64,000 nt of DNA from Flavobacterium sp. HJ-32-4 (GTDB lineage: Bacteria; Bacteroidota; Bacteroidia; Flavobacteriales; Flavobacteriaceae), in NCBI RefSeq assembly GCF_022532105.1, contig NZ_CP092832.1, forward strand, positions 3,067,001-3,131,000, read 5' to 3'. The first letter of the stretch is position 1, and each line of letters starts with the position of its first letter. The position numbers and the translations under genes are program-made. Shown piece after piece: positions 1 through 64,000 of the stretch. The notes beneath the pieces were generated by a model, which saw only the letters and a list, made by a program, of their open reading frames with translations, did no database searches and was not told the DNA's origin.

Positions 1-135
1 GTTAAACGTTTCCGCAAAATTGAATTTGATTTCATAGCAACCGCACATTGCTTTAATGGCTTTTTCATCTTCCGTTTTTTGCGCATAGATTGAAACTGAT
101 AAGAACAAGACGGCAAGTACTAAATGATGCTTCAC
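1..135 (-). CDS. DUF6607-like secreted protein, N-terminal fragment
   Basis: Only the first 45 codons lie in the window; the gene continues past the left edge. I place the start at a GTG (133-135), because no ATG precedes it before an in-frame stop at 163-165. The peptide opens with a classic signal sequence (Lys-His-His, then a hydrophobic run ending in YAQ) followed by KAIKAMCGCYEIKFNFAETF. From memory, that Cys-Gly-Cys-Tyr followed by FNFAETF pattern is characteristic of Bacteroidota DUF6607 proteins, whose function is unknown. The family call is moderately sure. The exported location is inferred from the signal peptide alone. Confidence 0.65.
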   Translation of the reverse strand, partial: MKHHLVLAVLFLSVSIYAQKTEDEKAIKAMCGCYEIKFNFAETFN

Positions 136-239
136 TTTTTTGTATTTTAAATTAGACTGATTCTAAACAGCGCGAATCTACATCATTATTTAGAACAACT
201 CCAAATAATAATTGAATTATTTTTATCAATTCTAAATAG

Positions 240-440
240 CAGAACATGCGTTCTTTTATAACCGGGTGATTTTTTCTACGCTCCGTGTAGCATTGGTCTT
301 ACCGCCAAGGCTTTGCCGTTTTACGAAGGCGGAAATTCGTACTACTGGCGTGTCGGCAGATGCCGCCAGTTTGTAAAAGCGTAGTACTTTAGTATAGCGC
401 GCTTCTACTTTCGCAACTGTACGTTGGCGTCAATATTCTA
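240..440. other. non-coding stretch with nested hairpins
   Basis: No credible gene lies between 136 and 692. Positions 282-400 hold several inverted repeats: CCGCC (302-306) with GGCGG (328-332), and a larger imperfect palindrome in which GTACTAC-TGGCG (339-350) faces CGCCA (364-368) and GTAGTAC (381-387), with a 12-base bulge. Short reading frames here are broken by stops. It could be a decayed element or a structured RNA or DNA site. Integron attC-type folding was considered but the core sites are not convincing. Confidence 0.35.
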
Positions 441-570
441 ACTCGATTAACGATTGTATTTACGTTCACCCTTTACCTGACAGTGCTGCACTTCGCTGAT
501 GCGATAACCCGATAGCGTGATTTTCAATCCGTGCCTACCCAACCGGAATTGGCTCGCAGCATCCCCCCAA

Positions 571-622
571 CCTCTTGCTTCTTGTTTCTTGTTTCTTGTT
601 TCTTACCTCTTACCCCTTACCC
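571..622. repeat. pyrimidine-rich short-period repeat (CTTGTTT/CTTACCC)
   Basis: A stretch of roughly 7-base units built from CTTGTTT, CTTACCT and CTTACCC, lying downstream of the VOC gene and followed by an A-run (623-632). Similar pyrimidine-rich tracts end the low-complexity blocks near 3.2, 40.8 and 42.3 kb. Confidence 0.6.
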
Positions 623-692
623 CAAAAAAAAAGCCAATAGAAAGACCAAAGACCCTTCTACCAGCTCATTCCATCATTGCGGAAGCCTCCGT

Positions 693-1058
693 TTATCCCA
701 TCGAATGGAATCCCACTTTGTTTCCTTCGGTGTCGATAAAAAGGGCGATAAAGCCGTTGCCACCAATCGCCGTTTTGGGTAGGATGACTTTTCCGCCGGC
801 ACCTTCTACCCGGTTTAGGGGAACGGAAAGGTCGTCTCCGCCATCCAGGTAAATGGTGATGCCGGTAGTGGCCGGAACGAAGTTTTCGCCAAAACCGATG
901 GCGCCACCGAATTCGCCCTTCTCCGGATTAGCCGGTAGATAGGCATAGTGCCGGTTAGGATCGTCATACAGTGCAGCATCCAGCACCGTGGCGTAAAATG
1001 CTTTTGCGCGTTCGAAGTCCGTTGCCGGGATTTCAAACCAATTGAGAGTCGTTACCAT
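693..1058 (-). CDS. VOC-family (glyoxalase/bleomycin-resistance fold) protein
   Basis: A 121-residue single-domain vicinal oxygen chelate protein. It begins with the typical LNWFEIPATDFERAKAFY pattern of this family, has a central GGAIGFGE segment, and ends with a FIDTEGNKVGFHS strand, which is how the second beta-alpha-beta-beta-beta unit of such proteins normally finishes. Substrate is unknown; members include dioxygenases, isomerases and resistance proteins, and small flavobacterial forms are usually uncharacterised. It lies 97 bases downstream of the YCII-domain gene on the same strand. With the HxlR regulator nearby, it may be part of one reactive-compound response, which is inference from context. 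Confidence 0.85.
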   Translation of the reverse strand: MVTTLNWFEIPATDFERAKAFYATVLDAALYDDPNRHYAYLPANPEKGEFGGAIGFGENFVPATTGITIYLDGGDDLSVPLNRVEGAGGKVILPKTAIGGNGFIALFIDTEGNKVGFHSMG

Positions 1059-1155
1059 GTTCGTAAAGTTTGATTGTTGTTTTCTTGTTGTTACGGCATC
1101 CGCGCAGTTGTAGCTGCGCCGTTTCGTTACGGGTTAAAGTCGAATTGCGTTTGTA

Positions 1156-1506
1156 TTAACTCGCCAGTTTCTGGAGTGGACGGACTTCCACTTTCCCGTC
1201 CTCATTAAAAATCGGACATCCTTTTGCGATCGCTACCGCTTCGTCGATGTCGTGCGCGTTGATGACGAGGTAACCGCCTACCATTTCCTGGGCTTCGACA
1301 AACGGGCCATCCGTCACGACCTTCTCTTTGCCATTTACCTGTTTGCCCGTGGTTTGAAGAGGTTCTCCCCCGGCGAGGATGCCCTTCTCACCCAGATCCT
1401 GCATCCAGGCCATCCATGATTGGATATAGGCCTTTTCTTCTTCGGAATCTTTCGCGGTGTGGACGTGCGTGTCGCCACCCCGGAATAAAAACATAAATCG
1501 TTCCAT
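1156..1506 (-). CDS. YCII/DGPF-domain protein
   Basis: A 116-residue protein of the YCII-related (DGPF) family. The signature is visible as VVTDGPFVEAQEMVGGYLV near the middle, followed by a conserved DIDEAVAIAKGCP helix. I chose the internal ATG at 1504-1506 (protein starting MERFMFLFRGG), because homologues begin with this strand; a longer frame begins at 1563 and would add 19 unlikely residues. Biochemical role is not established for most members, which are small ferredoxin-like-fold proteins sometimes linked to sigma factors. It is divergent from the HxlR-type regulator, with about 100 bases between the starts. Regulation by HxlR is therefore plausible but unproven. Confidence 0.85.
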   Translation of the reverse strand: MERFMFLFRGGDTHVHTAKDSEEEKAYIQSWMAWMQDLGEKGILAGGEPLQTTGKQVNGKEKVVTDGPFVEAQEMVGGYLVINAHDIDEAVAIAKGCPIFNEDGKVEVRPLQKLAS

Positions 1507-1539
1507 CTTGTATTGTTTACGGTTTTGAATACTTTGTTT

Positions 1540-1557
1540 TACATTTGTACTGCAAAT
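1540..1557. promoter_or_regulatory. promoter -7 element and candidate HxlR operator
   Basis: TACATTTG (1540-1547) fits the Bacteroidota -7 consensus TAnnTTTG for the rightward HxlR gene; no good -33 TTTG sits at the usual spacing. It overlaps the dyad ATTTG-TACTG-CAAAT (1543-1557). A dyad in the shared region between a regulator and its divergent neighbour is a natural operator candidate. Confidence 0.45.
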
Positions 1558-1607
1558 ATTCATAGTAAAATCACTTTACACAAGTAGGACAACAAACACC
1601 ACTTAGT

Positions 1608-2006
1608 ATGAAAAAAAATACTAATATTGATAATCAAGAAGATACAATAAATAAAAAACGGGTATTTGACGAAGAATCTTGTCCGATAGCGGCCACGATG
1701 CGGGTTTTGGGAGGAAAATGGAAGCCGATACTCATCAATGCCATCTACGAGACATCTCCGGCCCGGTTTGGGGAATTGAAGCGAAGTGTGACCGGGATCA
1801 CCCAATCGATGCTCACATCGCAACTTCGGGAACTGGAAGACGATGGGATCATCAGCCGGAAGATCTATGCGGAAATTCCGCCAAGGGTGGAATACACCTT
1901 AACCGAGTTTGGACTTACCCTCTCGCCCATCATGCTGGCTATGGGCAAGTGGGGGGAAGAGTATCGATTGAAGAAGGCCACGCCGCAAGCCCAGTCTAAC
2001 GAGTAG
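1608..2006 (+). CDS. HxlR-family transcriptional regulator
   Basis: A 132-residue winged-helix regulator. The family pattern is clear: a Cys near the front (ESCPIAATMRVLGGKWKP), then the FGELKRSVTGITQSMLTSQLREL recognition helix region and a VEYTLTEFGLTLSPI wing. The conserved Cys suggests possible redox or electrophile sensing, as in HypR-type members, but this is not shown here. It is transcribed divergently from the YCII and VOC genes, which are its most likely targets. The first 20 residues are Asn/Lys-rich and outside the domain; the ATG at 1608 is the first in frame. Confidence 0.9.
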   Translation: MKKNTNIDNQEDTINKKRVFDEESCPIAATMRVLGGKWKPILINAIYETSPARFGELKRSVTGITQSMLTSQLRELEDDGIISRKIYAEIPPRVEYTLTEFGLTLSPIMLAMGKWGEEYRLKKATPQAQSNE

Positions 2007-2010
2007 CCTG

Positions 2011-2108
2011 CCGTCACTGCGAGGCCATGGGCCGAAGCAGTCCACGCCACAAGCCAAGTCCAACCAACGAAATGCCGTCGCCGCGAGGCCGTAGGCGGAA
2101 GCAGTCCG
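2011..2108 (+). repeat. REP-like hairpin repeats, downstream array (2 units)
   Basis: Two tandem copies (2011-2070 and 2075-2108) of a roughly 62-base unit. The core reads ACTGC-GA-GGCC-nnn-GGCC-GAA-GCAGT, an imperfect palindrome with two paired segments around a GA/GAA internal loop; the tail reads CACGCCACAAGCCAAGTCC. The second copy is shortened and has decayed pairing. They lie just 3' of the HxlR gene and 3' of the GIY-YIG gene. Confidence 0.8.
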
Positions 2109-2122
2109 TTTCAGGTACCCGC

Positions 2123-2452
2123 TCACTTCAACCTCGCCAAACCTGGTCCTGTAATTCCATATTCAAATGCGGCGTTGACGTCCTCCCAAAGATCCCGCCA
2201 CTGTGGGTTCAACCCATTAATTCTGTTGATTTTTGCTTTTCGCGATCCGGCCTTAATCAACTTCTCTATCCGTATCGCTTCAAGTTTACTGTGGTAGTAT
2301 TCAAACCAAACTAACTTGTCCACGCTGTATCGTGCGCTGAAACTGTTGGGATAGTACTTCGTTTTGTGCTGCGCGATCCGTTTGCACAATTGAGACGTAA
2401 CGCCCGTGTAGAGCACTGTTTTTCTTTCGTTTGTAAGGATATAGACATACAT
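2123..2452 (-). CDS. GIY-YIG endonuclease-domain protein
   Basis: A 109-residue protein consisting of essentially one GIY-YIG domain. It begins MYVYILTNERK, followed by LYTGVTSQLCKRI (the YIG-equivalent strand and catalytic Arg region), and has a central KLVWFEYYHSKLEAIRIEKLIK segment containing the metal-binding Glu. This is the UPF0213/UvrC-N type seen as many small copies in Bacteroidota. Its cellular role is unknown; possible roles are DNA repair or a repeat-associated nuclease. It sits between two arrays of the same REP-like hairpin repeat (2011-2108 and 2614-2838), with one inverted copy immediately upstream (2531-2565), so the gene and the repeats probably form one unit. Confidence 0.9.
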   Translation of the reverse strand: MYVYILTNERKTVLYTGVTSQLCKRIAQHKTKYYPNSFSARYSVDKLVWFEYYHSKLEAIRIEKLIKAGSRKAKINRINGLNPQWRDLWEDVNAAFEYGITGPGLARLK

Positions 2453-2530
2453 TTTCCGAAGGTAGGGGATGTCGCCCGGATGGGATTACGGTTTTTCCGT
2501 AAAACAATCCACAACTTTGGAGGTGAGATG

Positions 2531-2565
2531 GGTTTGCTTCGGCCGCTGGCCTCGCAAAGACGACA
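2531..2565 (-). repeat. REP-like hairpin repeat, inverted copy
   Basis: TTGCTTCGGCC-GCT-GGCCTCGCAAAGACG is the core of the repeat in reverse orientation, between the GIY-YIG start and the upstream array. It retains the GGCC/GGCC stem. Confidence 0.65.
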
Positions 2566-2613
2566 TTTCGACCACACACAACTCGTCACGAGATCATTCT
2601 GCCCAACGAACTA

Positions 2614-2838
2614 CCGTCACTGTGAGGCCATAGGCCGAAGCAGTCCACCGCAAGCCAAGTCCAAACAACGAACTGCCGTCACTGCGAGGCCGTAGGCCGA
2701 AGCAGTCCACGACACAAGCCAAGCCCAACCAATGACTTACCGTCACTGCGAGGCTATAGGCCGAAGCAGTCCACGCCACAAGCCAAACCCAACCAACGAC
2801 GTACCGCCACCGCGAGGCCATAGGCTTAAGCAGTCCGT
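2614..2838 (+). repeat. REP-like hairpin repeats, upstream array (4 units)
   Basis: Four tandem copies, starting near 2614, 2676, 2740 and 2804, with a period of about 62-64 bases. Each holds the ACTGC...GGCC...GGCC...GCAGT core and, except for the last, the ACAAGCCAA tail. Variation between copies is concentrated in the loop (ATA, GTA) and in a few stem positions, some as G-T wobbles. Confidence 0.8.
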
Positions 2839-2930
2839 CCCCTATAACCCATAATTAGCGCGTCGCCGTCGTCCTAACTTCAACCGTTTGGAGCGCGACA
2901 TGGACGGGTCAAGGACGGGTCATAAAGTAT

Positions 2931-2996
2931 AGATACTGTATGGATACTGTATGGATACTGTATGGATACTGTATGGATACTGTATGGATACTGTAT
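2931..2996. repeat. 11-bp tandem repeat, six copies
   Basis: ATGGATACTGT is repeated head to tail about six times (2931-2994) with almost no variation. The 11-base period is close to one helical turn, so any bound protein would repeat on one DNA face. No gene starts within 250 bases on the right strand; function unknown. Confidence 0.85.
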
Positions 2997-3099
2997 CACG
3001 AATGTATGAAAACGATTTGCACGCCTTATTCCATATAAGGATACCCGATGACGCCGATTGCCAATCCCTGCCTGACGAATAGCAAACTATCCGAATCGC

Positions 3100-3231
3100 A
3101 ATCATGGTTCAGAGTCAGGGTTCAGGGTTGAGGGTTCATGGTTCATCGTTCATGGTTCGAAGTTTAGAATCCACGTCCCACTTCTTGCCTCTTTCCTCTC
3201 TCTTCTCTCCTCTATCTTCTTGCTTCTTCTC
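3100..3231. repeat. GGTTCAT-type heptamer block followed by a pyrimidine tract
   Basis: Degenerate 7-base units of the form GGTTCAT/GGGTTGA (3103-3165) followed by CTTCTTGCCTCTTT-type pyrimidine runs (3178-3231). The same composite order occurs at 40701-40862 and 42224-42395, and in reverse complement at 55140-55228. Confidence 0.6.
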
Positions 3232-3265
3232 AAAAAAAAAATCCCCACTCGTTAAAGTGGGGATT
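3232..3265 (-). terminator. intrinsic terminator of tRNA-Arg
   Basis: ATCCCCACT (3241-3249) pairs with AGTGGGGAT (3256-3264) around a 6-base loop. On the minus strand the stem is followed by a run of T (complement of the A-run 3232-3240). It lies 4 bases after the tRNA 3' end. Confidence 0.9.
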
Positions 3266-3268
3266 CCG

Positions 3269-3342
3269 TGACCTCGACAGGATTCAAACCTGTAACCTTC
3301 TGAGCCGTAATCAGATGCGCTATTCAGTTGCGCCACGAGGCC
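3269..3342 (-). tRNA. tRNA-Arg (anticodon ACG)
   Basis: The minus strand folds as a full cloverleaf: acceptor GGCCTCG/CGAGGTC with one G-T pair, anticodon stem TCTGA/TCAGA enclosing the loop TTACGGC (anticodon ACG, to be read as ICG), T stem ACAGG/CCTGT with loop TTTGAAT, and discriminator A at 3269. No CCA is encoded, so the CCA-adding enzyme encoded at 26974-28398 would be needed. Promoter and terminator immediately flank it, so it is a single-gene transcript. Confidence 0.97.
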
Positions 3343-3354
3343 TTGTTGCGGGTG

Positions 3355-3385
3355 CAAATATACGCAAATCCCCGACCGATGCAAA
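3355..3385 (-). promoter_or_regulatory. promoter of tRNA-Arg (TTTG-N19-TATATTTG)
   Basis: On the minus strand, TTTG (3385-3382), a 19-base spacer and TATATTTG (3362-3355) match the Bacteroidota sigma-ABfr consensus exactly. Transcription would begin a few bases before the tRNA 5' end at 3342. Confidence 0.85.
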
Positions 3386-3612
3386 TCATTTTTTCAAATA
3401 AATGCGCGGAAACACTCAGGAGGCTGAAAACCAATCACTCGCAAAACACCAAAAAAGCGGGCGTCGGCACTTCCACAGCCAAAAACCGAGCAGGCGACAT
3501 CAGGGCGCTTCCCCTACACTTCCCTCCTAACCCAAAAATCCTATAAAAAACGAGGTCCTCCGTGTAAAGCGCTCCACCCACCGACCCGTTAACTTGCGTA
3601 AAAAAAGAAACC

Positions 3613-3825
3613 ATGCCCTGGTACCACGGCGACTATCCACCCTCCTATAAAAACCAACCGCGTGCGCTGCGTGAAAAAGCCGTCGAGATCGCGAACGCCC
3701 TTTTGAAGGAAGGGATGGAAGAAGGCGTTGCCATCGCCACCGGACTCAAACGCGCCCGGGAAGCGATGCAAGCCGATGAGAAGGATACCAGAAACGACAC
3801 AACGACGAAAAAGAAAAAGACGTAG
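3613..3825 (+). CDS. small conserved protein resembling the N-terminus of YdaT
   Basis: A 70-residue acidic/basic protein with a Lys-rich tail. It starts MPWYHGDYPPSYKNQP, followed by REKAVEIANALLKEGMEEGVAIATGLKRARE. This MPW..DYP...KN.....R.KA..IANA pattern resembles the front part of Bacillus YdaT-type general stress proteins as I remember them; no biochemical function is known. It has no signal peptide. A stress role would suit the nearby DUF1003, BON, DUF892 and regulator genes, but that is context only. The upstream region (3343-3612) contains no other gene; its left end carries the tRNA promoter. Confidence 0.6.
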   Translation: MPWYHGDYPPSYKNQPRALREKAVEIANALLKEGMEEGVAIATGLKRAREAMQADEKDTRNDTTTKKKKT

Positions 3826-3971
3826 TCCGGTACGAAGATGACGGGCCGTCAGTTCGTCGAGGAGGCTGTAAACGGTGTGTGCACTTTCCGCCCGTTCGTG
3901 CACACTCAAACACCGAACGCCGGCGCTTACACAAGCGGAAACCGGCCAGCAACACGACGGTCCGGACTACG

Positions 3972-4000
3972 AAAAAAGGCTGCCATTGGCAGCCTTTTTG
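3972..4000. terminator. bidirectional intrinsic terminator
   Basis: GGCTGCC (3978-3984), ATT, GGCAGCC (3988-3994), with an A-run before (3972-3977) and a T-run after (3995-3999). It can serve the rightward small gene and transcripts from the M56 side. Confidence 0.85.
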
Positions 4001-4025
4001 CTTTTGATGGAGGTTTCGGGGAGTC

Positions 4026-4590
4026 CCTTAGCTCCTGAGCTCCTTAGTCCCTGAGTGCCTTAGTCATTGAGTACCTTAGCTCCTGAGTCCCTTAGTCGTG
4101 AGTCACGAGAAATACGCTCTCCTCATTTGCTAATGCCCTAAGCTCCGAGCTCCTTAGTCCCTGAGTGCCTTAGTCATTGAGTACCTTAGCTCCTGAGTTC
4201 CTTAGTCCGTGAGCCACGAGAGATACGGCCTCCTCATTTGCTAATGCCCTAAGCTCCGAGCTCCTTAGTCCCTGAGTGCCTTAGTCATTGAGTACCTTAG
4301 CTCCTAAGTCCCTTAGTCCCTGAGCCACGAGAAATACGCTCTCCTCATTTTCTAATCCCCTTAGCTCCTGAGCTCCTTAGTCCCTGAGTGCCTTAGTCAT
4401 TGAGTACCTTAGCTCCTGAGTTCCTTAGTCCGTGAGCCACGAGAGATACGGCCTCCTCATTTTCTAATCCCCTTAGCTCCTGAGCTCCTTAGTCCCTGAG
4501 TGCCTTAGTCATTGAGTACCTTAGCTCCTGAGTCCCTTAGTCCCTGAGCCACGAGAAATACGCTCTCCTCATTTTCTAATTATCTCATTT
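4026..4590. repeat. five tandem ~111-bp repeats with 8-bp sub-periodicity
   Basis: Five copies of a 110-112 base unit (anchor TCCTTAGTCC at 4041, 4151, 4262, 4374 and 4486). Inside each, CCTTAGTC, CCTGAGTG, ATTGAGTA and similar 8-base words alternate, each containing a CTNAG core, then a CACGAGA-ATACG-CTCCTCATTTNCTAAT block. Copies differ by scattered substitutions. There is no open frame. The block occupies the convergent gap between the 3613 gene and the M56 gene. Confidence 0.9.
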
Positions 4591-4601
4591 TCTAATCCCC
4601 T

Positions 4602-4637
4602 CAGTTACTCAGTTACTCAGTTACTCAGTTACTCAGT
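4602..4637. repeat. 8-bp tandem repeat CAGTTACT
   Basis: Four and a half perfect copies of CAGTTACT follow the 111-bp array. After them come CTAATTATCTCATTTTC and ATTCGCTAATT words up to the stop of the M56 gene; the ATTCGCTAAT word recurs near 44.7 and 45.3 kb. Confidence 0.85.
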
Positions 4638-4685
4638 TCCTCTAATTATCTCATTTTCCAATTCGCTAATTAACTCATTCGCTAA

Positions 4686-6572
4686 TTACGCCTTCTTCAA
4701 CGCCGCCCTCGCCTTCTCCAATTCCACCTTGGCCTTTTCCAACTCGTCTTTGGCTTTCAGCATCTCTTCCTTGGCGCGTTGCATTTCCTCGCGTTCTTTG
4801 GCTAATTGTGCGTCACGGTCGCCCTCCATCCGGGCACGGGCTTCGTCCATTTCCTTACGCATCTGTTCCATGCGCGGACGTTGTTTTTCGATCTCGATAC
4901 GGGCCTTCTTCATTTGGAAACGCGCGTCTTCCATCGCCTTTCTCCGGATCTTGTCGGCTTTCATGATGTAGACATCGCCCTCTGAACCGTCACCGGTTTC
5001 GACCCGTATGCGGCCGTCCTCATCGATGACCTTGATGCGCGCCCGTACCTTCGGGTCAAGATCGGCCATGGCTTTGTCAAGGTCCTTAACATCGATCCGT
5101 TTTCCGTTGACGATGACGATGGGCTCTTCACCGTCCACATCCGTCACGGTCACGGAACTGCTGAAGCTGTCCGACCATTCCTCAAACTCAGGGGCCTCCG
5201 GGGCTTCTGGAGCCTCTGGGGCTTCGAACGCCTCTGGCGCTTCCAGTGCTTCCGGTGCTTCAGGAGCCTCTCCGAATGCGAAATCAAAATCGCCGGCATG
5301 GAAGTCCCTTGTATCGATGATCATCGGCGCACGACGGTCGCTGAAACCAATCCGGTCGTCGTCCTTATAGAAGAAGATCGGATGGATGGGTTCGTCACTG
5401 CTGATCTGCGACACGCCCTTACGGCCGTTTTTGTCTTTATACTCGACCTTGATGCCGGTAATCTCACCCCGACTGTTGCGTTTCACCTTCGATACCTTTA
5501 CGGTAATACCGTGCTCTTTCCGGATAGCCTCGGTTTTCTCTTTGATCTCGGCATCGGTAGTGTTCTTGTCGATGACGAGTGTCAGTGGGTCGCCGATTTG
5601 GTTCAATACCATCGACGGTACCTCACGGGCGATGAGTTTCACCTGGAAACTGACTAGGAAAGCCGCCAGCAACGGCAAAATAAGAGCGTACTTCCAAAGA
5701 TTCTTTTTGCTGGATTCGCGTTTGTTTAACATAACGATTCGTTTTTTGATTAATGATTGATAAAAGGGATTGGTAAGCGATAGATTGCGATACGAGCTGG
5801 CCACCCGCAACAGGGCAAACTGGTAGGCGCGGCGGTCTTCGACGACGGAAACAGCCCGTCGGTCGGCGATATATTCCAGGTTCTGGGCAATGGCTTTGCG
5901 GTACATCCAGATAACCGGATTGAACCAGAAAACAATGCAAAACAGGCGAGTAAACAGTACGTCAAATGAATGGTGTTCGCTGCTGTGCACCCGTTCATGG
6001 CTCAGGATGCTGCGGAATTCCTGTGCGGTATACAATGAGGAGTTCAACACGATGTAACGGAAAAACGAGAAGGGCGCGATTTCTTCCTCTACATCTACCA
6101 GGGCATACTCGGGGTGGCGTCGCACCTGCCGTTTGCGTAACAGGCGGTAGAGTGAAAAAAGCGTACACAACACGTGCAGCACCAACAGGCTGCCCACCAC
6201 GACATACACATACCACATGACCGCCGTCCAGTCAACGGTCGGTGCGGCCACGGGTGCTGTCGCCTCAGTCGCTTGCGATACCTGTGATACGGGTACGGAC
6301 TGCGGCACCTGAGAATCCATTGACACCGGAAGTGGTTCCATAACCGGCTGGGCCTGCACCACCTTTGGCAGGGCCACCTGAACGGGCTTCTTCACGGTGA
6401 TTTCCCGTTGTATCGTGCAAAGCGGCAGTATCGTAGCAATCACGAGTCCGCTCAATAAAAACACCCGATTGAGGTTAAAAAATGTCTCTTTGCGAAGCAA
6501 CAGGTGGTAGAACAGGAAAAAACCGGCGAGCAACCCGCCCGATTTGATGATGTAAAGGAGTAGTGGTTCCAT
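4686..6572 (-). CDS. BlaR1/MecR1-type M56 metallopeptidase with long charged C-terminus
   Basis: A 628-residue membrane protein. Membrane helices are visible at about 5-25, 36-53, 117-140 and 295-311. The zinc peptidase motif HERVH is at 192-196, with the third ligand Glu in LEYIAD (about 233). In the BlaR1 family this cytoplasmic-side protease inactivates the BlaI repressor on a membrane signal. Unlike beta-lactam sensors, there is no penicillin-binding domain. Instead the tail has an EAPEAPEALEAPEA repeat (about 430-460), a possible folded part, and a Lys/Glu/Arg coiled coil with many Met residues (about 535-628). The signal is unknown. It lies 3 bases downstream of the blaI-like gene, so the two are one operon. 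Confidence 0.9.
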   Translation of the reverse strand: MEPLLLYIIKSGGLLAGFFLFYHLLLRKETFFNLNRVFLLSGLVIATILPLCTIQREITVKKPVQVALPKVVQAQPVMEPLPVSMDSQVPQSVPVSQVSQATEATAPVAAPTVDWTAVMWYVYVVVGSLLVLHVLCTLFSLYRLLRKRQVRRHPEYALVDVEEEIAPFSFFRYIVLNSSLYTAQEFRSILSHERVHSSEHHSFDVLFTRLFCIVFWFNPVIWMYRKAIAQNLEYIADRRAVSVVEDRRAYQFALLRVASSYRNLSLTNPFYQSLIKKRIVMLNKRESSKKNLWKYALILPLLAAFLVSFQVKLIAREVPSMVLNQIGDPLTLVIDKNTTDAEIKEKTEAIRKEHGITVKVSKVKRNSRGEITGIKVEYKDKNGRKGVSQISSDEPIHPIFFYKDDDRIGFSDRRAPMIIDTRDFHAGDFDFAFGEAPEAPEALEAPEAFEAPEAPEAPEAPEFEEWSDSFSSSVTVTDVDGEEPIVIVNGKRIDVKDLDKAMADLDPKVRARIKVIDEDGRIRVETGDGSEGDVYIMKADKIRRKAMEDARFQMKKARIEIEKQRPRMEQMRKEMDEARARMEGDRDAQLAKEREEMQRAKEEMLKAKDELEKAKVELEKARAALKKA

Positions 6573-6575
6573 AGC

Positions 6576-6932
6576 CTACTTTTTTTCGATCAGTGCCAGT
6601 ATCTCCCGTAGCTCCTCCGCCGAAATCTTGTCTTCCTGCGCGAAAAACGACACCATGTTCTTATACGAACTGTTGAAATAGTTGTCGATCGCGGTTTTCA
6701 TGAACTTCTTCCGGTAGTCTTCGATCTTCACGATCGGAAAATACTGGTGCGTATTGCCGTAGGCGTTGTGCGACACATAGCCCTTCTCCTCAAGGTTGCG
6801 GACAATCGTCGAAAGGGTGTTATAATGCGGCTGCTCGTGCTTGATCTCGGCCTGTATGTCTTTGACGAAGGCCTTCCCCAAACGCCACAAAATCTGCATG
6901 ATTTCTTCCTCTTTATTGGTCAGGTTCTGCAT
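6576..6932 (-). CDS. BlaI/MecI-family repressor
   Basis: A 118-residue winged-helix repressor. The pattern LTNKEEEIMQILWRLGKAFVKDIQ, then YNTLSTIVRNLEEKGYV, is the recognition domain, and the C-terminal helices from about 75 on form the dimer and cleavage region. These proteins block transcription of their own operon until cleaved by the M56 partner, which is encoded 3 bases downstream. Two perfect dyads immediately upstream (6967-7005) fit autoregulation. There is no beta-lactamase gene here, so the regulated process is likely something else, as is common for Bacteroidota BlaI/M56 pairs. Confidence 0.92.
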   Translation of the reverse strand: MQNLTNKEEEIMQILWRLGKAFVKDIQAEIKHEQPHYNTLSTIVRNLEEKGYVSHNAYGNTHQYFPIVKIEDYRKKFMKTAIDNYFNSSYKNMVSFFAQEDKISAEELREILALIEKK

Positions 6933-6948
6933 GTTGAAAAGATTTACC

Positions 6949-7005
6949 CAAACGTATAACTATATTTTTAGTTACGCAACTAAATTTTTAGTTATTTAAC
7001 TAAAA
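6949..7005 (-). promoter_or_regulatory. promoter with two BlaI-type operator dyads
   Basis: Operator 1 is TTTAGTT-ACGC-AACTAAA (6967-6984); operator 2 is TTTAGTT-ATTT-AACTAAA (6987-7004). Both are perfect 7-bp dyads with centres 20 bases apart, about two helical turns. On the minus strand TACGTTTG (6956-6949) is a -7 element and GTTG (6980-6977), 20 bases away, could be the -33 element; it lies inside operator 1, so a bound repressor would block polymerase. The start codon is 17 bases beyond the -7 box. Confidence 0.8.
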
Positions 7006-7068
7006 TTTAAGGACTCGTGTTATCGCGAACTTTCGCCTCATCACGCTACCTTTACTATAAAAACCATC

Positions 7069-7647
7069 ATGATGGATACGAACAACCTGGACGACCTGCT
7101 TGACGTCGAAGACCGGCAGTTGCGGAAACTGCATAAAATCGTGGCCGACACGATCCGCGAGGAAAAACTGATTACCGGAAAGCTGCTCCACGAACCCAAA
7201 GAGATCCTCACAGTGGGACAACGCGTCTCGGATCGCATTGCCCGTTTCGGCGGTAGCTGGAAGTTCATCATCTGGTTTGGCGTCACGCTTGCCATCTGGA
7301 TTGCGTTCAATGCGGCCGGCCCCGGACAAACGCGCTTCGACCCCTATCCGTTCATCCTCCTCAACCTTATCCTGTCGTGTATCGCCGCCCTCCAGGCCCC
7401 GGTCATTATGATGAGCCAAAACCGCCAGGAGGAGAAAGACCGCATGCGAAGCGAAAACGACTACCTCGTCAACCTCAAAGCCGAAATGGAAATCCGCCGC
7501 CTCCACCAGAAAATGGACCTGCTGTTGGAGGAACACCTCAAAACGCTCTACGAAAGCCAGTCGTTACAGATGAAAATCCTGAACGAACTCAAAGAGAAAC
7601 TGGCCGCGCACGAGAACAAAGACCTGAACGCTCCTGACCTTTCATAA
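7069..7647 (+). CDS. DUF1003 membrane protein
   Basis: A 192-residue protein. Residues 1-60 are cytoplasmic and charged (LTVGQRVSDRIARFGGSWKFI leads into the membrane), two membrane helices span roughly 65-105 (FIIWFGVTLAIWIAFN and PFILLNLILSCIAALQAPVIMM), then SQNRQEEKDRMRSENDYLVN and a coiled coil to the end. This is the standard DUF1003 layout; function is unknown. The two neighbouring starts (7069 and 7072) cannot be separated. It is divergent from the blaI operon, and its 5' region overlaps the flank of the operator dyads, so co-regulation by the BlaI-like protein is possible. Confidence 0.88.
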   Translation: MMDTNNLDDLLDVEDRQLRKLHKIVADTIREEKLITGKLLHEPKEILTVGQRVSDRIARFGGSWKFIIWFGVTLAIWIAFNAAGPGQTRFDPYPFILLNLILSCIAALQAPVIMMSQNRQEEKDRMRSENDYLVNLKAEMEIRRLHQKMDLLLEEHLKTLYESQSLQMKILNELKEKLAAHENKDLNAPDLS

Positions 7648-7748
7648 AAAAGAGGGAAAAACAGAAAATACTGACATACGTCATCCTTTTGCTGGTACCG
7701 GTAGCTGAATTTTGCCTAATCGGGAGTAGTGGCTTCCGTGCTACGATA

Positions 7749-8381
7749 ATGACAGTAGATTCTACCCTCCGGCGCCTGATACGGCAGCACATCCTGCGCA
7801 CACCGCAACTGGATACCGCTGAAATAGCGGTTTCGGTCACGGATGGTATCGTGCGCCTGCGCGGACGGGTGGAAAACCCCCTGCTCGAACGTCTCGTCGT
7901 CGGATTATCCAAACAAGTGCATGGTGTGCGCGATGTCTACTCCGAACTTTCCTATGGTGCGGCCAACCCCGACTACCTGACCCGGCTGACCCTTGAAAAA
8001 CGACTGCGGGATACATTAGAAGTGCCCGATGGCCGTGTTTCGGTGGTCGTGCAGGATGGTGTGGTGTCACTCAAAGGTATCGTACGCTGGAACTACCAGA
8101 AAGAAGCGGCCCTGGAAGTGGGACGCTCGGCCGGACTTCCACTCGAAGACGACATCGAAGTCAACCCGCGAAGTACGAATGACACCGATAAAGAAAGCGT
8201 ATCAGACGCCCTGCGCCGCGACGGTCACATCAGTTGCGAGGATATTGAAGTCGTGGTATCCGGCCAAACGGTCATGCTCGTCGGCTCGGTTCCTTCCGAA
8301 GAGGAAAAAGAAACGGCCGAAGAGATCGTACGGACGATCCGTGGGGTCAAAGACGTGAAAAATGCGCTGTATGTGAAGTAA
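7749..8381 (+). CDS. triple BON-domain protein
   Basis: A 210-residue protein made of three BON repeats: about 1-70 (VSVTDGIVRLRGRVENPLLE, then VHGVRDVYSEL), 75-145 (VSVVVQDGVVSLKGIVRW) and 150-210 (VVSGQTVMLVGSVPSEEEK, then IRGVKDVKNAL). BON domains are thought to bind membranes or ligands, and proteins such as OsmY are osmotic-stress induced. No signal peptide is seen from the ATG at 7749; a longer frame from a TTG at 7689 would not add one either. It lies 100 bases after the DUF1003 gene on the same strand and abuts the end of the convergent regulator gene. Confidence 0.88.
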   Translation: MTVDSTLRRLIRQHILRTPQLDTAEIAVSVTDGIVRLRGRVENPLLERLVVGLSKQVHGVRDVYSELSYGAANPDYLTRLTLEKRLRDTLEVPDGRVSVVVQDGVVSLKGIVRWNYQKEAALEVGRSAGLPLEDDIEVNPRSTNDTDKESVSDALRRDGHISCEDIEVVVSGQTVMLVGSVPSEEEKETAEEIVRTIRGVKDVKNALYVK

Positions 8382-9422
8382 TCACACCCGCTCGAGTCCG
8401 CGTCGGTTTTTCAAAAACAAGAGATTGCCCCGTTTTTCTACCAGTCCTTCGTCGGCAAAATCCGTAAGGGTACGACTGACGGTTTCCGGCGCGGTGCCCG
8501 ACATAGCCGCAAGGTCGGAGCGGCTGGCGGCAATGCCCTCCCCTTCTCCTTTTTGTTTGGCATACCGCAACAGCGCTTCGGCAATCCGCTGTCGCACCGT
8601 GCGGTAGGCAATCTGCAACAGGTGCTCTTCACGGGCCTGCACTTCATTGGCCAGGATGCGGATGAAGCGTCCGGCGAGGTCGGGGTACTTACTGACCAGG
8701 TCTTCGCAATGGCTTTTGGGGAAGAACACCAGTTCGGCTTCTTCTATAGCGGTAGCGGTATCGGCAAAATGGCCTTCCGAAAACAACATATTGATGCCGG
8801 GGAAATCATCCGTGCCGTAAATACCCGTTACGATGTCGCGTCCTTCTTCTGTGAGGCGTGTGGTTTTCACCCGTCCGGAAAGAATGAGGTAGAAGCCTTT
8901 GATTCGGTCGCCTTCCTCATAAATGACTTCTTTCTTCTTGTATTTTTTGGGCTCGAGCTCGGCAATCGTCTGCCGAAAGGCATCGAGTCCCTGGTCTTTG
9001 GCGACAAGTTGGTTGAGTTCCGACAACGCCTTCGAGTAGTACTCCCGTTGGCGGTCGCGGCGCTTCAGGCGTCCGGTGACGGCATTCAGTAACTCGACAT
9101 CGTCAAAGGGTTTGGTGAGGTAATCGTCCGCACCCAGTTCCATCCCTTTCCGGATGTCGGGGCGTTCGGTCTTGGCCGTGATGAAAATAAACGGAACGCC
9201 ACAGGTCGCATCGTGTTGTTGCAACGCCTGTAATACATCATAGCCGTCGGATTCGGGCATCATGATGTCACTCAGCACCAGGTCGGGCGGTGTTTTGAGG
9301 GCTAGTTCGATACCGGCTTTTCCGTTAGGGGCGGTCAGCACGCGATACCCGGCCAATGTCAGGATTTCCTGGATGTTCTCCCGGATATCCTCATGATCTT
9401 CAATTACCAGTATGGTTGTCAT
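8382..9422 (-). CDS. receiver-CRP fusion response regulator
   Basis: A 346-residue protein with three parts. The CheY-like receiver (1-125) has the phospho-acceptor Asp52 in LVLSDIMMP and Lys104 in YLTKPFD. A cyclic-nucleotide-binding-type beta-roll (about 155-250) includes GDRIKGFYLILSGRVKTTR. The CRP-type helix-turn-helix (about 275-345) includes AMSGTAPETVSRTLTDF. The effector half therefore replaces the usual OmpR or NarL domain with an FNR/CRP module. Its partner kinase is encoded directly upstream with a 23-base overlap, making a two-gene two-component system. Nearby likely targets are the DUF1003, BON and ferritin-like genes, but no operator was identified. Confidence 0.9.
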   Translation of the reverse strand: MTTILVIEDHEDIRENIQEILTLAGYRVLTAPNGKAGIELALKTPPDLVLSDIMMPESDGYDVLQALQQHDATCGVPFIFITAKTERPDIRKGMELGADDYLTKPFDDVELLNAVTGRLKRRDRQREYYSKALSELNQLVAKDQGLDAFRQTIAELEPKKYKKKEVIYEEGDRIKGFYLILSGRVKTTRLTEEGRDIVTGIYGTDDFPGINMLFSEGHFADTATAIEEAELVFFPKSHCEDLVSKYPDLAGRFIRILANEVQAREEHLLQIAYRTVRQRIAEALLRYAKQKGEGEGIAASRSDLAAMSGTAPETVSRTLTDFADEGLVEKRGNLLFLKNRRGLERV

Positions 9423-10605
9423 ATACAGGCAAAGTTAACGTAAATTCTGTTCCTTCCCCCGGACGGGAGACAAACGAAATCGTCCCGCCCATGAGTGCGG
9501 CATAATGTGACACAATTGAAAGTCCCAACCCCGTGCCCGGTATCAACGACGCATTCGCCGCCCGGAAAAAGGGTTCGAACAGGTGCACCTGGTCTTCTTC
9601 AGGTATGCCGATGCCCGTATCGCTGACGGAAATCGTACAGCCCGTTTCGGAAATAGCCGTGTGTATGGCGATACGGCCGTCAACCGCTGAATACTTGATC
9701 GCATTCGAAACGAGGTTCAGGATGCAGTTGCGTAACAGGTTCGCGTCGAGCTCGACGGTGGTGTTGGTGCCGGAATGCCGGGTTGTAACCTGCTGCTGTT
9801 CCTTGGCCATCATTTGCATTTCCTCTGCAATTTCGCGCGCCAGTTCTGGCAGGTTCACCGAAGAGGCCTGCACCTGTATACGGCCTGATTCGAGTTTTTC
9901 AAGATGGAGGAAGTCGTTAAGGATGGCGGTCAGGTGGCCCACCGCATTTTTGATCTTCCCGACATGTTTGGTGATCTCCGGACTCTCCAACGATTCGGCG
10001 TATTTCCCGATGAGGGAAGCCGACAGTTGCAGGGCGTTCAGTGGTGTGCGGAATTCATGTGACGCCATCGAGACGAAGCGGCTTTTCAGGCGTCCGAGTT
10101 CTTTCTCGCGTTCCAGCGATTCAATGATCTGGGCTTTTGCCTCTTCAAGGTCGTGTACGCTTTTGTGGAGCGACTCGGTGCGGCGCTCGACCAATTCTTC
10201 AAGGTCGGACGCGTATTGTTTCAATTGGGCCTCATCGGCTTTCTGTTGGGTGAGGTCGTGGATGAACCCGACATACAGGGTGACGCCCTGATACACCACT
10301 TCGCTGACGCCGAGTTTTACGGGAAAAAGGGTGCCATCACGGCGAACGGCCGTTACTTCCCGGCCGATACCGATGATGCGGGGCACATGGCTTTCGTGGT
10401 AGCGGCGCAGGTAATCGTCGTGGCGCTGCCGATCGGGTTGTGGCATCAGCATTGAAACGTTCTGCCCGATTACCTCCGACGGTTCGTATCCGAAGAGGCG
10501 ACAGGCCGACGGGTTAATCGTCGACACGATGCCGCGGTCGTCAATGAAAATGATGCCGTCAATGGCATTGGTAACAAACCCTTTTAAGGCTTCTAAATTC
10601 TCCAA
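9400..10605 (-). CDS. PAS-domain sensor histidine kinase, FixL-like
   Basis: A 401-residue soluble kinase. It has a PAS domain (10-120), a coiled linker (125-175), a HisKA dimerisation domain with the phospho-acceptor His183 in SHEFRTPLN, and a HATPase domain (about 280-395; DTGIGIPEED, GTGLGLSIV). The PAS resembles FixL around IIGIGREVTAVRRDGTLFPV, but the residue before IIG, where FixL carries its haem-binding His, is Arg76, so oxygen sensing through haem is unlikely. No membrane segment is present. The start is a TTG (10603-10605): the frame has a stop three codons upstream and the PAS begins soon after. It is translationally coupled to the receiver-CRP gene. Confidence 0.9.
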   Translation of the reverse strand: MENLEALKGFVTNAIDGIIFIDDRGIVSTINPSACRLFGYEPSEVIGQNVSMLMPQPDRQRHDDYLRRYHESHVPRIIGIGREVTAVRRDGTLFPVKLGVSEVVYQGVTLYVGFIHDLTQQKADEAQLKQYASDLEELVERRTESLHKSVHDLEEAKAQIIESLEREKELGRLKSRFVSMASHEFRTPLNALQLSASLIGKYAESLESPEITKHVGKIKNAVGHLTAILNDFLHLEKLESGRIQVQASSVNLPELAREIAEEMQMMAKEQQQVTTRHSGTNTTVELDANLLRNCILNLVSNAIKYSAVDGRIAIHTAISETGCTISVSDTGIGIPEEDQVHLFEPFFRAANASLIPGTGLGLSIVSHYAALMGGTISFVSRPGEGTEFTLTLPVYDNHTGN

Positions 10606-10641
10606 AATAGGTTATCAATCATAGTTAGGGGGAATTCCTGC

Positions 10642-10977
10642 TCAATCAGGCAACAGGCGCGTTACCTCGCTTTTTAGTACCGGCAGGTTGTTGACTATAA
10701 TTCCCCAAATTACGTCATCGGACACGTCATCATAGCCGTGTATGATTCTGTTTCGTGCATCGACAATCTTCCGGGAGTTTGATATTGGGATTTCTGGCGA
10801 ACGTTTCAATATCCGGGTCATCGCCTCACCGATTATCTCGATATTTCGCTCCACCGCCCGTCGCGTCTTCAAGTCACTGCGATATGCTTCGAATACCTTT
10901 CCATCGGGGAAAAAACTATCAATTTCTTCAATCGAAGTCTTTATATCGAACAGCCAGCTATTGATGTAATCATCCAT
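10642..10977 (-). CDS. hepT: HepT-type RNase toxin (DUF86)
   Basis: A 111-residue all-helical HEPN protein with the catalytic RX4HXY motif RNRIIHGY (Arg75, His80, Tyr82). HepT toxins cut RNA and are silenced when the partner MntA transfers AMP to the Tyr of this motif. It overlaps the 3' part of the nucleotidyltransferase gene's neighbour frame by 8 bases and follows it on the same strand, which is the standard antitoxin-first order. This may act as a chromosomal stability or phage-defence module. It is a confident family call; activity is inferred from intact motifs. Confidence 0.9.
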   Translation of the reverse strand: MDDYINSWLFDIKTSIEEIDSFFPDGKVFEAYRSDLKTRRAVERNIEIIGEAMTRILKRSPEIPISNSRKIVDARNRIIHGYDDVSDDVIWGIIVNNLPVLKSEVTRLLPD

Positions 10978-11269
10978 AAATGAGACGCTTTGTACGGTCT
11001 ACCGCGTTCCTAAAATACGGATTCTTGATCGCTTTATCCTCTACCAAATCTATAGGTCTTTCGAGGATTTTTTCCAGCGAAAATTTTAAATCGAAGTAGT
11101 TGTCAGAATAGTCCAACACCTGCATTTCCTCAAAATCCACAATAAGGTCTACATCACTATGCTCAGAAAAATCATCTGTCAATACGGATCCAAACGCATA
11201 CAAACGACTTACCCTGTGGGATTGGCACAACGTTTTTATAGCATCAAGATGTTCGCGGATAAGTTTCAT
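10970..11269 (-). CDS. mntA: MntA-type nucleotidyltransferase antitoxin
   Basis: A 99-residue minimal nucleotidyltransferase. The motif GSX10DXD is complete (Gly27-Ser28 to Asp39 and Asp41 in HSDVDLIVDF), and a later Asp/Glu lies in the PIDLVED segment. In characterised pairs this enzyme AMPylates HepT. I take the ATG at 11267-11269 as start; an upstream ATG at 11299 would add ten residues not typical of the family. The gene overlaps hepT by 8 bases, indicating coupled translation. Confidence 0.9.
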   Translation of the reverse strand: MKLIREHLDAIKTLCQSHRVSRLYAFGSVLTDDFSEHSDVDLIVDFEEMQVLDYSDNYFDLKFSLEKILERPIDLVEDKAIKNPYFRNAVDRTKRLIYG

Positions 11270-11314
11270 GTTGTCCAAATATACGAAAAACGGTATCAAG
11301 GAAACGACAGCACT

Positions 11315-11926
11315 TTAGAGTTGGTCGATCTCATCCTGGATATTCAACCGCGCCCTTCGTTCAAAACGGTCATAGAAGTACTCGGTTGAAAAAATCCGAT
11401 CCATGGACAGGAAGTGCCTCAGGATTTTCTTCCGTCCCGTGTTGTAGAGCAAATCCGGAAAGACGCTGTACTCTTCCCGCACCCCATCCGCGTACTGACG
11501 GTATACATCAGGTGCGGCGCCCAGTACCGCCATATCGGCATCCAGCAGGAAGGCCGTATCACCGGATGCGGGCAGGTGCTCTTTGGTAGCAAGGATCATG
11601 GCGGCACAGGCTTCGATACGGTCGGCCGGAAACCCGATTGCCTGCAACCTTTGCCGGGCGAAACGTGCACTCTCGGCTTCGTTCTGCAACGAGGTAGGTT
11701 TATAAATGACGTCGTGGTAAAACAAAGCAAACAGCACCGCATCCCAGTCGTCGATCTGCGGACGGAGCGGCGTCAGTTCGGCTGCCATATTTTCCAGATG
11801 GGAAATCGTATGGTAGTGCCGTCCGGGTTCGGCATAATGGGAAAACAGTTCGAGCCACAGGTCGTTGGCCTGTTCCTTGTCGTCGGTATACCGTGATACC
11901 AGGGTCAGAAAAGTTCCGGTTAGCAT
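11315..11926 (-). CDS. HD-domain phosphohydrolase-like protein
   Basis: A 203-residue predicted metal-dependent HD-superfamily protein. HYHTISHLENM gives the first His, ALFYHDVIY gives the HD pair, and LLDADMAVLG gives the distal Asp, as in the COG4339 type. Substrate is unknown. The protein covers the normal length of that family. It ends 45 bases upstream of mntA on the same strand and could share its transcript, although a functional connection is not evident. Confidence 0.85.
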   Translation of the reverse strand: MLTGTFLTLVSRYTDDKEQANDLWLELFSHYAEPGRHYHTISHLENMAAELTPLRPQIDDWDAVLFALFYHDVIYKPTSLQNEAESARFARQRLQAIGFPADRIEACAAMILATKEHLPASGDTAFLLDADMAVLGAAPDVYRQYADGVREEYSVFPDLLYNTGRKKILRHFLSMDRIFSTEYFYDRFERRARLNIQDEIDQL

Positions 11927-12058
11927 TACCTAAAGGTACGGCGTGCCATAAAAAAACGCAAGCCAAATGGCGCAATTATCGCCTTGTCATTCTGCAAAAA
12001 ACCCAGATTAACATGTAAAACCTTCACTTCCAGAATCCCGACCTTTATTTAAAACGCC

Positions 12059-12424
12059 ATGTCCTCCCCCTCGTTCTCCCTGCTCCTCGCCCAACTCGAC
12101 GCCTACAACCAGAAAAAATGTGAGCTCGACGAATCTAAAATCCGGGCTATTTTTGCGTATATCGGCCTGCAACCCGACGACTACCACCATGATCGCTGCT
12201 TTACCTGGGACCGGATCCTGATTTCCGTTCCCGACCAGGATAAATTCCTCGAATTGCAGCAGCTCCAACGCGTGTGCGACCGCATCGAATTCATCCTGAA
12301 CCGCCACAGCGAGGCCTACTTCGTGTGCGATTACGACGACTGGCGCGCAGCCTCTTCCGGCAAAGACCAGACCGAGCTCGTCAACCTGCTCCGCACGGGT
12401 TTTGGTCGCTTTTCACAGAATTGA
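12059..12424 (+). CDS. hypothetical 121-residue protein
   Basis: I do not recognise this protein. It is soluble and predicted mixed alpha/beta, with Asp/His/Cys-rich patches (LQPDDYHHDRCFTWDRI and FVCDYDDWRA). There is no signal peptide or membrane segment. It stands alone between a leftward HD gene and a leftward ferritin-like gene. The codon pattern and start position look normal for a real gene, and no better frame overlaps it. Confidence 0.6.
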   Translation: MSSPSFSLLLAQLDAYNQKKCELDESKIRAIFAYIGLQPDDYHHDRCFTWDRILISVPDQDKFLELQQLQRVCDRIEFILNRHSEAYFVCDYDDWRAASSGKDQTELVNLLRTGFGRFSQN

Positions 12425-12527
12425 TGCCGGCGGGTTGGAATGTCGGGATAAGAAACGTGCGGCATTACCTTTCGATTCTAATAAGCGGAAAACCAGCGAG
12501 AGCCCGTTCTTTCCTAGAAATCGTTTC

Positions 12528-12553
12528 ATAAAAAAGCCCGGCGTGAACCGGGC
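12528..12553 (-). terminator. intrinsic terminator of the ferritin-like gene
   Basis: GCCCGG (12536-12541), CGTGAA, CCGGGC (12548-12553); on the minus strand it is followed by a T-run (complement of 12530-12535). It lies 8 bases beyond the stop of the DUF892 gene. Confidence 0.88.
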
Positions 12554-12560
12554 CTTTCCA

Positions 12561-13115
12561 CTATTGTTGCTCTTCCTCCGCGGCCTCGAAATTGATATTG
12601 TTGTAGGCGTTCTCGGTGAGTTCCACGTCGGCCTCTTTTTCTTCGGCAAGCGTTTCCTCCAACAAGGCGGCTACTTCCTCTTCACCCAAGGTGCGGGCAA
12701 AGGCGGCCAGTGTGCCATACGAAGCGATTTCATAATGTTCGATTTTCTGCGCGGCTGAGATGATGCCGGCGTCGCGCACAGGTCCGGGTTGGCTTTCTTC
12801 CAGGATGCTCTCTCCTTCTTTGATCAGCCCTTCCATTGCGTCGCATTTCTTACCGCGTGCCGTTTCGCCGAGTAGTTCAAATACTTTTTCGAGTCGGGCG
12901 ATCTGGCCTTCGGTGACGGTCAAATGCCCTTCGAGTGCGCTGACGAGGTTCGCTGAACTGGCATTCTTTGCCATTTTGGGAAGCGCCTTTGTCAGGGCCC
13001 GCTCGGCATAAAGGATGTCTTTCAGTTCGTCAACGAATAATTCGCGTAGTTCCGCCGCGGCGGTTGATTTTGCTTTCACGCGACCGCGTGTGCCATTGTT
13101 TGCTGTTGTTGCCAT
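12561..13115 (-). CDS. DUF892 ferritin-like protein (YciE/YciF type)
   Basis: A 184-residue four-helix protein. The family pattern LRELFVDELKDILYAERALTKALPKMA opens the fold, KCDAMEGLIKEGE sits in the middle, and IEHYEIASYGTLAAFARTLGEEE carries the second Glu-x-x-His-like ligand pair; the acidic tail (ENAYNNINFEAAEEEQQ) is outside the core. Related YciE/YciF proteins are stress-induced in enterobacteria and bind di-metal centres. The N-terminal 18 residues are Thr/Ala/Lys-rich and flexible. It is 87 bases downstream of the alcohol dehydrogenase gene on the same strand, with its own strong terminator. Confidence 0.9.
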   Translation of the reverse strand: MATTANNGTRGRVKAKSTAAAELRELFVDELKDILYAERALTKALPKMAKNASSANLVSALEGHLTVTEGQIARLEKVFELLGETARGKKCDAMEGLIKEGESILEESQPGPVRDAGIISAAQKIEHYEIASYGTLAAFARTLGEEEVAALLEETLAEEKEADVELTENAYNNINFEAAEEEQQ

Positions 13116-13202
13116 TGGATGTTGTATTACTTTTTGGTGAAATTACGACGACCGAAGCGCCACGCTCTTACAGGATTGTTTCTACGTGTTGCAAGCACAC
13201 GT

Positions 13203-14372
13203 TTAGGCCAACGGATCGAGTACGACCTTTACGCAGCCGTCTTCTTTGTTTTTGAAAATGTCATAGCCATGGGCCACCTGCGACAGAGGCAGCCGGTGGG
13301 TGATGATGTCGTCAAGACGCACCCTTCCTTCCGCTACATACGCCAGGAGCGGGTCGATGTATTTATGGGCCGGCGCCTGTCCTCCTTTCAATATAATCCC
13401 CTTGTCGAAAAACTGTCCGACAGGGAAATTATCATAGAACACGGGGTAGACGCCCAATACCGATACGATACCGCCACGTCGGACGGCGCTCATACAGGCT
13501 TCGAGTACTTTTACCGATCCTTTTTCAAAGTTGACGACCGATTTGACACGGTCCAGGAAATTACGATCGGGTTCGAATCCGACCGCATCCACCACGACAT
13601 CCGCGCCGCGTCCGCCCGTATGGTCACGGATTTGTTCGATGACACTCTTTGATCCGTCTTCCCAAAGCAAGGTTTCGGCTCCGGTGGTTTCACGTGCTTT
13701 TTCCAGGCGATAGGCTTCCGTATCGACGATGAATACCCGACCCGCACCCCGAAGCCAGGCCGATTTGGCGGCCATGAGACCTACGGGTCCGGCACCGAAG
13801 ATGGCTACGGTTTCGCCGCCTTTCACTTCTCCCCAATCAATGCCGGCATATCCCGTAGGGAAAATATCCGTAAGGAATAATACCTGTTCATCGGTGAGTT
13901 GTTCCGGCACTTTCCGTGGCCCCATGTTCGCATACGGCACGCGTACGTATTGGGCCTGGCCTCCATCGTACCCGCCGTATAGATCGGTATAGCCAAAGAG
14001 CGCACCTCCTTTTTCGGTCAGCACACCGCCCTCGGGTCCGTAATGGTCGGGGTTGCTGTTTTCGCAGTGCCCCGGAAGTTCGTGGTCGCAGAAAAAGCAG
14101 TGCCCGCACGCAATCGGAAAGGGAACAACCACTCGGTCGCCCCGTTTCAAGTGCGTCACGGCGTTGCCAACTTCTTCCACAATGCCCATGAACTCGTGGC
14201 CCATGACCATCGGACGCGGTTGGGGAAGCCCACCGGAGTAGATGTGTAAGTCGGACCCGCAAATGGCAGTCGCCGTTACTTTCAATATGATATCATCGTC
14301 GCTTTTGAGGATAGGGTCGTCTACCGTATCATAGGTAATTGCGCCCGGACCGTGCATCACTGCTGCTTTCAT
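13203..14372 (-). CDS. zinc-dependent alcohol dehydrogenase (formaldehyde dehydrogenase-like)
   Basis: A 389-residue medium-chain dehydrogenase. Catalytic zinc ligands are Cys38 (AICGSDLH), His59-Glu60 (GHEFMG) and a later Asp/Cys site; the structural zinc loop has four Cys (89, 92, 95 and 103, in ACGHCFFC and GHC). The Rossmann motif GAGPVG lies near 193. The DHYGPEGG segment and the long insertion resemble glutathione-independent formaldehyde dehydrogenases and threonine dehydrogenase-like enzymes. Likely reaction: NAD(P)-dependent oxidation or reduction of a small alcohol or aldehyde. It sits in a run of same-strand genes with a small secreted protein upstream and the DUF892 gene downstream. 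Confidence 0.9.
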   Translation of the reverse strand: MKAAVMHGPGAITYDTVDDPILKSDDDIILKVTATAICGSDLHIYSGGLPQPRPMVMGHEFMGIVEEVGNAVTHLKRGDRVVVPFPIACGHCFFCDHELPGHCENSNPDHYGPEGGVLTEKGGALFGYTDLYGGYDGGQAQYVRVPYANMGPRKVPEQLTDEQVLFLTDIFPTGYAGIDWGEVKGGETVAIFGAGPVGLMAAKSAWLRGAGRVFIVDTEAYRLEKARETTGAETLLWEDGSKSVIEQIRDHTGGRGADVVVDAVGFEPDRNFLDRVKSVVNFEKGSVKVLEACMSAVRRGGIVSVLGVYPVFYDNFPVGQFFDKGIILKGGQAPAHKYIDPLLAYVAEGRVRLDDIITHRLPLSQVAHGYDIFKNKEDGCVKVVLDPLA

Positions 14373-14392
14373 GTCACTTGGATTTTAAGGGT

Positions 14393-14677
14393 TTACGGAC
14401 GGCGCTTTTTCGACGGGGCCGGCACCGTTGTCTTCGGCTGCGTAGACGGATCAATCGTGCCGTTTTTCAGTTTGCGGTTCTCCGGATTGGTATTCCGCGG
14501 ATCGATCGGTGTTAGGGTGTCTTTGCGGGGAAGGCTGTCGGTGGGACGTTCGGGATACCGCGTATTCGGTGCCGGTTGCATTTTGGTAGCGGGACGCGTT
14601 TGACGCGTGGTGTCGGTTTGGGCGGATGCACCGCCGGCGGCCATCAGGAAGAGGGCGGCCATGATCAGTCGTTTCAT
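14393..14677 (-). CDS. small secreted Pro/Thr-rich protein
   Basis: 94 residues: a signal peptide (1-20, ending ASAQ), then a low-complexity, disordered tail rich in Thr, Pro, Asn, Arg and Lys (TDTTRQTRPATKMQPAP) ending PSKKRRP. No domain is recognised. The stop lies 20 bases before the alcohol dehydrogenase start and the start is 1 base from the stop of the upstream membrane protein gene, so it belongs to the same transcript. Confidence 0.6.
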   Translation of the reverse strand: MKRLIMAALFLMAAGGASAQTDTTRQTRPATKMQPAPNTRYPERPTDSLPRKDTLTPIDPRNTNPENRKLKNGTIDPSTQPKTTVPAPSKKRRP

Positions 14678-14678
14678 A

Positions 14679-15131
14679 TTAGTAGGGGTTTATTTGTTCA
14701 TGTGGAAAGCCGTACCACCAGGAAAAGGCGGCGGCACCGGCAGCGAAGAAAAGGTGGGCAATGAATAACTGCAGGTAATACGACGGCCCGATGGGTGGAC
14801 GCTGGTCCGGTATCCGTACAAAAATCATCCAGGTAAGGATGCCTGCGATGCCGGCCACGGTTCCGGCTATTGCCGCCGTTTGCAGCGAGAGTCCGTCGCG
14901 GAGCCAGTACCACTCGAAGGCCGTAGCGAAGAGGCATCCGGTCAGGAAATGCGCGAGCCAACCCCATACCCGTGGATAACTATCCCCTTCCATCCCCAGA
15001 CGCCGGAAGATGATGGAGAGCAGGATGGGTTCTTCGTATAACTTCCGAAAGGCAGCGGAAACGAGATACGAGAAGGCCGTCATGAGGACGGTGCCGAAAA
15101 AGGCGGATAAAAGAATGCGGATGACATCCAT
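14679..15131 (-). CDS. hypothetical four-helix membrane protein
   Basis: About 150 residues from the ATG at 15129-15131 (an alternative ATG at 15162-15164 adds 11 polar residues). Four hydrophobic helices are visible: near the start (RILLSAFFGTVLMTAFSYL), WLAHFLTGCLFATAFEW, AAIAGTVAGIAGILTWMIFV and LFIAHLFFAAGAAAFSWW. The family is not recognised and no catalytic motif is obvious. It is the first gene of a leftward run: membrane protein, secreted peptide, dehydrogenase, ferritin-like protein. Confidence 0.6.
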   Translation of the reverse strand: MDVIRILLSAFFGTVLMTAFSYLVSAAFRKLYEEPILLSIIFRRLGMEGDSYPRVWGWLAHFLTGCLFATAFEWYWLRDGLSLQTAAIAGTVAGIAGILTWMIFVRIPDQRPPIGPSYYLQLFIAHLFFAAGAAAFSWWYGFPHEQINPY

Positions 15132-15260
15132 ACGACAGTGGGGGTAGGTCGTGTTGGTTTTCAAATGTCCGACGAACCGCGCCGGATGGCCTTACATGAT
15201 GCCCGAGAAGGATTACAGCATTCGCCCGACGCTAACGGCACAAATTCCGTCGTTGTGCCG

Positions 15261-15268
15261 TATCTTTG
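15261..15268 (+). promoter_or_regulatory. promoter -7 element (TATCTTTG) of the FUSC gene
   Basis: TATCTTTG matches TAnnTTTG and ends 12 bases before the ATG at 15281, so the leader would be only a few bases long. No TTTG lies at the usual -33 distance. Confidence 0.5.
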
Positions 15269-15280
15269 GGAAACGCCACT

Positions 15281-17476
15281 ATGATCCGAAAAGTTACCCA
15301 TTTCGCCGGCAGCACGAATTTCAGCAATGCCACCAAAGTGACGCTGGCAGCGGTACTTCCGGTGTTGCTGCTCGGTCACTTCGGTTATACCGATATCGGG
15401 TTTAATATCGCCATCGGGGCCCTTCTCACCTATCCCAGCGACATCCCGAGTAATTTTCGGCACAAGGTCAAAGGCGTATTCGCCGCGGCGGTGCTGGTAG
15501 CGGGCAGCAACCTGTTGGTCAACCTGCTGGTTCCCTATCCGGCGCTGCTGTATCCGTTGCTGGCCGGCGGCGTGTTCTTCATGGCGATGATTTCGGTCTA
15601 CGGGCAACGGGCCACGATGGTATCGTTTTCCGGCCTCCTGGCGGTGTCGCTCGCTTTCGCCCACGTGCATGAAGGCTGGGAGATGTGTGTGTATGCCGGG
15701 CTCTTGCTGGCGGGTGGACTCCTCTATCTTTCGATTTCCCTATTGTATGACGTGCTCTTCCCGCATCGGTATGTGCAACTACAGATCGCGGAATGCATCC
15801 GCCTGACGGCCAAATACATGAAATACCGGGGCGACCTCTGGACGCTGGGGGCCGACCGCGACACCATACTGGAACGGCAATTGCACCTACAGGTAGAACT
15901 CAATACCATACACGAAAACCTGCGGGAAATCCTCATCCGGACGCGATCGACATCGGGTATTTCGAGTGAAAACCGCCGGATGCTGCTGGTCTTTTCGTCC
16001 TGTGTCGACATCCTCGAACTGGCCCTTTCCACCGCCTTCGACCACTCGAAACTCCATCGGCAATTCGGGGACTTTCCCAAAGCCCTGGCCGTTTATCAGG
16101 ACCTGGCCTATAACCTTGCCTCCACCCTGAAAAAACTCTCGAAGAGTATTTCCGGCAACCGCAATTATGTGTCGAAACGCACACTTTTACCGCGACTGGA
16201 GGCACTTGAAAGTGTGATTGCCGAATACGAATTGCGGTACGGCGACGAGGCGCGCGAAGGGGTGCTGATGCTTTCGAACATGCGGCATTACGCCGAGAAG
16301 CAGATCGAGAAGATCAAAATGATCGAACGCACCATCTCGACCAAAACCGACCTCGAGGTGAAGGAACGCGATCGTGGACTGGAGCGCATGATGGCGCCGG
16401 AGTATTACCCGTGGCGGACGTTTCGGGAAAACCTCAGCTTCTCCTCCAACTTCTTCCGCCATTCGCTTCGCCTGACGGTAACCGTGATGGCGGGTTTCGT
16501 CCTGGGGAAACTGCTGCTGTTTGAAAACGCGTATTGGATCCTGATGACGATAGTGGTCATCATGCGACCCGGTTATGGACTTACCAAACAGCGCTCACTT
16601 GACCGGCTGGCCGGAACCGTCGTGGGGGGGCTCATTGGCTTCGTCATCCTGAAAATCACGGGGGATGCGACGTGGCTTGGCTCGCTGGCCATCCTGTCGA
16701 TGTTGCTGGGTTTTGCCTTTACGTCCATTAATTATAAGATAGGCGCCGGTTTTGTGACGATTTATGTGATTTTACTGTATGGCATCCTGGTGCCCGGAAG
16801 CAGCAAGTATGTCGAATATAGGATAATCGACACGCTGGCGGGGGCGGCCCTTGCTTTTGCCGCGAACCATTTTTTGTGGCCGTCATGGGAGTTCCTGAGC
16901 ATACGTACCTACATCCGGAAATCAATCGAGGCGAATCGGGCCTATCTTGCCGAAATCGCGCAGTATTATATTACGAAAGGCGAAGCCACGCCGGCCTACC
17001 GTACCTCGCGTCGTATCGCGTTCGTGGAAATCGGCAATCTTATGGCGTCCTTCCAACGGATGACACAGGAGCCGAAATCAAAGCAGCGGCAATTGGCACC
17101 TTTGTATAAACTGGTCGAACTTAACCACTCGTTGTTATCGGCCTCGGCCTCGCTGGGCACTTACATCCAGACGCACCATACCGGCAAAGCGACGGAAGCC
17201 TTCAACGTCGTAATGTCTACCATCGGCCGCAACCTGGAAGCGGCGGTCGACTTTTTGGACGAAACTCCACAATTGACACATGCGCTGCCGGCCGAAAACC
17301 TCGAACTGCGGTTCACGGAACTGCGCGAATTACGCAAGCGCGAACTGCTGGAGGCGGGCCGACAGGAAAACGAATGGCTTTTACAGGAAAACCAATTGAT
17401 TGTGGAGCAGTTGGTGATGCTCGTCAGCCTTTCGGAAGGCATCGTCAAGGCGGTGCGGAAAATCGACAATATTTAA
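15281..17476 (+). CDS. FUSC/YccS-family inner membrane protein
   Basis: A 731-residue protein with two blocks of membrane helices (about 15-165 and 395-535), each followed by a large cytoplasmic helical part. This duplicated plan is typical of the YccS/YhfK branch of the fusaric-acid resistance family. The motif region RPGYGLTKQRSLDRLAGTVVGGLIG in the second block is the family hallmark. Members are proposed aromatic-acid or aryl-compound exporters, usually working with periplasmic partners; no partner is present here. The start is the ATG at 15281; a TTG at 15266 in the same frame would only add five residues. It converges on the HAD gene with a 4-base overlap. Confidence 0.9.
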   Translation: MIRKVTHFAGSTNFSNATKVTLAAVLPVLLLGHFGYTDIGFNIAIGALLTYPSDIPSNFRHKVKGVFAAAVLVAGSNLLVNLLVPYPALLYPLLAGGVFFMAMISVYGQRATMVSFSGLLAVSLAFAHVHEGWEMCVYAGLLLAGGLLYLSISLLYDVLFPHRYVQLQIAECIRLTAKYMKYRGDLWTLGADRDTILERQLHLQVELNTIHENLREILIRTRSTSGISSENRRMLLVFSSCVDILELALSTAFDHSKLHRQFGDFPKALAVYQDLAYNLASTLKKLSKSISGNRNYVSKRTLLPRLEALESVIAEYELRYGDEAREGVLMLSNMRHYAEKQIEKIKMIERTISTKTDLEVKERDRGLERMMAPEYYPWRTFRENLSFSSNFFRHSLRLTVTVMAGFVLGKLLLFENAYWILMTIVVIMRPGYGLTKQRSLDRLAGTVVGGLIGFVILKITGDATWLGSLAILSMLLGFAFTSINYKIGAGFVTIYVILLYGILVPGSSKYVEYRIIDTLAGAALAFAANHFLWPSWEFLSIRTYIRKSIEANRAYLAEIAQYYITKGEATPAYRTSRRIAFVEIGNLMASFQRMTQEPKSKQRQLAPLYKLVELNHSLLSASASLGTYIQTHHTGKATEAFNVVMSTIGRNLEAAVDFLDETPQLTHALPAENLELRFTELRELRKRELLEAGRQENEWLLQENQLIVEQLVMLVSLSEGIVKAVRKIDNI

Positions 17477-18267
17477 GAGGAGGCCAATACGAGTCGTTTG
17501 ATGGTCTCCGTCACACCAAACCCATTATTGTCTGACTCGGTGACATGCGAGGCTGCTGCCAGTATATCGGCATGGGCATTGCGCATGGCATAACTGAGTC
17601 GGGCTTCCTGCATCATCTGGAGGTCGTTCAAGTAATCGCCGAAGACCAACGTTTCCTCGCGACTGATCCCAAAATGCGCTTGCACATGACGGAGTGCCGT
17701 GCCTTTGTTGGCGGTTTTGTCGGTGATATCCATCCAGTAACGCCCGGAAATGACCACATTGAAATGAGGGGCAAATGCTTCGAACCGCGGCGCTGTATTG
17801 GTGACGATATCGCCAAAATCCGCTAATGTGAATTTCAACACATCGTCCTCAACCTGAAGGAGGTCGTCAACGATTTCGAGCGCATCATGATGGCGGATGA
17901 CTTCGTCTACAAACCTGGGTTCGCGGCTTTCGATATACGCCGCTTTTTTACCCGACACCACCAGTCCGGCCCCTTCCACCTGGCGCCCGATCCGGATGAA
18001 ATCATGCACGTGTTTGGGGTCGAGTGCAACGCGGAAAATCTCTGTTCCGGCATGATAGGCATAGCTGCCATTTTCGGCGATGAACACCGTGCGATCGGCA
18101 ATCCGCTCGAATACTTTGGCGATGTTGTGGAACTGGCGTCCGCTGGCCACCGTAAACAGGATGCCTTTATCGACCAGTTGTTGTTCGACCTCCCAGAAAT
18201 CAGGGCTGAGTCGTTTTTCGTCATCCAGAAGGGTACCGTCGAGATCGGTTGCAATCAGTCGTATCAT
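17473..18267 (-). CDS. Cof-type HAD hydrolase
   Basis: About 264 residues, starting at the ATG of MIRLIATDLDGTLLDD. HAD motif I is ATDLDGTLL, motif II is the TVASGR segment (about 41-46), motif III the Lys in the NKGTALRH region, and motif IV is VFGDYLNDLQMM. The C2B cap places it among sugar-phosphate and nucleotide phosphatases of the Cof/YidA type. Exact substrate cannot be told. The ORF can be extended by five residues to 18282, but the DLDGT strand normally begins within a few residues of the start. Confidence 0.9.
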   Translation of the reverse strand: MIRLIATDLDGTLLDDEKRLSPDFWEVEQQLVDKGILFTVASGRQFHNIAKVFERIADRTVFIAENGSYAYHAGTEIFRVALDPKHVHDFIRIGRQVEGAGLVVSGKKAAYIESREPRFVDEVIRHHDALEIVDDLLQVEDDVLKFTLADFGDIVTNTAPRFEAFAPHFNVVISGRYWMDITDKTANKGTALRHVQAHFGISREETLVFGDYLNDLQMMQEARLSYAMRNAHADILAAASHVTESDNNGFGVTETIKRLVLASS

Positions 18268-18370
18268 AGTAGGAAGGCACATGAAAAAGGCCGGCGCAAA
18301 GATACAGACCGACGGTAGAAAAAGGGAATATCAAATCCTAAATAAATGTAACGGAAGGGTGTCGCCAGCG

Positions 18371-18778
18371 TTACCGACGGTTCAGGTAGTCCTGCAATAA
18401 AATGACGGCGGAAATCTCATCAACCAGCGCTTTGTTCTGCCGTTGTTTCTTCTTCAGTCCACTGTCGATCATCGTCTGGAACGCCATTTTGGAGGTAAAC
18501 CGCTCGTCCATCCGCACGACGGGCATATCCGGAAACCGGGTCTTGAACTGGGTCAGGAAGGCTTCTACCCACACGGCGCTTTCCGATGCGGTGTTGTCCA
18601 TCTGTTTGGGTTCGCCCAATACGACTTTTTCCACCTTCTCCTGAGCAAAATACGCCGCCAGGAAATCGAGCAGTTTCGGCGATTCGACCGTCGTCAGTCC
18701 GGATGCGATCAGTTGCAATTCATCGGTGACGGCAATGCCCGTGCGTTTATGTCCGTAATCAAGGGCGAGGATGCGCAT
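18371..18778 (-). CDS. ruvX: Holliday-junction resolvase-like protein RuvX (YqgF)
   Basis: A 135-residue RNase H-fold protein. It begins MRILALDYGHKRTGIAVTD with the first catalytic Asp, has VVLGEPKQMDN in the middle, RMDERFTS with the Asp-Glu pair, and ends VDEISAVILLQDYL with the last acidic residue. RuvX/YqgF is widely conserved and needed for 16S rRNA 5'-end maturation in E. coli; the resolvase role is inferred from structure. Its ATG overlaps the stop of the upstream gene by one base (TAATG). Confidence 0.95.
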   Translation of the reverse strand: MRILALDYGHKRTGIAVTDELQLIASGLTTVESPKLLDFLAAYFAQEKVEKVVLGEPKQMDNTASESAVWVEAFLTQFKTRFPDMPVVRMDERFTSKMAFQTMIDSGLKKKQRQNKALVDEISAVILLQDYLNRR

Positions 18779-19806
18779 TATTTTTTCTCTTTTTTAATCG
18801 CACGTTCGGGAATGCGTTCACCGTCGAGTTGCCGGATCCGGATTTCATGCCGTACCCTTTTTTTGCTCATCTCGTTGTACAAGGCGCCTCCCATTATTCC
18901 AAACGACACGGACATCGCACCTACTTGCTCCCCATTGGGTCCGACGATCACATCTCCTTCAAAATACAACTCGCCCTCCCTTTTGTAAAGTGTCTCCAGT
19001 TTTCCTTCGTGAACGATATACGCTATGCCGTTTTCGACAATGGCATACACTTGCTCCAATTCCATCGGTATGAAGTCGCCTTTAAAATCCTTATAGCTGA
19101 TTTTCTTTAGTTTCCCTTTTGCATTCCGTTCCACCTGAAACGAGGTAGTTGAGGGCTCCATCATGCGAAGACGATCAAAAGAGGTGTAGAGGCCATCTAC
19201 GTACTGGTCGGACGAATATAACGGTGACTTTCTTTTTTCATAGTCGTCGATGGCCTTTATATCGTCCCAGGAAATTACAGGATAATCGGACGAAGGGCGT
19301 GCCATGGTGGACGCAAGAAAATCGTTAACCACCCGACTGGCAACGACAATATTGACGTCAAACGGCTTGTCGGTAACAACAGCCGTAGTTGTGTCGATGG
19401 TAGCCAACAGGTGATAATCGGCTTTGGAACGGCCGTAGGCATACGCTTTGAAGAAAAATCGGGCGGTCGTCTTACCATCGCGCCATTCTTCAGAAAAACC
19501 AAAACGACGCACCTGGATAACAAGCGTGTCCGACGTTCCCTCCGCTTCTTTCAATATGTCGAAATTAGTGGCTATCCCTTCGGCCAATGAGGGGATGGGA
19601 AAATAATATCGGGGCTCGCGCAGTCCGCCGGGAAAGGTGTAACCGTAATTCGGGATAACCGGTGACTCGAAAGCCCGACACGCACCGTAGCTACTCTTTA
19701 CCTTGTAACCCGGTTTGAAAAACGAAAAGTCGGCATTCTTCTGTGCCACGCAGGTACCGATTGAGAATAGAGCAAGCGCTGTTAGGAGATGGAAAAACCT
19801 GTACAT
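18778..19806 (-). CDS. hypothetical secreted protein
   Basis: About 342 residues from MYRFFHLLTALALFSIGTCVAQ, a clear signal peptide; the longer frame to 19914 is unlikely. The mature part is beta-rich with no recognised domain; one stretch (YAIVENGIAYIVHEGKLETLYKREG) resembles lipoprotein-like envelope proteins. The start lies 2 bases from the stop of the methyltransferase gene, and the stop overlaps the start of ruvX by one base, so methyltransferase, this gene and ruvX form a tight operon. Confidence 0.65.
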   Translation of the reverse strand: MYRFFHLLTALALFSIGTCVAQKNADFSFFKPGYKVKSSYGACRAFESPVIPNYGYTFPGGLREPRYYFPIPSLAEGIATNFDILKEAEGTSDTLVIQVRRFGFSEEWRDGKTTARFFFKAYAYGRSKADYHLLATIDTTTAVVTDKPFDVNIVVASRVVNDFLASTMARPSSDYPVISWDDIKAIDDYEKRKSPLYSSDQYVDGLYTSFDRLRMMEPSTTSFQVERNAKGKLKKISYKDFKGDFIPMELEQVYAIVENGIAYIVHEGKLETLYKREGELYFEGDVIVGPNGEQVGAMSVSFGIMGGALYNEMSKKRVRHEIRIRQLDGERIPERAIKKEKK

Positions 19807-19807
19807 C

Positions 19808-20542
19808 TTATTTGTTTTTACCCACCCGCAAAAGTAACGGAAAAACCACTTCCCTCGGCCCGTCACCCCATACTTCCAGAAGCGTTTGCCGGATTTGGTC
19901 AACGGGGTTTTCATTGAAATGGGCTTTGTATTGTGTCACGGCCGACCAGGTTTCGAGATAGCCCAGTATCTGTTCCGCGGTACGGCTGACCTTATAACTC
20001 ATGGGCTCGCACGGAATTTCGTCGAAGGGGAAGGGAAGCGTACGGTATCCTTCATCGATCCAGTGGCGCTCCGGGTCCCAGAACGGCCCCACGACGTCAT
20101 GGTAAAAAGGTCGGACGATGGCATCGGCTTCGGGAAAACTATGGAACAACTGATACCCGAGCAGGGCGATGATACCGCCCGGTTGCAGCACGCGCGTCGC
20201 TTCGTCATAAAACAGGTCGAAATCGAACCAATGCACGGCCTGTGCCACGGTCAGGAGGTCGAAGGAAGCATCAGGAAAATCAAGTCGCTCGGCCGGCATC
20301 ACATGGTAGAGGATATTCAGCTCGTTGTGTGCATATTGCAGTTGGTTATGGCTGATATCCGTCGCATCCACATGATGGAAATGCGGGGCGAGTTTGGATG
20401 CCAGTTGCCCGTTTCCCGTTGCGACATCGAGCGCGCGTTCACGACCCGGTGTCAGGGCAAGGATGCGCGCCACGAGCGCCCCGGGATAATCCGGACGGAA
20501 GGCAGCATACCCCCCGGAAACGCCTGAAAAATGATCTTTCAT
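19808..20542 (-). CDS. class I SAM-dependent methyltransferase
   Basis: A 244-residue methyltransferase of the Methyltransf_11 type. Motif I is ALDVATGNGQLA, followed by VDATDISHNQLQ (motif II acidic residue), then FDLLTVAQAVHWFD and VLQPGGIIALLGY. The C-terminal half resembles small-molecule or trans-aconitate-like methyltransferases; substrate unknown. It is first in an operon with the secreted protein and ruvX, and divergent from dapD. Confidence 0.9.
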   Translation of the reverse strand: MKDHFSGVSGGYAAFRPDYPGALVARILALTPGRERALDVATGNGQLASKLAPHFHHVDATDISHNQLQYAHNELNILYHVMPAERLDFPDASFDLLTVAQAVHWFDFDLFYDEATRVLQPGGIIALLGYQLFHSFPEADAIVRPFYHDVVGPFWDPERHWIDEGYRTLPFPFDEIPCEPMSYKVSRTAEQILGYLETWSAVTQYKAHFNENPVDQIRQTLLEVWGDGPREVVFPLLLRVGKNK

Positions 20543-20601
20543 ACGAAAATGGTATACGGCAAGCTACGAAATTCTGCCCAGTCGAACGCACCAAAATCGC
20601 G

Positions 20602-20609
20602 TATATTTG
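20602..20609 (+). promoter_or_regulatory. promoter -7 element (TATATTTG) of dapD
   Basis: TATATTTG is a perfect TAnnTTTG, 18 bases before the dapD ATG at 20628. A -33 TTTG at the normal distance is not evident. Confidence 0.55.
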
Positions 20610-20627
20610 CCGTAAAATTACAACTGC

Positions 20628-21443
20628 ATGGACACACTCCGCTCCCTCATCGAAAGCGCCTGGGAAGACCGTTCCCTTCTCCAACATACCAAAACAACCG
20701 ACGCCATCCGCACCGTCATCAACCTGCTTGACGAAGGCACCCTTCGGGTTGCCGAACCGACCGCAAAAGGGTGGCAGGTGAACGAATGGGTGAAAAAAGC
20801 CGTGGTGTTGTATTTCCCGATCCAAAAAATGGAAACCCTTGAAGCCGGCATCTTTGAATACCATGATAAAATGCCCTTGAAGCGCGATTATGCGGCGAAA
20901 GGCGTGCGGGTCGTGCCGAATGCCGTCGCTCGTCATGGGGCGTATATTTCGAAGGGCGTGATCCTGATGCCGAGTTATGTAAATATCGGGGCCTATGTTG
21001 ACGAAGGTACTATGGTTGACACCTGGGCCACCGTCGGCAGTTGCGCCCAGATTGGTAAGAACGTCCACCTCAGCGGAGGCGTCGGTATCGGCGGTGTATT
21101 GGAACCGTTGCAGGCCGCGCCGGTCATCATCGAAGACGGGGCCTTCATCGGATCGCGCTGTATCGTTGTGGAAGGCGTGCGCGTGGAAGCCGAAGCGGTA
21201 TTGGGCGCGAATGTCTGCCTGACCGCCTCCACCAAAATCATCGATGTCACGGGCGACACTCCCATTGAAATGAAAGGCGTGGTACCGGCGCGCTCCGTCG
21301 TGATTCCGGGAAGCTACACCAAATCATTCCCTGCCGGCGACTACCAGGTGCCCTGCGCGCTCATCATCGGCAAACGTAAACCTTCGACAGACTTGAAGAC
21401 GAGTTTGAATGAAGCGTTGCGGGAGTATGATGTGGCGGTGTAA
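20628..21443 (+). CDS. dapD: tetrahydrodipicolinate N-succinyltransferase
   Basis: A 271-residue DapD, the usual length. The hexapeptide repeats of the left-handed beta-helix run from about 105 to 230 (YISKGVILMPSYVNIGAYV, TMVDTWATVGSCAQIGKNVHLSGGVGIGGV), and the succinyl-CoA and substrate regions lie on either side. It transfers succinate to tetrahydrodipicolinate in lysine and meso-diaminopimelate synthesis, needed for the cell wall. Transcribed alone, with no other lysine gene in the window. Confidence 0.97.
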   Translation: MDTLRSLIESAWEDRSLLQHTKTTDAIRTVINLLDEGTLRVAEPTAKGWQVNEWVKKAVVLYFPIQKMETLEAGIFEYHDKMPLKRDYAAKGVRVVPNAVARHGAYISKGVILMPSYVNIGAYVDEGTMVDTWATVGSCAQIGKNVHLSGGVGIGGVLEPLQAAPVIIEDGAFIGSRCIVVEGVRVEAEAVLGANVCLTASTKIIDVTGDTPIEMKGVVPARSVVIPGSYTKSFPAGDYQVPCALIIGKRKPSTDLKTSLNEALREYDVAV

Positions 21444-21556
21444 TGAACAATGAACGATGTACAAGTAACAATGAGGGGTGGACAGAACGTTGAAAGCCGT
21501 CGGAATGAACTCGCTCATCGATCCTTGCTCCTGACTCCTAACTCCCAACTCCTTCC

Positions 21557-22621
21557 GTGAAAATCCTCGTCATACAGCTTAAAATGATTGGAGACGTCCT
21601 CGCGACCTCCATCATCTGCAACAACCTGCGGAAGGTGTATCCGGACGCGCGGATCGATTATGCGATCTATCCGTTCACGAAGCCGGTGGTGGAAGGAAAC
21701 CCGAACATTGACCGGTTGGTGTTGTTTACGGAGGAGATGCACAACAGCAAACGGGAACTCCTACGGTTCCTGAAAACCATCCGGAAGGAGCGGTACGATG
21801 TGGTTATCGACGCCTACGGGAAGCTAGAGAGCAACCTGATGGCGCTGGCATCCGGGACAAAGACGAAAGTGGCCTTCCATAAAGGGTATACGTCTTTCTT
21901 TTATACCAAAACAGTCCGGGAACTGCCAGCACCCCGCACTACAGCCGGAACGGCGCTCGAAAACCGGATGAATCTATTGGGGCTCGTGGCACAACGTCCG
22001 GACTTCGATATCCGCCCCACTATCTGGCTGTCAGAGGACGATTTGGCGATGGGACGCGAGCGAATGGCTGCAGCCGGAATCGATCCGAACGCCACCGTTT
22101 ATATGATTGGGGTCATCGGCAGCGGAAGGACAAAAACGTACCCGACGGCCTACATGGCCCAGTTGCTTGATACGATTGTAGTCCACACCCAGGCGACCTT
22201 ACTTTTTAATTATATGCCCTCGCAAGCCGCGGAAGCACAAGCGATTTTCGATGCCTGTTTACCTGCAACACAGACACACATCCGACTGGACCTCATTCCG
22301 GGTAGCATCCGAGAATTTCTTGCGCTTACCGCACATTGCGATGCGTTGATTGGCAACGAAGGTGGTGCGGTGAACATGGCAAAAGCCATCAGCATCCCGA
22401 CCTTCACAATTTTCTCTACGTGGATCAAAAAAGAAGCGTGGAGTTCCTTCGAAAACGGCAGCACCAATGTCTCGATACACCTGAAAGACGTTAAGCCTGA
22501 ACTCTATGGCGACAAATCACCTAAGGAGATGAAGTCCCAGGCGCTGGAATTATATGATGCGTTCACACCCGACCTTATCGCACCCGTGCTGGTCGACTTC
22601 CTCCAAAAGAACAGAAAATAA
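21557..22621 (+). CDS. glycosyltransferase family 9 (heptosyltransferase-like)
   Basis: A 354-residue GT-B protein with a GTG start (21557-21559). It opens MKILVIQLKMIGDVLATSI, the N-terminal ADP-heptose:LPS heptosyltransferase pattern, and has the donor-side segment DALIGNEGGAVNMAKAI in the second domain. It probably adds a sugar to the lipopolysaccharide inner core in the cytoplasm. It begins a group of five glycosyltransferases on mixed strands (21.6-26.3 kb), which marks a surface-glycan region. A Lys- and pyrimidine-rich leader with no clear promoter precedes it. Confidence 0.88.
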   Translation: MKILVIQLKMIGDVLATSIICNNLRKVYPDARIDYAIYPFTKPVVEGNPNIDRLVLFTEEMHNSKRELLRFLKTIRKERYDVVIDAYGKLESNLMALASGTKTKVAFHKGYTSFFYTKTVRELPAPRTTAGTALENRMNLLGLVAQRPDFDIRPTIWLSEDDLAMGRERMAAAGIDPNATVYMIGVIGSGRTKTYPTAYMAQLLDTIVVHTQATLLFNYMPSQAAEAQAIFDACLPATQTHIRLDLIPGSIREFLALTAHCDALIGNEGGAVNMAKAISIPTFTIFSTWIKKEAWSSFENGSTNVSIHLKDVKPELYGDKSPKEMKSQALELYDAFTPDLIAPVLVDFLQKNRK

Positions 22622-22624
22622 AAG

Positions 22625-23452
22625 TTAGGAAGTCGGTTTTTCGCCTTTGACGATACCGAAAGGTGTCCAGTTGAGTTTACGCTCTTTCACTTCCTTCCGG
22701 ATGGCCAGGTTGGCGGCGAGTCCTTCAGGCGTTTTATAGCCCCGTGCATGGTCCAAATGCAGGCAGATCGCTTTGTGGCGGATCTGGAGTCCACGGATAC
22801 CATTGTTTTCCAAACGCTCACCGAACTCGCGATCGGGTCCACCGTACTTCATGCGTTCGTCGTAGCCGTTGATCGCAATCATGTCGTCGCGGAAAGCGGA
22901 CGAATTGCAGTTATTGAACGAAGGATTAGTGGGTGTCACGGTGTCCAATACACTAGCCAGTGTGGCATCGGCCCGGAGTTTGAGCGTTTGTGAGAAACCG
23001 ACCTTACCGAATTTCTTGAGCCATTTCACATCGAAACACCGTCCGGCGCGGATATCATCCGGTTCGATAGCAGTGCTGGCCTCCATATTCAGTTTACAGT
23101 AGCCCCCGGAAAGGAATCGTCCACGTTGTGCGTAACGGGCGTGTACTTCCACAAAATCCTTACGCGGAATGCAGTCGCCGTCGGTCATGATGATATACTC
23201 GTGCTGCGCCTCCATGATGGCTACGTTCAGGATTTCCTGCCGGCGATAGCCGAGGTCTTCGTGCCAAAGGTGGCGAACAGGGACTGGATAATGGGCGGCA
23301 TACTGCTCGATCAGCTCACGTGTGGCGGGGCGTGACCCGTCGTCGGCAATGATTAGCTCGAAGTCTTTGTATGTCTGCACACTGTATCCGATCAAAACTT
23401 TCTCCAACCAATTCTCGGCGTTGTAGGTGCTGACGACTACGGAAATTTTCAT
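22625..23452 (-). CDS. glycosyltransferase family 2 with galactosyltransferase-type C-terminus
   Basis: About 275 residues, starting at the ATG of MKISVVVSTYNAENWLEK (23450-23452; a TTG-started extension to 23476 is unlikely). The GT-A domain has ELIIADDGSRPAT and the metal-binding IIMTDGDCIPRKDF. The second half (NCNSSAFRDDMIAINGYDERMKYGGPDREFGERL) resembles the acceptor part of family 7 galactosyltransferases, with the Trp replaced. Such two-part enzymes are typical in lipopolysaccharide clusters. It converges with the GT9 gene 4 bases away. Confidence 0.88.
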   Translation of the reverse strand: MKISVVVSTYNAENWLEKVLIGYSVQTYKDFELIIADDGSRPATRELIEQYAAHYPVPVRHLWHEDLGYRRQEILNVAIMEAQHEYIIMTDGDCIPRKDFVEVHARYAQRGRFLSGGYCKLNMEASTAIEPDDIRAGRCFDVKWLKKFGKVGFSQTLKLRADATLASVLDTVTPTNPSFNNCNSSAFRDDMIAINGYDERMKYGGPDREFGERLENNGIRGLQIRHKAICLHLDHARGYKTPEGLAANLAIRKEVKERKLNWTPFGIVKGEKPTS

Positions 23453-23469
23453 AAATTTTGGCTTCGGGC

Positions 23470-23499
23470 TTTGCAAAAGTACTAAATAAATTATATTTG
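23470..23499 (+). promoter_or_regulatory. promoter of the WaaE-like gene, with a divergent -7 box inside
   Basis: TTTG (23470-23473), 18-base spacer, TATATTTG (23492-23499) for the rightward gene. On the minus strand TACTTTTG (23481-23474) fits the -7 box of the leftward family 2 gene. The two promoters interlock within 30 bases, so polymerases would compete. Confidence 0.7.
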
Positions 23500-23517
23500 T
23501 TGCACAATTGCTAATGA

Positions 23518-24294
23518 ATGGACTTAACCCGTAAGGCCCCCATTTCGGTTCTTATCATAACGCTGAATGAAGAGTCCCACATGAGGGAACTTTTGACTGA
23601 TTTGGACTTTGCAGACGAGGTAATAGTAGTCGATTCATACAGTAAGGACAAAACGAAGGAGATCGCACAATCCTTCCCGTACGTCACATTTATAGAACAC
23701 CCTTTCCAGAATTTCACGGCCCAACGGAATTTCGCGATCGATATGGCGCGAAACAATTGGATTTTGTTCATTGATGCCGACGAGCGTCTGACGCCCGAAC
23801 TAAAACAGGAGATCCTGGAGACGGTCGAGCGCAACGAACCCGTAAACGCCTACCTGTTTTACCGGAAGTTCTTTTTCAAGCGAAAAGTACTTCATTTCAG
23901 TGGCTGGCAGACCGATCGTATCTTCCGGCTCTTCCGCAAAGACAAAGCGCGTTACACCGCCAAGCGCCTCGTGCACGAGAAACTCGATGTTGACGGACGC
24001 ATCGGGGTGTTCCGCAACAAGTTGATACATTATTCCTACGCCGATTACGAAAGCTATAAAGGCAAAATGCTCACATACGGCAAGTTAAAGGCAAGGGAAA
24101 AATTCCAGAGCGGTTTCAAACCGACCTTTTTCCATTGGCATGGCCACGCGCTGTATAACTTCCTCTACCAATACCTGGTGCGACTGGGTATCCTTGACGG
24201 CCAAAAAGGATTCGTCATCTGTTACCTGAATGCCCTGAGCGTCAGGGAAAGGTACCGCGAGTTGCGGAAACTCTACCGCGACGATAAAAAATAA
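23518..24294 (+). CDS. family 2 glycosyltransferase, WaaE/KdtX-like
   Basis: A 258-residue GT-A protein. ISVLIITLNEESHMRELL opens it, DEVIVVDSYSKDKT is the nucleotide-sugar site, and ILFIDADERLTPEL carries the DxD. FHFSGWQTDRIFRLFRKD and RLVHEKLDV match the enterobacterial WaaE type, which adds glucose to the inner core heptose. It probably acts at the inner membrane on lipid A-core. The next gene begins 5 bases after its stop. Confidence 0.9.
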   Translation: MDLTRKAPISVLIITLNEESHMRELLTDLDFADEVIVVDSYSKDKTKEIAQSFPYVTFIEHPFQNFTAQRNFAIDMARNNWILFIDADERLTPELKQEILETVERNEPVNAYLFYRKFFFKRKVLHFSGWQTDRIFRLFRKDKARYTAKRLVHEKLDVDGRIGVFRNKLIHYSYADYESYKGKMLTYGKLKAREKFQSGFKPTFFHWHGHALYNFLYQYLVRLGILDGQKGFVICYLNALSVRERYRELRKLYRDDKK

Positions 24295-24299
24295 CAGCC

Positions 24300-25157
24300 A
24301 TGGCAGCGCAATTCGATCATTTCCTGATTACGCGGTTCAACCTTCGCAATCCGAAATGGGAATTGACGAAAAATCGCGAAACCCTGTTAACCGACCAGTG
24401 GATGACGGAGCGCCTGGCCCTATTCGCCAATTTTTGCCTGCCTTCCGTGGCGGCACAATCCAACAAAGATTTTCGCTGGCTACTGTTCTTCGACGACACC
24501 ACGGCACCCGCTTTCCGACAGCAGATGGCCGAGATGACAGCCCCGCATCCGTTCATCGAAATCCACTATATAGCCGGAATGGCGGCGTTCTACGACAGCA
24601 TCGCGCAACTCGTCGGACGCTCGGAAAAGCCCTACCTCATCACGTCCCGGCTCGATAATGACGATTGCATCCACCGCGACTTCATCGCAGAAGTGCAGCA
24701 GCAATTCGACCGCCAGGACTATCTCGCCATCGACGTCCACAAAGGCTATTCACTGCAGGTCGAGCCGGTTATGATGCTTGGCAAAAAAGAACACGTTTTC
24801 AATCCCTTTATCAGCCTTATCGAGAAAAACGAGCAGCCACGTACGGTATGGGCAAACGACCACAACCATTGGAAGAAAGAGTCGCGCGTGCGTCCCCTGA
24901 CTCACCGTAGGCTGTGGATGTCAATCATCCACGAAAAGAACAAGGTGAATGAATTCGACGGATATGGAAATGTGGATTGGAACGACTTACGGCAACAATT
25001 CATCGTCTCAGAGGCCATCGATACACGCATTCAGCATACACTGTTACCGGTCTCGAAATGGCGCTTCCTCAGTTTCCGCAACCGCCTGTATGTCAAATGG
25101 GTGATGCTGAACAAACTGTTCAAAAAATCACTCGGACTCTACCGGGTCAAGAAATAG
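24300..25157 (+). CDS. putative rhamnosyltransferase-type protein (PF11316-like)
   Basis: A 285-residue GT-A-like protein. LITRFNLRNPKWE, FANFCLPSVAAQSNKDFRWLLFFDD and YLITSRLDNDDCIHRDF are hallmarks of the putative rhamnosyl transferase family seen in surface polysaccharide loci. The DDD metal site is clear. It is co-transcribed with the WaaE-like gene. The acceptor is unknown. Confidence 0.85.
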   Translation: MAAQFDHFLITRFNLRNPKWELTKNRETLLTDQWMTERLALFANFCLPSVAAQSNKDFRWLLFFDDTTAPAFRQQMAEMTAPHPFIEIHYIAGMAAFYDSIAQLVGRSEKPYLITSRLDNDDCIHRDFIAEVQQQFDRQDYLAIDVHKGYSLQVEPVMMLGKKEHVFNPFISLIEKNEQPRTVWANDHNHWKKESRVRPLTHRRLWMSIIHEKNKVNEFDGYGNVDWNDLRQQFIVSEAIDTRIQHTLLPVSKWRFLSFRNRLYVKWVMLNKLFKKSLGLYRVKK

Positions 25158-25159
25158 GT

Positions 25160-26281
25160 TTAGCTTTTGCGACTAGGATAACGGTCCAAAACCTCCTGCA
25201 ATTCATCAATCATCTGCTTGGATATGACCTCTTTCGTAGAGGTCGCCATCAGGAAGCGGTAGCCGTTTTCAACGCAGCGGTTGCGCAATTCAGCGTCGTC
25301 CAGCATGCGCTCTACGTTGTCGGCAAAATCGACGGGATCGGCCACTTGGGCCAACAACCCCGTCACTTCATGTTCCACTATGGTGGGTATGCCACCGGCC
25401 CGCGTGGCTACGACTGGCACATGACAGGCATAACTCTCCAGGATTACACCACCTGTCGGTTCATTGTCAGACGTGAAGAGAAGTAGGTCAAATTCCGGTA
25501 AGACATCGGGAATATCGCGACGGAATCCGGTGAAAACAACGTGTTTTTCGATGCCAAGTTCGATTACCATTTCACGGATCTGTTTTTCGAGTCCGCCCTC
25601 ACCCACCAATACAAAGGTCATCTTGCGCCCCCGTTTCAGCAATTCGGCTGCCGTCCTGACCCAGGTCGGTATGTCTTTCATCGGCTGGAAGGCCGAGATA
25701 TTGCCTACGATCGCGTGATCATCGGGGATGCCGAATTCGCGTCGCAGCAGGCCGTCGGGTTGGGTTTTGGGGAAACGCGCCACATCCGTAACGCTTCCGA
25801 CGATGCGAAGGCGTGAGTGGTCGCGTACGGCAAACTTCAGGATGTCGACCACCGGCTGTGAGACACAGATGATCTTATCGATACCTTTATAATTGTATTT
25901 CCACTTGCGGAAAAAATTGGTATCAACCCGTTCAATCATCGTACGGCACAGCACCAGCGGGATGTCAAGACCAAAGAACATCTTGGCCAGCACGGCGATG
26001 GTATGCGCCTTGCTGCTGTGTATGAAGACGATGTCGGCGCGTAACTCGCGGCACTTCTGGGCCAACACCTTCGCGAACTTCAGGTCGTATTCGGATTTGA
26101 AATCATACCCGAGTGCCTGCAATCCTTTTTCGCGCGACACCCGCAAGACGGCCGAGTCGTTACGGCAGACGATCCATTGATCTTCCACGTAGCCGAAATC
26201 GCGAAACGCCTCATAGAGGTAAATGATTTTTTGTTCGTGTCCGCGCCATCCGTCCGCGGCCGTAAACTGTAGTAATCTCAT
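25160..26281 (-). CDS. family 4 glycosyltransferase
   Basis: About 373 residues from the ATG at 26279-26281 (MRLLQFTAADGWRGHEQK; the longer frame to 26380 adds 33 unlikely residues). A GT-B fold with VGNISAFQPMKD in the hinge, VLVGEGGLEKQI, VFTGFRRDIPDVLPEFDLLLFTS and EPTGGVILESYACHVPVVAT (the EX7E donor motif). It converges with the rhamnosyltransferase-like gene 2 bases away. It likely extends a lipopolysaccharide outer core or O-chain. Confidence 0.9.
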   Translation of the reverse strand: MRLLQFTAADGWRGHEQKIIYLYEAFRDFGYVEDQWIVCRNDSAVLRVSREKGLQALGYDFKSEYDLKFAKVLAQKCRELRADIVFIHSSKAHTIAVLAKMFFGLDIPLVLCRTMIERVDTNFFRKWKYNYKGIDKIICVSQPVVDILKFAVRDHSRLRIVGSVTDVARFPKTQPDGLLRREFGIPDDHAIVGNISAFQPMKDIPTWVRTAAELLKRGRKMTFVLVGEGGLEKQIREMVIELGIEKHVVFTGFRRDIPDVLPEFDLLLFTSDNEPTGGVILESYACHVPVVATRAGGIPTIVEHEVTGLLAQVADPVDFADNVERMLDDAELRNRCVENGYRFLMATSTKEVISKQMIDELQEVLDRYPSRKS

Positions 26282-26297
26282 AGCATTCTTTGCACTG

Positions 26298-26305
26298 CAA
26301 AGGTA
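26298..26305 (-). promoter_or_regulatory. promoter -7 element (TACCTTTG) of the GT4 gene
   Basis: TACCTTTG on the minus strand, 17 bases upstream of the ATG. It is flanked by GCAAAG and TACAAAATTA, a common flavobacterial arrangement. Confidence 0.55.
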
Positions 26306-26400
26306 CAAAATTACCTCGACGAAATGCGATGTTTTCGTTGGAACCGCCCTATTTCGGCAGGAATACAAGGCGTTTTTCATACTTTCGCAAGAAAAAGAAC

Positions 26401-26970
26401 GTGGAGCTTATTTCCCAGGAAGTGCACAACGCCTTTGAGGTGATCCAAAACGGTGGCCTCATTCTCTATCCCACTGATACGGTGTGGGGAATCGGCTGCG
26501 ATGCCACCCAACCCGAGGCGGTGGCGAAGGTATATGCCCTGAAGCAGCGGGCCGAGGCGCACAGCCTGATCTGCCTGGTCAACGGCGATCGCATGCTGCA
26601 CCAGATTTTTCGGGAAATACCCGAGGTCGCCTGGCAGATTATGGATTATGCCGAACGACCTACCACGCTCATTCTTGACGAACCCCGCAACGTGGCGCCC
26701 AATATCATTGGGGCCGACAACAGTCTGGGCATCCGGGTGGTGAAGTCGCCTTTTTGCTACAAACTGATGGAACGGATGAAAAAACCGTTGGTTTCCACTT
26801 CCGCCAACCTATCCGGGCAAGCCACTCCGAAAAGCTTCAAAGAAATCAGTCCGGAAATTATCGCGGGCGTTGACTATGTCGTAAATTTGCACCACGATAC
26901 AATCTCCGGACGTCCCTCCTCTATCATCAAACTAACCAAAGATGCGCAGGTGAAGATCATCCGGAAATGA
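26401..26970 (+). CDS. L-threonylcarbamoyladenylate synthase (Sua5/YciO/YrdC type)
   Basis: 189 residues from a GTG at 26401 (VELISQEVHNAFEVIQNGG). Longer frames from 26290 or 26329 give a basic tail with no family match. The YrdC domain is complete: LILYPTDTVWGIGCDAT, then VYALKQRAE, LGIRVVKSPFCYKLM and PLVSTSANLSGQATP. It makes threonylcarbamoyl-AMP for t6A37 of tRNAs. A C-terminal Sua5 extension is absent, so it is the short TsaC/YrdC form. It is followed after 3 bases by the CCA-adding enzyme, so two tRNA maturation genes are paired. Confidence 0.93.
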   Translation: MELISQEVHNAFEVIQNGGLILYPTDTVWGIGCDATQPEAVAKVYALKQRAEAHSLICLVNGDRMLHQIFREIPEVAWQIMDYAERPTTLILDEPRNVAPNIIGADNSLGIRVVKSPFCYKLMERMKKPLVSTSANLSGQATPKSFKEISPEIIAGVDYVVNLHHDTISGRPSSIIKLTKDAQVKIIRK

Positions 26971-26973
26971 CGC

Positions 26974-28398
26974 ATGAAAACAGGCACTTATTTCCTTCCG
27001 GCACTCGACACACCTTTATTTACACTGGTTTCGAAAGCCGCCCGTGAACTTGATCTCGACGCTTACGTTATAGGAGGCTTCGTTCGCGATTTACTTTTGG
27101 AGCGCGAAACCAAGAAAGACATCGACATCGTAGCTGTGGGAAGTGGCATTTCGCTTGCGGAAAAGGTGGCGTCGCTGTTGCCCCACAAACCGAAAGTACA
27201 GGTGTTCCGGAATTACGGTACGGCGATGTTGCGGTACCACGACACCGACATCGAGTTTGTAGGCGCCCGAAAGGAATCATATCGTGCCGACAGCCGGAAC
27301 CCGCTGGTGGAAGACGGCACGCTGGAAGACGACCAAAACCGGCGCGACTTCACCATCAACGCACTCGCCTTGTCACTGAATGCCTCCAATTTCGGGGAAT
27401 TGCTCGATCCGTTCGGCGGACTTTCCGATTTGGAAGCGAAGTGCATCCGGACGCCGCTCGACCCCGATATCACCTATTCAGACGACCCGTTACGGATGTT
27501 GCGCGCGATTCGTTTTGCCTCCCAACTCGATTTTACGATTGATGCGGATTCCCTGGCGTCCATCCAACGCAACAACGAACGTATTTCAATCATCTCGGGC
27601 GAACGCATCGTAGAGGAGTTGCATAAAATCCTGGTGACGAAACGTCCTTCACAAGGCTTCCTGTTGTTGCACCAAACAGGGTTGCTCGACCGCATCCTGC
27701 CCGAACTCACCGCGCTGAACAACGTCGAGGAGATCGAGGGACATACCCATAAAAACAATTTCTACCATACGCTTGAGGTAGTGGATAACATTGCTGCCCA
27801 CACAGACGACCTTTGGCTGCGCTGGGCCGCCCTGCTGCACGATATTGGCAAGGCCCCGACACGGCGGTTTTCGAAGCGGCAGGGTTGGACGTTCCACGGA
27901 CATGAATTCGTGGGAAGCAAAATGGTGCGAAAGATATTCGAACGCCTGCACATGCCGCTGAACCACAAGATGAAATATGTGGCGAAAATGGTGTCACTGA
28001 GTTCACGACCGATTGTGCTGTCACAGGATATCGTGACCGACTCCGCCGTTCGTCGCCTGGTGTTTGACGCCGGAGAAGACGTCGAAGACCTCATGGTGCT
28101 TTGTGAGGCGGATATTACGACCAAAAACCCGGCTAAATTCCGGAAATACCATAGCAATTTTAAGATTGTACGCCGTAAAATCACCGAAGTGGAAGAACGC
28201 GACCACGTGCGCAACTTCCAGCCGCCGGTGACCGGAGAAGAAATCATGGCTTATTTCAGCATCCCGCCGTCACGCGAGGTCGGCATCCTGAAAGAAGCCA
28301 TCAAAGAGGCCATCCTCGAAGGAGATATCCCGAACGAGCATGGCGCAGCCTTTGATTTCATGCTCCGGAAAGCGGCCGCCATCGGACTAAAACGTTAA
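26974..28398 (+). CDS. CCA tRNA nucleotidyltransferase with HD domain
   Basis: A 474-residue class II CCA-adding enzyme or poly(A) polymerase-like protein. The nucleotidyltransferase head has GGFVRD (34-39) and the catalytic DxD in [10 protein letters not shown] (Asp49 and Asp51); [15 protein letters not shown] is the next conserved block. The HD domain follows ([21 protein letters not shown], about 265-305). It would add CCA to tRNAs such as the tRNA-Arg in this window. Directly follows the YrdC gene. Confidence 0.93.
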
Positions 28399-28402
28399 CC
28401 CC

Positions 28403-29410
28403 ATGAAACGCTTTACTTTTTTCGCCCGCACCTCCCTTATTTTAGTTTATCTGGTGATTGTGGCCGGGGCACTGGTGCGCATGACCGGCTCTGGAATGGG
28501 TTGCCCTGACTGGCCAAAATGCTTTGGTTATTATATTCCGCCTACCGACATCAAAGAGTTGACATGGGCACCGCATCGCGCTTTTGAAGACGGACAGGTG
28601 ATCATACACGACGAAAAACTGCTCGTGGCGGAAGGCGATTTCACAACAGGTGACACCTTCGATGCTGCAAACTGGCGTCCGTATACCAAACACGATTACG
28701 CGATATTCAATGCGGCCCACACCTGGACCGAATACCTGAACCGCCTGGTAGGGGCTTTGGCGGGGCTCGCCGTCTTATTGATGGCGGTGTTTTCCTTCAA
28801 GACCCAAAAACGACGCATCATACTGCTGTCGTGGCTGACCGTTGGCCTGATGTTTTTCCAGGCGTGGCTGGGCGCACGGGTCGTCTATTCCGTCCTGAAC
28901 CCCGCGAAGATCACGATTCACATGCTGGTGGCTCTTTTGATTGTGGCCGTTATTTTATATGTCATCCACCTGGCAAAAGACGCCGCGACCAGCCGTTTCC
29001 GCTACGACCGCAGTTTCCGTACCGCCCTTTGGATTGGGTTGGTACTGTCGATCCTCCAGATTGCAATGGGTACGCAGGTGCGACAGGCGGTGGATGCACA
29101 GGGAACGGAAGACTTCCTGGCCGATTCCGGACTCTTGTTCTACATCCACCGGTCGTTTTCGATACTTGTGTTGCTGGTAAACGGCCTGTTGTTGTATCGC
29201 AACCGCCTGCTGCAACTCGGACATTCGAAAGTGCGTTGGATCGTGGCGCTTATCCTGTTGGAAATTGTCACCGGGATTGCGATGTATTACTTCGATTTCC
29301 CGTTCAGTAGCCAGACCTTCCACGTCGTCGCGGCGGCCCTGTTGTTTGGTTTGCAGTTTTTCCTGTTGCTCGAATCAGGGAAAAAACCAAAAGCAGTTTC
29401 TACTACTTAA
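28403..29410 (+). CDS. ctaA: heme A synthase (CtaA/COX15)
   Basis: A 335-residue protein with eight hydrophobic helices in two four-helix halves, the CtaA plan. Haem-ligand histidines are plausible at the NAAHTWTEYLNRLVGA and ITIHMLVALLI segments of the first half and in the IHRSFSIL and FHVVAAAL segments of the second. GMGCPDWPKCFG near the front carries the conserved Cys pair. It oxidises heme O to heme A for cytochrome oxidase in the inner membrane. It follows the CCA gene after 4 bases and meets the LytTR gene tail-to-tail with 4 bases overlap. An 80-residue loop after helix 1 matches Bacteroidota forms. Confidence 0.93.
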   Translation: MKRFTFFARTSLILVYLVIVAGALVRMTGSGMGCPDWPKCFGYYIPPTDIKELTWAPHRAFEDGQVIIHDEKLLVAEGDFTTGDTFDAANWRPYTKHDYAIFNAAHTWTEYLNRLVGALAGLAVLLMAVFSFKTQKRRIILLSWLTVGLMFFQAWLGARVVYSVLNPAKITIHMLVALLIVAVILYVIHLAKDAATSRFRYDRSFRTALWIGLVLSILQIAMGTQVRQAVDAQGTEDFLADSGLLFYIHRSFSILVLLVNGLLLYRNRLLQLGHSKVRWIVALILLEIVTGIAMYYFDFPFSSQTFHVVAAALLFGLQFFLLLESGKKPKAVSTT

Positions 29411-30162
29411 CCGATCCAGGTTTTAAATTCCGATACGCGCTCCCGGGCTACGATGACCTCATCGGCTTTGTAGGATGGGAGTATCACTTTGAGGCGCGAA
29501 TTCGAATAGAGCAGGATCTCGCGGATAGCTTTCAGTGGCAGGATGAATTTCCGGCTGACGCGGAAGAAATCGGTCGGGTCGAGTTCGCCTTCCAACTGCT
29601 CGAGGGTTTGGTCGAGTAAGTAATCGCGGTTATCGAAGGTGTGCAGGTACGTGCCTTTGTTTTCGCTGTAGAAGCATTCCACCTCCTCGATTCCGATCAT
29701 TTTCAACTGTTGCCCAACCCGGATCGTAAAGCGCTTGCGGTATTCTTTCTGCGTTCCCCCGTCGAGTAATTTCCGGATGGCCTGTAGGTCGAGTGAAGCC
29801 GGCGTACGGCTGTTTTGCCGTTCTATGAACTTGTCGATGGCTTTCTGCAGGTCGTCTTCGTCGATGGGCTTGAGCAGGTAATCGATGCTGTTCAGCCGAA
29901 AGGCCCGCAGGGCATACTCGTCGTAGGCGGTGGTGAAGATAACCGCGCTTTTGATCTCCACCGTTTCAAAGATCTCGAACGACAATCCGTCCGATAACTG
30001 TATATCGAGAAAAATCAGGTCGGGATGCGGCTGTTCGCGAAACCAATCAATCGCTTCGGCGACGGAATGCAGCATATCTGATACCGGATAACCGAGTTTT
30101 TCGATCTTCCGTTGCAGCAGTCGCGCCGCCGGCTTTTCGTCTTCAATGATAAGGATTTTCAT
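29407..30162 (-). CDS. LytTR-family response regulator
   Basis: A 251-residue regulator. The receiver domain (1-120) has Asp53 in LIFLDIQLSDG, the conserved Thr in FTTAYDEYAL and Lys in YLLKPIDEDD. The LytTR DNA-binding domain (about 140-250) includes KRFTIRVGQQLKMIGIEEV and FRVSRKFILPLKAI. It is the last gene in the leftward unit: sensor kinase, two 2TM proteins, regulator. LytTR proteins bind direct repeats; likely targets include its own operon, but no site was found. Confidence 0.93.
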   Translation of the reverse strand: MKILIIEDEKPAARLLQRKIEKLGYPVSDMLHSVAEAIDWFREQPHPDLIFLDIQLSDGLSFEIFETVEIKSAVIFTTAYDEYALRAFRLNSIDYLLKPIDEDDLQKAIDKFIERQNSRTPASLDLQAIRKLLDGGTQKEYRKRFTIRVGQQLKMIGIEEVECFYSENKGTYLHTFDNRDYLLDQTLEQLEGELDPTDFFRVSRKFILPLKAIREILLYSNSRLKVILPSYKADEVIVARERVSEFKTWIG

Positions 30163-30184
30163 AGGGATCGTAAGGTATGGCGGG

Positions 30185-30511
30185 CTATTCCCACTTTTCG
30201 CGTTTTTCCTTCTCCATATATTTCCGTATCTGCTTCTCCTCCCAATTCGATCCGAAAATGAGGTTCAGTCCGAATACGCTGAAGGCATGACCGGCGAGGC
30301 CTACACCCCAAAAAATGGCAGTCGAGAAATTCCAGATGCGGAAGATACTCTGGTCTTCCGGCGTGTAGTACATATTGATGCCGATCAGGACGCAATTGAT
30401 GATGATATAGACCACCAGGTGCCCGTAGAAACTCTTGATGCGTTTGACCTTTCGTTCCGCGATGCTATAGCGATCTTCCGGAAACGTGCTTTGAAATCGT
30501 CTTCTCATCAT
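30185..30511 (-). CDS. 2TM-domain protein
   Basis: A 108-residue protein dominated by a 2TM domain: AERKVKRIKSFYGHLVVYIIINCVLIGINMYY (helix 1), then a PE/QSIFRIWNFSTAIFWGVGLAGHAFSVFGLNLIFG helix 2, then WEEKQIRKYMEKEKREKWE. This charge-helix-helix-WEERQIR pattern is a Bacteroidota signalling-associated domain of unknown biochemical role. Starts 4 bases inside the end of the other 2TM gene. Confidence 0.9.
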   Translation of the reverse strand: MMRRRFQSTFPEDRYSIAERKVKRIKSFYGHLVVYIIINCVLIGINMYYTPEDQSIFRIWNFSTAIFWGVGLAGHAFSVFGLNLIFGSNWEEKQIRKYMEKEKREKWE

Positions 30512-30813
30512 TCAAATGTTTTACGGCGACGTTCTTCCTGTTCCATGAATTCCCGGACTTTCCGTTCTTCCCAGTCTTTTCCAAAGGGCGAATAATTGAA
30601 TACTTTCATGCCGTGAAAAAAGACCCCGATTCCCCAACCCAGCATCGGCCAGAAAAACCAAAGCTGGTCGGGCGACGTCATAAGGTTGATGACAAGGAAA
30701 AAGATGTTAAAGGCGATGTAAGCCGTGAGGTTTCCGTAAAAACCGCGGATTTCTTCCACGCGTTTCTTGGCGCGGCGGTATTTCTGTTCGTCTTCGTTTT
30801 GATAGGTTTCCAT
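30508..30813 (-). CDS. 2TM-domain protein
   Basis: 101 residues: YRRAKKRVEEIRGFYGNLTAYIAFNIFFLVINLM, PMLGWGIGVFFHGMKVFNYSPFGKDWEERKVREFMEQEE. Clear paralogue of the neighbouring 2TM gene and of the last 85 residues of the sensor kinase upstream. Overlaps its downstream neighbour by 4 bases and lies 25 bases after the kinase gene. Confidence 0.9.
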   Translation of the reverse strand: METYQNEDEQKYRRAKKRVEEIRGFYGNLTAYIAFNIFFLVINLMTSPDQLWFFWPMLGWGIGVFFHGMKVFNYSPFGKDWEERKVREFMEQEERRRKTFE

Positions 30814-30838
30814 TGGTTCTAATATGTTTGGTTATGTA

Positions 30839-32176
30839 TTATTTCCAGGTACGTGTTTGTTCTTTTGAAAGCAATTTTCGAATCTGCCGCTCTTCCCACC
30901 GCGCGCCGTAGCCGAAGATGGAAAACGTATGGAGGACGAGCCCCATACCCCATCCGCACACCGGAAACCAGAACCAGTAAAAGTCGGGCCCATAGCTGAG
31001 ATTGATGTAAATCAACAGCGGAACGATACAGCAGTAGGCAATCAGGTTGGCGTAGAAGCCTTTGAGGTCTTCCACCCGTCGTTTCGCCCGGTAATACGCC
31101 GTATCGGTTTCAAAGGCATCGTCGAGGGAAAGGAAGGTGAGTTTCGACAGGATCGGAAGGCGTACACTAAAAAGCGTCTCCGTTTCCTGGATGGTCATCT
31201 GTCGGTCGGTCAGGATGGCATACCGCTCAACGATGTTGCGAAGGCCGACGCCTTTCCGTTCCGACAGCACCTCTTTCTTTTGCAGGCTGTTCTCGACGAC
31301 CAGTTCATTGGCTTCGATGGAAATCCGGATGTGCAGCGGGCGTTTCTCTGATACGACGTTGTGTTTGACAGCGTTCTCCAACAGCAACTGAAGTGACAAA
31401 GGCACAACTTTTCCATCCGGATTTTCAATCTCCGTTGGCAATTCGAACGTAATGCTGTCTTCGAACCGCATATGCAGTAATTCCATGTAGGTGCGGGCAA
31501 ACGACAATTCCTCTTCTACCGGCACCAGCTCTTTGTTGCGCTGGTCGAGTACGTAACGATAGACCTTTGCCAATGACGTAGTGAAGCGCTGCGCCATTTC
31601 CTGGTTTTCCTCGATCAGCGAACTCAATACATTGAGGCTGTTGAATAAAAAATGGGGATCGATCTGGTTCTTCAGGCTTTCGAACTGGGCGGAAGCCGTT
31701 CCGGCGATGATCTTCTGTTCTTTTACCCGGTGTTCCTGATAGGCTTTGTAAAGGGTAATGGCATAGACCGACAGCGTAATGACCAGCGTAATGATGAAAA
31801 AGAAAAAGTAGTTCGTTATGTGCTCTTTTGCCAGAAAGTCGTCGAATGACATCCGTTTGACCGCCACGGCATCGATAGAGCGGATGACGAACACGATACC
31901 CATCGACATCACCATAGAAGCTGCCACACCACTGATGATCGAGCGGGCGGAGAAACCGTCGCCGGTTCGCGCCACGGCCCTGAAAAGAAACGCATTGGCC
32001 ATATAGATTACCACCGTATACACAAAGGTGTAGGTCAGGCTTTTTCCTAAATCGGCCACCGACGGAAGGGCCCCGTTAAACCCATAATCGACCAGTGTGA
32101 GGATCACGAACAGCGCCATCGACAACCATACGGCTTTTACGAATTGTCTTCTGTTGGAGTGTAAAGTGGCTTTCAT
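30839..32176 (-). CDS. LytS/YehU-type sensor kinase with a fused C-terminal 2TM domain
   Basis: A 445-residue membrane kinase. Membrane helices lie in 1-160 (four). The His-kinase domain begins around 185 with QIDPHFLFNSLNVLSSLI (PF06580 phospho-acceptor His), and an ATPase half contains LLENAVKHN and KGVGLRNIVERYAIL. From about 355 there is a complete 2TM domain (YRAKRRVEDLKGFYANLIAYCCIVPLLIYI, then WEERQIRKLLSKEQ). The two following genes encode the same domain alone, and the regulator follows them. The fusion places the 2TM domain next to the kinase and suggests it acts in the signalling complex. Confidence 0.92.
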   Translation of the reverse strand: MKATLHSNRRQFVKAVWLSMALFVILTLVDYGFNGALPSVADLGKSLTYTFVYTVVIYMANAFLFRAVARTGDGFSARSIISGVAASMVMSMGIVFVIRSIDAVAVKRMSFDDFLAKEHITNYFFFFIITLVITLSVYAITLYKAYQEHRVKEQKIIAGTASAQFESLKNQIDPHFLFNSLNVLSSLIEENQEMAQRFTTSLAKVYRYVLDQRNKELVPVEEELSFARTYMELLHMRFEDSITFELPTEIENPDGKVVPLSLQLLLENAVKHNVVSEKRPLHIRISIEANELVVENSLQKKEVLSERKGVGLRNIVERYAILTDRQMTIQETETLFSVRLPILSKLTFLSLDDAFETDTAYYRAKRRVEDLKGFYANLIAYCCIVPLLIYINLSYGPDFYWFWFPVCGWGMGLVLHTFSIFGYGARWEERQIRKLLSKEQTRTWK

Positions 32177-32203
32177 ATCAGAGCGCTATCGGATGAAACA
32201 GAT

Positions 32204-32833
32204 TTATTTTTTGGCACACTGCGCCTGTGCTTCCTTGGCGCGGTCGAGTCCCCACTGCGGGTAAAACGGCACATCCGATTTGAATGTCGCAAACAGTTCG
32301 ATCGCGCGGTCAATCTGCTGGCACATGGGGGTGATGTCTTTCCCGAAGTACTTGGCGCCACCGATTTCAAACTCGGCCTTACCAAATACGACGCGCGGGT
32401 TATTGGGCGCGAGCTTCTCTCCTTTTTCATATTCCTGCATCGCCATGCCCGAGTATTTCATGCCATTGGTCATGGGGTCGTAGACAATCCAGGCGGTGTA
32501 AATCAGTGCCTGCAAGACGTTGAGTTCGGCGTTGTCGGGCGAAACCAGAAATGCCTGGTCTAGTGCGTCCTGGGCTTTGGTCAGCAAGGCGGTGATTACT
32601 TCTTTGTCTTTGGTTTTGAAAGCCGAGGTGGCGTTGACCAAGCCGACATAATACGTAGGAATCCAGTTGCTCTTTTCGGCAGAGGCGATGCGCTCGAAAA
32701 GATCTGATGCCTCTTTGTCTTTTCCTTCGTCCCAAAGGGCAAAGGCTTTTTTCATGCCGTCCTGGTAACGGTCCTGTGCCGATGCGAGCAGGGTGCAGAG
32801 GAACAGGGTAAAGGTAATGATGGTACGTGTCAT
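32204..32833 (-). CDS. secreted TPR-like protein
   Basis: About 209 residues from the ATG at 32831-32833 (the longer frame to 32887 is unlikely). A signal peptide (FTLFLCTLLASAQDRYQ) is followed by helical repeats resembling tetratricopeptide units (KAFALWDEGKDKEASDLFERIA; DALDQAFLVSPDNAELNVLQALIY; GMAMQEYEKGEKLAPNNPRVVFG). Likely periplasmic; partner unknown. Short relatives are common in flavobacteria near signalling genes. It lies downstream of the TonB receptor and upstream of the sensor kinase on the same strand. Confidence 0.75.
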   Translation of the reverse strand: MTRTIITFTLFLCTLLASAQDRYQDGMKKAFALWDEGKDKEASDLFERIASAEKSNWIPTYYVGLVNATSAFKTKDKEVITALLTKAQDALDQAFLVSPDNAELNVLQALIYTAWIVYDPMTNGMKYSGMAMQEYEKGEKLAPNNPRVVFGKAEFEIGGAKYFGKDITPMCQQIDRAIELFATFKSDVPFYPQWGLDRAKEAQAQCAKK

Positions 32834-32952
32834 AATCGTTTGATTTAAAGGTTGTAAGTATGGTTCAAAAGTACGGTGTCTGTGCAATGGCTACTAATAA
32901 AGTGGGACGAAACGTCGTTTTTGGATGACCAACCGTCGTAACCGATGCGCAT

Positions 32953-35103
32953 TTATAAATTATTCAACTGATTGCTTTTCTTGTCTTCGCTGATCGACCA
33001 AAAGAAGCCCACGAAAAAGAAGCGATCGGCCGTGGGTTCAATGGCCCGGCGTGGGAAACGTCCGGAACCATCGGCCGTGTTGGCGTACTGATACCCGAAC
33101 ACATTTGCCACATTGAAGAGGTTCGAAATCGAGAAGTAGAGTATCTTCTGCTGGCTCAACAAATACGCCCAACCGAGGCTGGTGTTGTGATACGGCCGGG
33201 TGCGGTCTGACAGAAAACCCGATTCATTAGGATTGGTGTACGGCCTACCCGACGTGTAACTATGGGTAATCCCGATCTGCGACCGCCATTCGCTCACAAA
33301 AAACTTCGTTACCAGCGAGAAATTGTGCTTGGTCGCAAAACCCGGCATGGTCTCGGTCGGATAATTCTGGTACTCCCGCTGGGTATCCAGAAACGAATAC
33401 GACACCCAGTACTCGAGGTTCTTGATCAGCTTGCTGTCGCGCCAGAAGATATCGAGGCCTTTTGCATAGCCAAACCCGTCGTTGCGGAAAACCGAGTTCG
33501 ACTGTGACGTTTCGGTATCATACGACACAAGGTCACGATAGTTTTTATAGTAGGTCTCGGCCCGAAAGGTACGCCCGTCGCGGGCATACTGGAAATTCAG
33601 GATATAGTGTCCCGACTTCTCCGTTTCAAATGCGTCCTCGTATTTCAGGTAGTCCTGACGGGGTGCTTGTGAGAACCGTCCATACGCCAGCGCAAACTGT
33701 CCGAAACGCGAGACTTTATACGCCAACGACGCCCTCGGTGACAGATCCGTCTGGTTGATGTAGTGGTTGTCTGTGGCACGAACACCCGCCTTGAATGCGA
33801 ATTTTTTCGACAGGAAGACATCCATTTCCACATAACCCGCTGCGATGCCGCTGTCGTAGCCCGACTGGAAGGTACCACCGGAATTCCCCAAATACGACTC
33901 GTCGAACTTCGTACGGAAGTAGTCACCGCCGACCGTCAGCTTCACGCGATCGGAGAACTTCTTCTGGAGTTTCAGTTTCACCTGTCCGGCCGTTTCTACG
34001 TTCGACACGTCATCCAGGTTGATACCGATTCCGTTTCGGCTGTAGCCAAATCCGACTCCGGCGTGTATCGACCAGTTGTCCCACATAATGCCTTTGTAGA
34101 CCGAATTGAAGTAAAAGTTATTGTTGGCCAAGTCAAAGCGCACTTTTTCGGGTTGGTTGATGTCGACCTGATTCAGGTCAAACCGGGCGGCATCGAACGC
34201 TCCGTAGACCTTGAGTACGCCGTCGTTGAAGTGGTGCCGGTACACCGCTTCTCCCGACAAACTCTCATACGGGCGGTTCCAGTCGACAGCCTGCGGTATC
34301 GCCACCTGATACGGCGCCAGGTTGATGTAGGCCGTATTAAGACTAAACGAATCTTTCTTCCATTTTTGGGTGTTGCCGACACCCAGGCCAACCGTCATCA
34401 GCGACACATCCGTTTTCTCCTGGTCGGGTTCATCAATCGTGTTCAGCAATAAGACACTTGACAAGGCTTCTCCGTATTCGGCAGAATAGCCGCCTGTAGA
34501 AAAGGAAATCCCACTGAACAAAAACGGCGAGAAACGCCCACGGGTCGGGATGTTGTTGGCAGATGCACCATACGGTTGCGGCACACGAACGCCATCGACA
34601 AACGTTTGGGTTTCATCGGCTTCCCCACCACGCACGAACAACCGACCGCTCTCGCCGACGGTTTGCGTGCCGGGGAGCGTTTGCAAGGCGGCGATAATAT
34701 TTCCGGCTGAACCCGCTGTTGTGACGATGTCAAGCGGCTTCAACACCGATACGCGCGCTTTTTCACCGGCTTCCATGGTGCCCGCGGTAATCACAACGGC
34801 ATCCAGAGCATTCACGCTTTCTTTCAGGCGAATGGATAGATTCGTAGCGGCCGCCACGTCAACTTCCAGGCTGAACGGTTCAAAGGTCAGGAACGTCACG
34901 CGGAGCAGTCGGGTTCCGGTTTCTGCTGTTGCAAACGAAAACGTACCGTCTGCGGCGGTCGAGGTGCCGTCATACGTTCCGTCGAGGAACACATTCGCCC
35001 CTTCCAACGGACGGCCTTTCGGGTCGGTAACCGTGCCGGATACCGTGCGTTGCCCGTAGGAGAAAAGAGAAACGAAAAAGAAAAGAGGTAGTAGACACTT
35101 CAT
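32953..35103 (-). CDS. TonB-dependent outer membrane receptor
   Basis: About 716 residues from the ATG at 35101-35103 (MKCLLPLFFFVSLFSYGQ); the frame extends to 35250 but homologues start with the signal peptide. After it comes a carboxypeptidase-like regulatory domain (GTVTDPKGRPLEGANVFLDGTYDGT), a plug domain (SAGNIIAALQTLPGTQTVGESGRLFVRGGEADETQTFVDGVRV) and the beta-barrel to a C-terminal Phe-rich end (FFFVGFFWS). No SusD-type partner follows, so it is more likely a metal or siderophore-type receptor than a glycan receptor. The substrate cannot be told. Confidence 0.93.
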   Translation of the reverse strand: MKCLLPLFFFVSLFSYGQRTVSGTVTDPKGRPLEGANVFLDGTYDGTSTAADGTFSFATAETGTRLLRVTFLTFEPFSLEVDVAAATNLSIRLKESVNALDAVVITAGTMEAGEKARVSVLKPLDIVTTAGSAGNIIAALQTLPGTQTVGESGRLFVRGGEADETQTFVDGVRVPQPYGASANNIPTRGRFSPFLFSGISFSTGGYSAEYGEALSSVLLLNTIDEPDQEKTDVSLMTVGLGVGNTQKWKKDSFSLNTAYINLAPYQVAIPQAVDWNRPYESLSGEAVYRHHFNDGVLKVYGAFDAARFDLNQVDINQPEKVRFDLANNNFYFNSVYKGIMWDNWSIHAGVGFGYSRNGIGINLDDVSNVETAGQVKLKLQKKFSDRVKLTVGGDYFRTKFDESYLGNSGGTFQSGYDSGIAAGYVEMDVFLSKKFAFKAGVRATDNHYINQTDLSPRASLAYKVSRFGQFALAYGRFSQAPRQDYLKYEDAFETEKSGHYILNFQYARDGRTFRAETYYKNYRDLVSYDTETSQSNSVFRNDGFGYAKGLDIFWRDSKLIKNLEYWVSYSFLDTQREYQNYPTETMPGFATKHNFSLVTKFFVSEWRSQIGITHSYTSGRPYTNPNESGFLSDRTRPYHNTSLGWAYLLSQQKILYFSISNLFNVANVFGYQYANTADGSGRFPRRAIEPTADRFFFVGFFWSISEDKKSNQLNNL

Positions 35104-35221
35104 GTGAGTTGGTTTGATGACGCAAAGTTGGTGTTTTGGCCACGCTTCCAAAAATAACGTTTTCCGAATTGTCTTTTTTTGGGGATGAATTGTAAATTGC
35201 TGCCCGAAACCAAACCAACAC

Positions 35222-36388
35222 ATGCAATCACGGTTCTTCTTATGGCTCACGCTGTTCGTGGGTACTCTTCAAGCGCAGGTCACCTTCGATCCGGGTGCCA
35301 TCACCGACGCCTCCGGCAAGACGTTTACCTGTCTTATCCGCAATGAAGGATGGGTCAGCAATCCGGAGGATCTCACCTACAAAATAGGGGAAAATGGCGA
35401 TGTTCGATCACTTACGCTGAGAGAGATAAAGGAATTCCATATCGACTCGATCGTCTCGTATGTAAAGGCAAAAGTAACCCTTGACATGTCTTCGCCCAAT
35501 GTAGGGTACTATTCCAAGAAACGTGATCCGGAATGGCAAGACGCCGAAGTGTTACTGAAAGTATTGGTCGACGGCGATAAAGCGCGTTTATATGGATGGC
35601 GAAAAGGCAACGTACAACGGTTCTTCTACGCAACGGCAGCGGAGGGTCCCATCGTGGCGCTCGTCTACAAAAAATACGTCATCGAGGAAAAAACAGGCGT
35701 CAACAATCATTTCCGCGAACAACTGCGACAACTACAGAAAACGGTAGGGACCGACACCGATCTAAACGTCGACGAAATATCTTATGATACACGAGACCTG
35801 ACCAAAGCCTTTGTCGTACTCAATGGCATATCGGCAAAAAAAATGACCAAAACAGAGAAAGGCGATTTCAATTTACGAATTGGAGCGGGTATAAGTCTGG
35901 CACATGTCGACTACCATTCTACTTTCGGAAGTGCCCAATTCGAGCCACATACGAATGCCTACTTTGCACTGGAAGCCGAATATATCTTCGGGTTCAACCG
36001 CCAAAAATGGGCCGCTTTCGCAGGTGTTGGCACTACGAGTTATAAACCCGTACCTGTAAGCGTGTTGGAAGAAAACGATACGCGCATGCACTATGACGCA
36101 GTCGAGGTTCCATTTGGTGCCCGCTATTACATGTATCTGTCTAAACGCTCACGACTGTCGCTGGACTTCGGTATAACAGCCGCATTCCTGCGACACGGCG
36201 AATTCGAGGATACCTATGGCGATCTACAGATGGAATCAAGCGTCAATGCCTTTGTGTCGGCCGGTTACCAATGGAGCGTACTCGGCCTCTATGTACGCTA
36301 CAACGGCCAGCGTGAGCTGGTGGACTACAATAGCGATACCGTAAAATACAAAAGCGTTACGATGGTCGTTACGTATAAACTCTTCTAA
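35222..36388 (+). CDS. envelope protein, tandem paralogue 1
   Basis: 388 residues with a signal peptide ending LQAQ. The N-terminal part (21-180) is shared with the next gene: a Gly/Asp strand (FDPGAITDASGKTFTCLIRNEGW), the TYKI and LREIKEF region, and an RFFYA...VALVYKKYV block. The C-terminal 190 residues are beta-rich with alternating aromatics (RIGAGISLAHVDYHSTF; FGARYYMYLSKRSRLSLDFGITAAFL; GYQWSVLGLYVRYNGQREL), suggesting an outer-membrane beta-barrel. The family is not recognised. The stop is 3 bases before the paralogue. Confidence 0.75.
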   Translation: MQSRFFLWLTLFVGTLQAQVTFDPGAITDASGKTFTCLIRNEGWVSNPEDLTYKIGENGDVRSLTLREIKEFHIDSIVSYVKAKVTLDMSSPNVGYYSKKRDPEWQDAEVLLKVLVDGDKARLYGWRKGNVQRFFYATAAEGPIVALVYKKYVIEEKTGVNNHFREQLRQLQKTVGTDTDLNVDEISYDTRDLTKAFVVLNGISAKKMTKTEKGDFNLRIGAGISLAHVDYHSTFGSAQFEPHTNAYFALEAEYIFGFNRQKWAAFAGVGTTSYKPVPVSVLEENDTRMHYDAVEVPFGARYYMYLSKRSRLSLDFGITAAFLRHGEFEDTYGDLQMESSVNAFVSAGYQWSVLGLYVRYNGQRELVDYNSDTVKYKSVTMVVTYKLF

Positions 36389-36391
36389 AAT

Positions 36392-37600
36392 ATGAGATTA
36401 CTATTACTACTACTTACGTGCGTCACGGCAAGCCTGTACGCCCAAGTACGCTATGAACCCGGTTACTTTATCGACAACAACGGCAAGCGCACCGATTGTC
36501 TGGTTCGTGATATCGGCTGGTTCTACAGTCCGAAGAAAATGGACTACAAACTGACAGAGACAGACGAAAGCAAAACCATCGGAATGGAAGAACTCCGCGC
36601 TTTTTCAGTCGGGGTAACAAAATTCGAACGCTATACGGTCGATATCGACGTATCCGGCTCGAGTGCACAGACGCTTAGCACCGAAAAGCAACCGAAATGG
36701 GAAAAACAAACCGTCTTTCTAAAGGTAGTAATAGAAGGCGAAACGACGCTTTATTCCTATACGACGTCAAGCACACAGCGCTTTTTCTATGCCAAAAAGG
36801 GCGAGACCCCTGTGCAACTGGTATATAAGGAATACCTGAAAGAGGATAATTCCATCGGTGCGAACAATTTCTTCCGGCAACAACTTTTTCTACTCGCCGG
36901 AAGCCCGGCATCAGATAAAAAGACCATTGAAAAACTGAATTACACCGAAAAAAGTCTTTCTGCTTTTTTCTTATCCCTCCAACCGCAAGCGGTAACAGCC
37001 ACAGCGACAGTTGACCGGCGTAGTGCCGGGAAGACGAATTGGCAACTACGGCTCAAAGCGGGCGTGTCGTTTGCCCAGTTGAAAGGCTCAGACTACAATA
37101 AAACCTTTTCATTTTCAGCCGCCGCCGTGGTACCGGTCGTCGCATTTGATGCCCAATACACGCTCCCATTAGGGCGTAATAAATGGTCACTATTCGTATC
37201 GCCCAATTTCGAGCGGATCAATCAGGACAACGACTATACCCATCAGGCAAAAACGGTAAGGGTGAACAGCCATCTCAACAGGCTCCAGCTTCCTCTCGGC
37301 ATGCGGCACCATTTCTTTTTCACGCAAACCGATGCCGTTTTTATTGGCGGGCAACTCAATTTCAATATCCCTTTCCGATCGTCCCTCGCCGTTGACGCAC
37401 CGGGTTCCGTACCGGATCTCAACCGTTCCGCCATTGCTGTCGGCAAAACGATCTCATTTGGTTTGGGCGCCGGTTGTACGATACGAAAATGGTCGTTTGA
37501 AGCGCGTTACGAAACACCAAACAAGATTTCACGGCTTTGGGAAGATTGGAATATCGATTATAGCGGCTTTAGGTTACTGCTCGGATACCGTATCTTCTGA
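36392..37600 (+). CDS. envelope protein, tandem paralogue 2
   Basis: 402 residues, a diverged duplicate of the preceding protein. It has a signal peptide (LLLLLLTCVTASLYAQ), YEPGYFIDNNGKRTDCLVRDIGW, MEELRAF, TQRFFYAKKGETPVQLVYKEYL and NFFRQQL. The second half is again a barrel-like beta-rich region ending in GFRLLLGYRIF, where the terminal Phe is typical of outer-membrane proteins. An intragenomic duplication is inferred from the shared layout. The pair could form one complex. Confidence 0.75.
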   Translation: MRLLLLLLTCVTASLYAQVRYEPGYFIDNNGKRTDCLVRDIGWFYSPKKMDYKLTETDESKTIGMEELRAFSVGVTKFERYTVDIDVSGSSAQTLSTEKQPKWEKQTVFLKVVIEGETTLYSYTTSSTQRFFYAKKGETPVQLVYKEYLKEDNSIGANNFFRQQLFLLAGSPASDKKTIEKLNYTEKSLSAFFLSLQPQAVTATATVDRRSAGKTNWQLRLKAGVSFAQLKGSDYNKTFSFSAAAVVPVVAFDAQYTLPLGRNKWSLFVSPNFERINQDNDYTHQAKTVRVNSHLNRLQLPLGMRHHFFFTQTDAVFIGGQLNFNIPFRSSLAVDAPGSVPDLNRSAIAVGKTISFGLGAGCTIRKWSFEARYETPNKISRLWEDWNIDYSGFRLLLGYRIF

Positions 37601-37670
37601 GTCGTTAAAGTATTGATAACCCGCTTCCGTCTCTCAGCGTGACGCTGTATCTTAGAAAACAAAAATCGCC

Positions 37671-38048
37671 ATGAAGATTCCGTCACATTATCTTCCGGTC
37701 ATGCCCTACCTCATCGTAAACGACGCACAGACGTTTTTCACGATGGCAGTAGAAGTATTCGGAGCCAAAGAGCAATACCTCTCGCGTCTCGGCGACGGCA
37801 CCATCCGGCACGGTGAAATTCGCCTGCACGATGCGGTCATTATGTTTTCACAAGCCAATGAGAAATTTACCGCAAAGCCGGCCGGGATGTTTCTCTATGT
37901 TGAAAATGTCGACACGATATACAATAAAGGCCTCCAACACGGCGGCATTTCCCTGATGGCACCCATGACCCAGGAATACGGCTACACCGCCGGCTTCGAA
38001 GACCCTTATGGCAACCAATGGTGGATCGTCGAAGGCGCTTCCTCCTGA
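37671..38048 (+). CDS. VOC-family protein
   Basis: A 125-residue glyoxalase-fold protein of the PhnB-like type. It reads VMPYLIVNDAQTFFTMAVEVFGAKEQY, then HGEIRLHDAVIMFSQANEKF, and ends AGFEDPYGNQWWIVE. The Asp-Pro-x-Gly-Asn-x-Trp ending is diagnostic. There is no clear link to neighbours; a promoter gap of 70 bases precedes it. Confidence 0.87.
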   Translation: MKIPSHYLPVMPYLIVNDAQTFFTMAVEVFGAKEQYLSRLGDGTIRHGEIRLHDAVIMFSQANEKFTAKPAGMFLYVENVDTIYNKGLQHGGISLMAPMTQEYGYTAGFEDPYGNQWWIVEGASS

Positions 38049-38072
38049 TATCCCACACCAAAATCCCTCCAC

Positions 38073-38519
38073 ATGAAAAAGAACCTGTACCTCTACTCGA
38101 CCCTCATCGCACTGGCTTTCGGCTGCAAATCGCCCAACGAGCAGGCGGAAGAAGCCCAAGACGACTTGAAAGAAGCCCAACAAGAACAGGCCGAAGCGCA
38201 ATCGGAATACGACGCTACGCAGGCGACCGATACCTCTGATTACGCCAAATTGAAAGCCGGAACCAAGAAAATCATCGCCGACAACGAGCGCCGCATCGCC
38301 GAGTTCAAGGTCAAGCTCGCCAGCGAAAACGCCGAGAGCCGCAAGAAACTGCAAACGAAAATCGATACCCTCGAGGCCCGTAACGAGCGCCTATCCGAAC
38401 AGCTTGACAGTTACAAAGCCGAGGGTGAGGCCAAATGGAAATCGTTCCGCAGCCGCATCGAGAAAAGCGTCGACGACATCGAACGCGACATCGACAACTA
38501 TAAAAATAAAAAGGAGTAG
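38073..38519 (+). CDS. lipoprotein with long coiled coil
   Basis: 148 residues: a lipoprotein signal (LIALAFGCKSPNEQ, lipobox Cys near 18) followed by an Ala/Glu/Gln/Lys-rich helical rod (EEAQDDLKEAQQEQAEAQ; RKKLQTKIDTLEARNERL) almost to the end. It is probably anchored to a membrane and may act as a spacer, like Lpp-type or peptidoglycan-binding coils, but no peptidoglycan motif is evident. It lies 24 bases after the VOC gene and 4 bases before the next lipoprotein. Confidence 0.75.
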   Translation: MKKNLYLYSTLIALAFGCKSPNEQAEEAQDDLKEAQQEQAEAQSEYDATQATDTSDYAKLKAGTKKIIADNERRIAEFKVKLASENAESRKKLQTKIDTLEARNERLSEQLDSYKAEGEAKWKSFRSRIEKSVDDIERDIDNYKNKKE

Positions 38520-38523
38520 GTTC

Positions 38524-39036
38524 ATGAGATTCCTTTTACCCATTGTCGCCCTGACGGTACTGTTTTCCGCCTGCGGCAAGAAAGAGGCGTCAGTACCACC
38601 CGCCGAAAAGCCCTCCCGCAAAGCCACTTCGCTCCTGAATGCGGCCTCCTGGATGGAAGGCCGTTGGGAAAACCAATCGAAAGACGGTGTGTTGTCTGAA
38701 ATCTGGCAAAAAGAAAGCGACTCACTCTTCAAGGGCGCGTCCTACTTCGTCGCCGGAAACGATACGCTCTTTGCCGAAAGCGTCGACCTGGTGCTGACAC
38801 GCGATGGATACCTTGACTACATTGTTTCGGTTCCCGGACAAAACAACGAAAAGCCGGTTGCTTTCCGCCGCACGTCGGGCACCGAGACACAAATGGTGTT
38901 CGAGAATCCGCAACACGACTATCCGACCAGAATCGTCTATGAGCGCCGTCCGGGCGACAGCCTGGTGGCTACTATATCCGGTCACAAAAACGGCAAAACC
39001 GCGGCGGAGGTATTTCGTTTGAAGAAAGTAAAATAA
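38524..39036 (+). CDS. DUF6265-like lipoprotein
   Basis: 170 residues, starting at the ATG of MRFLLPIVALTVLFSACGKKE (38524; a frame from 38404 overlaps the preceding gene and is unlikely). Lipobox LFSAC. The domain begins NAASWMEGRWEN and has SEIWQKESDSLFKGASYFV and FENPQHDYPTRIVYERR, matching DUF6265 proteins as I recall them; function unknown. It ends directly at the GC-rich dispersed element. Confidence 0.75.
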   Translation: MRFLLPIVALTVLFSACGKKEASVPPAEKPSRKATSLLNAASWMEGRWENQSKDGVLSEIWQKESDSLFKGASYFVAGNDTLFAESVDLVLTRDGYLDYIVSVPGQNNEKPVAFRRTSGTETQMVFENPQHDYPTRIVYERRPGDSLVATISGHKNGKTAAEVFRLKKVK

Positions 39037-39176
39037 GGGGGGCAGCTTTCCGGCTGTCCGCTTACGCCTCGGCCGCCCGGTGTTCCGGCAACGGGCTTTC
39101 GCGGCTTCCGTTGGTCGCCGCGCCCTCCCGGCCGTCACAACCGTCTGGCCTTCGTTGTGCCGCTTCCCATCCGGGC
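39037..39176 (-). repeat. GC-rich dispersed structured element, copy A
   Basis: Read on the minus strand this contains GGATGGGAAGCGGCA, GGGCGCGGCGACC, GGAAGCC and AGCGGACAGCC in the same order as copy B at 42400-42555, where the corresponding words are GGATGGAAGCGGCA, GGGGGCGACC, GGAAGCC and AGCGGACAGCC. The interior differs but forms its own hairpin (CACAAC with GTTGTG). It lies between the DUF6265 stop and a bidirectional terminator. Confidence 0.7.
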
Positions 39177-39188
39177 TGCATACTTCAC

Positions 39189-39222
39189 AAAAAAAACCTC
39201 CGGAGTTCGCCGGAGGTTTTTT
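39189..39222. terminator. bidirectional intrinsic terminator
   Basis: AACCTCCGG (39195-39203), loop AGTTCG, CCGGAGGTT (39210-39218), with an A-run before and a T-run after. It separates the rightward lipoprotein operon from pepD, which converges on it. Confidence 0.92.
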
Positions 39223-39237
39223 GCTTTTAGGACTTCT

Positions 39238-40698
39238 CTATGCTTTCGCAGGGATGTTCGCCAATATCTCAAGTACCAATTTCCAGTATTTCTGGGCGGA
39301 CGAAATGCTGGCCCGTTCATCCGGACTGTGCGCACCACGAATCGTCGGACCGAAGGAAATCATGTCCATACCGGGGTAATTCGTCCCGAGAATCCCGCAT
39401 TCGAGTCCGGCGTGGCAGGCCACCACATGCGGTTTGCTGCCGTTTTGCTTTTCGTATATCGACGTGACGATGTCGAGTATTTCCGATTGCACGTTCGGTG
39501 TCCAACCCGGGTACGAGCCCGAAAAGGTTACCTCGCATCCCATCAGTTCAAAAGCCGAGCGCAGGGCATTGGCGAGGTCGAACTTCGAACTTTCGACCGA
39601 CGAACGCGTCAGGCATTGCACTGAAATCTGTCCGTTTCCGACCACCACACGGGCAATGTTATTCGACGTCTCCACCAAATCCGGCATATCCGCACTCATA
39701 CGATACACGCCGTTATGCGCCGCGTAAATCGCACGCAGCAGGCCTTCCTGCACACCGAGATCCATGACTTTAGCCGGTAATTCCGACTTCTCGATCCGAA
39801 TATCAAGATTCGGTTCTGTCGTTTTATATTCCGCCTTAATATCGTTGATGGTTTCCTGCATATCAAACACATACGCCTCATCATACATCGATGCGATGAT
39901 TACCTTGGCCACGCTCTCCCGTGGGATCGCGTTGCGCAGGCTGCCGCCGTTGATTTCCGCTACCTGGAGACCGAAATTTTCAAATCCGTCGAACAGCAGT
40001 CGGTTCATGATTTTGTTGGCGTTGCCGAGTCCTTTGTGGATATCCATCCCAGAGTGCCCGCCGTTGAGACCTCTGACCGTAACCGTGTAACCCACCGAGT
40101 GTTCCGGGGTATCCTCCTCTTCATATTCCCGCACGGCCGTAACGTCGACGCCACCGGCACAACCGATGTCGATCTCGTCGTCTTCCTCCGTATCGAGGTT
40201 CAGCAGTATGTCGCCGGTGAGAATGCCGCCTTTGAGTCCGAGCGCGCCCGTCATACCCGTCTCCTCATCGATTGTAAACAATGCTTCGATGGCCGGATGC
40301 GGAATATCGGTGCTTTCGAGTATCGCCATGATGGTCGCGACCCCGAGTCCGTTATCAGCGCCCAAGGTCGTACCGCGAGCCCGCACCCAATCGCCGTCGA
40401 CATACATGTCAATGCCCTGGGTATCGAAATCGAATACCGTATCGTTGTTTTTTTGGTGCACCATGTCGAGATGCGACTGCATGACGATGGTCTTGCGGTC
40501 TTCCATTCCGGGCGTGGCCGGCTTGCGGATGATGACGTTGCGGACGTCGTCTTCAAAGGTTTCGAGCCCCAGTTTCTCGCCAAACGCTTTCATAAACGCG
40601 ATGACACGGTCTTCTTTCTTCGAAGGACGCGGCACGGCGTTCAGGTCGGCAAATTTATTCCAGAGGGCTTGGGGTTCGAGGTTGCGGATGTCGCTCAT
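39238..40698 (-). CDS. pepD: aminoacyl-histidine dipeptidase (PepD/carnosinase-like, M20)
   Basis: About 486 residues from the ATG at 40696-40698 (MSDIRNLEPQALWNKF). Zinc peptidase signatures: VMQSHLDMVHQKN (first ligand His and catalytic Asp), GTTLGADNGLGVAT (bridging Asp), FTIDEETGMTGALG (catalytic Glu pair), and a late CHAGLECGIL segment with the last His. The lid domain lies between about 200 and 390. It hydrolyses Xaa-His and other dipeptides in the cytosol. The frame extends to 40725 into a low-complexity repeat, so the shorter start is preferred. Confidence 0.95.
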   Translation of the reverse strand: MSDIRNLEPQALWNKFADLNAVPRPSKKEDRVIAFMKAFGEKLGLETFEDDVRNVIIRKPATPGMEDRKTIVMQSHLDMVHQKNNDTVFDFDTQGIDMYVDGDWVRARGTTLGADNGLGVATIMAILESTDIPHPAIEALFTIDEETGMTGALGLKGGILTGDILLNLDTEEDDEIDIGCAGGVDVTAVREYEEEDTPEHSVGYTVTVRGLNGGHSGMDIHKGLGNANKIMNRLLFDGFENFGLQVAEINGGSLRNAIPRESVAKVIIASMYDEAYVFDMQETINDIKAEYKTTEPNLDIRIEKSELPAKVMDLGVQEGLLRAIYAAHNGVYRMSADMPDLVETSNNIARVVVGNGQISVQCLTRSSVESSKFDLANALRSAFELMGCEVTFSGSYPGWTPNVQSEILDIVTSIYEKQNGSKPHVVACHAGLECGILGTNYPGMDMISFGPTIRGAHSPDERASISSAQKYWKLVLEILANIPAKA

Positions 40699-40700
40699 AT

Positions 40701-40862
40701 AGAGGGTTGATGGTTGATAGTTCACGGTTGATGGTTCAGGGTTGATAGTTCGGGGTTGAGGGTTCAGGGTTGAGGATCAGGGTTGACGATTGCACTTTGC
40801 TCCTTTTCAACTTCTTTTCTCTTTCTTCTCGCTCCTCACTCCTTGCTCCTTCCTCCACAAAA
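40701..40862. repeat. GGTTGAT-type heptamer block followed by a pyrimidine tract
   Basis: About a dozen degenerate 7-base units (GGTTGAT, AGTTCAC, GGTTCAG, GGGTTGA) from 40705 to 40782, then TTTTCTCTTTCTTCTCGCTCC-type pyrimidines to 40856. Same composite order as at 3100-3231. Confidence 0.7.
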
Positions 40863-40878
40863 ATACTACCTTTACACC

Positions 40879-41943
40879 ATGCCGCACAAAAAATATTGGT
40901 TGTCGTTATTCCTGGTGCTGCAGGTAGTGGTAGTCAAAACGCTTTCGTTTTTTCCGGAGGTGGTGGAGTCATTTTACAGCTGCGGACTCTACCCGTATCT
41001 CAGTTCGTTCTGGCGTTTGTTGTTAGGCTGGGTGCCCTTTTCGGTGGGGGACCTGCTTTATGGTATTTTGATCGTGACGGTCGTAAGGTGGCTGTGGCGC
41101 ATCCGTAAAACCTGGAAAACGGATGGGAAAGCACACGTCCTTCGGATGGTGAATATCGTGTCGGTAGCATACTGCTTGTTTCATATCGGTTGGGGGCTCA
41201 ACTACTACCGGTTGCGACTGCATGAGAAAATGGGGTTTGCGACCGAATATTCCGAGGCCGATTTGGCGGCGTTTACCGAACGGTTGATTGAGCGCACGAA
41301 TCAGGCGCATCTTGCCGTCACGGGTGACAAAAACATAAAAGTATCGGTGCCTTATTCACAGGATACCATTTTTGACAGGGCGACGACGGCCTACGAAACA
41401 CTCTCGGTCTCACATCCCTATTTTTCGTTTGAAAACCAAAGTACCAAGACATCGCTCATCAGCCTGCCCCTGACCTATATGGGATTTGCCGGTTATCTCA
41501 ACCCGTTTACGGGCGAGGCACAGGTCAACCGCTTGGTGCCGATGTATAGCTTTCCGATGACGACCTGTCATGAAATGGCCCATCAGATCGGCTATGCGTC
41601 GGAAAGTGAAGCCAATTTCATCGGTTTTCTGGCGAATGTCTCGTCGTCTGATCCGTACTTTCAATACAGCGGCTATGCGTATGCCCTGCGGTATTGCCTT
41701 TCGGCGCTTGAAAAACGCAAGGAAGGCAGTTCAGCACCCTATCTGGTGAAAATCAACGCGGGCATCAGGGCGAACTATAAAGAGTCGCGCGACTTTTGGG
41801 ACGCGCACCAAACCTTCCTCAACGACGGTTTTGAGGCCTTCTACGACACCTTTCTGAAAGCCAACAGCCAGGAAGACGGCATGGAAGGGTATAGTAAGTT
41901 TGTGGATTTGCTGGTGAATTATTATCGGACGAAGCCGCTGTAG
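40879..41943 (+). CDS. DUF3810 membrane protein with HEMAH zinc motif
   Basis: About 354 residues from the ATG at 40879. Helices lie near 6-25, 48-70 and 91-108, then a large domain. The peptidase-like motif HEMAHQIG (231-238) is followed by SESEANF, which could give the third Glu ligand. DUF3810 is widespread in Bacteroidota and uncharacterised; the motif suggests a membrane-bound metalloprotease. TACCTTTA (40867-40874) immediately before the ATG resembles a -7 box, so the mRNA may be nearly leaderless. Confidence 0.85.
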   Translation: MPHKKYWLSLFLVLQVVVVKTLSFFPEVVESFYSCGLYPYLSSFWRLLLGWVPFSVGDLLYGILIVTVVRWLWRIRKTWKTDGKAHVLRMVNIVSVAYCLFHIGWGLNYYRLRLHEKMGFATEYSEADLAAFTERLIERTNQAHLAVTGDKNIKVSVPYSQDTIFDRATTAYETLSVSHPYFSFENQSTKTSLISLPLTYMGFAGYLNPFTGEAQVNRLVPMYSFPMTTCHEMAHQIGYASESEANFIGFLANVSSSDPYFQYSGYAYALRYCLSALEKRKEGSSAPYLVKINAGIRANYKESRDFWDAHQTFLNDGFEAFYDTFLKANSQEDGMEGYSKFVDLLVNYYRTKPL

Positions 41944-42078
41944 ACCGTTACCGCCGAACAGGTGTAGCGCTGTGCCTCAATTACATAAAATGATTTAATT
42001 ATCAGCAACTTACGAAACGGTCCGTTCACCATCTGAAATCAGTTTTTCTACCCTCATCAGCGTTACGTAAATCCAAAA

Positions 42079-42216
42079 CTTTAACAAAAGATGCGGTTTT
42101 CCCGTTTGCTCCATTCCTGGATTTTCCGTAAGGGATGCATCCGCCCCTTCCCTGAAGGCAAAATACGTTTTCCCGACGAGACCCTTTTACGGGAAAACCA
42201 CCGAAAATGTTAAAAG
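42079..42216. other. long inverted-repeat element (about 138 bases)
   Basis: TTTAACA (42080-42086) and GGTTTTCCCGT (42095-42105) on the left face ACGGGAAAACC (42189-42199) and TGTTAAA (42108+100 to 42114+100, i.e. 42208-42214) on the right, giving 11 and 7 paired bases with a small internal loop. The interior repeats TTTTCCCG-type words and holds the palindrome GGATGCATCC. No open frame. The 41944-42078 flank shows nothing else. Confidence 0.55.
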
Positions 42217-42223
42217 TGGGGGG

Positions 42224-42395
42224 TTGAGGTTTTGGGTTTTGGGTTTTGGGTTATTGGATACTCCTTCTTAAGGGAGGCTATTGATAAACCGTCGTATACC
42301 CTTCTTTCCTTTTTCCTCCTCCCCTCTTTACTGTTTCCTCTTTCTTCTTTCTTCTTCTCCCCAACTCATGGTTCATCGTTCCCTGTTACTCGTTC
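42224..42395. repeat. GGGTTTT-type heptamer block followed by a pyrimidine tract
   Basis: GGTTTTG units (42230-42252), then pyrimidine-rich TTTCCTCCTCCCCTC-like sequence (42305-42360) and GGTTCATCGTTC-type words. Same composite class as those near 3.2 and 40.8 kb. Confidence 0.55.
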
Positions 42396-42399
42396 ATTC

Positions 42400-42555
42400 T
42401 CCCGCGTGAGGGATGGAAGCGGCAGCCCCTGACGGACCGCCCGACATTTTACACCGCAGCGGGGGCGACCGCAGGAAGCCCATGGCGCGGATGGCAAAAT
42501 GCGGGGCGGGACAAAGGGCTATAGCGGACAGCCTGACGGCGCCCTGCGGGAAGTT
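42400..42555 (+). repeat. GC-rich dispersed structured element, copy B
   Basis: It contains GGATGGAAGCGGCA, GGGGGCGACC, GGAAGCC and AGCGGACAGCC in order, matching copy A in reverse. A strong hairpin is visible: CCGCCC (42437-42442) with GGGCGG (42504-42509) and CATTTT (42445-42450) with AAAATG (42496-42501). An upstream CCCGCGTGA leader precedes it. Not coding in any convincing frame. Confidence 0.7.
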
Positions 42556-42567
42556 GAATATAGAAAT

Positions 42568-42624
42568 ATACTGCATACTGCTACTGCATACTGCTACTGC
42601 CTACTGCAACTGCCTACTGCCAAC
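42568..42624. repeat. TACTGC-based short tandem repeat
   Basis: ATACTGC, TACTGC, ATACTGC, TACTGCC and ACTGCC units in tandem (period about 6-7 bases), about 100 bases before the ECF sigma start. Confidence 0.8.
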
Positions 42625-42724
42625 TAAAATGGCGCCGGCACGCCCCACCAAAAAATCACATCTATTTTCGTAATTTCACCGCTGGCGTGTAACAAATGAC
42701 CGGCGCGCCTTACTAACCCGACGT

Positions 42725-43219
42725 ATGTCAGCAGAACTGGAGAAATCGTTTGTGCAGCAATTGCAGGCCAACCAGAACATTATCCACAAGATATGCCGGT
42801 TGTATACGAATGGAGAGGACGCCCACAAGGACCTCTTCCAGGAAATCACCATTCAGTTGTGGAAGGCCTTCCCGAAGTTCAGGGGCGAAAGTAAGTTTTC
42901 GACCTGGGCCTACCGTGTGGCGCTGAATACGGCGATTACGCTCTACCGCAAGAGTACCCGCAGCGTCGCTACGACGGAATACGACGGTACGCGGCATTTC
43001 ATCCGACAGGAGGAATACAATTACGAGGAAGAGGAACAACTCAAGTTGTTGTATCAGGCGGTGCAGCAATTGAACGACATCGAGAAAGCACTCGTGTTCT
43101 TGTATCTCGAAGACAAAGACTACGCGGAAATTTCGGAAACATTGGGTATCACGGAGGTCAACGCCCGGGTGAGGATGAACCGTATACGTACCAAATTAAA
43201 AAAATTACTCAACCCCTGA
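42725..43219 (+). CDS. ECF-type RNA polymerase sigma factor
   Basis: A 164-residue sigma-70 factor with region 2 (DAHKDLFQEITIQLWKAFPKFRGESKFSTWAYRVALNTAI; DNA melting and -10 contact) and region 4 (EKALVFLYLEDKDYAEISETLGITEVNARVRMNRIRTKLKK). It is an ECF-type factor with a short linker and heads a three-gene operon. The following small membrane protein is the natural candidate for its anti-sigma or sensor partner. Targets are not evident. Confidence 0.92.
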   Translation: MSAELEKSFVQQLQANQNIIHKICRLYTNGEDAHKDLFQEITIQLWKAFPKFRGESKFSTWAYRVALNTAITLYRKSTRSVATTEYDGTRHFIRQEEYNYEEEEQLKLLYQAVQQLNDIEKALVFLYLEDKDYAEISETLGITEVNARVRMNRIRTKLKKLLNP

Positions 43220-43226
43220 AGTACAC

Positions 43227-43865
43227 ATGGAAGAGTTGGATTTATTAAAAAAAGCCTGGAAAAACGACCACGGGTTCACGGCGTTCGACGAGCGGGAGAT
43301 CTATGCGATGCTCCACCGCCGATCGTCGTCGATCGTGAAGTGGATCCTGATTATCAGCATACTGGAGGTGGCCCTTTGGCTCGGACTTGGACTAACGGTT
43401 AGCCAGGACGATTATATGAGTAAAACGGTTCCGCAATGGATCAACGTTTCGTACATCGCCCTTAACGTATTGAATTATGGGGTCGTATTGCTGTTCGTTT
43501 ACCTCTTTTACCGGAATTACCGGGCCATCTCAACAACAGCCTCTACACGCAACCTGATGTCGGCCATATTGAAGACCCGTCGGACGGTGCAGTGGTATGT
43601 GGGTTTCCAGTTGGGAATGATGGGGGTCGGACTGATCATCGGTATGGTGTTGGCGTATAACTATAACCCACAGACCGAGAAACTGCGCGAACTCCTCGGC
43701 GACGGCAACCACCAGGGATGGGCCATTGTCTGTGTATTTGCCGCCATCGTCTTCATGGCCGTATTCATCGGATTCGCCTGGCTGTTTTACCGACTGCTAT
43801 ATGGTATCCTGCTTCGAAAACTTTACCGTAATTACAACGAACTCAAACGCATAGATACACTATGA
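43227..43865 (+). CDS. membrane protein of the ECF operon, putative anti-sigma factor
   Basis: A 212-residue protein. A cytoplasmic N-terminal part (MEELDLLKKAWKNDHGFTAFDEREIYAMLHRRSSS) is followed by four membrane helices (about 36-57, 68-90, 115-140, 155-180) and a basic tail. No zinc anti-sigma motif HXXXCXXC is present. Position, 7 bases after the sigma factor, suggests a regulatory membrane partner, but this is inference. Overlaps the next gene by 4 bases. Confidence 0.65.
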   Translation: MEELDLLKKAWKNDHGFTAFDEREIYAMLHRRSSSIVKWILIISILEVALWLGLGLTVSQDDYMSKTVPQWINVSYIALNVLNYGVVLLFVYLFYRNYRAISTTASTRNLMSAILKTRRTVQWYVGFQLGMMGVGLIIGMVLAYNYNPQTEKLRELLGDGNHQGWAIVCVFAAIVFMAVFIGFAWLFYRLLYGILLRKLYRNYNELKRIDTL

Positions 43866-44713
43866 AACAGTTACTGGCCTTTATTGCCCTGGGCAGCAGC
43901 CTTTTGGCCAGCGCGCAGACGTTGGAGAAATCGCTCTTATGGAGGATATCGGGGAATGGAATCCAAACGTCGTATCTGTATGGAACCATCCACATGACGT
44001 GCGACAATACGCTTGACGACGCTACTAAAAAAGCCATTGCCACTACCAAACAACTGTATCTGGAGTTGGATATGGACGACCCCGGTATGATGCCGGGTAT
44101 GATGAAAGGCATCAACATGAAAGACGGCGTAACGATGGACCGACTGGCAAGTGCTGACGACTATAAGCTGGTGGACGCCTTCTTCAAGAAAAAGATGGGC
44201 GTTGGCATCGATGCCATGAAAACGATGAAGCCCATGATGCTAAGCGCCATGCTCCTGCCCGCCGCATTGGGATGTACGCCAAAATCAATCGAGGAGGCGC
44301 TGATGACCGAAGCGAAAAACTACGGAGAGGAGACGTTCGGACTCGAGACGGTGGAAGAACAACTGGCTGTATTTGATGCGATACCCTACAAAATCCAGAT
44401 GGAAGAGTTGGTGAAAACCGCGCGCGGCGACGGCCAGAACGACATGGACGAGTTAGCGGAACTGGTGAAACTCTATGGCGATAAAGACCTCGACGCCCTG
44501 GTAGCAGCCAGCGAAAAATCAGAAAACCGTACCACAGCCGAGTTTGGCGACGTCTTACTCAAAGACCGAAACAAAAATTGGATTCCCCGCATCCTGCGCC
44601 TTATCAAAGAAAAGCCGACGTTCTTCGGAGTCGGCGCTGCCCACCTCGGCGGACCTGATGGCGTTATCCGGCTGTTGCGGAAAATGGGGTATACGGTGGA
44701 GGCTGTTAAGTAG
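43862..44713 (+). CDS. TraB/GumN-family protein
   Basis: 283 residues with a signal peptide (LLAFIALGSSLLASAQ). The family motif SYLYGTIHMTC is near the front, a conserved PMMLSAMLL hydrophobic segment in the middle, GLETVEEQLAVFDAIP next, and FFGVGAAHLGGPDGVIRLLRKMGYTVE at the end, the full TraB/GumN (PF01963) set. These resemble metallo-enzymes of the Tiki type; for bacterial members the role is unclear. Third gene of the sigma operon, and the rho-independent terminators follow. Confidence 0.9.
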   Translation: MKQLLAFIALGSSLLASAQTLEKSLLWRISGNGIQTSYLYGTIHMTCDNTLDDATKKAIATTKQLYLELDMDDPGMMPGMMKGINMKDGVTMDRLASADDYKLVDAFFKKKMGVGIDAMKTMKPMMLSAMLLPAALGCTPKSIEEALMTEAKNYGEETFGLETVEEQLAVFDAIPYKIQMEELVKTARGDGQNDMDELAELVKLYGDKDLDALVAASEKSENRTTAEFGDVLLKDRNKNWIPRILRLIKEKPTFFGVGAAHLGGPDGVIRLLRKMGYTVEAVK

Positions 44714-44764
44714 CGAATGTGAATTAGCGAATGGATGAATTAGCGGATTAGCGAATGAAATAGT

Positions 44765-44803
44765 AAGTCTCGGGAGATGGAATGTCAACCGGGACTTTTT
44801 TAT
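44765..44803 (+). terminator. intrinsic terminator, repeat copy 1
   Basis: AAGTCTCGG (44765-44773) pairs with CCGGGACTT (44789-44797), with a single G-T pair, followed by TTTTTTATT. It terminates the sigma/TraB operon. Confidence 0.85.
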
Positions 44804-44891
44804 TGTGGGAAGAGGGACGGATCGCGAGGATGGGACGTTACGTCAGCAAATTAGCGGATGTGGGAAGTAGCGTATTAGCGAATGAAATATC

Positions 44892-44930
44892 GAGTCTCGG
44901 GAGATGGAATGCCAACCGGGACTTTTTTAT
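44892..44930 (+). terminator. intrinsic terminator, repeat copy 2
   Basis: GAGTCTCGG (44892-44900) faces CCGGGACTT (44916-44924), then a T-run. Same hairpin as copy 1, with one changed stem base at the foot. Confidence 0.75.
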
Positions 44931-45020
44931 TGTGCGAAGAGAGACGGATCGTCGTGAGGATGGGACGTTAGTCAGCACATTATCGAATGTGTGAAGTAGC
45001 GGATTAGCGAATGGAAGATA

Positions 45021-45060
45021 AAGTCTCGGTACGTCGAATGTCAACCGGGACTTTTTTATT
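45021..45060 (+). terminator. intrinsic terminator, repeat copy 3
   Basis: AAGTCTCGG (45021-45029) faces CCGGGACTT (45045-45053), then TTTTTTATT. The loop differs from copies 1 and 2 (TACGTCGAATGTCAA) while the stem is kept. Confidence 0.75.
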
Positions 45061-45345
45061 GTAGGACGAGGGACAGATCGTTGTGAGGAAGGGAGGTAAT
45101 GTGAGCAAATTAGCTGATTACCGAATGGAACAGCGCGTCTCCGCAGACAGATTTGAAGCCGAACTTTTAATTGGTAGGATGATCAGTGAATAGCGGTATC
45201 ATCAACGAATTCGCTAATGAAGTGACAGATCGCAGGCGAGCAACGTCGATCGACAGTTATTGTGCTTTAACGCGAGAAGTAGAATAAATAGCTGGCAAGA
45301 AGTGTACCATTCGCTAATCCGCTAATTCACACATTCGCTAATTCG

Positions 45346-46152
45346 CTAATCCACCTTCCACTCCCGCAACTTATCCAACTCTTTCTCCGTTTCGATCTCC
45401 TCCGGCGGAATCACTTTCAGGAACGACGGATGCTGCTCAATCGCAAACTCAATCTTTTCTACGATCGATTCGATGGATTCATTCTCATAATCGATCTGCA
45501 GCGGTTCCTTGATGACCAGCGATTGTAGGATGCCTTTCTTCTTGACCCGAAGTCCTTTTTTATCGAATGACCGCCGAAACCCATCGATTACAATCGGCAC
45601 CACAATGGGTTTGTGTGCTTTGATGATATGCGCGGTCCCTTTTCGCACGGGTTTGAAGGATTTCGTCGTGCCCTGCGGAAACGTGATGACCCAACCGTCG
45701 TCAAGCGCTTCACGGATATTCTCGGTATCGTTCGGGTTGACCTCGCGTTTGACGTCCTGCCCTTTCGCCCGCCAGGTGCGTTCAACTGTAATGGCACCAA
45801 CATAGGCCAAAATGCGTGGCAACAAGCCCGACTGCATCGTTTCCTTGGCCGCCACGTAATAGACATTCAACTTCGGACGCCACAGGTAACCGATGTTGCG
45901 GATGCTGTCTTCGCGACCGTTAAGCGACGCATAAAACACGTGGAACATGGCCACCACGTCGGCGAAATACGTCTGGTGATTCGAAATAAACAGCACATTT
46001 GTCGGAGGAAGGTCGCGGATAATCTCCGAACCTTCAATCTGTAACTCGTTGAATCCCCGATAACGACGATGCGTGACAGCGCCCACCACCAAAATCAGGA
46101 TGCGCTTCAGGAAAAGAATGTGGCCGAAGGGGTTTCGCCTAAATAATGCCAT
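45346..46152 (-). CDS. 1-acyl-glycerol-phosphate acyltransferase-like protein (PlsC fold)
   Basis: About 268 residues from the ATG at 46150-46152. The acyltransferase motif is NHQTYFAD (His59, Asp65), with one more residue between His and Asp than the usual HX4D; the second block reads ITFPQGTTKSFKPVRKGTAH where other families have PEGTRS. These variants are normal in flavobacterial homologues as I remember them. It has a hydrophobic N-terminal helix and probably sits on the inner membrane. It could acylate lysophosphatidate or an ornithine/amino lipid precursor. It is preceded by the Nudix gene with a short gap. Confidence 0.87.
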   Translation of the reverse strand: MALFRRNPFGHILFLKRILILVVGAVTHRRYRGFNELQIEGSEIIRDLPPTNVLFISNHQTYFADVVAMFHVFYASLNGREDSIRNIGYLWRPKLNVYYVAAKETMQSGLLPRILAYVGAITVERTWRAKGQDVKREVNPNDTENIREALDDGWVITFPQGTTKSFKPVRKGTAHIIKAHKPIVVPIVIDGFRRSFDKKGLRVKKKGILQSLVIKEPLQIDYENESIESIVEKIEFAIEQHPSFLKVIPPEEIETEKELDKLREWKVD

Positions 46153-46177
46153 AGTCGTCGGAGACAAGATTGCAAAC

Positions 46178-46834
46178 TTACGAAAATCCGGCGTCGCGTC
46201 TCACAACTTCCAATACTTCCCGCAATTCCGCCAGCATCATGGCCGTGGCACCCCACACCATACGACCCGAGATCCGGAAGCCAGGCACCGGAATCGCGTT
46301 GCTGTAGGACGTATCCATTTGCGCGACCTCCATCGTTGCGGGATCGAGCAGAACGGCCAACGGCACTTCCAGCACCTCCGCCACCTCCGCCGGGTCTGCC
46401 AGAAAATCAGGGCGATCGGTGCAGTAACCCAAAAACGGATGCACGAGGAAATTACTGGGTGGTATGTAAATTTCAGAGAACTTGCGTACCACCCTAATCG
46501 CATGGGAAGGCACTCCTACTTCTTCAAATGTCTCGCGCAATGCTGTTGCCTCGAAGTCGGCATCGCTGTCTTCGCGTTTTCCACCCGGAAACGCCACCTG
46601 TGAGGAATGAACGCCAGGGTACGTGTTCCGTACGATCAACACGAAATGCGCCACCTCTTCTTTCGGATACACCAGCATCATGACCGCAGCCTTTCGGGTT
46701 TGGGTCGTGGCAGGGTCAAACGCCTTCATCATCCGGGCCCGCTCTAATGGTGCCATGCGTTCATGGGCATCGGCCCCGGGCAGCGTTTCTTTTTCTATCT
46801 TTGGAACGAGCCGAAGAAAAGACGTAAAATCCAT
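46178..46834 (-). CDS. Nudix hydrolase, CoA-pyrophosphatase type
   Basis: About 218 residues from the ATG at 46832-46834 (MDFTSFLRLVPKIEKE). The UPF0035-type CoA motif is visible as GVHSSQVAFPGGKRED, and the Nudix box ends ALRETFEEVGVPS. CoA pyrophosphatases of this type cut CoA and acyl-CoA into 4'-phosphopantetheine and 3',5'-ADP. ATA-adjacent gap of 25 bases to the acyltransferase gene suggests one transcript. Divergent from the DUF4268 gene, whose start lies 51 bases away. Confidence 0.9.
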   Translation of the reverse strand: MDFTSFLRLVPKIEKETLPGADAHERMAPLERARMMKAFDPATTQTRKAAVMMLVYPKEEVAHFVLIVRNTYPGVHSSQVAFPGGKREDSDADFEATALRETFEEVGVPSHAIRVVRKFSEIYIPPSNFLVHPFLGYCTDRPDFLADPAEVAEVLEVPLAVLLDPATMEVAQMDTSYSNAIPVPGFRISGRMVWGATAMMLAELREVLEVVRRDAGFS

Positions 46835-46885
46835 AGTCTGAAATAGTGTCAGAAAGGTACGCTTTCCGGTTGAAAATGCCAATCG

Positions 46886-47317
46886 ATGTACAGTAAAGAA
46901 GAAACGCAACGCCTGAAACGGGAATTCTGGACAGCCTTCGCCGAACGCTACCCGCGGAAGTGGTTGTTATACGACACGAAAATCAAGGATGTGTCGCTCA
47001 AGTTCCATGTCGACAACAAAAAAGCGATGGTGCTGCTCGACATCGAATCGCGGGACGACGAAAAACGCGCGGCCTACTTCGATAAGCTACAATCGCTGCA
47101 AAGCCTGTTGGAAAGTGACTTCGGCGACGATTTTGTATTTGAAAAGGACCATTACCTCGAAAATGGCAAACCGATAAGCCGTATTTCGACGACACGTAAC
47201 GGACTCAGCCTCAGCCGTCGCGACGACTGGAATGCCATTTTTGACTTTTTTGCGGACCGGATGAACGCGCTCGAATCCTTTTTTCTCGAGTACGCAGATT
47301 ACATTCGGGATATCTGA
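46886..47317 (+). CDS. DUF4268-domain protein
   Basis: 143 residues. YSKEETQRLKREFWTAFAERYPRKW, then KWLLYDTKIKDVSLKFHVDNKKAMVLLDIE and RDDWNAIFDFFADRMNALESFFLEYADYI, agree with DUF4268 proteins, which share a fold with restriction-endonuclease-like families in some predictions; function is unknown. Soluble. It stands alone, followed after 80 bases by the candidate small RNA. Confidence 0.87.
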   Translation: MYSKEETQRLKREFWTAFAERYPRKWLLYDTKIKDVSLKFHVDNKKAMVLLDIESRDDEKRAAYFDKLQSLQSLLESDFGDDFVFEKDHYLENGKPISRISTTRNGLSLSRRDDWNAIFDFFADRMNALESFFLEYADYIRDI

Positions 47318-47383
47318 CAAAAAAAAATGCACCTCCGATAAAAATCACGTAGAAATACGCATATACAGGTCAAAAACACGTTT

Positions 47384-47391
47384 TACCTTTG
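47384..47391 (+). promoter_or_regulatory. promoter -7 element (TACCTTTG) of candidate small RNA
   Basis: TACCTTTG fits TAnnTTTG. No TTTG is found 19 bases upstream; the region has ATATACAGG instead. Transcription would start around 47398. Confidence 0.5.
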
Positions 47392-47397
47392 GACTGT

Positions 47398-47503
47398 ACT
47401 TCTTACATAGTTCAATGGTGATGGAAGCTAACATAGTAAAGGGGTTTCTATGTTCCATGTAAATCCAACCTTAATACCATCGTCCTAACGGTGGTATTTT
47501 TTT
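47398..47503 (+). ncRNA. candidate small RNA with terminator hairpin
   Basis: About 105 bases between a -7 box and a strong intrinsic terminator. A first hairpin pairs AACATAG (47430-47436) with CTATGTT (47448-47454) and is extended by ATGG/CCAT with an asymmetric AAGCT bulge. The terminator pairs AATACCATCG (47473-47482) with CGGTGGTATT (47489-47498), with one T-G wobble, then seven T. A 15-codon reading frame (MVMEANIVKGFLCSM) lies inside the hairpin region and could be a leader peptide instead. It lies in the 260-base gap before a gene that has its own promoter, so it is unlikely to be simply that gene's leader. Confidence 0.5.
47473..47503 (+). terminator. intrinsic terminator of the candidate small RNA
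   Basis: Ten-base-pair stem AATACCATCG/CGGTGGTATT, loop TCCTAA, followed by TTTTTTTG. Among the strongest terminators in the window. Confidence 0.88.
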
Positions 47504-47553
47504 GTGTCCTTAACTTTTTAGCACGTCGGTCATTGCCGTGTGGTAAAAACGGC

Positions 47554-47561
47554 TATTTTTG
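47554..47561 (+). promoter_or_regulatory. promoter -7 element (TATTTTTG) of the YwqK-repeat operon
   Basis: TATTTTTG matches TAnnTTTG, with the ATG 16 bases further on at 47578. Confidence 0.55.
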
Positions 47562-47577
47562 AGGAAAACCAAACAAC

Positions 47578-50500
47578 ATGAGATATTTCGCAGCCATACT
47601 ACTCAGTATGTGCGCCGGTACGGTCTTCGCCCAAAAAGACTACACTTTTGTTTACAACACCGACTCTATCATCCACAAAGGCATTACGTTACACGATGCG
47701 GGCAACTACGCCGATGCCATAAAAGAGTACGAGAAAATTGCAAAACTAGACCCCAAGTACGCAACGGCACAATACGAAAAAGCGCTCGCACTGGCCCAAA
47801 GCGATAAGGGCGACGACGAAAAGGCCGTGCTCGAAACGTTATACCGGGAGGGGTATTTTCCGGAAAACCCCGATCTATACGTACTTTATGGCAGTTACCT
47901 GAGTGACGCTAAAGCCTATACCGAATCGGAAAAGATTTTCACGGAAGGTGCCAAGATTACCCCACGTTTCTCCCGTCTTCTATACAACCAGGCATTGTTG
48001 TATATCAGGATGGACAAACAACAGGAAGCGGTTGACATCCTCGAAGATATCATCGAGCACGATCCGCTGTATGCGTCACCACATTACATGCTGGGCGTAC
48101 TGGCGCTCGAAAATGGCCGACCCACCGAGGCGACACTATCGCTACTGACCTACCTGATGATTGCCCCAACCGGACAAAACGCCGCGAAATCGATCAGCTT
48201 TCTCGATAAAAAGTTCAGCGAGAACTTCCTCGAGAAAGGGAAAGTCGTATTCTCAAAAACCGGCGATAATTTCGGTGAAATCGAAACCATCCTCCAAAAC
48301 GGCCTTCCCCTTCGGAGCGCCTTTAAGGTAAAATCGGATTTCGACGAAAAGATCACACGCCAGGTCCAGGCGGTATGCGAATTCATGGCTTCCCAACCGG
48401 CTGGCGACGGCTTTTATGAGCGCACGTACGGTCCGTGGATCAAGAAAATGATGGATACGAACCAGTTCGAACCGATGAGCTACTATATGCTGCTGGTCCT
48501 GGAGGATGAATTGGGCAAAAAACTAAAATCCCAGGAAAAGAAAATCGTCAATTTCGCCAAAAAGAACCTGACGGATGACCTCGTCCCACTCATGACAACC
48601 GTCACTACCGATTTCTACGGCACAGGCCAGGCTATACGTTATGTTTATCAGGACGGACACCCTATTTTCGCGGGCCCCACCAAAGACGGAAAACTCGATG
48701 GAAAAGTGATGGCGTTCAATTCGTTTGGCGGTAAGTCGGGCGATTTGAATTTCAAGGGAGGAGACTTCGACGGACTCCAACGTTACTACGACTTAAAAGG
48801 ACGTTTGACCGTAGAGAAAAACATGAAGGACGGTAAAGCCAACGGCAAGTGGACGAACTACTATGATAATGGGGAGATATCGTTGGCACAGGAGATGAAA
48901 GACGACAAGCGACATGGTGCGTTGACCAGCTTCCTACCCAACGGAGGCAAACAATGTGAGGGCAACTTCGTGGATGGTAACCGCGAAGGTGTCGTAACCT
49001 GTTACTACGCGGACGGAACGATCGAAAGCAAAGCGTCCTATAAGAAAGATATGCGCGACGGCCCCTTCACGTCTTATAACGAGGTGGGCGATATCAAGGT
49101 AACGACGTCTTTCATTGAGGATGAATACGACGGAAAATACGTATCCTACTACGATGGAAAAGCCATCGAAAGCGAAGCAGTGTACGCCAAAGGCAAAATA
49201 CAGGGCGAACTGAAGTCGTATTACGAAAACGGCAAGGTAAAGGCCGTCACCACCTACGTCAACGGAAATCCTTCGAAATCGGAAAGTTACGACCCGAACG
49301 GCGTATTGTCGCAAACCACGGCCTTCAACGACAAAGGAGAGACACAGGTGGTCACCTACTACGACGACCACGGCGAGCGCTACTTCGACCATAATTTCAA
49401 GTCCGACGACCTGAAAGCCGGCGTCCAGTATACCCGCAACAACCCAAAACCGGTACCCGTCAGCCTTTCCAAAAAGCCCTTCATCATCAAAGACCTCGAC
49501 GGACACGTGCTCACCAAGGGCGAATACGAAAAAGGGATGCGCACCAAAGTCTGGGAATACACCGATCGTTTCGGGAACCTGGTATCCAAGATTCCATATA
49601 AAAACGGCGACATCGACGGTGTACTCTATTTTTATAACGACGACGGCTCGCTGGCCTCTATTGAAGCGCGCGATAAAGACGAAGTAAGCGGTATTGACGA
49701 GGGCTACAATTATGGCGTCCTCTCCTCTGTCGAGCATTACGAAGCCGGAAAAACAAATGGGCCTGCGACCTTCTATAATCCCGACCGATCTATCCGCCGC
49801 GAGCGCTTTGACGAAGCAGGCGAAACCCTCCGTGATGTCGAATATTGGTCAACGGGAAAAATGCGTGAAAACGACTACCTGATTGAAGACGAAGTATACA
49901 AGCGGGATATCTTCAATCCGTCGGGCGAAAAGGTAACCACCGTCGACTTCCGGAAAATGAATGGTAAATTCTCCTACCGCTATACCCCGAAAAGTGAAGG
50001 CTACGACATAACACTGGTCAACGGAAGTTTCCACGGCCCGTTCAAAACCACTGAGCCGGACGGCAGCATAATCGTTGACGCCCAATTCCGGAATGGTCGC
50101 CTGAATGGCACTTACAAGCGAAACGGACCCGCGAACGTTCCCATGAATGAATACGCGTACTACAACGGTCTCCTACATGGTGAGGTCCGGATGTATGACC
50201 TGAACGGCAACCTCCGCACGATACACCATTATACCTACGGCAAAGCCTATGGAGCGGTGCAGCGTTTCTACCTTAATAAGAATAAGTTATTTGAATATAC
50301 GGAATTCGACGGCAAGCAAACCGGCGAGATCACCTATTATAACCAAAAAGGCGAACCGATCCTGAAAGTATACGACACGAACGACCATCCGGAATACTAC
50401 ATCCGGTTCGGCAAATCCGGACAACTTGACGAAAAGGTTGAGATCAAAGACGGTACCGCCGATATTGTCTCTGTCTATCCAAACGGAAAAACAGCCGCCT

Positions 50501-50826
50501 CCTTCCGTTATATCAGGGGGATGATTGACGGAAAATATGCGATATACAATGCCGATGGCAAACCGGCCCTTGAAGCAGACTATAAAATGGGATTGTACGA
50601 AGGAAAACGCACTGAATACTACGCAAACGGAAAACCCGCCCGCATCGAGCGTTTCGTCAACGGCGACCTTGACGGACTATACGAAAGCTTTGGCGAGGAC
50701 GGAAAACTGCGCCTTCAGGCAAATTACAAAAACGACAACCTGCAGGGCGATGTGCTGATTTACACAAACGGTGTCGTCACTAAAACAAAAAAATATGATT
50801 CGGGTTTCCTTGTGGAGGTCAAATAA
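47578..50826 (+). CDS. secreted TPR and YwqK/MORN_2-repeat protein
   Basis: 1082 residues. Signal peptide (AAILLSMCAGTVFAQ). TPR region (25-200): ITLHDAGNYADAIKEYEKIAKLDPKY; NQALLYIRMDKQQEAVDILEDIIEHDP. From about 350 to the end there are some 25 short repeats of the type 'Y.NG......Y..G...G....Y..G' (KWTNYYDNGEISLAQ, TCYYADGTIESKASYK, SYYENGKVKAVTTYVNG), called MORN_2 or YwqK-like in antitoxin nomenclature. They form repeated beta-hairpins and no enzyme motif is seen. Length and repeats suggest an envelope scaffold or effector-type protein. It is followed by a DUF3857 gene overlapping by 32 bases. Confidence 0.88.
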   Translation: MRYFAAILLSMCAGTVFAQKDYTFVYNTDSIIHKGITLHDAGNYADAIKEYEKIAKLDPKYATAQYEKALALAQSDKGDDEKAVLETLYREGYFPENPDLYVLYGSYLSDAKAYTESEKIFTEGAKITPRFSRLLYNQALLYIRMDKQQEAVDILEDIIEHDPLYASPHYMLGVLALENGRPTEATLSLLTYLMIAPTGQNAAKSISFLDKKFSENFLEKGKVVFSKTGDNFGEIETILQNGLPLRSAFKVKSDFDEKITRQVQAVCEFMASQPAGDGFYERTYGPWIKKMMDTNQFEPMSYYMLLVLEDELGKKLKSQEKKIVNFAKKNLTDDLVPLMTTVTTDFYGTGQAIRYVYQDGHPIFAGPTKDGKLDGKVMAFNSFGGKSGDLNFKGGDFDGLQRYYDLKGRLTVEKNMKDGKANGKWTNYYDNGEISLAQEMKDDKRHGALTSFLPNGGKQCEGNFVDGNREGVVTCYYADGTIESKASYKKDMRDGPFTSYNEVGDIKVTTSFIEDEYDGKYVSYYDGKAIESEAVYAKGKIQGELKSYYENGKVKAVTTYVNGNPSKSESYDPNGVLSQTTAFNDKGETQVVTYYDDHGERYFDHNFKSDDLKAGVQYTRNNPKPVPVSLSKKPFIIKDLDGHVLTKGEYEKGMRTKVWEYTDRFGNLVSKIPYKNGDIDGVLYFYNDDGSLASIEARDKDEVSGIDEGYNYGVLSSVEHYEAGKTNGPATFYNPDRSIRRERFDEAGETLRDVEYWSTGKMRENDYLIEDEVYKRDIFNPSGEKVTTVDFRKMNGKFSYRYTPKSEGYDITLVNGSFHGPFKTTEPDGSIIVDAQFRNGRLNGTYKRNGPANVPMNEYAYYNGLLHGEVRMYDLNGNLRTIHHYTYGKAYGAVQRFYLNKNKLFEYTEFDGKQTGEITYYNQKGEPILKVYDTNDHPEYYIRFGKSGQLDEKVEIKDGTADIVSVYPNGKTAASFRYIRGMIDGKYAIYNADGKPALEADYKMGLYEGKRTEYYANGKPARIERFVNGDLDGLYESFGEDGKLRLQANYKNDNLQGDVLIYTNGVVTKTKKYDSGFLVEVK

Positions 50827-52735
50827 CAACGTGCTATACAGCTTTTTGCTGCTTGTTGGAAGCGTTTCCTATGCACAGGAACCGCTCGAACAACTGCGAA
50901 AACAATACGAAGGTTTCAACGAAGTCGTGCTCGATGATTCGCAGGTCTACGACATTTCGATAGAAGACCGCAAATTGAAAATTCTGCTCGACAACCGCTA
51001 TGAGTCGATGATCCTGTCGGAAACGGGCATCGGCAATAACGAAGAGTCGTTTTCGTATTCCGACCTCGTAAAACTCAAGCGATATGAGGCCTGGTCGGTC
51101 ATTCCGAACAACGGCAAAGAGAAGAAAATAAAAGTAACGCAGGTCACGGAAAAAGGGGCCCGGCAAAGTTCGGTGTTCTATGACGATGTGCGCGAGCGAC
51201 GCCTCGTGTTCCCAAACCTCGAAGCCGGAGCCAAGAAAGTATACGAATACCAGACCGAGTTCACCGATCCCCATCTGTTGCACAAATTCGTCTTTGGCGG
51301 CGGACTGCCCGTACGACAATCCACACTGGAAATCAGGGCAGAAAAGGATATCGAAATCGGGTACAAGGTATTCAATGACCCTGACAACCGTATCGAGTTT
51401 ACGACCACCGAGAAGAAAGGAAACAAGATTTACCGGTGGACGTTGCGGGATGTAAAACCCATGAAGTACGAGGACAATACACCCGGCTTCCTCTACGTGA
51501 TGCCCCACATCAATGTTTTCGTGAAGGAATATAAGGTCGACAACAAACGTATCGACGTACTGAACGACACAGATCGCCTGTTTGCCTATTACCAGGGATT
51601 TGTGAAAGACCTCAACAAAACGGAAGTGCCTGCGCTGAAAACACTCGCGCTCGATATCACAAAAGACTGCGCGTCGGATGAGGAAAAAGTGAAGGCTATT
51701 TTTTACTGGGTAAAAGACAATATCAAATACATCGCTTTCGAAAACGGCTACGAAGGGTTTATCCCCCGGGAAGCGGGCACCGTATTCGAACGCCGTTTTG
51801 GCGATTGCAAAGACATGGCCAGCATCATTACCTCCATGAGCCATTACGCCGGTGTACCCGATGTATCGATTGCCTGGATCGGTACGCGGTCGATTCCCTA
51901 TACCTATTCCGAACTCGCCACACCTGCGGTAGACGACCACATGATCGCCGCATATCGAAAAGACGGCACCTACCTTTTCCTGGATGCTACGGACAAAGAC
52001 ACGCGATACGGCATCCCAACCGCATTTATCCAGGGGAAGGAAGCCTTGGTAAACAAAGGTGACAGCTATGAAATCGTGACCGTGCCCGTCGTGCCCGCTG
52101 TGCAAAACCGCATTTCCGAAACCGTAACCCTCACGCTTGAAAAAGACAAACTCTCCGGCTCCGGAAAGGTGTCGTATGAAGGCTATAGCCGAAGCCACCT
52201 GCTCGCACAAATCGGCGACGCCTCTAAAAAGACGCGGTTCGACATGATAAAAGGACTCGTGTTGAAAGGCAACAACAAATTCCAGTTGAAGGAATTCACG
52301 GAAGCGAACCTTGCCGATCGCGAGAAACCCTATGTCATCGACTATAGCTTTGACCTTGACAACTATGTCGTGAAAGCCGATAACGACATCTATATCAACC
52401 TTTGCCTCGACAAATACTATGAGCGGGCGGATATCGAAAAAGACCGCGTGAGTCCCTACGAGTTCGACTTCCTCACGGCTACCCAATCGCGCTATGAACT
52501 GGCGCTGCCAGCGGGCTATACCGTACAATACGTTCCGAAAGACCTGCTGCTCGACAACGACCTTCTGGTGGCTTCGTTGAAATACCAGACAACGCCCGGA
52601 AAAGTGACGCTTGACCTCAACATCCAACAGAAAAAGATGTTGTTTACGAAAGACGATTTCTCGAAATGGAACGACATCGTCAAAACCCTTCGAAAAAACT
52701 ATACCGAATCGATCATCCTCACCCAGAAAAAATGA
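50795..52735 (+). CDS. DUF3857 / transglutaminase-like secreted protein 1
   Basis: About 646 residues from the ATG at 50795 (a GTG-initiated frame from 50771 is possible). Signal peptide NVLYSFLLLVGSVSYAQ. DUF3857 part (40-240), then a transglutaminase-like domain with YWVKDNIKYIAFENGYEGF, Cys in FGDCKDMASIITSMSHYAGV, a His in DDHMIAAYRKDG and Asp in FLDATDKDTRYG: the Cys-His-Asp triad looks complete. Bacterial members of this set are thought to be peptidase or cross-linking enzymes in the envelope; the substrate is unknown. Overlaps its upstream neighbour by 32 bases and its downstream one by 4 (ATGA). Confidence 0.87.
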   Translation: MIRVSLWRSNNNVLYSFLLLVGSVSYAQEPLEQLRKQYEGFNEVVLDDSQVYDISIEDRKLKILLDNRYESMILSETGIGNNEESFSYSDLVKLKRYEAWSVIPNNGKEKKIKVTQVTEKGARQSSVFYDDVRERRLVFPNLEAGAKKVYEYQTEFTDPHLLHKFVFGGGLPVRQSTLEIRAEKDIEIGYKVFNDPDNRIEFTTTEKKGNKIYRWTLRDVKPMKYEDNTPGFLYVMPHINVFVKEYKVDNKRIDVLNDTDRLFAYYQGFVKDLNKTEVPALKTLALDITKDCASDEEKVKAIFYWVKDNIKYIAFENGYEGFIPREAGTVFERRFGDCKDMASIITSMSHYAGVPDVSIAWIGTRSIPYTYSELATPAVDDHMIAAYRKDGTYLFLDATDKDTRYGIPTAFIQGKEALVNKGDSYEIVTVPVVPAVQNRISETVTLTLEKDKLSGSGKVSYEGYSRSHLLAQIGDASKKTRFDMIKGLVLKGNNKFQLKEFTEANLADREKPYVIDYSFDLDNYVVKADNDIYINLCLDKYYERADIEKDRVSPYEFDFLTATQSRYELALPAGYTVQYVPKDLLLDNDLLVASLKYQTTPGKVTLDLNIQQKKMLFTKDDFSKWNDIVKTLRKNYTESIILTQKK

Positions 52736-54693
52736 AACGACTTTTGTTCGCCGCCGTGCTGATAGCGGCATCCTGTTTGCCCGTTATGGCCCAGGATTAT
52801 TCCTTTACTACCTATGACTGGGTACCGAAACCCGGCGTCATCTCCATCCCCGAAAAGTATAAGACGGAAAAAGAAGCCATTCTGGACCGCCATGTAAAAA
52901 TTGAACTGTCCGTTTCCGGCAATGTGGCGAAACAATACTACCTCTTCCACGAACAGCGTTTCGTGAACTCGCCCGATGCCGTCGAACGAAACAACCGCAT
53001 CTACATCCCTTTCAACATAGACGAAAGCGTGCTGGCGAACAAAGCGCGTGTGATCCTGCCAAACGGAAAGGTCATTGTGCTCAAATCGGACGATATTAAA
53101 GAAGAAGTCGATGAAGAACGCGGCGTCAAACTGCACTATTTCGCTATAAACGGACTCGAACAAGGCGCCATTATCGAGCGACTGTTCGTGTTGGAAGAAG
53201 GTCCTGAATTAAAAGGCAAAACCGTCCGATTGCAGGCAGAATACCCTATTGCGGCACTCGACTTCCAGTTCATCTATCCCAAACACCTGAAGTTCAAGAC
53301 GAAATCCTACAATGGCGTAGCAGAACCCGTGGAAGATACAGCCAGCGTAAAAGAAAAAGTCGTATTGGGAATCAAAGACACCGACATCGCCGGATTATCA
53401 GAAGACGAAGCGTACTCCAACCTCAGCGCCAACGTCCGGATGTGGCGCTATAAGCTACAGGCCAACTATGCCAACGGCGCCAACAATATCAATAGCTTCA
53501 AGGAGTTCGCCACGAACCTCTACGAGCGGATGAACCCCGAGTTTTCAAAGAAAGACCAAAAAGCCATTGACGATTTTGTGGCGCAGATTCCGAAGTCGTC
53601 CGATCCCGAAGAACAGATCTGGCACGTCGAGAACAAGGTGAAGAAGTCGATCAATTATAACCGCTTCCTCGAGTCGCGCGAGAAATTTGCTGACATCCTC
53701 ACATCCAAGCAAGCCAACCAGACCGAACTTTTGATGCTCTACCTGGCGCTGTTCAAAAAAATGGGCATTGAGAACCAGGTGGTATTCACCTCGGATCGCG
53801 AATCGGTGCCGTTCGACCGCGATTTTGAAAGCTATGAAAACCTCGATGATTTCCTCTTCTATTTCCCGGCGGTAAAGCATTATTTGGCGCCGCTGTCAGT
53901 GGAATACCGCATTCCGTTATTCCCAACCGGACTGGGGCATAACAACGGCCTTTTCGTAAAAGGAAAAACATTCGCCGGCGTGGCGATGGGTATCGGTGAA
54001 ATTGGGTTTATCGAACTCCCGGGGTCGGATATCACCCATGATTACCAGGACATCACCATCGATCTCACGAAAGATATGGACAGTCCGCACGTCACGGCAA
54101 AAATGACCTATGGTGGGAATTCTGCCATCAACTTCCAACCCATAAAAGATTTTGTGGACGCTGAAAACTATAAGAAGTTCCTCAAACAAATAGCCGAAAA
54201 CTACACCGCCCAGGCCGAATATGAAACGTTGACAACTGAAAACGACGGCCTTGACAACGTCGGACGGAAACCGTTTATCATGAACCTCACGTTCGACGGG
54301 AAAGACCTGATGCAGAAAGCCGGAGGCAACCACCTTTTGTCGGCCGGACTCGTGATCGGACGCCAAATGGAATTGTACCAGGAAACCACGCGTGTACTGC
54401 CTGTTGAGATCGACTATCCGCACTATTACACCCGCACCATCCGCCTGTTGCTGCCGAAAGGGGCAAAAGTGAAGAACCTCGAGAAGTTCGACATGGACTA
54501 TAAATGCGAATTCGACGGGAAAACACAGTGCGCCTTTACCAGCAAATGGAAACAGGAAGGTGACGTGGTGACCATCGAGAATGTGGAGTATTACAACGCT
54601 GTAAAATACCCGCTGGCCTCTTTCGAAGCCTATCGGAAAGTCATCAACGCCGCCGCTGACTTCAACAAAGTGGTCTTGGTCGTGACAGAATAA
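52732..54693 (+). CDS. DUF3857 secreted protein 2
   Basis: About 653 residues from the ATG at 52732 (MKRLLFAAVLIAASCLPVMAQ signal). A long beta-rich N-terminal DUF3857 domain (AIIERLFVLEEGPELKGKTVRLQAEYPI), then a helical region with WHVENKVKKSINYNRF and a SKQANQTELLMLYLALFKKMGIE segment in the transglutaminase position. There the Cys of the partner protein's FGDCKD motif is not obvious (it reads KQANQTELL), so this copy may be catalytically inactive. C-terminal beta domain to the end. Translationally coupled to the previous gene. Confidence 0.83.
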   Translation: MKRLLFAAVLIAASCLPVMAQDYSFTTYDWVPKPGVISIPEKYKTEKEAILDRHVKIELSVSGNVAKQYYLFHEQRFVNSPDAVERNNRIYIPFNIDESVLANKARVILPNGKVIVLKSDDIKEEVDEERGVKLHYFAINGLEQGAIIERLFVLEEGPELKGKTVRLQAEYPIAALDFQFIYPKHLKFKTKSYNGVAEPVEDTASVKEKVVLGIKDTDIAGLSEDEAYSNLSANVRMWRYKLQANYANGANNINSFKEFATNLYERMNPEFSKKDQKAIDDFVAQIPKSSDPEEQIWHVENKVKKSINYNRFLESREKFADILTSKQANQTELLMLYLALFKKMGIENQVVFTSDRESVPFDRDFESYENLDDFLFYFPAVKHYLAPLSVEYRIPLFPTGLGHNNGLFVKGKTFAGVAMGIGEIGFIELPGSDITHDYQDITIDLTKDMDSPHVTAKMTYGGNSAINFQPIKDFVDAENYKKFLKQIAENYTAQAEYETLTTENDGLDNVGRKPFIMNLTFDGKDLMQKAGGNHLLSAGLVIGRQMELYQETTRVLPVEIDYPHYYTRTIRLLLPKGAKVKNLEKFDMDYKCEFDGKTQCAFTSKWKQEGDVVTIENVEYYNAVKYPLASFEAYRKVINAAADFNKVVLVVTE

Positions 54694-54719
54694 GCAGATC
54701 AGCGCGCGAGATCCCGCAG

Positions 54720-54857
54720 ATGAAAGTGCACCACAGACTAATTTGGAACGTAGCCCTTCCGGATGACATCGGTGGCGTGGTGGCCTTCCTCTGTTCGGAA
54801 GCCGGACGCTGGGTCAATGCCCAACGGATTGAAGTATCCGGCGGACAAATGCTTTAA
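54720..54857 (+). pseudogene. remnant of a short-chain dehydrogenase (C-terminal end)
   Basis: Open frame with LPDDIGGVVAFLCSEAGRW and VNAQRIEVSGGQML ending in TAA at 54855-54857. PDDIGGVVAFLCS and IEVSGGQ are the C-terminal signature of classic SDR enzymes (cofactor-side helix and the terminal G-G-x-x). Nothing upstream carries the TGxxxGIG or YxxxK parts; the preceding bases belong to the end of the DUF3857 gene. An ATG at 54720 happens to open the frame. Either a deletion has removed about 200 codons or a recombination has left this fragment. Confidence 0.8.
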
Positions 54858-54863
54858 AACGAA

Positions 54864-55103
54864 TTAGTCGATCACACCCTTATCCCGCAAAAACCGGCGG
54901 ATATCTGTGAGGGACGTACACTTCTTGAGTACGGTTTCACCCTCCTCCACAATCGGAAGCACGACGGTTTCGACACCGTCGAGGTCTTCCCCCAACCACG
55001 CGCCAATGTCAGAGAGTTCAAAATACCACACGGTGTCAAACTGGGTCTTGCGGATCAGTTGGTCTTTACGTAGGAATTCTTCAGAAGGAAGTTTGCGTTT
55101 CAA
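54864..55103 (-). CDS. hypothetical 79-residue protein
   Basis: Starts MKRKLPSEEFLRKDQLIR and continues WYFELSDIGAWLGEDLDGVETVVLPIVEEGETVLKKCTSLTDIRRFLRDKG. The pattern 'WYF...DI..WLG...' is faintly like Bro-N/antirepressor-type small domains, but I am not sure of any family. No signal peptide. It converges on the SDR remnant. Spacing and frame are reasonable for a real gene. Confidence 0.55.
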   Translation of the reverse strand: MKRKLPSEEFLRKDQLIRKTQFDTVWYFELSDIGAWLGEDLDGVETVVLPIVEEGETVLKKCTSLTDIRRFLRDKGVID

Positions 55104-55139
55104 AAGAAGGAGTCAGAAATTAAGAATGGAGTGATTAGG

Positions 55140-55228
55140 GGGTACCCCATGAACCATGAAGCATGAAGCAAGAACCAAGAACTATGAACCATCAACTATC
55201 AACCCTCAACCATCAACTATCCACCTCT
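55140..55228. repeat. ATGAACC/ATCAACT heptamer block
   Basis: Units such as CATGAAGCATGAAGC, CATCAACTATCAACC in 7-base register (55145-55220). This is the reverse complement of the GGTTGAT/GGTTCAT class found at 3100, 40701 and 42224. It separates the 79-residue gene from the isoaspartyl peptidase end. Confidence 0.7.
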
Positions 55229-55230
55229 CC

Positions 55231-56073
55231 CTACCCAAACACCTCCTCCACCTCTCCGTCATAACTGGCAAACACCATGGTCGGATGTGAATCGAGGTGG
55301 TACATCGCACCTTTCGCATCCAGGGCAATGGCACCGGCGAACCCGTCGAAAGGTTTGAGTTCGGAAAAGGTTTTGGTGCAGGCGTCCTGAAGGGAAAAAC
55401 CATCGGTGACGCGGGTGGCGATCTTCGCTGCAACGGCACCACTGACAATGTCTTCGCCCACGCCCGTGAGACTGACGGCACAATGCGTATTGGCATAATT
55501 ACCGGCCACGGTTGCCGAATCGGAGATACGTCCGGGAATCTCAAAGCCTTTGCCGCCTGTAGAAGTAGCCGCTGCCAGATGGCCGTTTTGATCGAGTGCG
55601 ACACATCCCACGGTACCCGTTCCGGTGGCAGCCAGCTTAGCCTCATATTCAGTACGGCGCTGTGGGATTTCCGTAGAAAATGGCTCAAATCCCTGGCTAC
55701 GGGCAAATGCTGTCGCACCCTCGCCGCCAAGCACGCGGTCGTCGACTTCCATCAATTTCAAGGCAACGGCAACCGGGTTTTTGACCTCTTCGATGTTGAT
55801 GACGCCGGAAAACTTCTGGGTGCGCCCGTCCATAATGGAAGCGCTCATCCGGATTTTCCCATCCGACTGGATCTGTGAGCCGATACCCGCATTGAACAAC
55901 GGATCGTCCTCCAACAACTGAACAGCGTATACCACTGTTTCAAGCGCAGAATGGTCGGTGAGGTAAGCATACGTGTCACGTACAATCCGTAACAACGCGT
56001 CCTGTTTGGCTTTTTTGGTTTCGGCACTGGTCGACGATTCCGAGAAGAAACCGCCGTGGATCATGACTTTCAT
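55231..56073 (-). CDS. iaaA: isoaspartyl peptidase / plant-type L-asparaginase
   Basis: 280 residues, an Ntn-hydrolase of the IaaA type. The mature beta-chain nucleophile is Thr154 in GTGTVGCVALD; ATSTGGKGFEIPGRISDSA follows and TGVGEDIVSG marks the end of the active site. The N-terminal MKVMIHGGFFS and the FNAGIGSQIQ strand are conserved. IaaA cleaves beta-Asp-Arg dipeptides, the cyanophycinase product, releasing Asp and Arg. The start overlaps the stop of cphB by one base, indicating one operon for cyanophycin breakdown. Confidence 0.95.
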   Translation of the reverse strand: MKVMIHGGFFSESSTSAETKKAKQDALLRIVRDTYAYLTDHSALETVVYAVQLLEDDPLFNAGIGSQIQSDGKIRMSASIMDGRTQKFSGVINIEEVKNPVAVALKLMEVDDRVLGGEGATAFARSQGFEPFSTEIPQRRTEYEAKLAATGTGTVGCVALDQNGHLAAATSTGGKGFEIPGRISDSATVAGNYANTHCAVSLTGVGEDIVSGAVAAKIATRVTDGFSLQDACTKTFSELKPFDGFAGAIALDAKGAMYHLDSHPTMVFASYDGEVEEVFG

Positions 56074-56945
56074 CAGACGTATTGGGAAGATTGGATATGC
56101 ATTTTGTGCGTCCGAAGGTCGTAGGTATCGTATTTACTCATCACGTGCGTAACCAGATGGTTGATCGAAATCGGTTGCCCGAGTTCGACCTGCGTAAGGT
56201 TGGTGTCTTTGATTTCACGACCGTCCACGAGAATGACAAGTCCGGAACCAATGGCCTCCATCTCCGTATTATTTCGAATGAGGAGTCCGGTATCTTCTCC
56301 CAATCCCACACCCAAAATCCTCGGATTACCGACCACCGCCTGGAACAACCGCCCGATACGGCCCCGTTGCACGAAGTGCGTATCGATGACGACACCGTCG
56401 ATCAAGCCGAGTCCGCTGGTAATCTTCACCTCTCCTTTTAGCAGCGCTTCTGAACTGCTTCCCTGGTAGATCATGCTTTGTGACGCCGCAGCAGCACCGG
56501 CGGATGTGCCGGCATAGATGAACTCTTCGTTATGGTACTTATCCAACAGCAAATCATGAAATGTCGTGCCGCCCAGGATAGACGACAGCCGAAGTTGGTC
56601 GCCACCGGTAAACATCACTACATCGGCGGCTTTCAAACGGTCGATCATCTCGCCCGACATCGCCATTTCCCGCTTGTCGAGGTGCATCACATCGACGTTG
56701 GTCGCGCCGAGATACTGCAACGCCCGCTGGTATTCAGGGCCTATTTCACGCGGTATTTTCGAGGCGGTAGTGATGACCTCAAAGCGGGATTCCTTTCCGT
56801 GTTTCGCCTCGCTCAGGATGCGTTTCAGGATGCCCGTTTCAAAAAAGTTGAGATTATTGGCGACGTTGGTATCAAAATCGGTTTCGGTAAAACTTCCTTT
56901 GTCAACTGCCCCCCCGATAATGATAAGTTTGCCTTTAATTTCCAT
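56073..56945 (-). CDS. cphB: cyanophycinase
   Basis: 290 residues of peptidase family S51. The catalytic Ser148 lies in AGTSAGAAAAS, GGDQLRL (114-120) forms the oxyanion side, and a conserved His probably lies in the IDTHFVQRGRIGRLF segment (about 205-220). It starts MEIKGKLIIIGGAVDKGS. The enzyme cuts multi-L-arginyl-poly-L-aspartate into beta-Asp-Arg dipeptides in the cytoplasm, for IaaA next door. A TATTTTTA box (complement of 56965-56972) about 20 bases upstream resembles a -7 element. Confidence 0.95.
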   Translation of the reverse strand: MEIKGKLIIIGGAVDKGSFTETDFDTNVANNLNFFETGILKRILSEAKHGKESRFEVITTASKIPREIGPEYQRALQYLGATNVDVMHLDKREMAMSGEMIDRLKAADVVMFTGGDQLRLSSILGGTTFHDLLLDKYHNEEFIYAGTSAGAAAASQSMIYQGSSSEALLKGEVKITSGLGLIDGVVIDTHFVQRGRIGRLFQAVVGNPRILGVGLGEDTGLLIRNNTEMEAIGSGLVILVDGREIKDTNLTQVELGQPISINHLVTHVMSKYDTYDLRTHKMHIQSSQYV

Positions 56946-57171
56946 AAATATAATGTGTGGTGGGTAAAAATAGGAAAAAGTTGGGAAGTTCGGAAGTGGC
57001 GAAGACCGGAAGTTCTAAAGATAACAAGACGGTGACCGCGACGGATAACAAGCGAACTAAAATTTTTTTTCTTCCACCAATTCCCCTATTTTAGACAACG
57101 TCTTTCATCCTTTTTCTTAAAATGATGAAAAGAACTACTACATCCACCAAAAACAAAACACCCGGTAGAAC

Positions 57172-59797
57172 ATGAAAATACTTAAGATTCAGGCGCTTCG
57201 CGGCCCGAACATCTGGAGCGTCCAACGCAAGAAACTCATCCAAATGCGGCTCGACCTCGAGGATATGGAGGAAAAACCGACCAATAAAATCCCTGGTTTC
57301 CGCGAACGCATCGAAGCCCTGATGCCCACACTGATCGAACACCGCTGTTCAGAAGGCGAACGCGGCGGCTTCTTCGCCCGCATCGACCGGGGCACGTGGA
57401 TGGGGCACGTAATCGAACATATCGCGCTCGAAATACAGACGCTGGCCGGCATGGAAACCGGATTCGGTCGTACGCGTGAAACCAAAACACCCGGCATCTA
57501 CAATGTGGTGTTCTCCTACACAGAAGAAAACGTCGGCCTTTTTGCGGCAGAAAGTGCCGTCCGGATTGCGGAAGCGCTCATCGAAGGTGTTCCGTATGAT
57601 TTAGACGCCGACATCCAGAAGATGCGCGAAATCCGCGAACGGGTACGGCTCGGGCCTTCCACCGGCAGTATCGTCGAAGAGGCTGTGGCCCGCGACATCC
57701 CCTGGATCCGTTTGGGCACAAATTCATTGGTACAGTTGGGATACGGTGTCAACCAGGTACGTTTCCAGGCCACCATCACCCAAAATACCAGCCATATCGC
57801 CGTTGACATCGCCTGCAATAAAGAAGAAACGAAACGGATGCTCGACCTGGCCTCCATCCCGGTTGCCAGCGGTAGTATCTGCGTAGACGAAGAAGACCTT
57901 GATACCACCATCCGCAAGATCGGTTATCCGATTGTGATCAAACCCCTTGACGGCAACCACGGAAAGGGCGCTTCGATCAACGTGACGAACTGGGAAGATG
58001 CGAAAGCAGGACTCGAGTACGCCAAAAAATACAGCCGTCGGGTCATCGTCGAAAAATTCATCACCGGCTTCGACTTTCGGGTGCTCGTTATCGACAACAA
58101 ACTCGTTGCCGCCGCCAAACGGGTACCGGCGCATGTGGTCGGCGATGGGAAAAAACGACATTGAAAAACTGATTGCGATTACGAATGAAGATCCGAGACG
58201 CGGATACGGACACGAAAACGTCCTGACCGAAATCGAAGTCGACCGCGATACCGAAGATTTGCTCGAAAAACTGGGCTACACGCTGCAGACCGTCCCGAAA
58301 GCCGGGGAAATCGTCTACCTGAAATCCACCGCCAACCTGAGTACGGGCGGCACTTCCGTGGATGTCACCGATCTCATGCACCCCGAGAACATCTTCCTTT
58401 GCGAACGGATCTCGCGCGTCATCGGTCTTGACATCTGCGGTATCGATATCATGGCGGAAAACCTCACCCAACCGCTCAAGGAAACGGGAGGCTGTATACT
58501 GGAAGTCAACGCAGCACCGGGCTTCCGGATGCACCTTGCCCCGTCGGAAGGACTTCCGCGCAACGTGGCCGCGCCGGTCATCGATATGTTGTATCCACCG
58601 GGTAAACCAAGTCGCATCCCGATTATCGCGGTGACCGGAACCAACGGAAAGACCACCACGACCCGCCTGCTCGCGCACATCGTCAAAAACAACGGTTATC
58701 GCGTCGGGTTTACGACATCGGATGGTATTTACATCCAGAACCACATGATGGAAAAAGGAGATACCACCGGACCTCTTTCCGCGGAATACATCCTGAAAGA
58801 CCCGACGGTGGAATTTGCCGTGCTGGAGACCGCACGAGGCGGCATCCTCCGCGCCGGACTTGGGTTCAGCCGTTGCGACATCGGCGTCATTACCAACATA
58901 CAGGAAGACCATTTGGGCCTTAATGATATCCATACCCTGGAGGACCTCATGCGCGTGAAGGCGACGGTGGTCAAAGCCATCAAGAAAGACGGTTGGGCCA
59001 TACTGAACGCAGAAGACGACTACTGTATGAAGATTGCAGCCGACCTGCACTGTAACGTAGCCTACTTCGCGATGGACGAGGAACATCCTGTTGCCAAACG
59101 CCTGAGTCGCGAGGGCAAGATCGTGGCCGTATATGAAAACGGTTTCATCACCATTAAGAAAGGCGAATGGAAAATCCGCGTAGAACGCGCCAGCCACGTG
59201 CCGCTGACCATGGGAGGCAAAGCCCGTTTCATGATCGCCAATGCGCTGGCCGCCACGCTGGCGTCTTATCTGTGGGGCTTTAAGACCGATGATATCAGCC
59301 TTTCACTCCAAACCTTCATCCCAAGTGTCGCGCAGACACCGGGCCGTATGAACATTTTCGAATTCAAGCGCTTCAAGGTGATGATTGACTTCGCCCACAA
59401 TCCGGCCGGTTATCGGGCAGTGGAGGAATTCATGGGCAGCGTGGAAGCCAATCGGAAAATCGGCATCATCGCCGGTGTAGGGGATCGTCGCGACGAAGAC
59501 ATCCGCGATTGCGCCACCATTGCCGCCCGTATGTTCGACCACATCATCATCCGGCAGGAAAAACACCTTCGCGGACGCACCGAAGACGAAATCAACGGAC
59601 TCATACTGGAAGGAATTGCGGCAGCGAATAAGTCGGTCACCTACGAAATCATCACCAAGGAAGTCGAAGCCATACGACATGCCATCAATTCCGCTACCGA
59701 CGGCACCTTTATCGTCGCGCTGAGCGATGTGGTTGCCAACGCCATTGAAATCGTACAGGAGTACCTCGACAAAGAAAACGAAGACGGTACGATGTAA
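57172..59797 (+). CDS. cphA: cyanophycin synthetase, frame interrupted at an A6 tract
   Basis: Two overlapping frames together encode one CphA of about 874 residues: an N-terminal part (1-326; MKILKIQALRGPNIWSVQRKK) in the frame ending 58164, and the remainder in the +1 frame to 59797. Domains: N-terminal region (1-160), ATP-grasp (about 200-460; LDGNHGKGASINVTNW, VEKFITGFDFRVLVI, CILEVNAAPGF), then a Mur ligase-like domain with P-loop GTNGKTTTTRL (near 487) and SRCDIGVITNIQEDHLGL. It polymerises Asp and Arg into cyanophycin using ATP. At 58147-58156 the sequence is GGGAAAAAAC; with five A instead of six the join reads VVGDGKNDIEKL in one frame. It could be a sequencing or assembly error, a real mutation, or frameshifting. 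Divergent from cphB. Confidence 0.92.
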
Positions 59798-59801
59798 CAA
59801 T

Positions 59802-59830
59802 AAAGCCGGCCTCAGGGTCGGCTTTTTCTT
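59802..59830 (+). terminator. intrinsic terminator of cphA
   Basis: AAAGCCGGCC (59802-59811), loop TCAG, GGTCGGCTTT (59816-59825), one G-T wobble, then TTCTTTT. It overlaps the stop end of the leftward membrane protein gene. Confidence 0.9.
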
Positions 59831-60207
59831 TTCCGCTTAGTTCGGGTTGCCAGAAGCGCGAGGACCGAGAGCACCAGAAAAGGCAAGGGCGACAACGCCA
59901 TCCGCACATTTCCCGCCAGGACGCCCGGCAGGAAAACAAGCAGCAGCAATAAGAACAAAGGAGGAATGCCCGTGAGCAGTAGCCACCGGCGCGGCATAAA
60001 AACCGCCACCAACAACAGCACTTGTCCAAGAAGTGGCAGTGCCACGGCCGGATGAAGAAACGTACCTTCTCCAGCCCCGCCTGTCAGCAAATAAAACTCC
60101 ATCGCAAAAAGGCATTGGGAATGCGTCCCCCACTCTAACCACGCGAGTCCGGAGGTGAGCAGCAGTGCCGTGGCAAAAATCCGTATGTTTTGGTTGTCGG
60201 CTGTCAT
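59812..60207 (-). CDS. small membrane protein, unknown
   Basis: About 131 residues from the ATG at 60205-60207; a longer frame (to 60288) is less likely. Four hydrophobic helices (FATALLLTSGLAWLEW, AVALPLLGQVLLLVAVF, LLLTGIPPLFLLLLLVFLPGVL, PLPFLVLSVLALLAT) and a basic C-terminal tail (TKRKRKSRP). No family recognised. Converges with cphA and shares its terminator region. TACCTTTG on the minus strand (60234-60227) is a good -7 promoter box. Confidence 0.65.
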   Translation of the reverse strand: MTADNQNIRIFATALLLTSGLAWLEWGTHSQCLFAMEFYLLTGGAGEGTFLHPAVALPLLGQVLLLVAVFMPRRWLLLTGIPPLFLLLLLVFLPGVLAGNVRMALSPLPFLVLSVLALLATRTKRKRKSRP

Positions 60208-60226
60208 TGCAGATTGTTTAGAGGAA

Positions 60227-60234
60227 CAAAGGTA
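60227..60234 (-). promoter_or_regulatory. promoter -7 element (TACCTTTG) of the small membrane protein gene
   Basis: TACCTTTG on the minus strand, 20 bases before the ATG. No -33 TTTG at the right distance, although ACAAAAC (60248-60254) lies 14 bases away. Confidence 0.5.
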
Positions 60235-60423
60235 TAAGACCCTATTCACAAAACCCTGATTTTCATCAGTTCCTCCTATTATTCGCACCCCAAGAAAAAT
60301 TTTAACATTTTCTCAGGTAGGGTTTTTTTATTGGCTGTTGTTTAACGTATTGAGTCAATACGTTAGGAGCTCCGGAGGATTTCGAAACTCTAAAACTTTC
60401 GTTAACAGCACGTTAATTGGCAG

Positions 60424-60453
60424 TTTCGATTATCTGACACGGTTCTAACTTTA
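60424..60453 (+). promoter_or_regulatory. possible promoter of the T9SS cargo gene
   Basis: TTTC (60424-60427), an 18-base spacer and TAACTTTA (60446-60453) match the consensus at all but two positions, 26 bases before the ATG. The 60240-60423 part of the gap contains AT-rich sequence without other features. Confidence 0.4.
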
Positions 60454-60478
60454 GGCTCTTAATTATTTTACTTTTCTT

Positions 60479-63085
60479 ATGAAAAAAATTACTTTTCTGC
60501 TGCTTACCCTCGGCATGTCGGCTCTTTCGTCGGCCCAATGCCTGAGTGGCGTCCCTTACCCGGACGAAACAGCGGTGCCAGATTGTAACGGTATTTCGCC
60601 AACCGACCTTTCGTTTGGTTACGGATATGCCGGCGAATACTCTCTGGTGACGCTTACCGAAGGTGAAACCTACACCTTCTCAAGTTCTATTGACACCGAT
60701 TACATCACCATCTCGAATGAAGATGGCAGTACGGCTGTCGTATTCGGCGTAGGTCCCCTGACCTGGACAGCCGATGCTTCGGGCGACTATCGCTTTTACA
60801 CCCATACCGACGATGCGTGCGGTGAGGAGGAAGAAATCCGCTCTCGCTACGTATTGTGCGGCACACCACCTCCACCTCCTGCGAACGATGATTGTGCCAA
60901 CGCAATTTCGATTCCTACGGGGGACTCGTATTCATACGAGCAAACAGACGGTGGCGGTAGCACCAACAACGACGGCTACCTGCTGACTTGTTCCGACAAT
61001 GGTCAAAATGATGGTACATGGTTTAGTTTCGAAGGAGACGGAAACGAGGTAACCATTACCGTTACGCCCGATCTGGATTTCGACCCACAACTTGCGGTTT
61101 TCAGTGGCTCATGTGGCACCTTCGAGTGTGTAGACACCATCGATGAAGGCTTCCCAGGTGACGAAGAAGAACTCGAATTCGTTACGGAAGCGGGCGTCAC
61201 CTATTATATAAACGTCGGTTATTTTGACGACGTCGAAGACCAGCCTGAAGGCAACTTCACCCTCAGCATGTCACGCCAGGCACCGGCAGCCCTTCCGGAA
61301 AACGATGCCTGCGCGGGCGCTATTGCCATTCCAACAGGCGAAACGTATACCTACGAGCAGACCGACGGAGACGGAGCGACCAACAACGCTGGTTTCATTA
61401 CCACATGTTCAAACGGCATGAACGACGGACTCTGGTTCTCGTTCGAAGGAGACGGTAGTGCGGTTGCCATCACGGTAACACCATCTGCCGGCAGCGATTT
61501 CGATTCACAGATCGGTGTTTACAGCGGTAGCTGCGACGCGGCCACATGTGTGGGAACGGTTGACGACACCTTCGAAGGCGAAGCCGAAACCATCAGCTTA
61601 TTGACGACAGAAGTAGGCGTCACGTATTACATCAACGTAGGCAACTACTCGGGCTTCACCGATAACGACGAAGGTCCGTTCACCATTGAAGTAACCCGTT
61701 CGGCAGCGGTTGGTGTTCCTGACAACGACGCGTGTGACGGTGCATACGTCATCCCCACCCAAATGGATGAATATTCGTATGAGCAAACGGATGGTGCCGG
61801 TGCGACCAATAACGACGGTTTCCTCGAAACATGTGATAACGGCCAAAACGACGGCCTTTGGTTTACCTTCACCGGAGACGGCAACCACGTAAATATCGTG
61901 GTAGATCCAGCCGCCGGATTTGACCCACAGGTTACCGTATTCAGCGGATCATGCGGTGCTTTCAACTGCGTAGATACCATCGATAACGGTGGCAGCGGTG
62001 ACGAAGAAACCCTATCGGTTCTCAATTCGGAAGTAGGAACCACCTATTTCATCAACGTAGCGAACTACAGCGGATTCACCGATAACCCGGAAGGCAACTT
62101 TACGATTTCCGTAACGCGTGAAACACCTCCTGCAGCCCTACCCGACTGCGCGGCTAACCCAACACCTGCCGATGGCGCTGTAGATGTACCAACCGGAGAC
62201 GTAACCTTTAGCTGGGACGCACCTACGACAGGAGGTCCGGTAGACGGCTACAAAATATACGGTGGTTTGACTCAGCCGCTGACAGAAGCGGATTTGATCG
62301 ACACCGTTACCGAAACATCTATTGACCTGACCATCACCGGATTCAGCACGACCTTCTACTGGAAAGTCGTTCCTACCAATACCCTGGGCGATGCAGAAGG
62401 CTGTGCCGAGTGGACATTCACCACAGTGGCACCGCCACCACCACCGGCAAATGACGCTTGTGCCGATGCTATCGCCATCACCACGTTGCCGTATTCAAAC
62501 TCGTCTGACGACAGCGGGGCCACCAACAACGATGGCTTCCTGACAGGTTGTGCACCAGGCCAGAACGACGGCACCTGGTATACAGTCGTGGGCGACGGCG
62601 GTGACATCACCATTGCAGCCACGTCTGATATCGACGGCGAACTAGGCGTATTCACAGGCGACTGTGGCGCTCTTACCTGCGTTGGAAGTGTTGACGAAGG
62701 TTTGGCAGGCGACACCGAAACCTTCATCATCGAAGGCTCACAAGAGGGAACTGTATACTACATCAACTTTGGTTACTATGCCAGCGGCACCGACGAAGCA
62801 GAAGGCCAACTTGATATTGAAGTATCTTCTTCACTTAGCGTAAACGACAACGACCTCAGCTCGCTGAAAGCGTATCCAAACCCTGTTACTTCCGTATTGA
62901 ACCTCGACTACATCCGTAATATCGAATCGGTAGCGGTAAGCAACCTCCTGGGGCAACAAGTACTGACACAATCAGTGAACAGTGCGAATGCGCGTATCGA
63001 CATGACGCCACTATCAGCCGGCACCTATCTCGTGAAAATCATCGCGGATGGTGTAGCACGTACGCTGAAAGTGGTCAAACAATAA
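60479..63085 (+). CDS. secreted T9SS cargo protein with four repeats and sorting domain
   Basis: 868 residues. Signal peptide (FLLLTLGMSALSSAQ). After a 120-residue opening region come repeated units of about 125-130 residues (from about 137, 277 and 412, and again near 660) sharing NDACAGAI, SYEQTDG.GATNN.GF, C..GQNDG.WF.F.GDG, PQ..VFSGSCG...CVDTID and YYINVGNYSGF.DN.EGNFT. A fibronectin-like segment (VPTGDVTFSWDAPTTGGPVDGYKIY, about 550-650) splits units three and four. The C-terminus (LKAYPNPVTSVLNLDY to TLKVVKQ) is a type A T9SS sorting domain. It is very acidic and probably a cell-surface protein or secreted adhesin. Alone in its transcript, with a terminator following. Confidence 0.93.
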   Translation: MKKITFLLLTLGMSALSSAQCLSGVPYPDETAVPDCNGISPTDLSFGYGYAGEYSLVTLTEGETYTFSSSIDTDYITISNEDGSTAVVFGVGPLTWTADASGDYRFYTHTDDACGEEEEIRSRYVLCGTPPPPPANDDCANAISIPTGDSYSYEQTDGGGSTNNDGYLLTCSDNGQNDGTWFSFEGDGNEVTITVTPDLDFDPQLAVFSGSCGTFECVDTIDEGFPGDEEELEFVTEAGVTYYINVGYFDDVEDQPEGNFTLSMSRQAPAALPENDACAGAIAIPTGETYTYEQTDGDGATNNAGFITTCSNGMNDGLWFSFEGDGSAVAITVTPSAGSDFDSQIGVYSGSCDAATCVGTVDDTFEGEAETISLLTTEVGVTYYINVGNYSGFTDNDEGPFTIEVTRSAAVGVPDNDACDGAYVIPTQMDEYSYEQTDGAGATNNDGFLETCDNGQNDGLWFTFTGDGNHVNIVVDPAAGFDPQVTVFSGSCGAFNCVDTIDNGGSGDEETLSVLNSEVGTTYFINVANYSGFTDNPEGNFTISVTRETPPAALPDCAANPTPADGAVDVPTGDVTFSWDAPTTGGPVDGYKIYGGLTQPLTEADLIDTVTETSIDLTITGFSTTFYWKVVPTNTLGDAEGCAEWTFTTVAPPPPPANDACADAIAITTLPYSNSSDDSGATNNDGFLTGCAPGQNDGTWYTVVGDGGDITIAATSDIDGELGVFTGDCGALTCVGSVDEGLAGDTETFIIEGSQEGTVYYINFGYYASGTDEAEGQLDIEVSSSLSVNDNDLSSLKAYPNPVTSVLNLDYIRNIESVAVSNLLGQQVLTQSVNSANARIDMTPLSAGTYLVKIIADGVARTLKVVKQ

Positions 63086-63125
63086 GCTACTAAGAGACTA
63101 TACATAGGATTTTTTGTTTGAGAAG

Positions 63126-63156
63126 ACTGCGGACTCCGGTTCGCAGTTTTTTTTTG
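63126..63156 (+). terminator. intrinsic terminator after the T9SS cargo gene
   Basis: ACTGCG (63126-63131) pairs with CGCAGT (63142-63147), extended by G-T and A-T pairs, then a run of T to 63156. Confidence 0.85.
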
Positions 63157-63217
63157 TTGTCAGGCGATGCAAGCAGAAGCCCCGCTGTCGTATTTTTGGA
63201 GTAAATGATGCGGTAGT

Positions 63218-63580
63218 ATGGAAAAGCAACCTATTTCACTGCAGGTAACAAAATCGTATAGCGCCCAATACCTCGACCCGATTATACTGCAACCGGGCGA
63301 TCTTGTGCGGTTGGGTGAAGAAGAAACCGATCCGAACTGGAAAGGGTGGATTTGGGCGGAAACCGACACCCACAAAGGCTGGATTCCGATGCAGATACTG
63401 GATATGGATCCCGATCAGACGACAGGGCGCGTACTACAACCCTATTCAGCCAAAGAATTGGATGTGTTGGAAGGAGCGTACATAGAACCGCTGCACACAC
63501 TAAACGGCTGGACCTGGGCGAAACACCTTGCAACCGGCGAGGAAGGGTGGATTCCGAACGAAATCCTGCCCGTGCGTTAG
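63218..63580 (+). CDS. SH3-like domain protein
   Basis: 120 residues. Two SH3-like motifs are visible: YSAQYLDPIILQPGDLVRLGEEE with GWIWAETDTHKGWIPMQIL, and YSAKELDVLEGAYIEPL with GWTWAKHLATGEEGWIPNEIL. It resembles bacterial variant SH3 proteins that bind peptides or cell-wall material; here there is no signal peptide, so it is cytoplasmic. Its start is 132 bases after the previous stop, past the terminator. Confidence 0.8.
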   Translation: MEKQPISLQVTKSYSAQYLDPIILQPGDLVRLGEEETDPNWKGWIWAETDTHKGWIPMQILDMDPDQTTGRVLQPYSAKELDVLEGAYIEPLHTLNGWTWAKHLATGEEGWIPNEILPVR

Positions 63581-63629
63581 CGTCCTATCAGGAGGCGAAA
63601 GAAACAAGGGAAGTGCTTTCTGTCTTTTT

Positions 63630-64000
63630 TTACGCCCTTTTTTTCTGGAACGCATCGCGGGGTGTTCCATCCGATACATAGATGGTGCCGCAATACCGGA
63701 AGCCTTCCTTTTGGAGAAAGCGGTGCATCGGCACATTATCGCGATGGGTATCGACCCGAAGGTTTCCAATACGTGAAAAAGCGAACGAAAAGGCCGCCTG
63801 CGCCACACCCCTTACCAAACGCGCCGACGCCAGGCGATGGATGACACCATAGGGTGCATCGTCGAGCCACGCGCCCTCGATAACACGGTAATTCAGATCA
63901 GGGTCTTCACCTGTCATCAAACAGAAGTAGCCCACCGATTTCCCTCCTTCTTCACACATAAAACCACAATCCGACTGGATGTCCTGAAGGATAATGTCTG
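63630..64000 (-). CDS. GNAT-family N-acetyltransferase, partial
   Basis: The frame stays open to the right edge, so the N-terminus lies outside the window. Visible: SDCGFMCEEGGKSVGYFCLM (beta strands 2-3), a YRVIEGAWL segment, LASARLVRGVAQAAFSFAF (the helix after the acetyl-CoA-binding strand), LRVDTHRDNVPMHRFLQKEGFRYCGTIYV (the C-terminal GNAT pattern ENxxAxxxYxKxGF). It acetylates an unknown small molecule or protein. The stop is about 50 bases from the convergent SH3-like gene. Confidence 0.87.
   Translation of the reverse strand, partial: DIILQDIQSDCGFMCEEGGKSVGYFCLMTGEDPDLNYRVIEGAWLDDAPYGVIHRLASARLVRGVAQAAFSFAFSRIGNLRVDTHRDNVPMHRFLQKEGFRYCGTIYVSDGTPRDAFQKKRA

What the first reader, a model, noticed from the sequence alone, without database searches (positions are those of the whole stretch)
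57172..59797. Cyanophycin synthetase is split by a one-base shift in an A6 tract
The frame opening at 57172 ends at 58164 just after the natural VVGDGK, while the downstream half of the same protein continues in the +1 frame (reading NDIEKLIAITNEDPRRGYG). Six A at 58150-58155 would need to be five to restore one frame. The rest of the gene is intact (P-loop, ATP-grasp and Mur motifs all present) and cphB and iaaA are intact. Options: homopolymer error in the assembly; a recent loss-of-function or phase-variable switch that turns off storage; or programmed frameshifting, which would need to be +1, not the more common -1 at A AAA AAC.
Basis: partly seen in the sequence, partly recalled or inferred. 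Interest (0 to 1): 0.7.

Follow-up and report, generated by a model that had tools for sequence, protein, structure and literature searches.

The report
Split gene, probably sequencing error
A gene for making the storage polymer cyanophycin looks cut in two in this Flavobacterium-like genome, but the cut is most likely a one-letter reading error in a run of A's, because genes the cell should need are cut in the same way elsewhere in the same genome and near-identical intact copies of this gene are known from other sources.

Summary
In detail: at 57172-59797 a cyanophycin synthetase gene (cphA) is split between two frames by one surplus base at or beside A6 (58150-58155), with TGA at 58162-58164. 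The halves match TIGR02068 positions 1-325 and 326-861; the break lies inside the ATP-grasp domain. It is the genome's only cphA. Proteins with 5, 10 and 11 differences in 874 read straight through the join, and 137 of 142 loci read in one piece, so this is not conserved recoding.

The deciding evidence lies outside the window. In 1.664 Mb of the same contig (47%) eight more genes are broken by one base at a homopolymer, seven of them by a surplus base, among them the dihydroorotase (pyrC), DNA polymerase I (polA) and a DUF2520 gene found in 61 of 61 genus genomes searched. mutS and mutL are intact. Uncorrected homopolymer errors in the assembly explain this best. No reads were available; a real recent mutation of cphA is not excluded. 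Phase variation and programmed frameshifting have no positive support.

The parts
57172..58164 (+). N-terminal part of cyanophycin synthetase (N domain and first half of the ATP-grasp domain), 330 aa as read, ends in TGA
   Evidence: TIGR02068 positions 1-325 of 862; PF18921; PDB 7lg5 residues 1-333
58150..58155 (+). A6 tract; one surplus base here or in the adjoining GGG (58147-58149) relative to the reading frame of intact relatives
   Evidence: proteins P0001-P0003 read GDGKNDIEKL without a break
58162..58164 (+). premature TGA met in the upstream frame
58154..59797 (+). rest of cyanophycin synthetase in the next frame (second half of ATP-grasp, Mur-ligase middle and C-terminal domains), to TAA
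   Evidence: TIGR02068 positions 326-861; PF08245, PF02875; PDB 7lg5 residues 336-867
56073..56945 (-). cphB, cyanophycinase, intact, divergent from cphA
   Evidence: TIGR02069 223 bits, cut-off 126.6; PF03575; on the strand opposite to cphA in 61 of 80 named relative loci
55231..56073 (-). iaaA-like isoaspartyl peptidase / asparaginase-2 gene, intact
   Evidence: PF01112 264 bits; its NCBIfam match (PRK10226, 143 bits) is below that model's cut-off; a relative lies in 58 of 80 named loci

Best explanation
The split is most likely a consensus error of one base (base-calling or polishing) at a homopolymer in a single-contig assembly. The organism, a Flavobacterium-like bacterium, then carries an ordinary intact 874-residue cyanophycin synthetase which, with the divergent cyanophycinase and isoaspartyl peptidase, would make and break down cyanophycin. 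Shown here: the one-base frame break; intact near-identical proteins elsewhere; eight more single-base homopolymer breaks in the sampled 47% of the contig, some in genes the cell should not live without. Inferred: that these breaks come from sequencing and not from the DNA (no reads were available), and the activity of the proteins.
For: (1) Full-length proteins from other sources with 5 (P0001), 10 (P0002) and 11 (P0003) differences of 874, all with GDGKNDIEKL uninterrupted. (2) Of 142 loci with a strong match, 137 read as one piece; the other five are the window's own gene three times, one locus cut by its contig end (L086) and one broken elsewhere in the gene (L139 = G133). (3) In 1.664 Mb of this contig eight further genes are broken by one base at a homopolymer: a DUF2520 gene, an ABC-F ATPase gene, pyrC, polA, a menC-like gene, a cysteate-synthase-like PLP enzyme gene, a hybrid kinase/response-regulator gene and a gliding-type C-terminal domain gene. 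(4) The pyrC model hits this genome at E<=1e-40 only in two pieces (1-229, 226-444), while 58 of 61 genus genomes exceed its cut-off; polA is in two pieces (1-683, 676-890), while 58 of the 60 genomes with a match have it full length in one piece. (5) DUF2520 matches in 61 of 61 genomes; listed open frames are 252-343 aa in the others and 181 aa here. (6) mutS and mutL are intact and over their cut-offs, so a mismatch-repair mutator is not the reason. (7) The same homology test found 3 breaks in 191 kb covered here (cphA included), 0 in 133 kb of G078 and 1 in 185 kb of G073. (8) Errors of long reads are described as mainly short indels at homopolymers (PMC12007338, passages read).
Against: No reads and no second assembly of this strain were available; the collections may leave out the window's own genome. 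The sequencing technology is unknown; long reads are inferred from the single 3.53 Mb contig. Eight of the nine broken tracts are A on the sense strand, against 9310 A and 6550 T sense tracts of four or more in long ORFs: a mild excess (about 0.06 by a simple binomial reckoned by hand) that a strand-blind error would not predict; T-tract cases may have been missed by eye. Real cphA loss occurs in the genus (G027 has three in-frame stops and a frame break). The contrast is small, and one of its two controls also has a break. I did not test whether pyrC, polA or the others are essential in this organism.
Confidence: 0.92

Rival explanations
1. A real, recent one-base insertion in cphA of this strain: the cell has lost cyanophycin synthesis (plain loss of function or a reversible homopolymer switch).
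For: The sequence as given shows it. cphA is dispensable: 259 of 398 genus genomes gave no match at E<=1e-100 and G027 has a decayed copy. G133 has a one-base break near model position 663.
Against: No second lesion was seen; the two parts together differ from P0001 at 5 of 874 residues. A6 is common in coding sequence here (797 sense A6 tracts in 1,195 long ORFs), so nothing marks this tract as a switch. Other genes on the contig are broken in the same manner although the cell should need them.
Confidence: 0.06
2. Programmed +1 ribosomal frameshifting at GGG AAA AAA C makes the full protein.
For: Two breaks share the 9-mer GGAAAAAAC in the same codon phase (cphA and the DUF2520 gene).
Against: Relatives have an uninterrupted frame. 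The 9-mer occurs 102 times in the genome; 8 of 28 occurrences checked lie in a frame open for at least 250 bases on both sides, and at L200:7389 it is read straight through in the very phase seen in cphA. The other breaks include other codon phases, a missing base and a T tract.
Confidence: 0.01
3. Natural gene fission into two subunits.
For: Two ORFs of 330 and up to 599 aa exist.
Against: The break falls inside the ATP-grasp domain: GshAB (3ln7) residues 472-603 align to the N part and 607-754 to the C part. The ATG of the listed downstream ORF lies 152 bases before the tract, inside the N part. None of the 137 single-piece loci has two subunits.
Confidence: 0.005

Closest known systems
Cyanophycin synthetase CphA (TIGR02068; PDB 7lg5, 7lgj, 7lgq, 7txu, 7wac)
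   Same: Complete order of domains (Cyanophycin_syn N domain, ATP-grasp, Mur-ligase middle and C-terminal domains) once the frame break is ignored; 86-99% identity to the 120 listed hits
   Different: Reading frame broken by one base after residue 327
Homopolymer indel errors of long-read assemblies (for example PMC12007338, passages read)
   Same: Single-base frame breaks at homopolymers in unrelated genes of one assembly, needed ones included
   Different: Technology of this assembly is unknown; breaks are sparse here (nine found in 1.664 Mb) and eight of nine are surplus bases
Poly(A) slippage rescue of frameshifted genes in insect endosymbionts (recalled, no paper opened)
   Same: Frame breaks at A tracts in genes the cell needs
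   Different: Those tracts are longer, and those genomes small and AT-rich, as recalled; here tracts of 5-9 A in a 51% GC genome, and relatives are intact

Membership tests
Cyanophycin synthetase (TIGR02068) | match to the whole model above the curated cut-off (850 bits) | tested here: not met
   As encoded, two pieces of 464-466 and 787-790 bits, each below the cut-off; together they cover positions 1-861 of 862
Cyanophycin synthetase (TIGR02068) | N domain, ATP-grasp and Mur-ligase domains in order | tested here: met
   PF18921, ATP-grasp families, PF08245 and PF02875 in order across the two pieces; second half of ATP-grasp by match to GshAB
Cyanophycin synthetase (TIGR02068) | cyanophycin synthesis activity | not testable with these tools
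   no assay
Programmed ribosomal frameshift site | the break is conserved in relatives | tested here: not met
   137 of 142 loci single-piece, the other five explained; P0001-P0003 intact
Programmed ribosomal frameshift site | a fixed slippery sequence in one codon phase | tested here: not met
   phases and tract lengths differ between the broken genes; same 9-mer in the same phase is unshifted at L200:7389
Phase-variable homopolymer switch | long hypermutable tract, or both lengths seen in one population | tested here: inconclusive
   A6 only; other sources show the intact frame but none is known to be the same strain
Assembly homopolymer error | same kind of break in other genes, including ones the cell should need | tested here: met
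   pyrC, polA, DUF2520 gene and others
Assembly homopolymer error | raw reads disagree with the consensus | not testable with these tools
   no reads held

The most novel reading that the evidence does not exclude
The surplus bases are real, and this lineage restores frame genome-wide at short A tracts (slippage in transcription, or tolerant decoding), so that polA, pyrC and cphA all work although their DNA is out of frame. The excess of sense-strand A tracts (8 of 9) is the only thing that leans this way.
Probability: 0.01. Interest if true: 0.85.

Novelty: not a real feature. Interest (0 to 1): 0.1.

Why it matters
Taken at face value, this genome would be annotated as unable to make cyanophycin, and also as lacking an intact dihydroorotase and DNA polymerase I. 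Treating the break as a probable consensus error keeps a common trait of the genus (cphA matches in 139 of 398 genomes searched) on the map and warns against reading single-base homopolymer breaks in this assembly as biology.

Tried and rejected
Programmed frameshifting: rejected for lack of conservation and of a common codon phase. A motif-specific effect at GGAAAAAAC: considered after two breaks shared it; it occurs 102 times in the genome, often in open frames, and later breaks lie in other contexts. Mutator strain: mutS and mutL intact. Second cphA copy: none. Plasmid collection: no match. A first frame-shift detector recalled 54 of 120 simulated insertions, so it was rebuilt: 143 of 150, or 105 of 150 after dropping calls with a nearby ATG. 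Looser settings gave too many calls. Most calls were judged by eye to be operon junctions, and one (L274:8414) an ORF pair like that of an insertion sequence. In one search, 7 calls at stretch edges were not judged and calls whose open frames do not overlap were not shown; one search printed 155 hits, those of the 80 A-tract '-1' hits that had open frames. One search left out 61 of 80 named loci through a naming slip (L39 for L039); one search repeats it with all 80. One search read only loci with the match on the plus strand. I first took the hybrid kinase break for a surplus base (note); its phase shows a missing base.

Full report
What is there. The window is bases 3,067,001-3,131,000 of a 3,533,442-base single contig of 99.97% estimated completeness; the first 464 kb sampled have 51% GC. 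Most of the 80 named relatives found with the C-terminal part are Flavobacterium or Flavobacteriaceae, so I call the organism Flavobacterium-like; its name is not given. At 57172 an ORF of 330 aa runs to TGA at 58162-58164; the same protein goes on in the next frame from 58154 to TAA at 59797. The parts match TIGR02068 (cyanophycin synthetase) at positions 1-325 and 326-861 of 862, so one gene is broken by one base. The break lies after residue 327, inside the ATP-grasp domain: GshAB (3ln7) residues 472-603 align to the N part and 607-754 to the C part. It is the only cphA in the genome; the other 11 of 13 matches are weaker partial hits, at most 107 bits, which I take for related ATP-grasp and Mur-ligase genes. 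The divergent cyanophycinase and isoaspartyl-peptidase-like genes are intact. That arrangement is common: a cphB relative lies on the strand opposite to cphA in 61 of 80 named loci and an iaaA relative is present in 58 of 80, although some of these loci are cut short by their contigs.

Which base. Of 101 distinct relative sequences that could be read at this site, 11 have an A run of five or more, all within a continuous reading frame; the six with GGA as the glycine codon carry A6. Here the codon is GGG, so the surplus base may be a G before the tract or an A in it. DNA of the nearest relatives was not available to decide.

Relatives. Among 142 loci with a strong match, 137 give one continuous match; 61 of these show one stop only because the query carried two letters past the natural end. 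The other five are three copies of the window's own gene, one locus cut by its contig end (L086) and L139. One genome can appear among these loci through two searches, hence the smaller number of distinct sequences above. In the protein collection the eight best hits (90-99% identity) are all full length (873-874 aa); P0001, P0002 and P0003 differ from the read-through at 5, 10 and 11 of 874 residues and carry GDGKNDIEKL unbroken. So the Asp at 329, which is T, S, N or A in the 137 single-piece loci, is genuine. Searching with the truncated 330-aa product alone gave no listed hit above 90% identity (120 of 1695 listed), so no second copy of the broken version was seen there. In 398 genus genomes, 139 match at E<=1e-100 and 136 exceed the cut-off. 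So true loss of cphA happens in the genus.

Is the assembly at fault? With no reads at hand I asked whether other genes on the contig are broken in the same way. I sampled 80 stretches of 20 kb, 1.664 Mb with the window, and ran a codon-context hidden Markov scan that allows frame changes. On simulated one-base duplications it recalled 143 of 150, or 105 of 150 after dropping calls with a nearby ATG. It made 393 calls in 1.664 Mb, most of which I judged to be operon junctions on reading the translations by eye. A scan limited to homopolymers gave 236 hits, read by eye, and a homology test against relatives was made.

Besides cphA, eight genes proved to be broken by one base at a homopolymer (positions on the contig): a DUF2520 gene at an A6 (2,348,500, minus strand); an ABC-F ATPase gene at an A7 (3,375,805, minus); dihydroorotase pyrC at an A8 (1,189,205, minus); DNA polymerase I at an A5 (340,422, plus); a menC-like enolase-superfamily gene at an A7 (2,715,761, minus); a cysteate-synthase-like PLP enzyme gene at an A9 (about 2,658,680, minus); a hybrid kinase/response-regulator gene at an A7 with a missing base (2,544,487, minus); and a gene ending in a gliding-motility-type C-terminal domain at or near a T4 (2,882,687, minus). 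Family names of the last two are from my reading of the translations; no model was run on them. For pyrC, polA and the PLP gene, adjoining stretches of one model cover the two pieces (NF006688 1-225 and 230-444; TIGR00593 546-681 and 685-890; NF053679 2-58 and 62-329). The menC-like pieces match PF13378 at 2-110 and 114-205; the menC models listed stay below their cut-offs.

Why that points to error. The pyrC model hits this genome at E<=1e-40 only in these two pieces; 58 of 61 genus genomes exceed the cut-off, the two others that do not being G031 (590 contigs, pieces on two contigs) and G016 (one weaker match). polA is likewise in two pieces here; 60 of 61 genomes have a match, 58 of them full length in one piece, the other split one being G031. 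The DUF2520 gene matches in 61 of 61 genomes, with listed open frames of 252-343 aa in the others and 181 aa here. A living cell that has lost all of these at once is implausible, although I did not test whether each is essential in this organism. mutS and mutL are intact. The homology test found 3 breaks in 191 kb covered here (one of them cphA), 0 in 133 kb of the draft G078 and 1 in 185 kb of the closed G073, a small contrast. Errors of long reads are described as mainly short indels at homopolymers (PMC12007338; passages read). That this assembly is long-read is inferred from its single contig.

Why not recoding. The broken A tracts are 5-9 long and stand in different codon phases; one break is a missing base and one is at a T tract; and relatives of cphA are unbroken at this site. 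The 9-mer GGAAAAAAC, shared by the cphA and DUF2520 breaks, occurs 102 times in the genome; of 28 occurrences in 864 kb, 8 lie in a frame open for at least 250 bases on both sides, and at L200:7389 it is read straight through in the very phase seen in cphA.

Results that cut against my reading. Eight of nine tracts are A on the sense strand, while sense A and T tracts of four or more number 9310 and 6550 in long ORFs: a mild excess (about 0.06 by a simple binomial reckoned by hand) that a strand-blind error would not predict, and one that my reading by eye may have worsened. One control genome also shows a break. No read data exist here. A real mutation at cphA alone would look the same in this sequence.

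Literature. A search for papers with both 'cyanophycin synthetase' and 'frameshift' listed two, neither on this subject by title and abstract (listing only); one for 'cyanophycin' and 'Flavobacterium' listed 10 of 19 (listing only); one on homopolymer indels in long-read assemblies listed 12 of 50, of which one was opened for passages.

Noticed in passing
L157:12937 (contig 1,472,937), minus strand: A C10 tract breaks the frame of a repeat-type protein gene; a tract of this length could be a true phase-variable switch or another error.
   Followed up: partly
L274:8414 (contig 1,708,414), minus strand: Two overlapping ORFs that look like an insertion-sequence transposase pair with an A6 near the overlap; such pairs are known for programmed -1 frameshifting (recalled, no model run).
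   Followed up: no
L139:3470-3520 (genome G133): cphA of another near-closed genome (2 contigs) is broken by one base at a short A tract near model position 663; perhaps the same kind of error.
   Followed up: partly
G027:C12:39541-41831: cphA with three in-frame stops and a frame break: by its several lesions a truly decayed copy in the genus.
   Followed up: no
genus searches: Several genomes carry a second full-length cphA (for example G055, G073, G007, G065, G191, G214).
   Followed up: no
window 57172-59797, residue 329: Asp where the 137 single-piece loci have T, S, N or A; shared by P0001-P0003, so a true feature of this lineage.
   Followed up: yes
contig positions 340,422; 1,189,205; 2,348,500; 2,544,487; 2,658,680; 2,715,761; 2,882,687; 3,375,805: Eight further genes of this genome broken by one base at homopolymers; pseudogenes annotated in it should not be trusted without reads.
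   Followed up: yes
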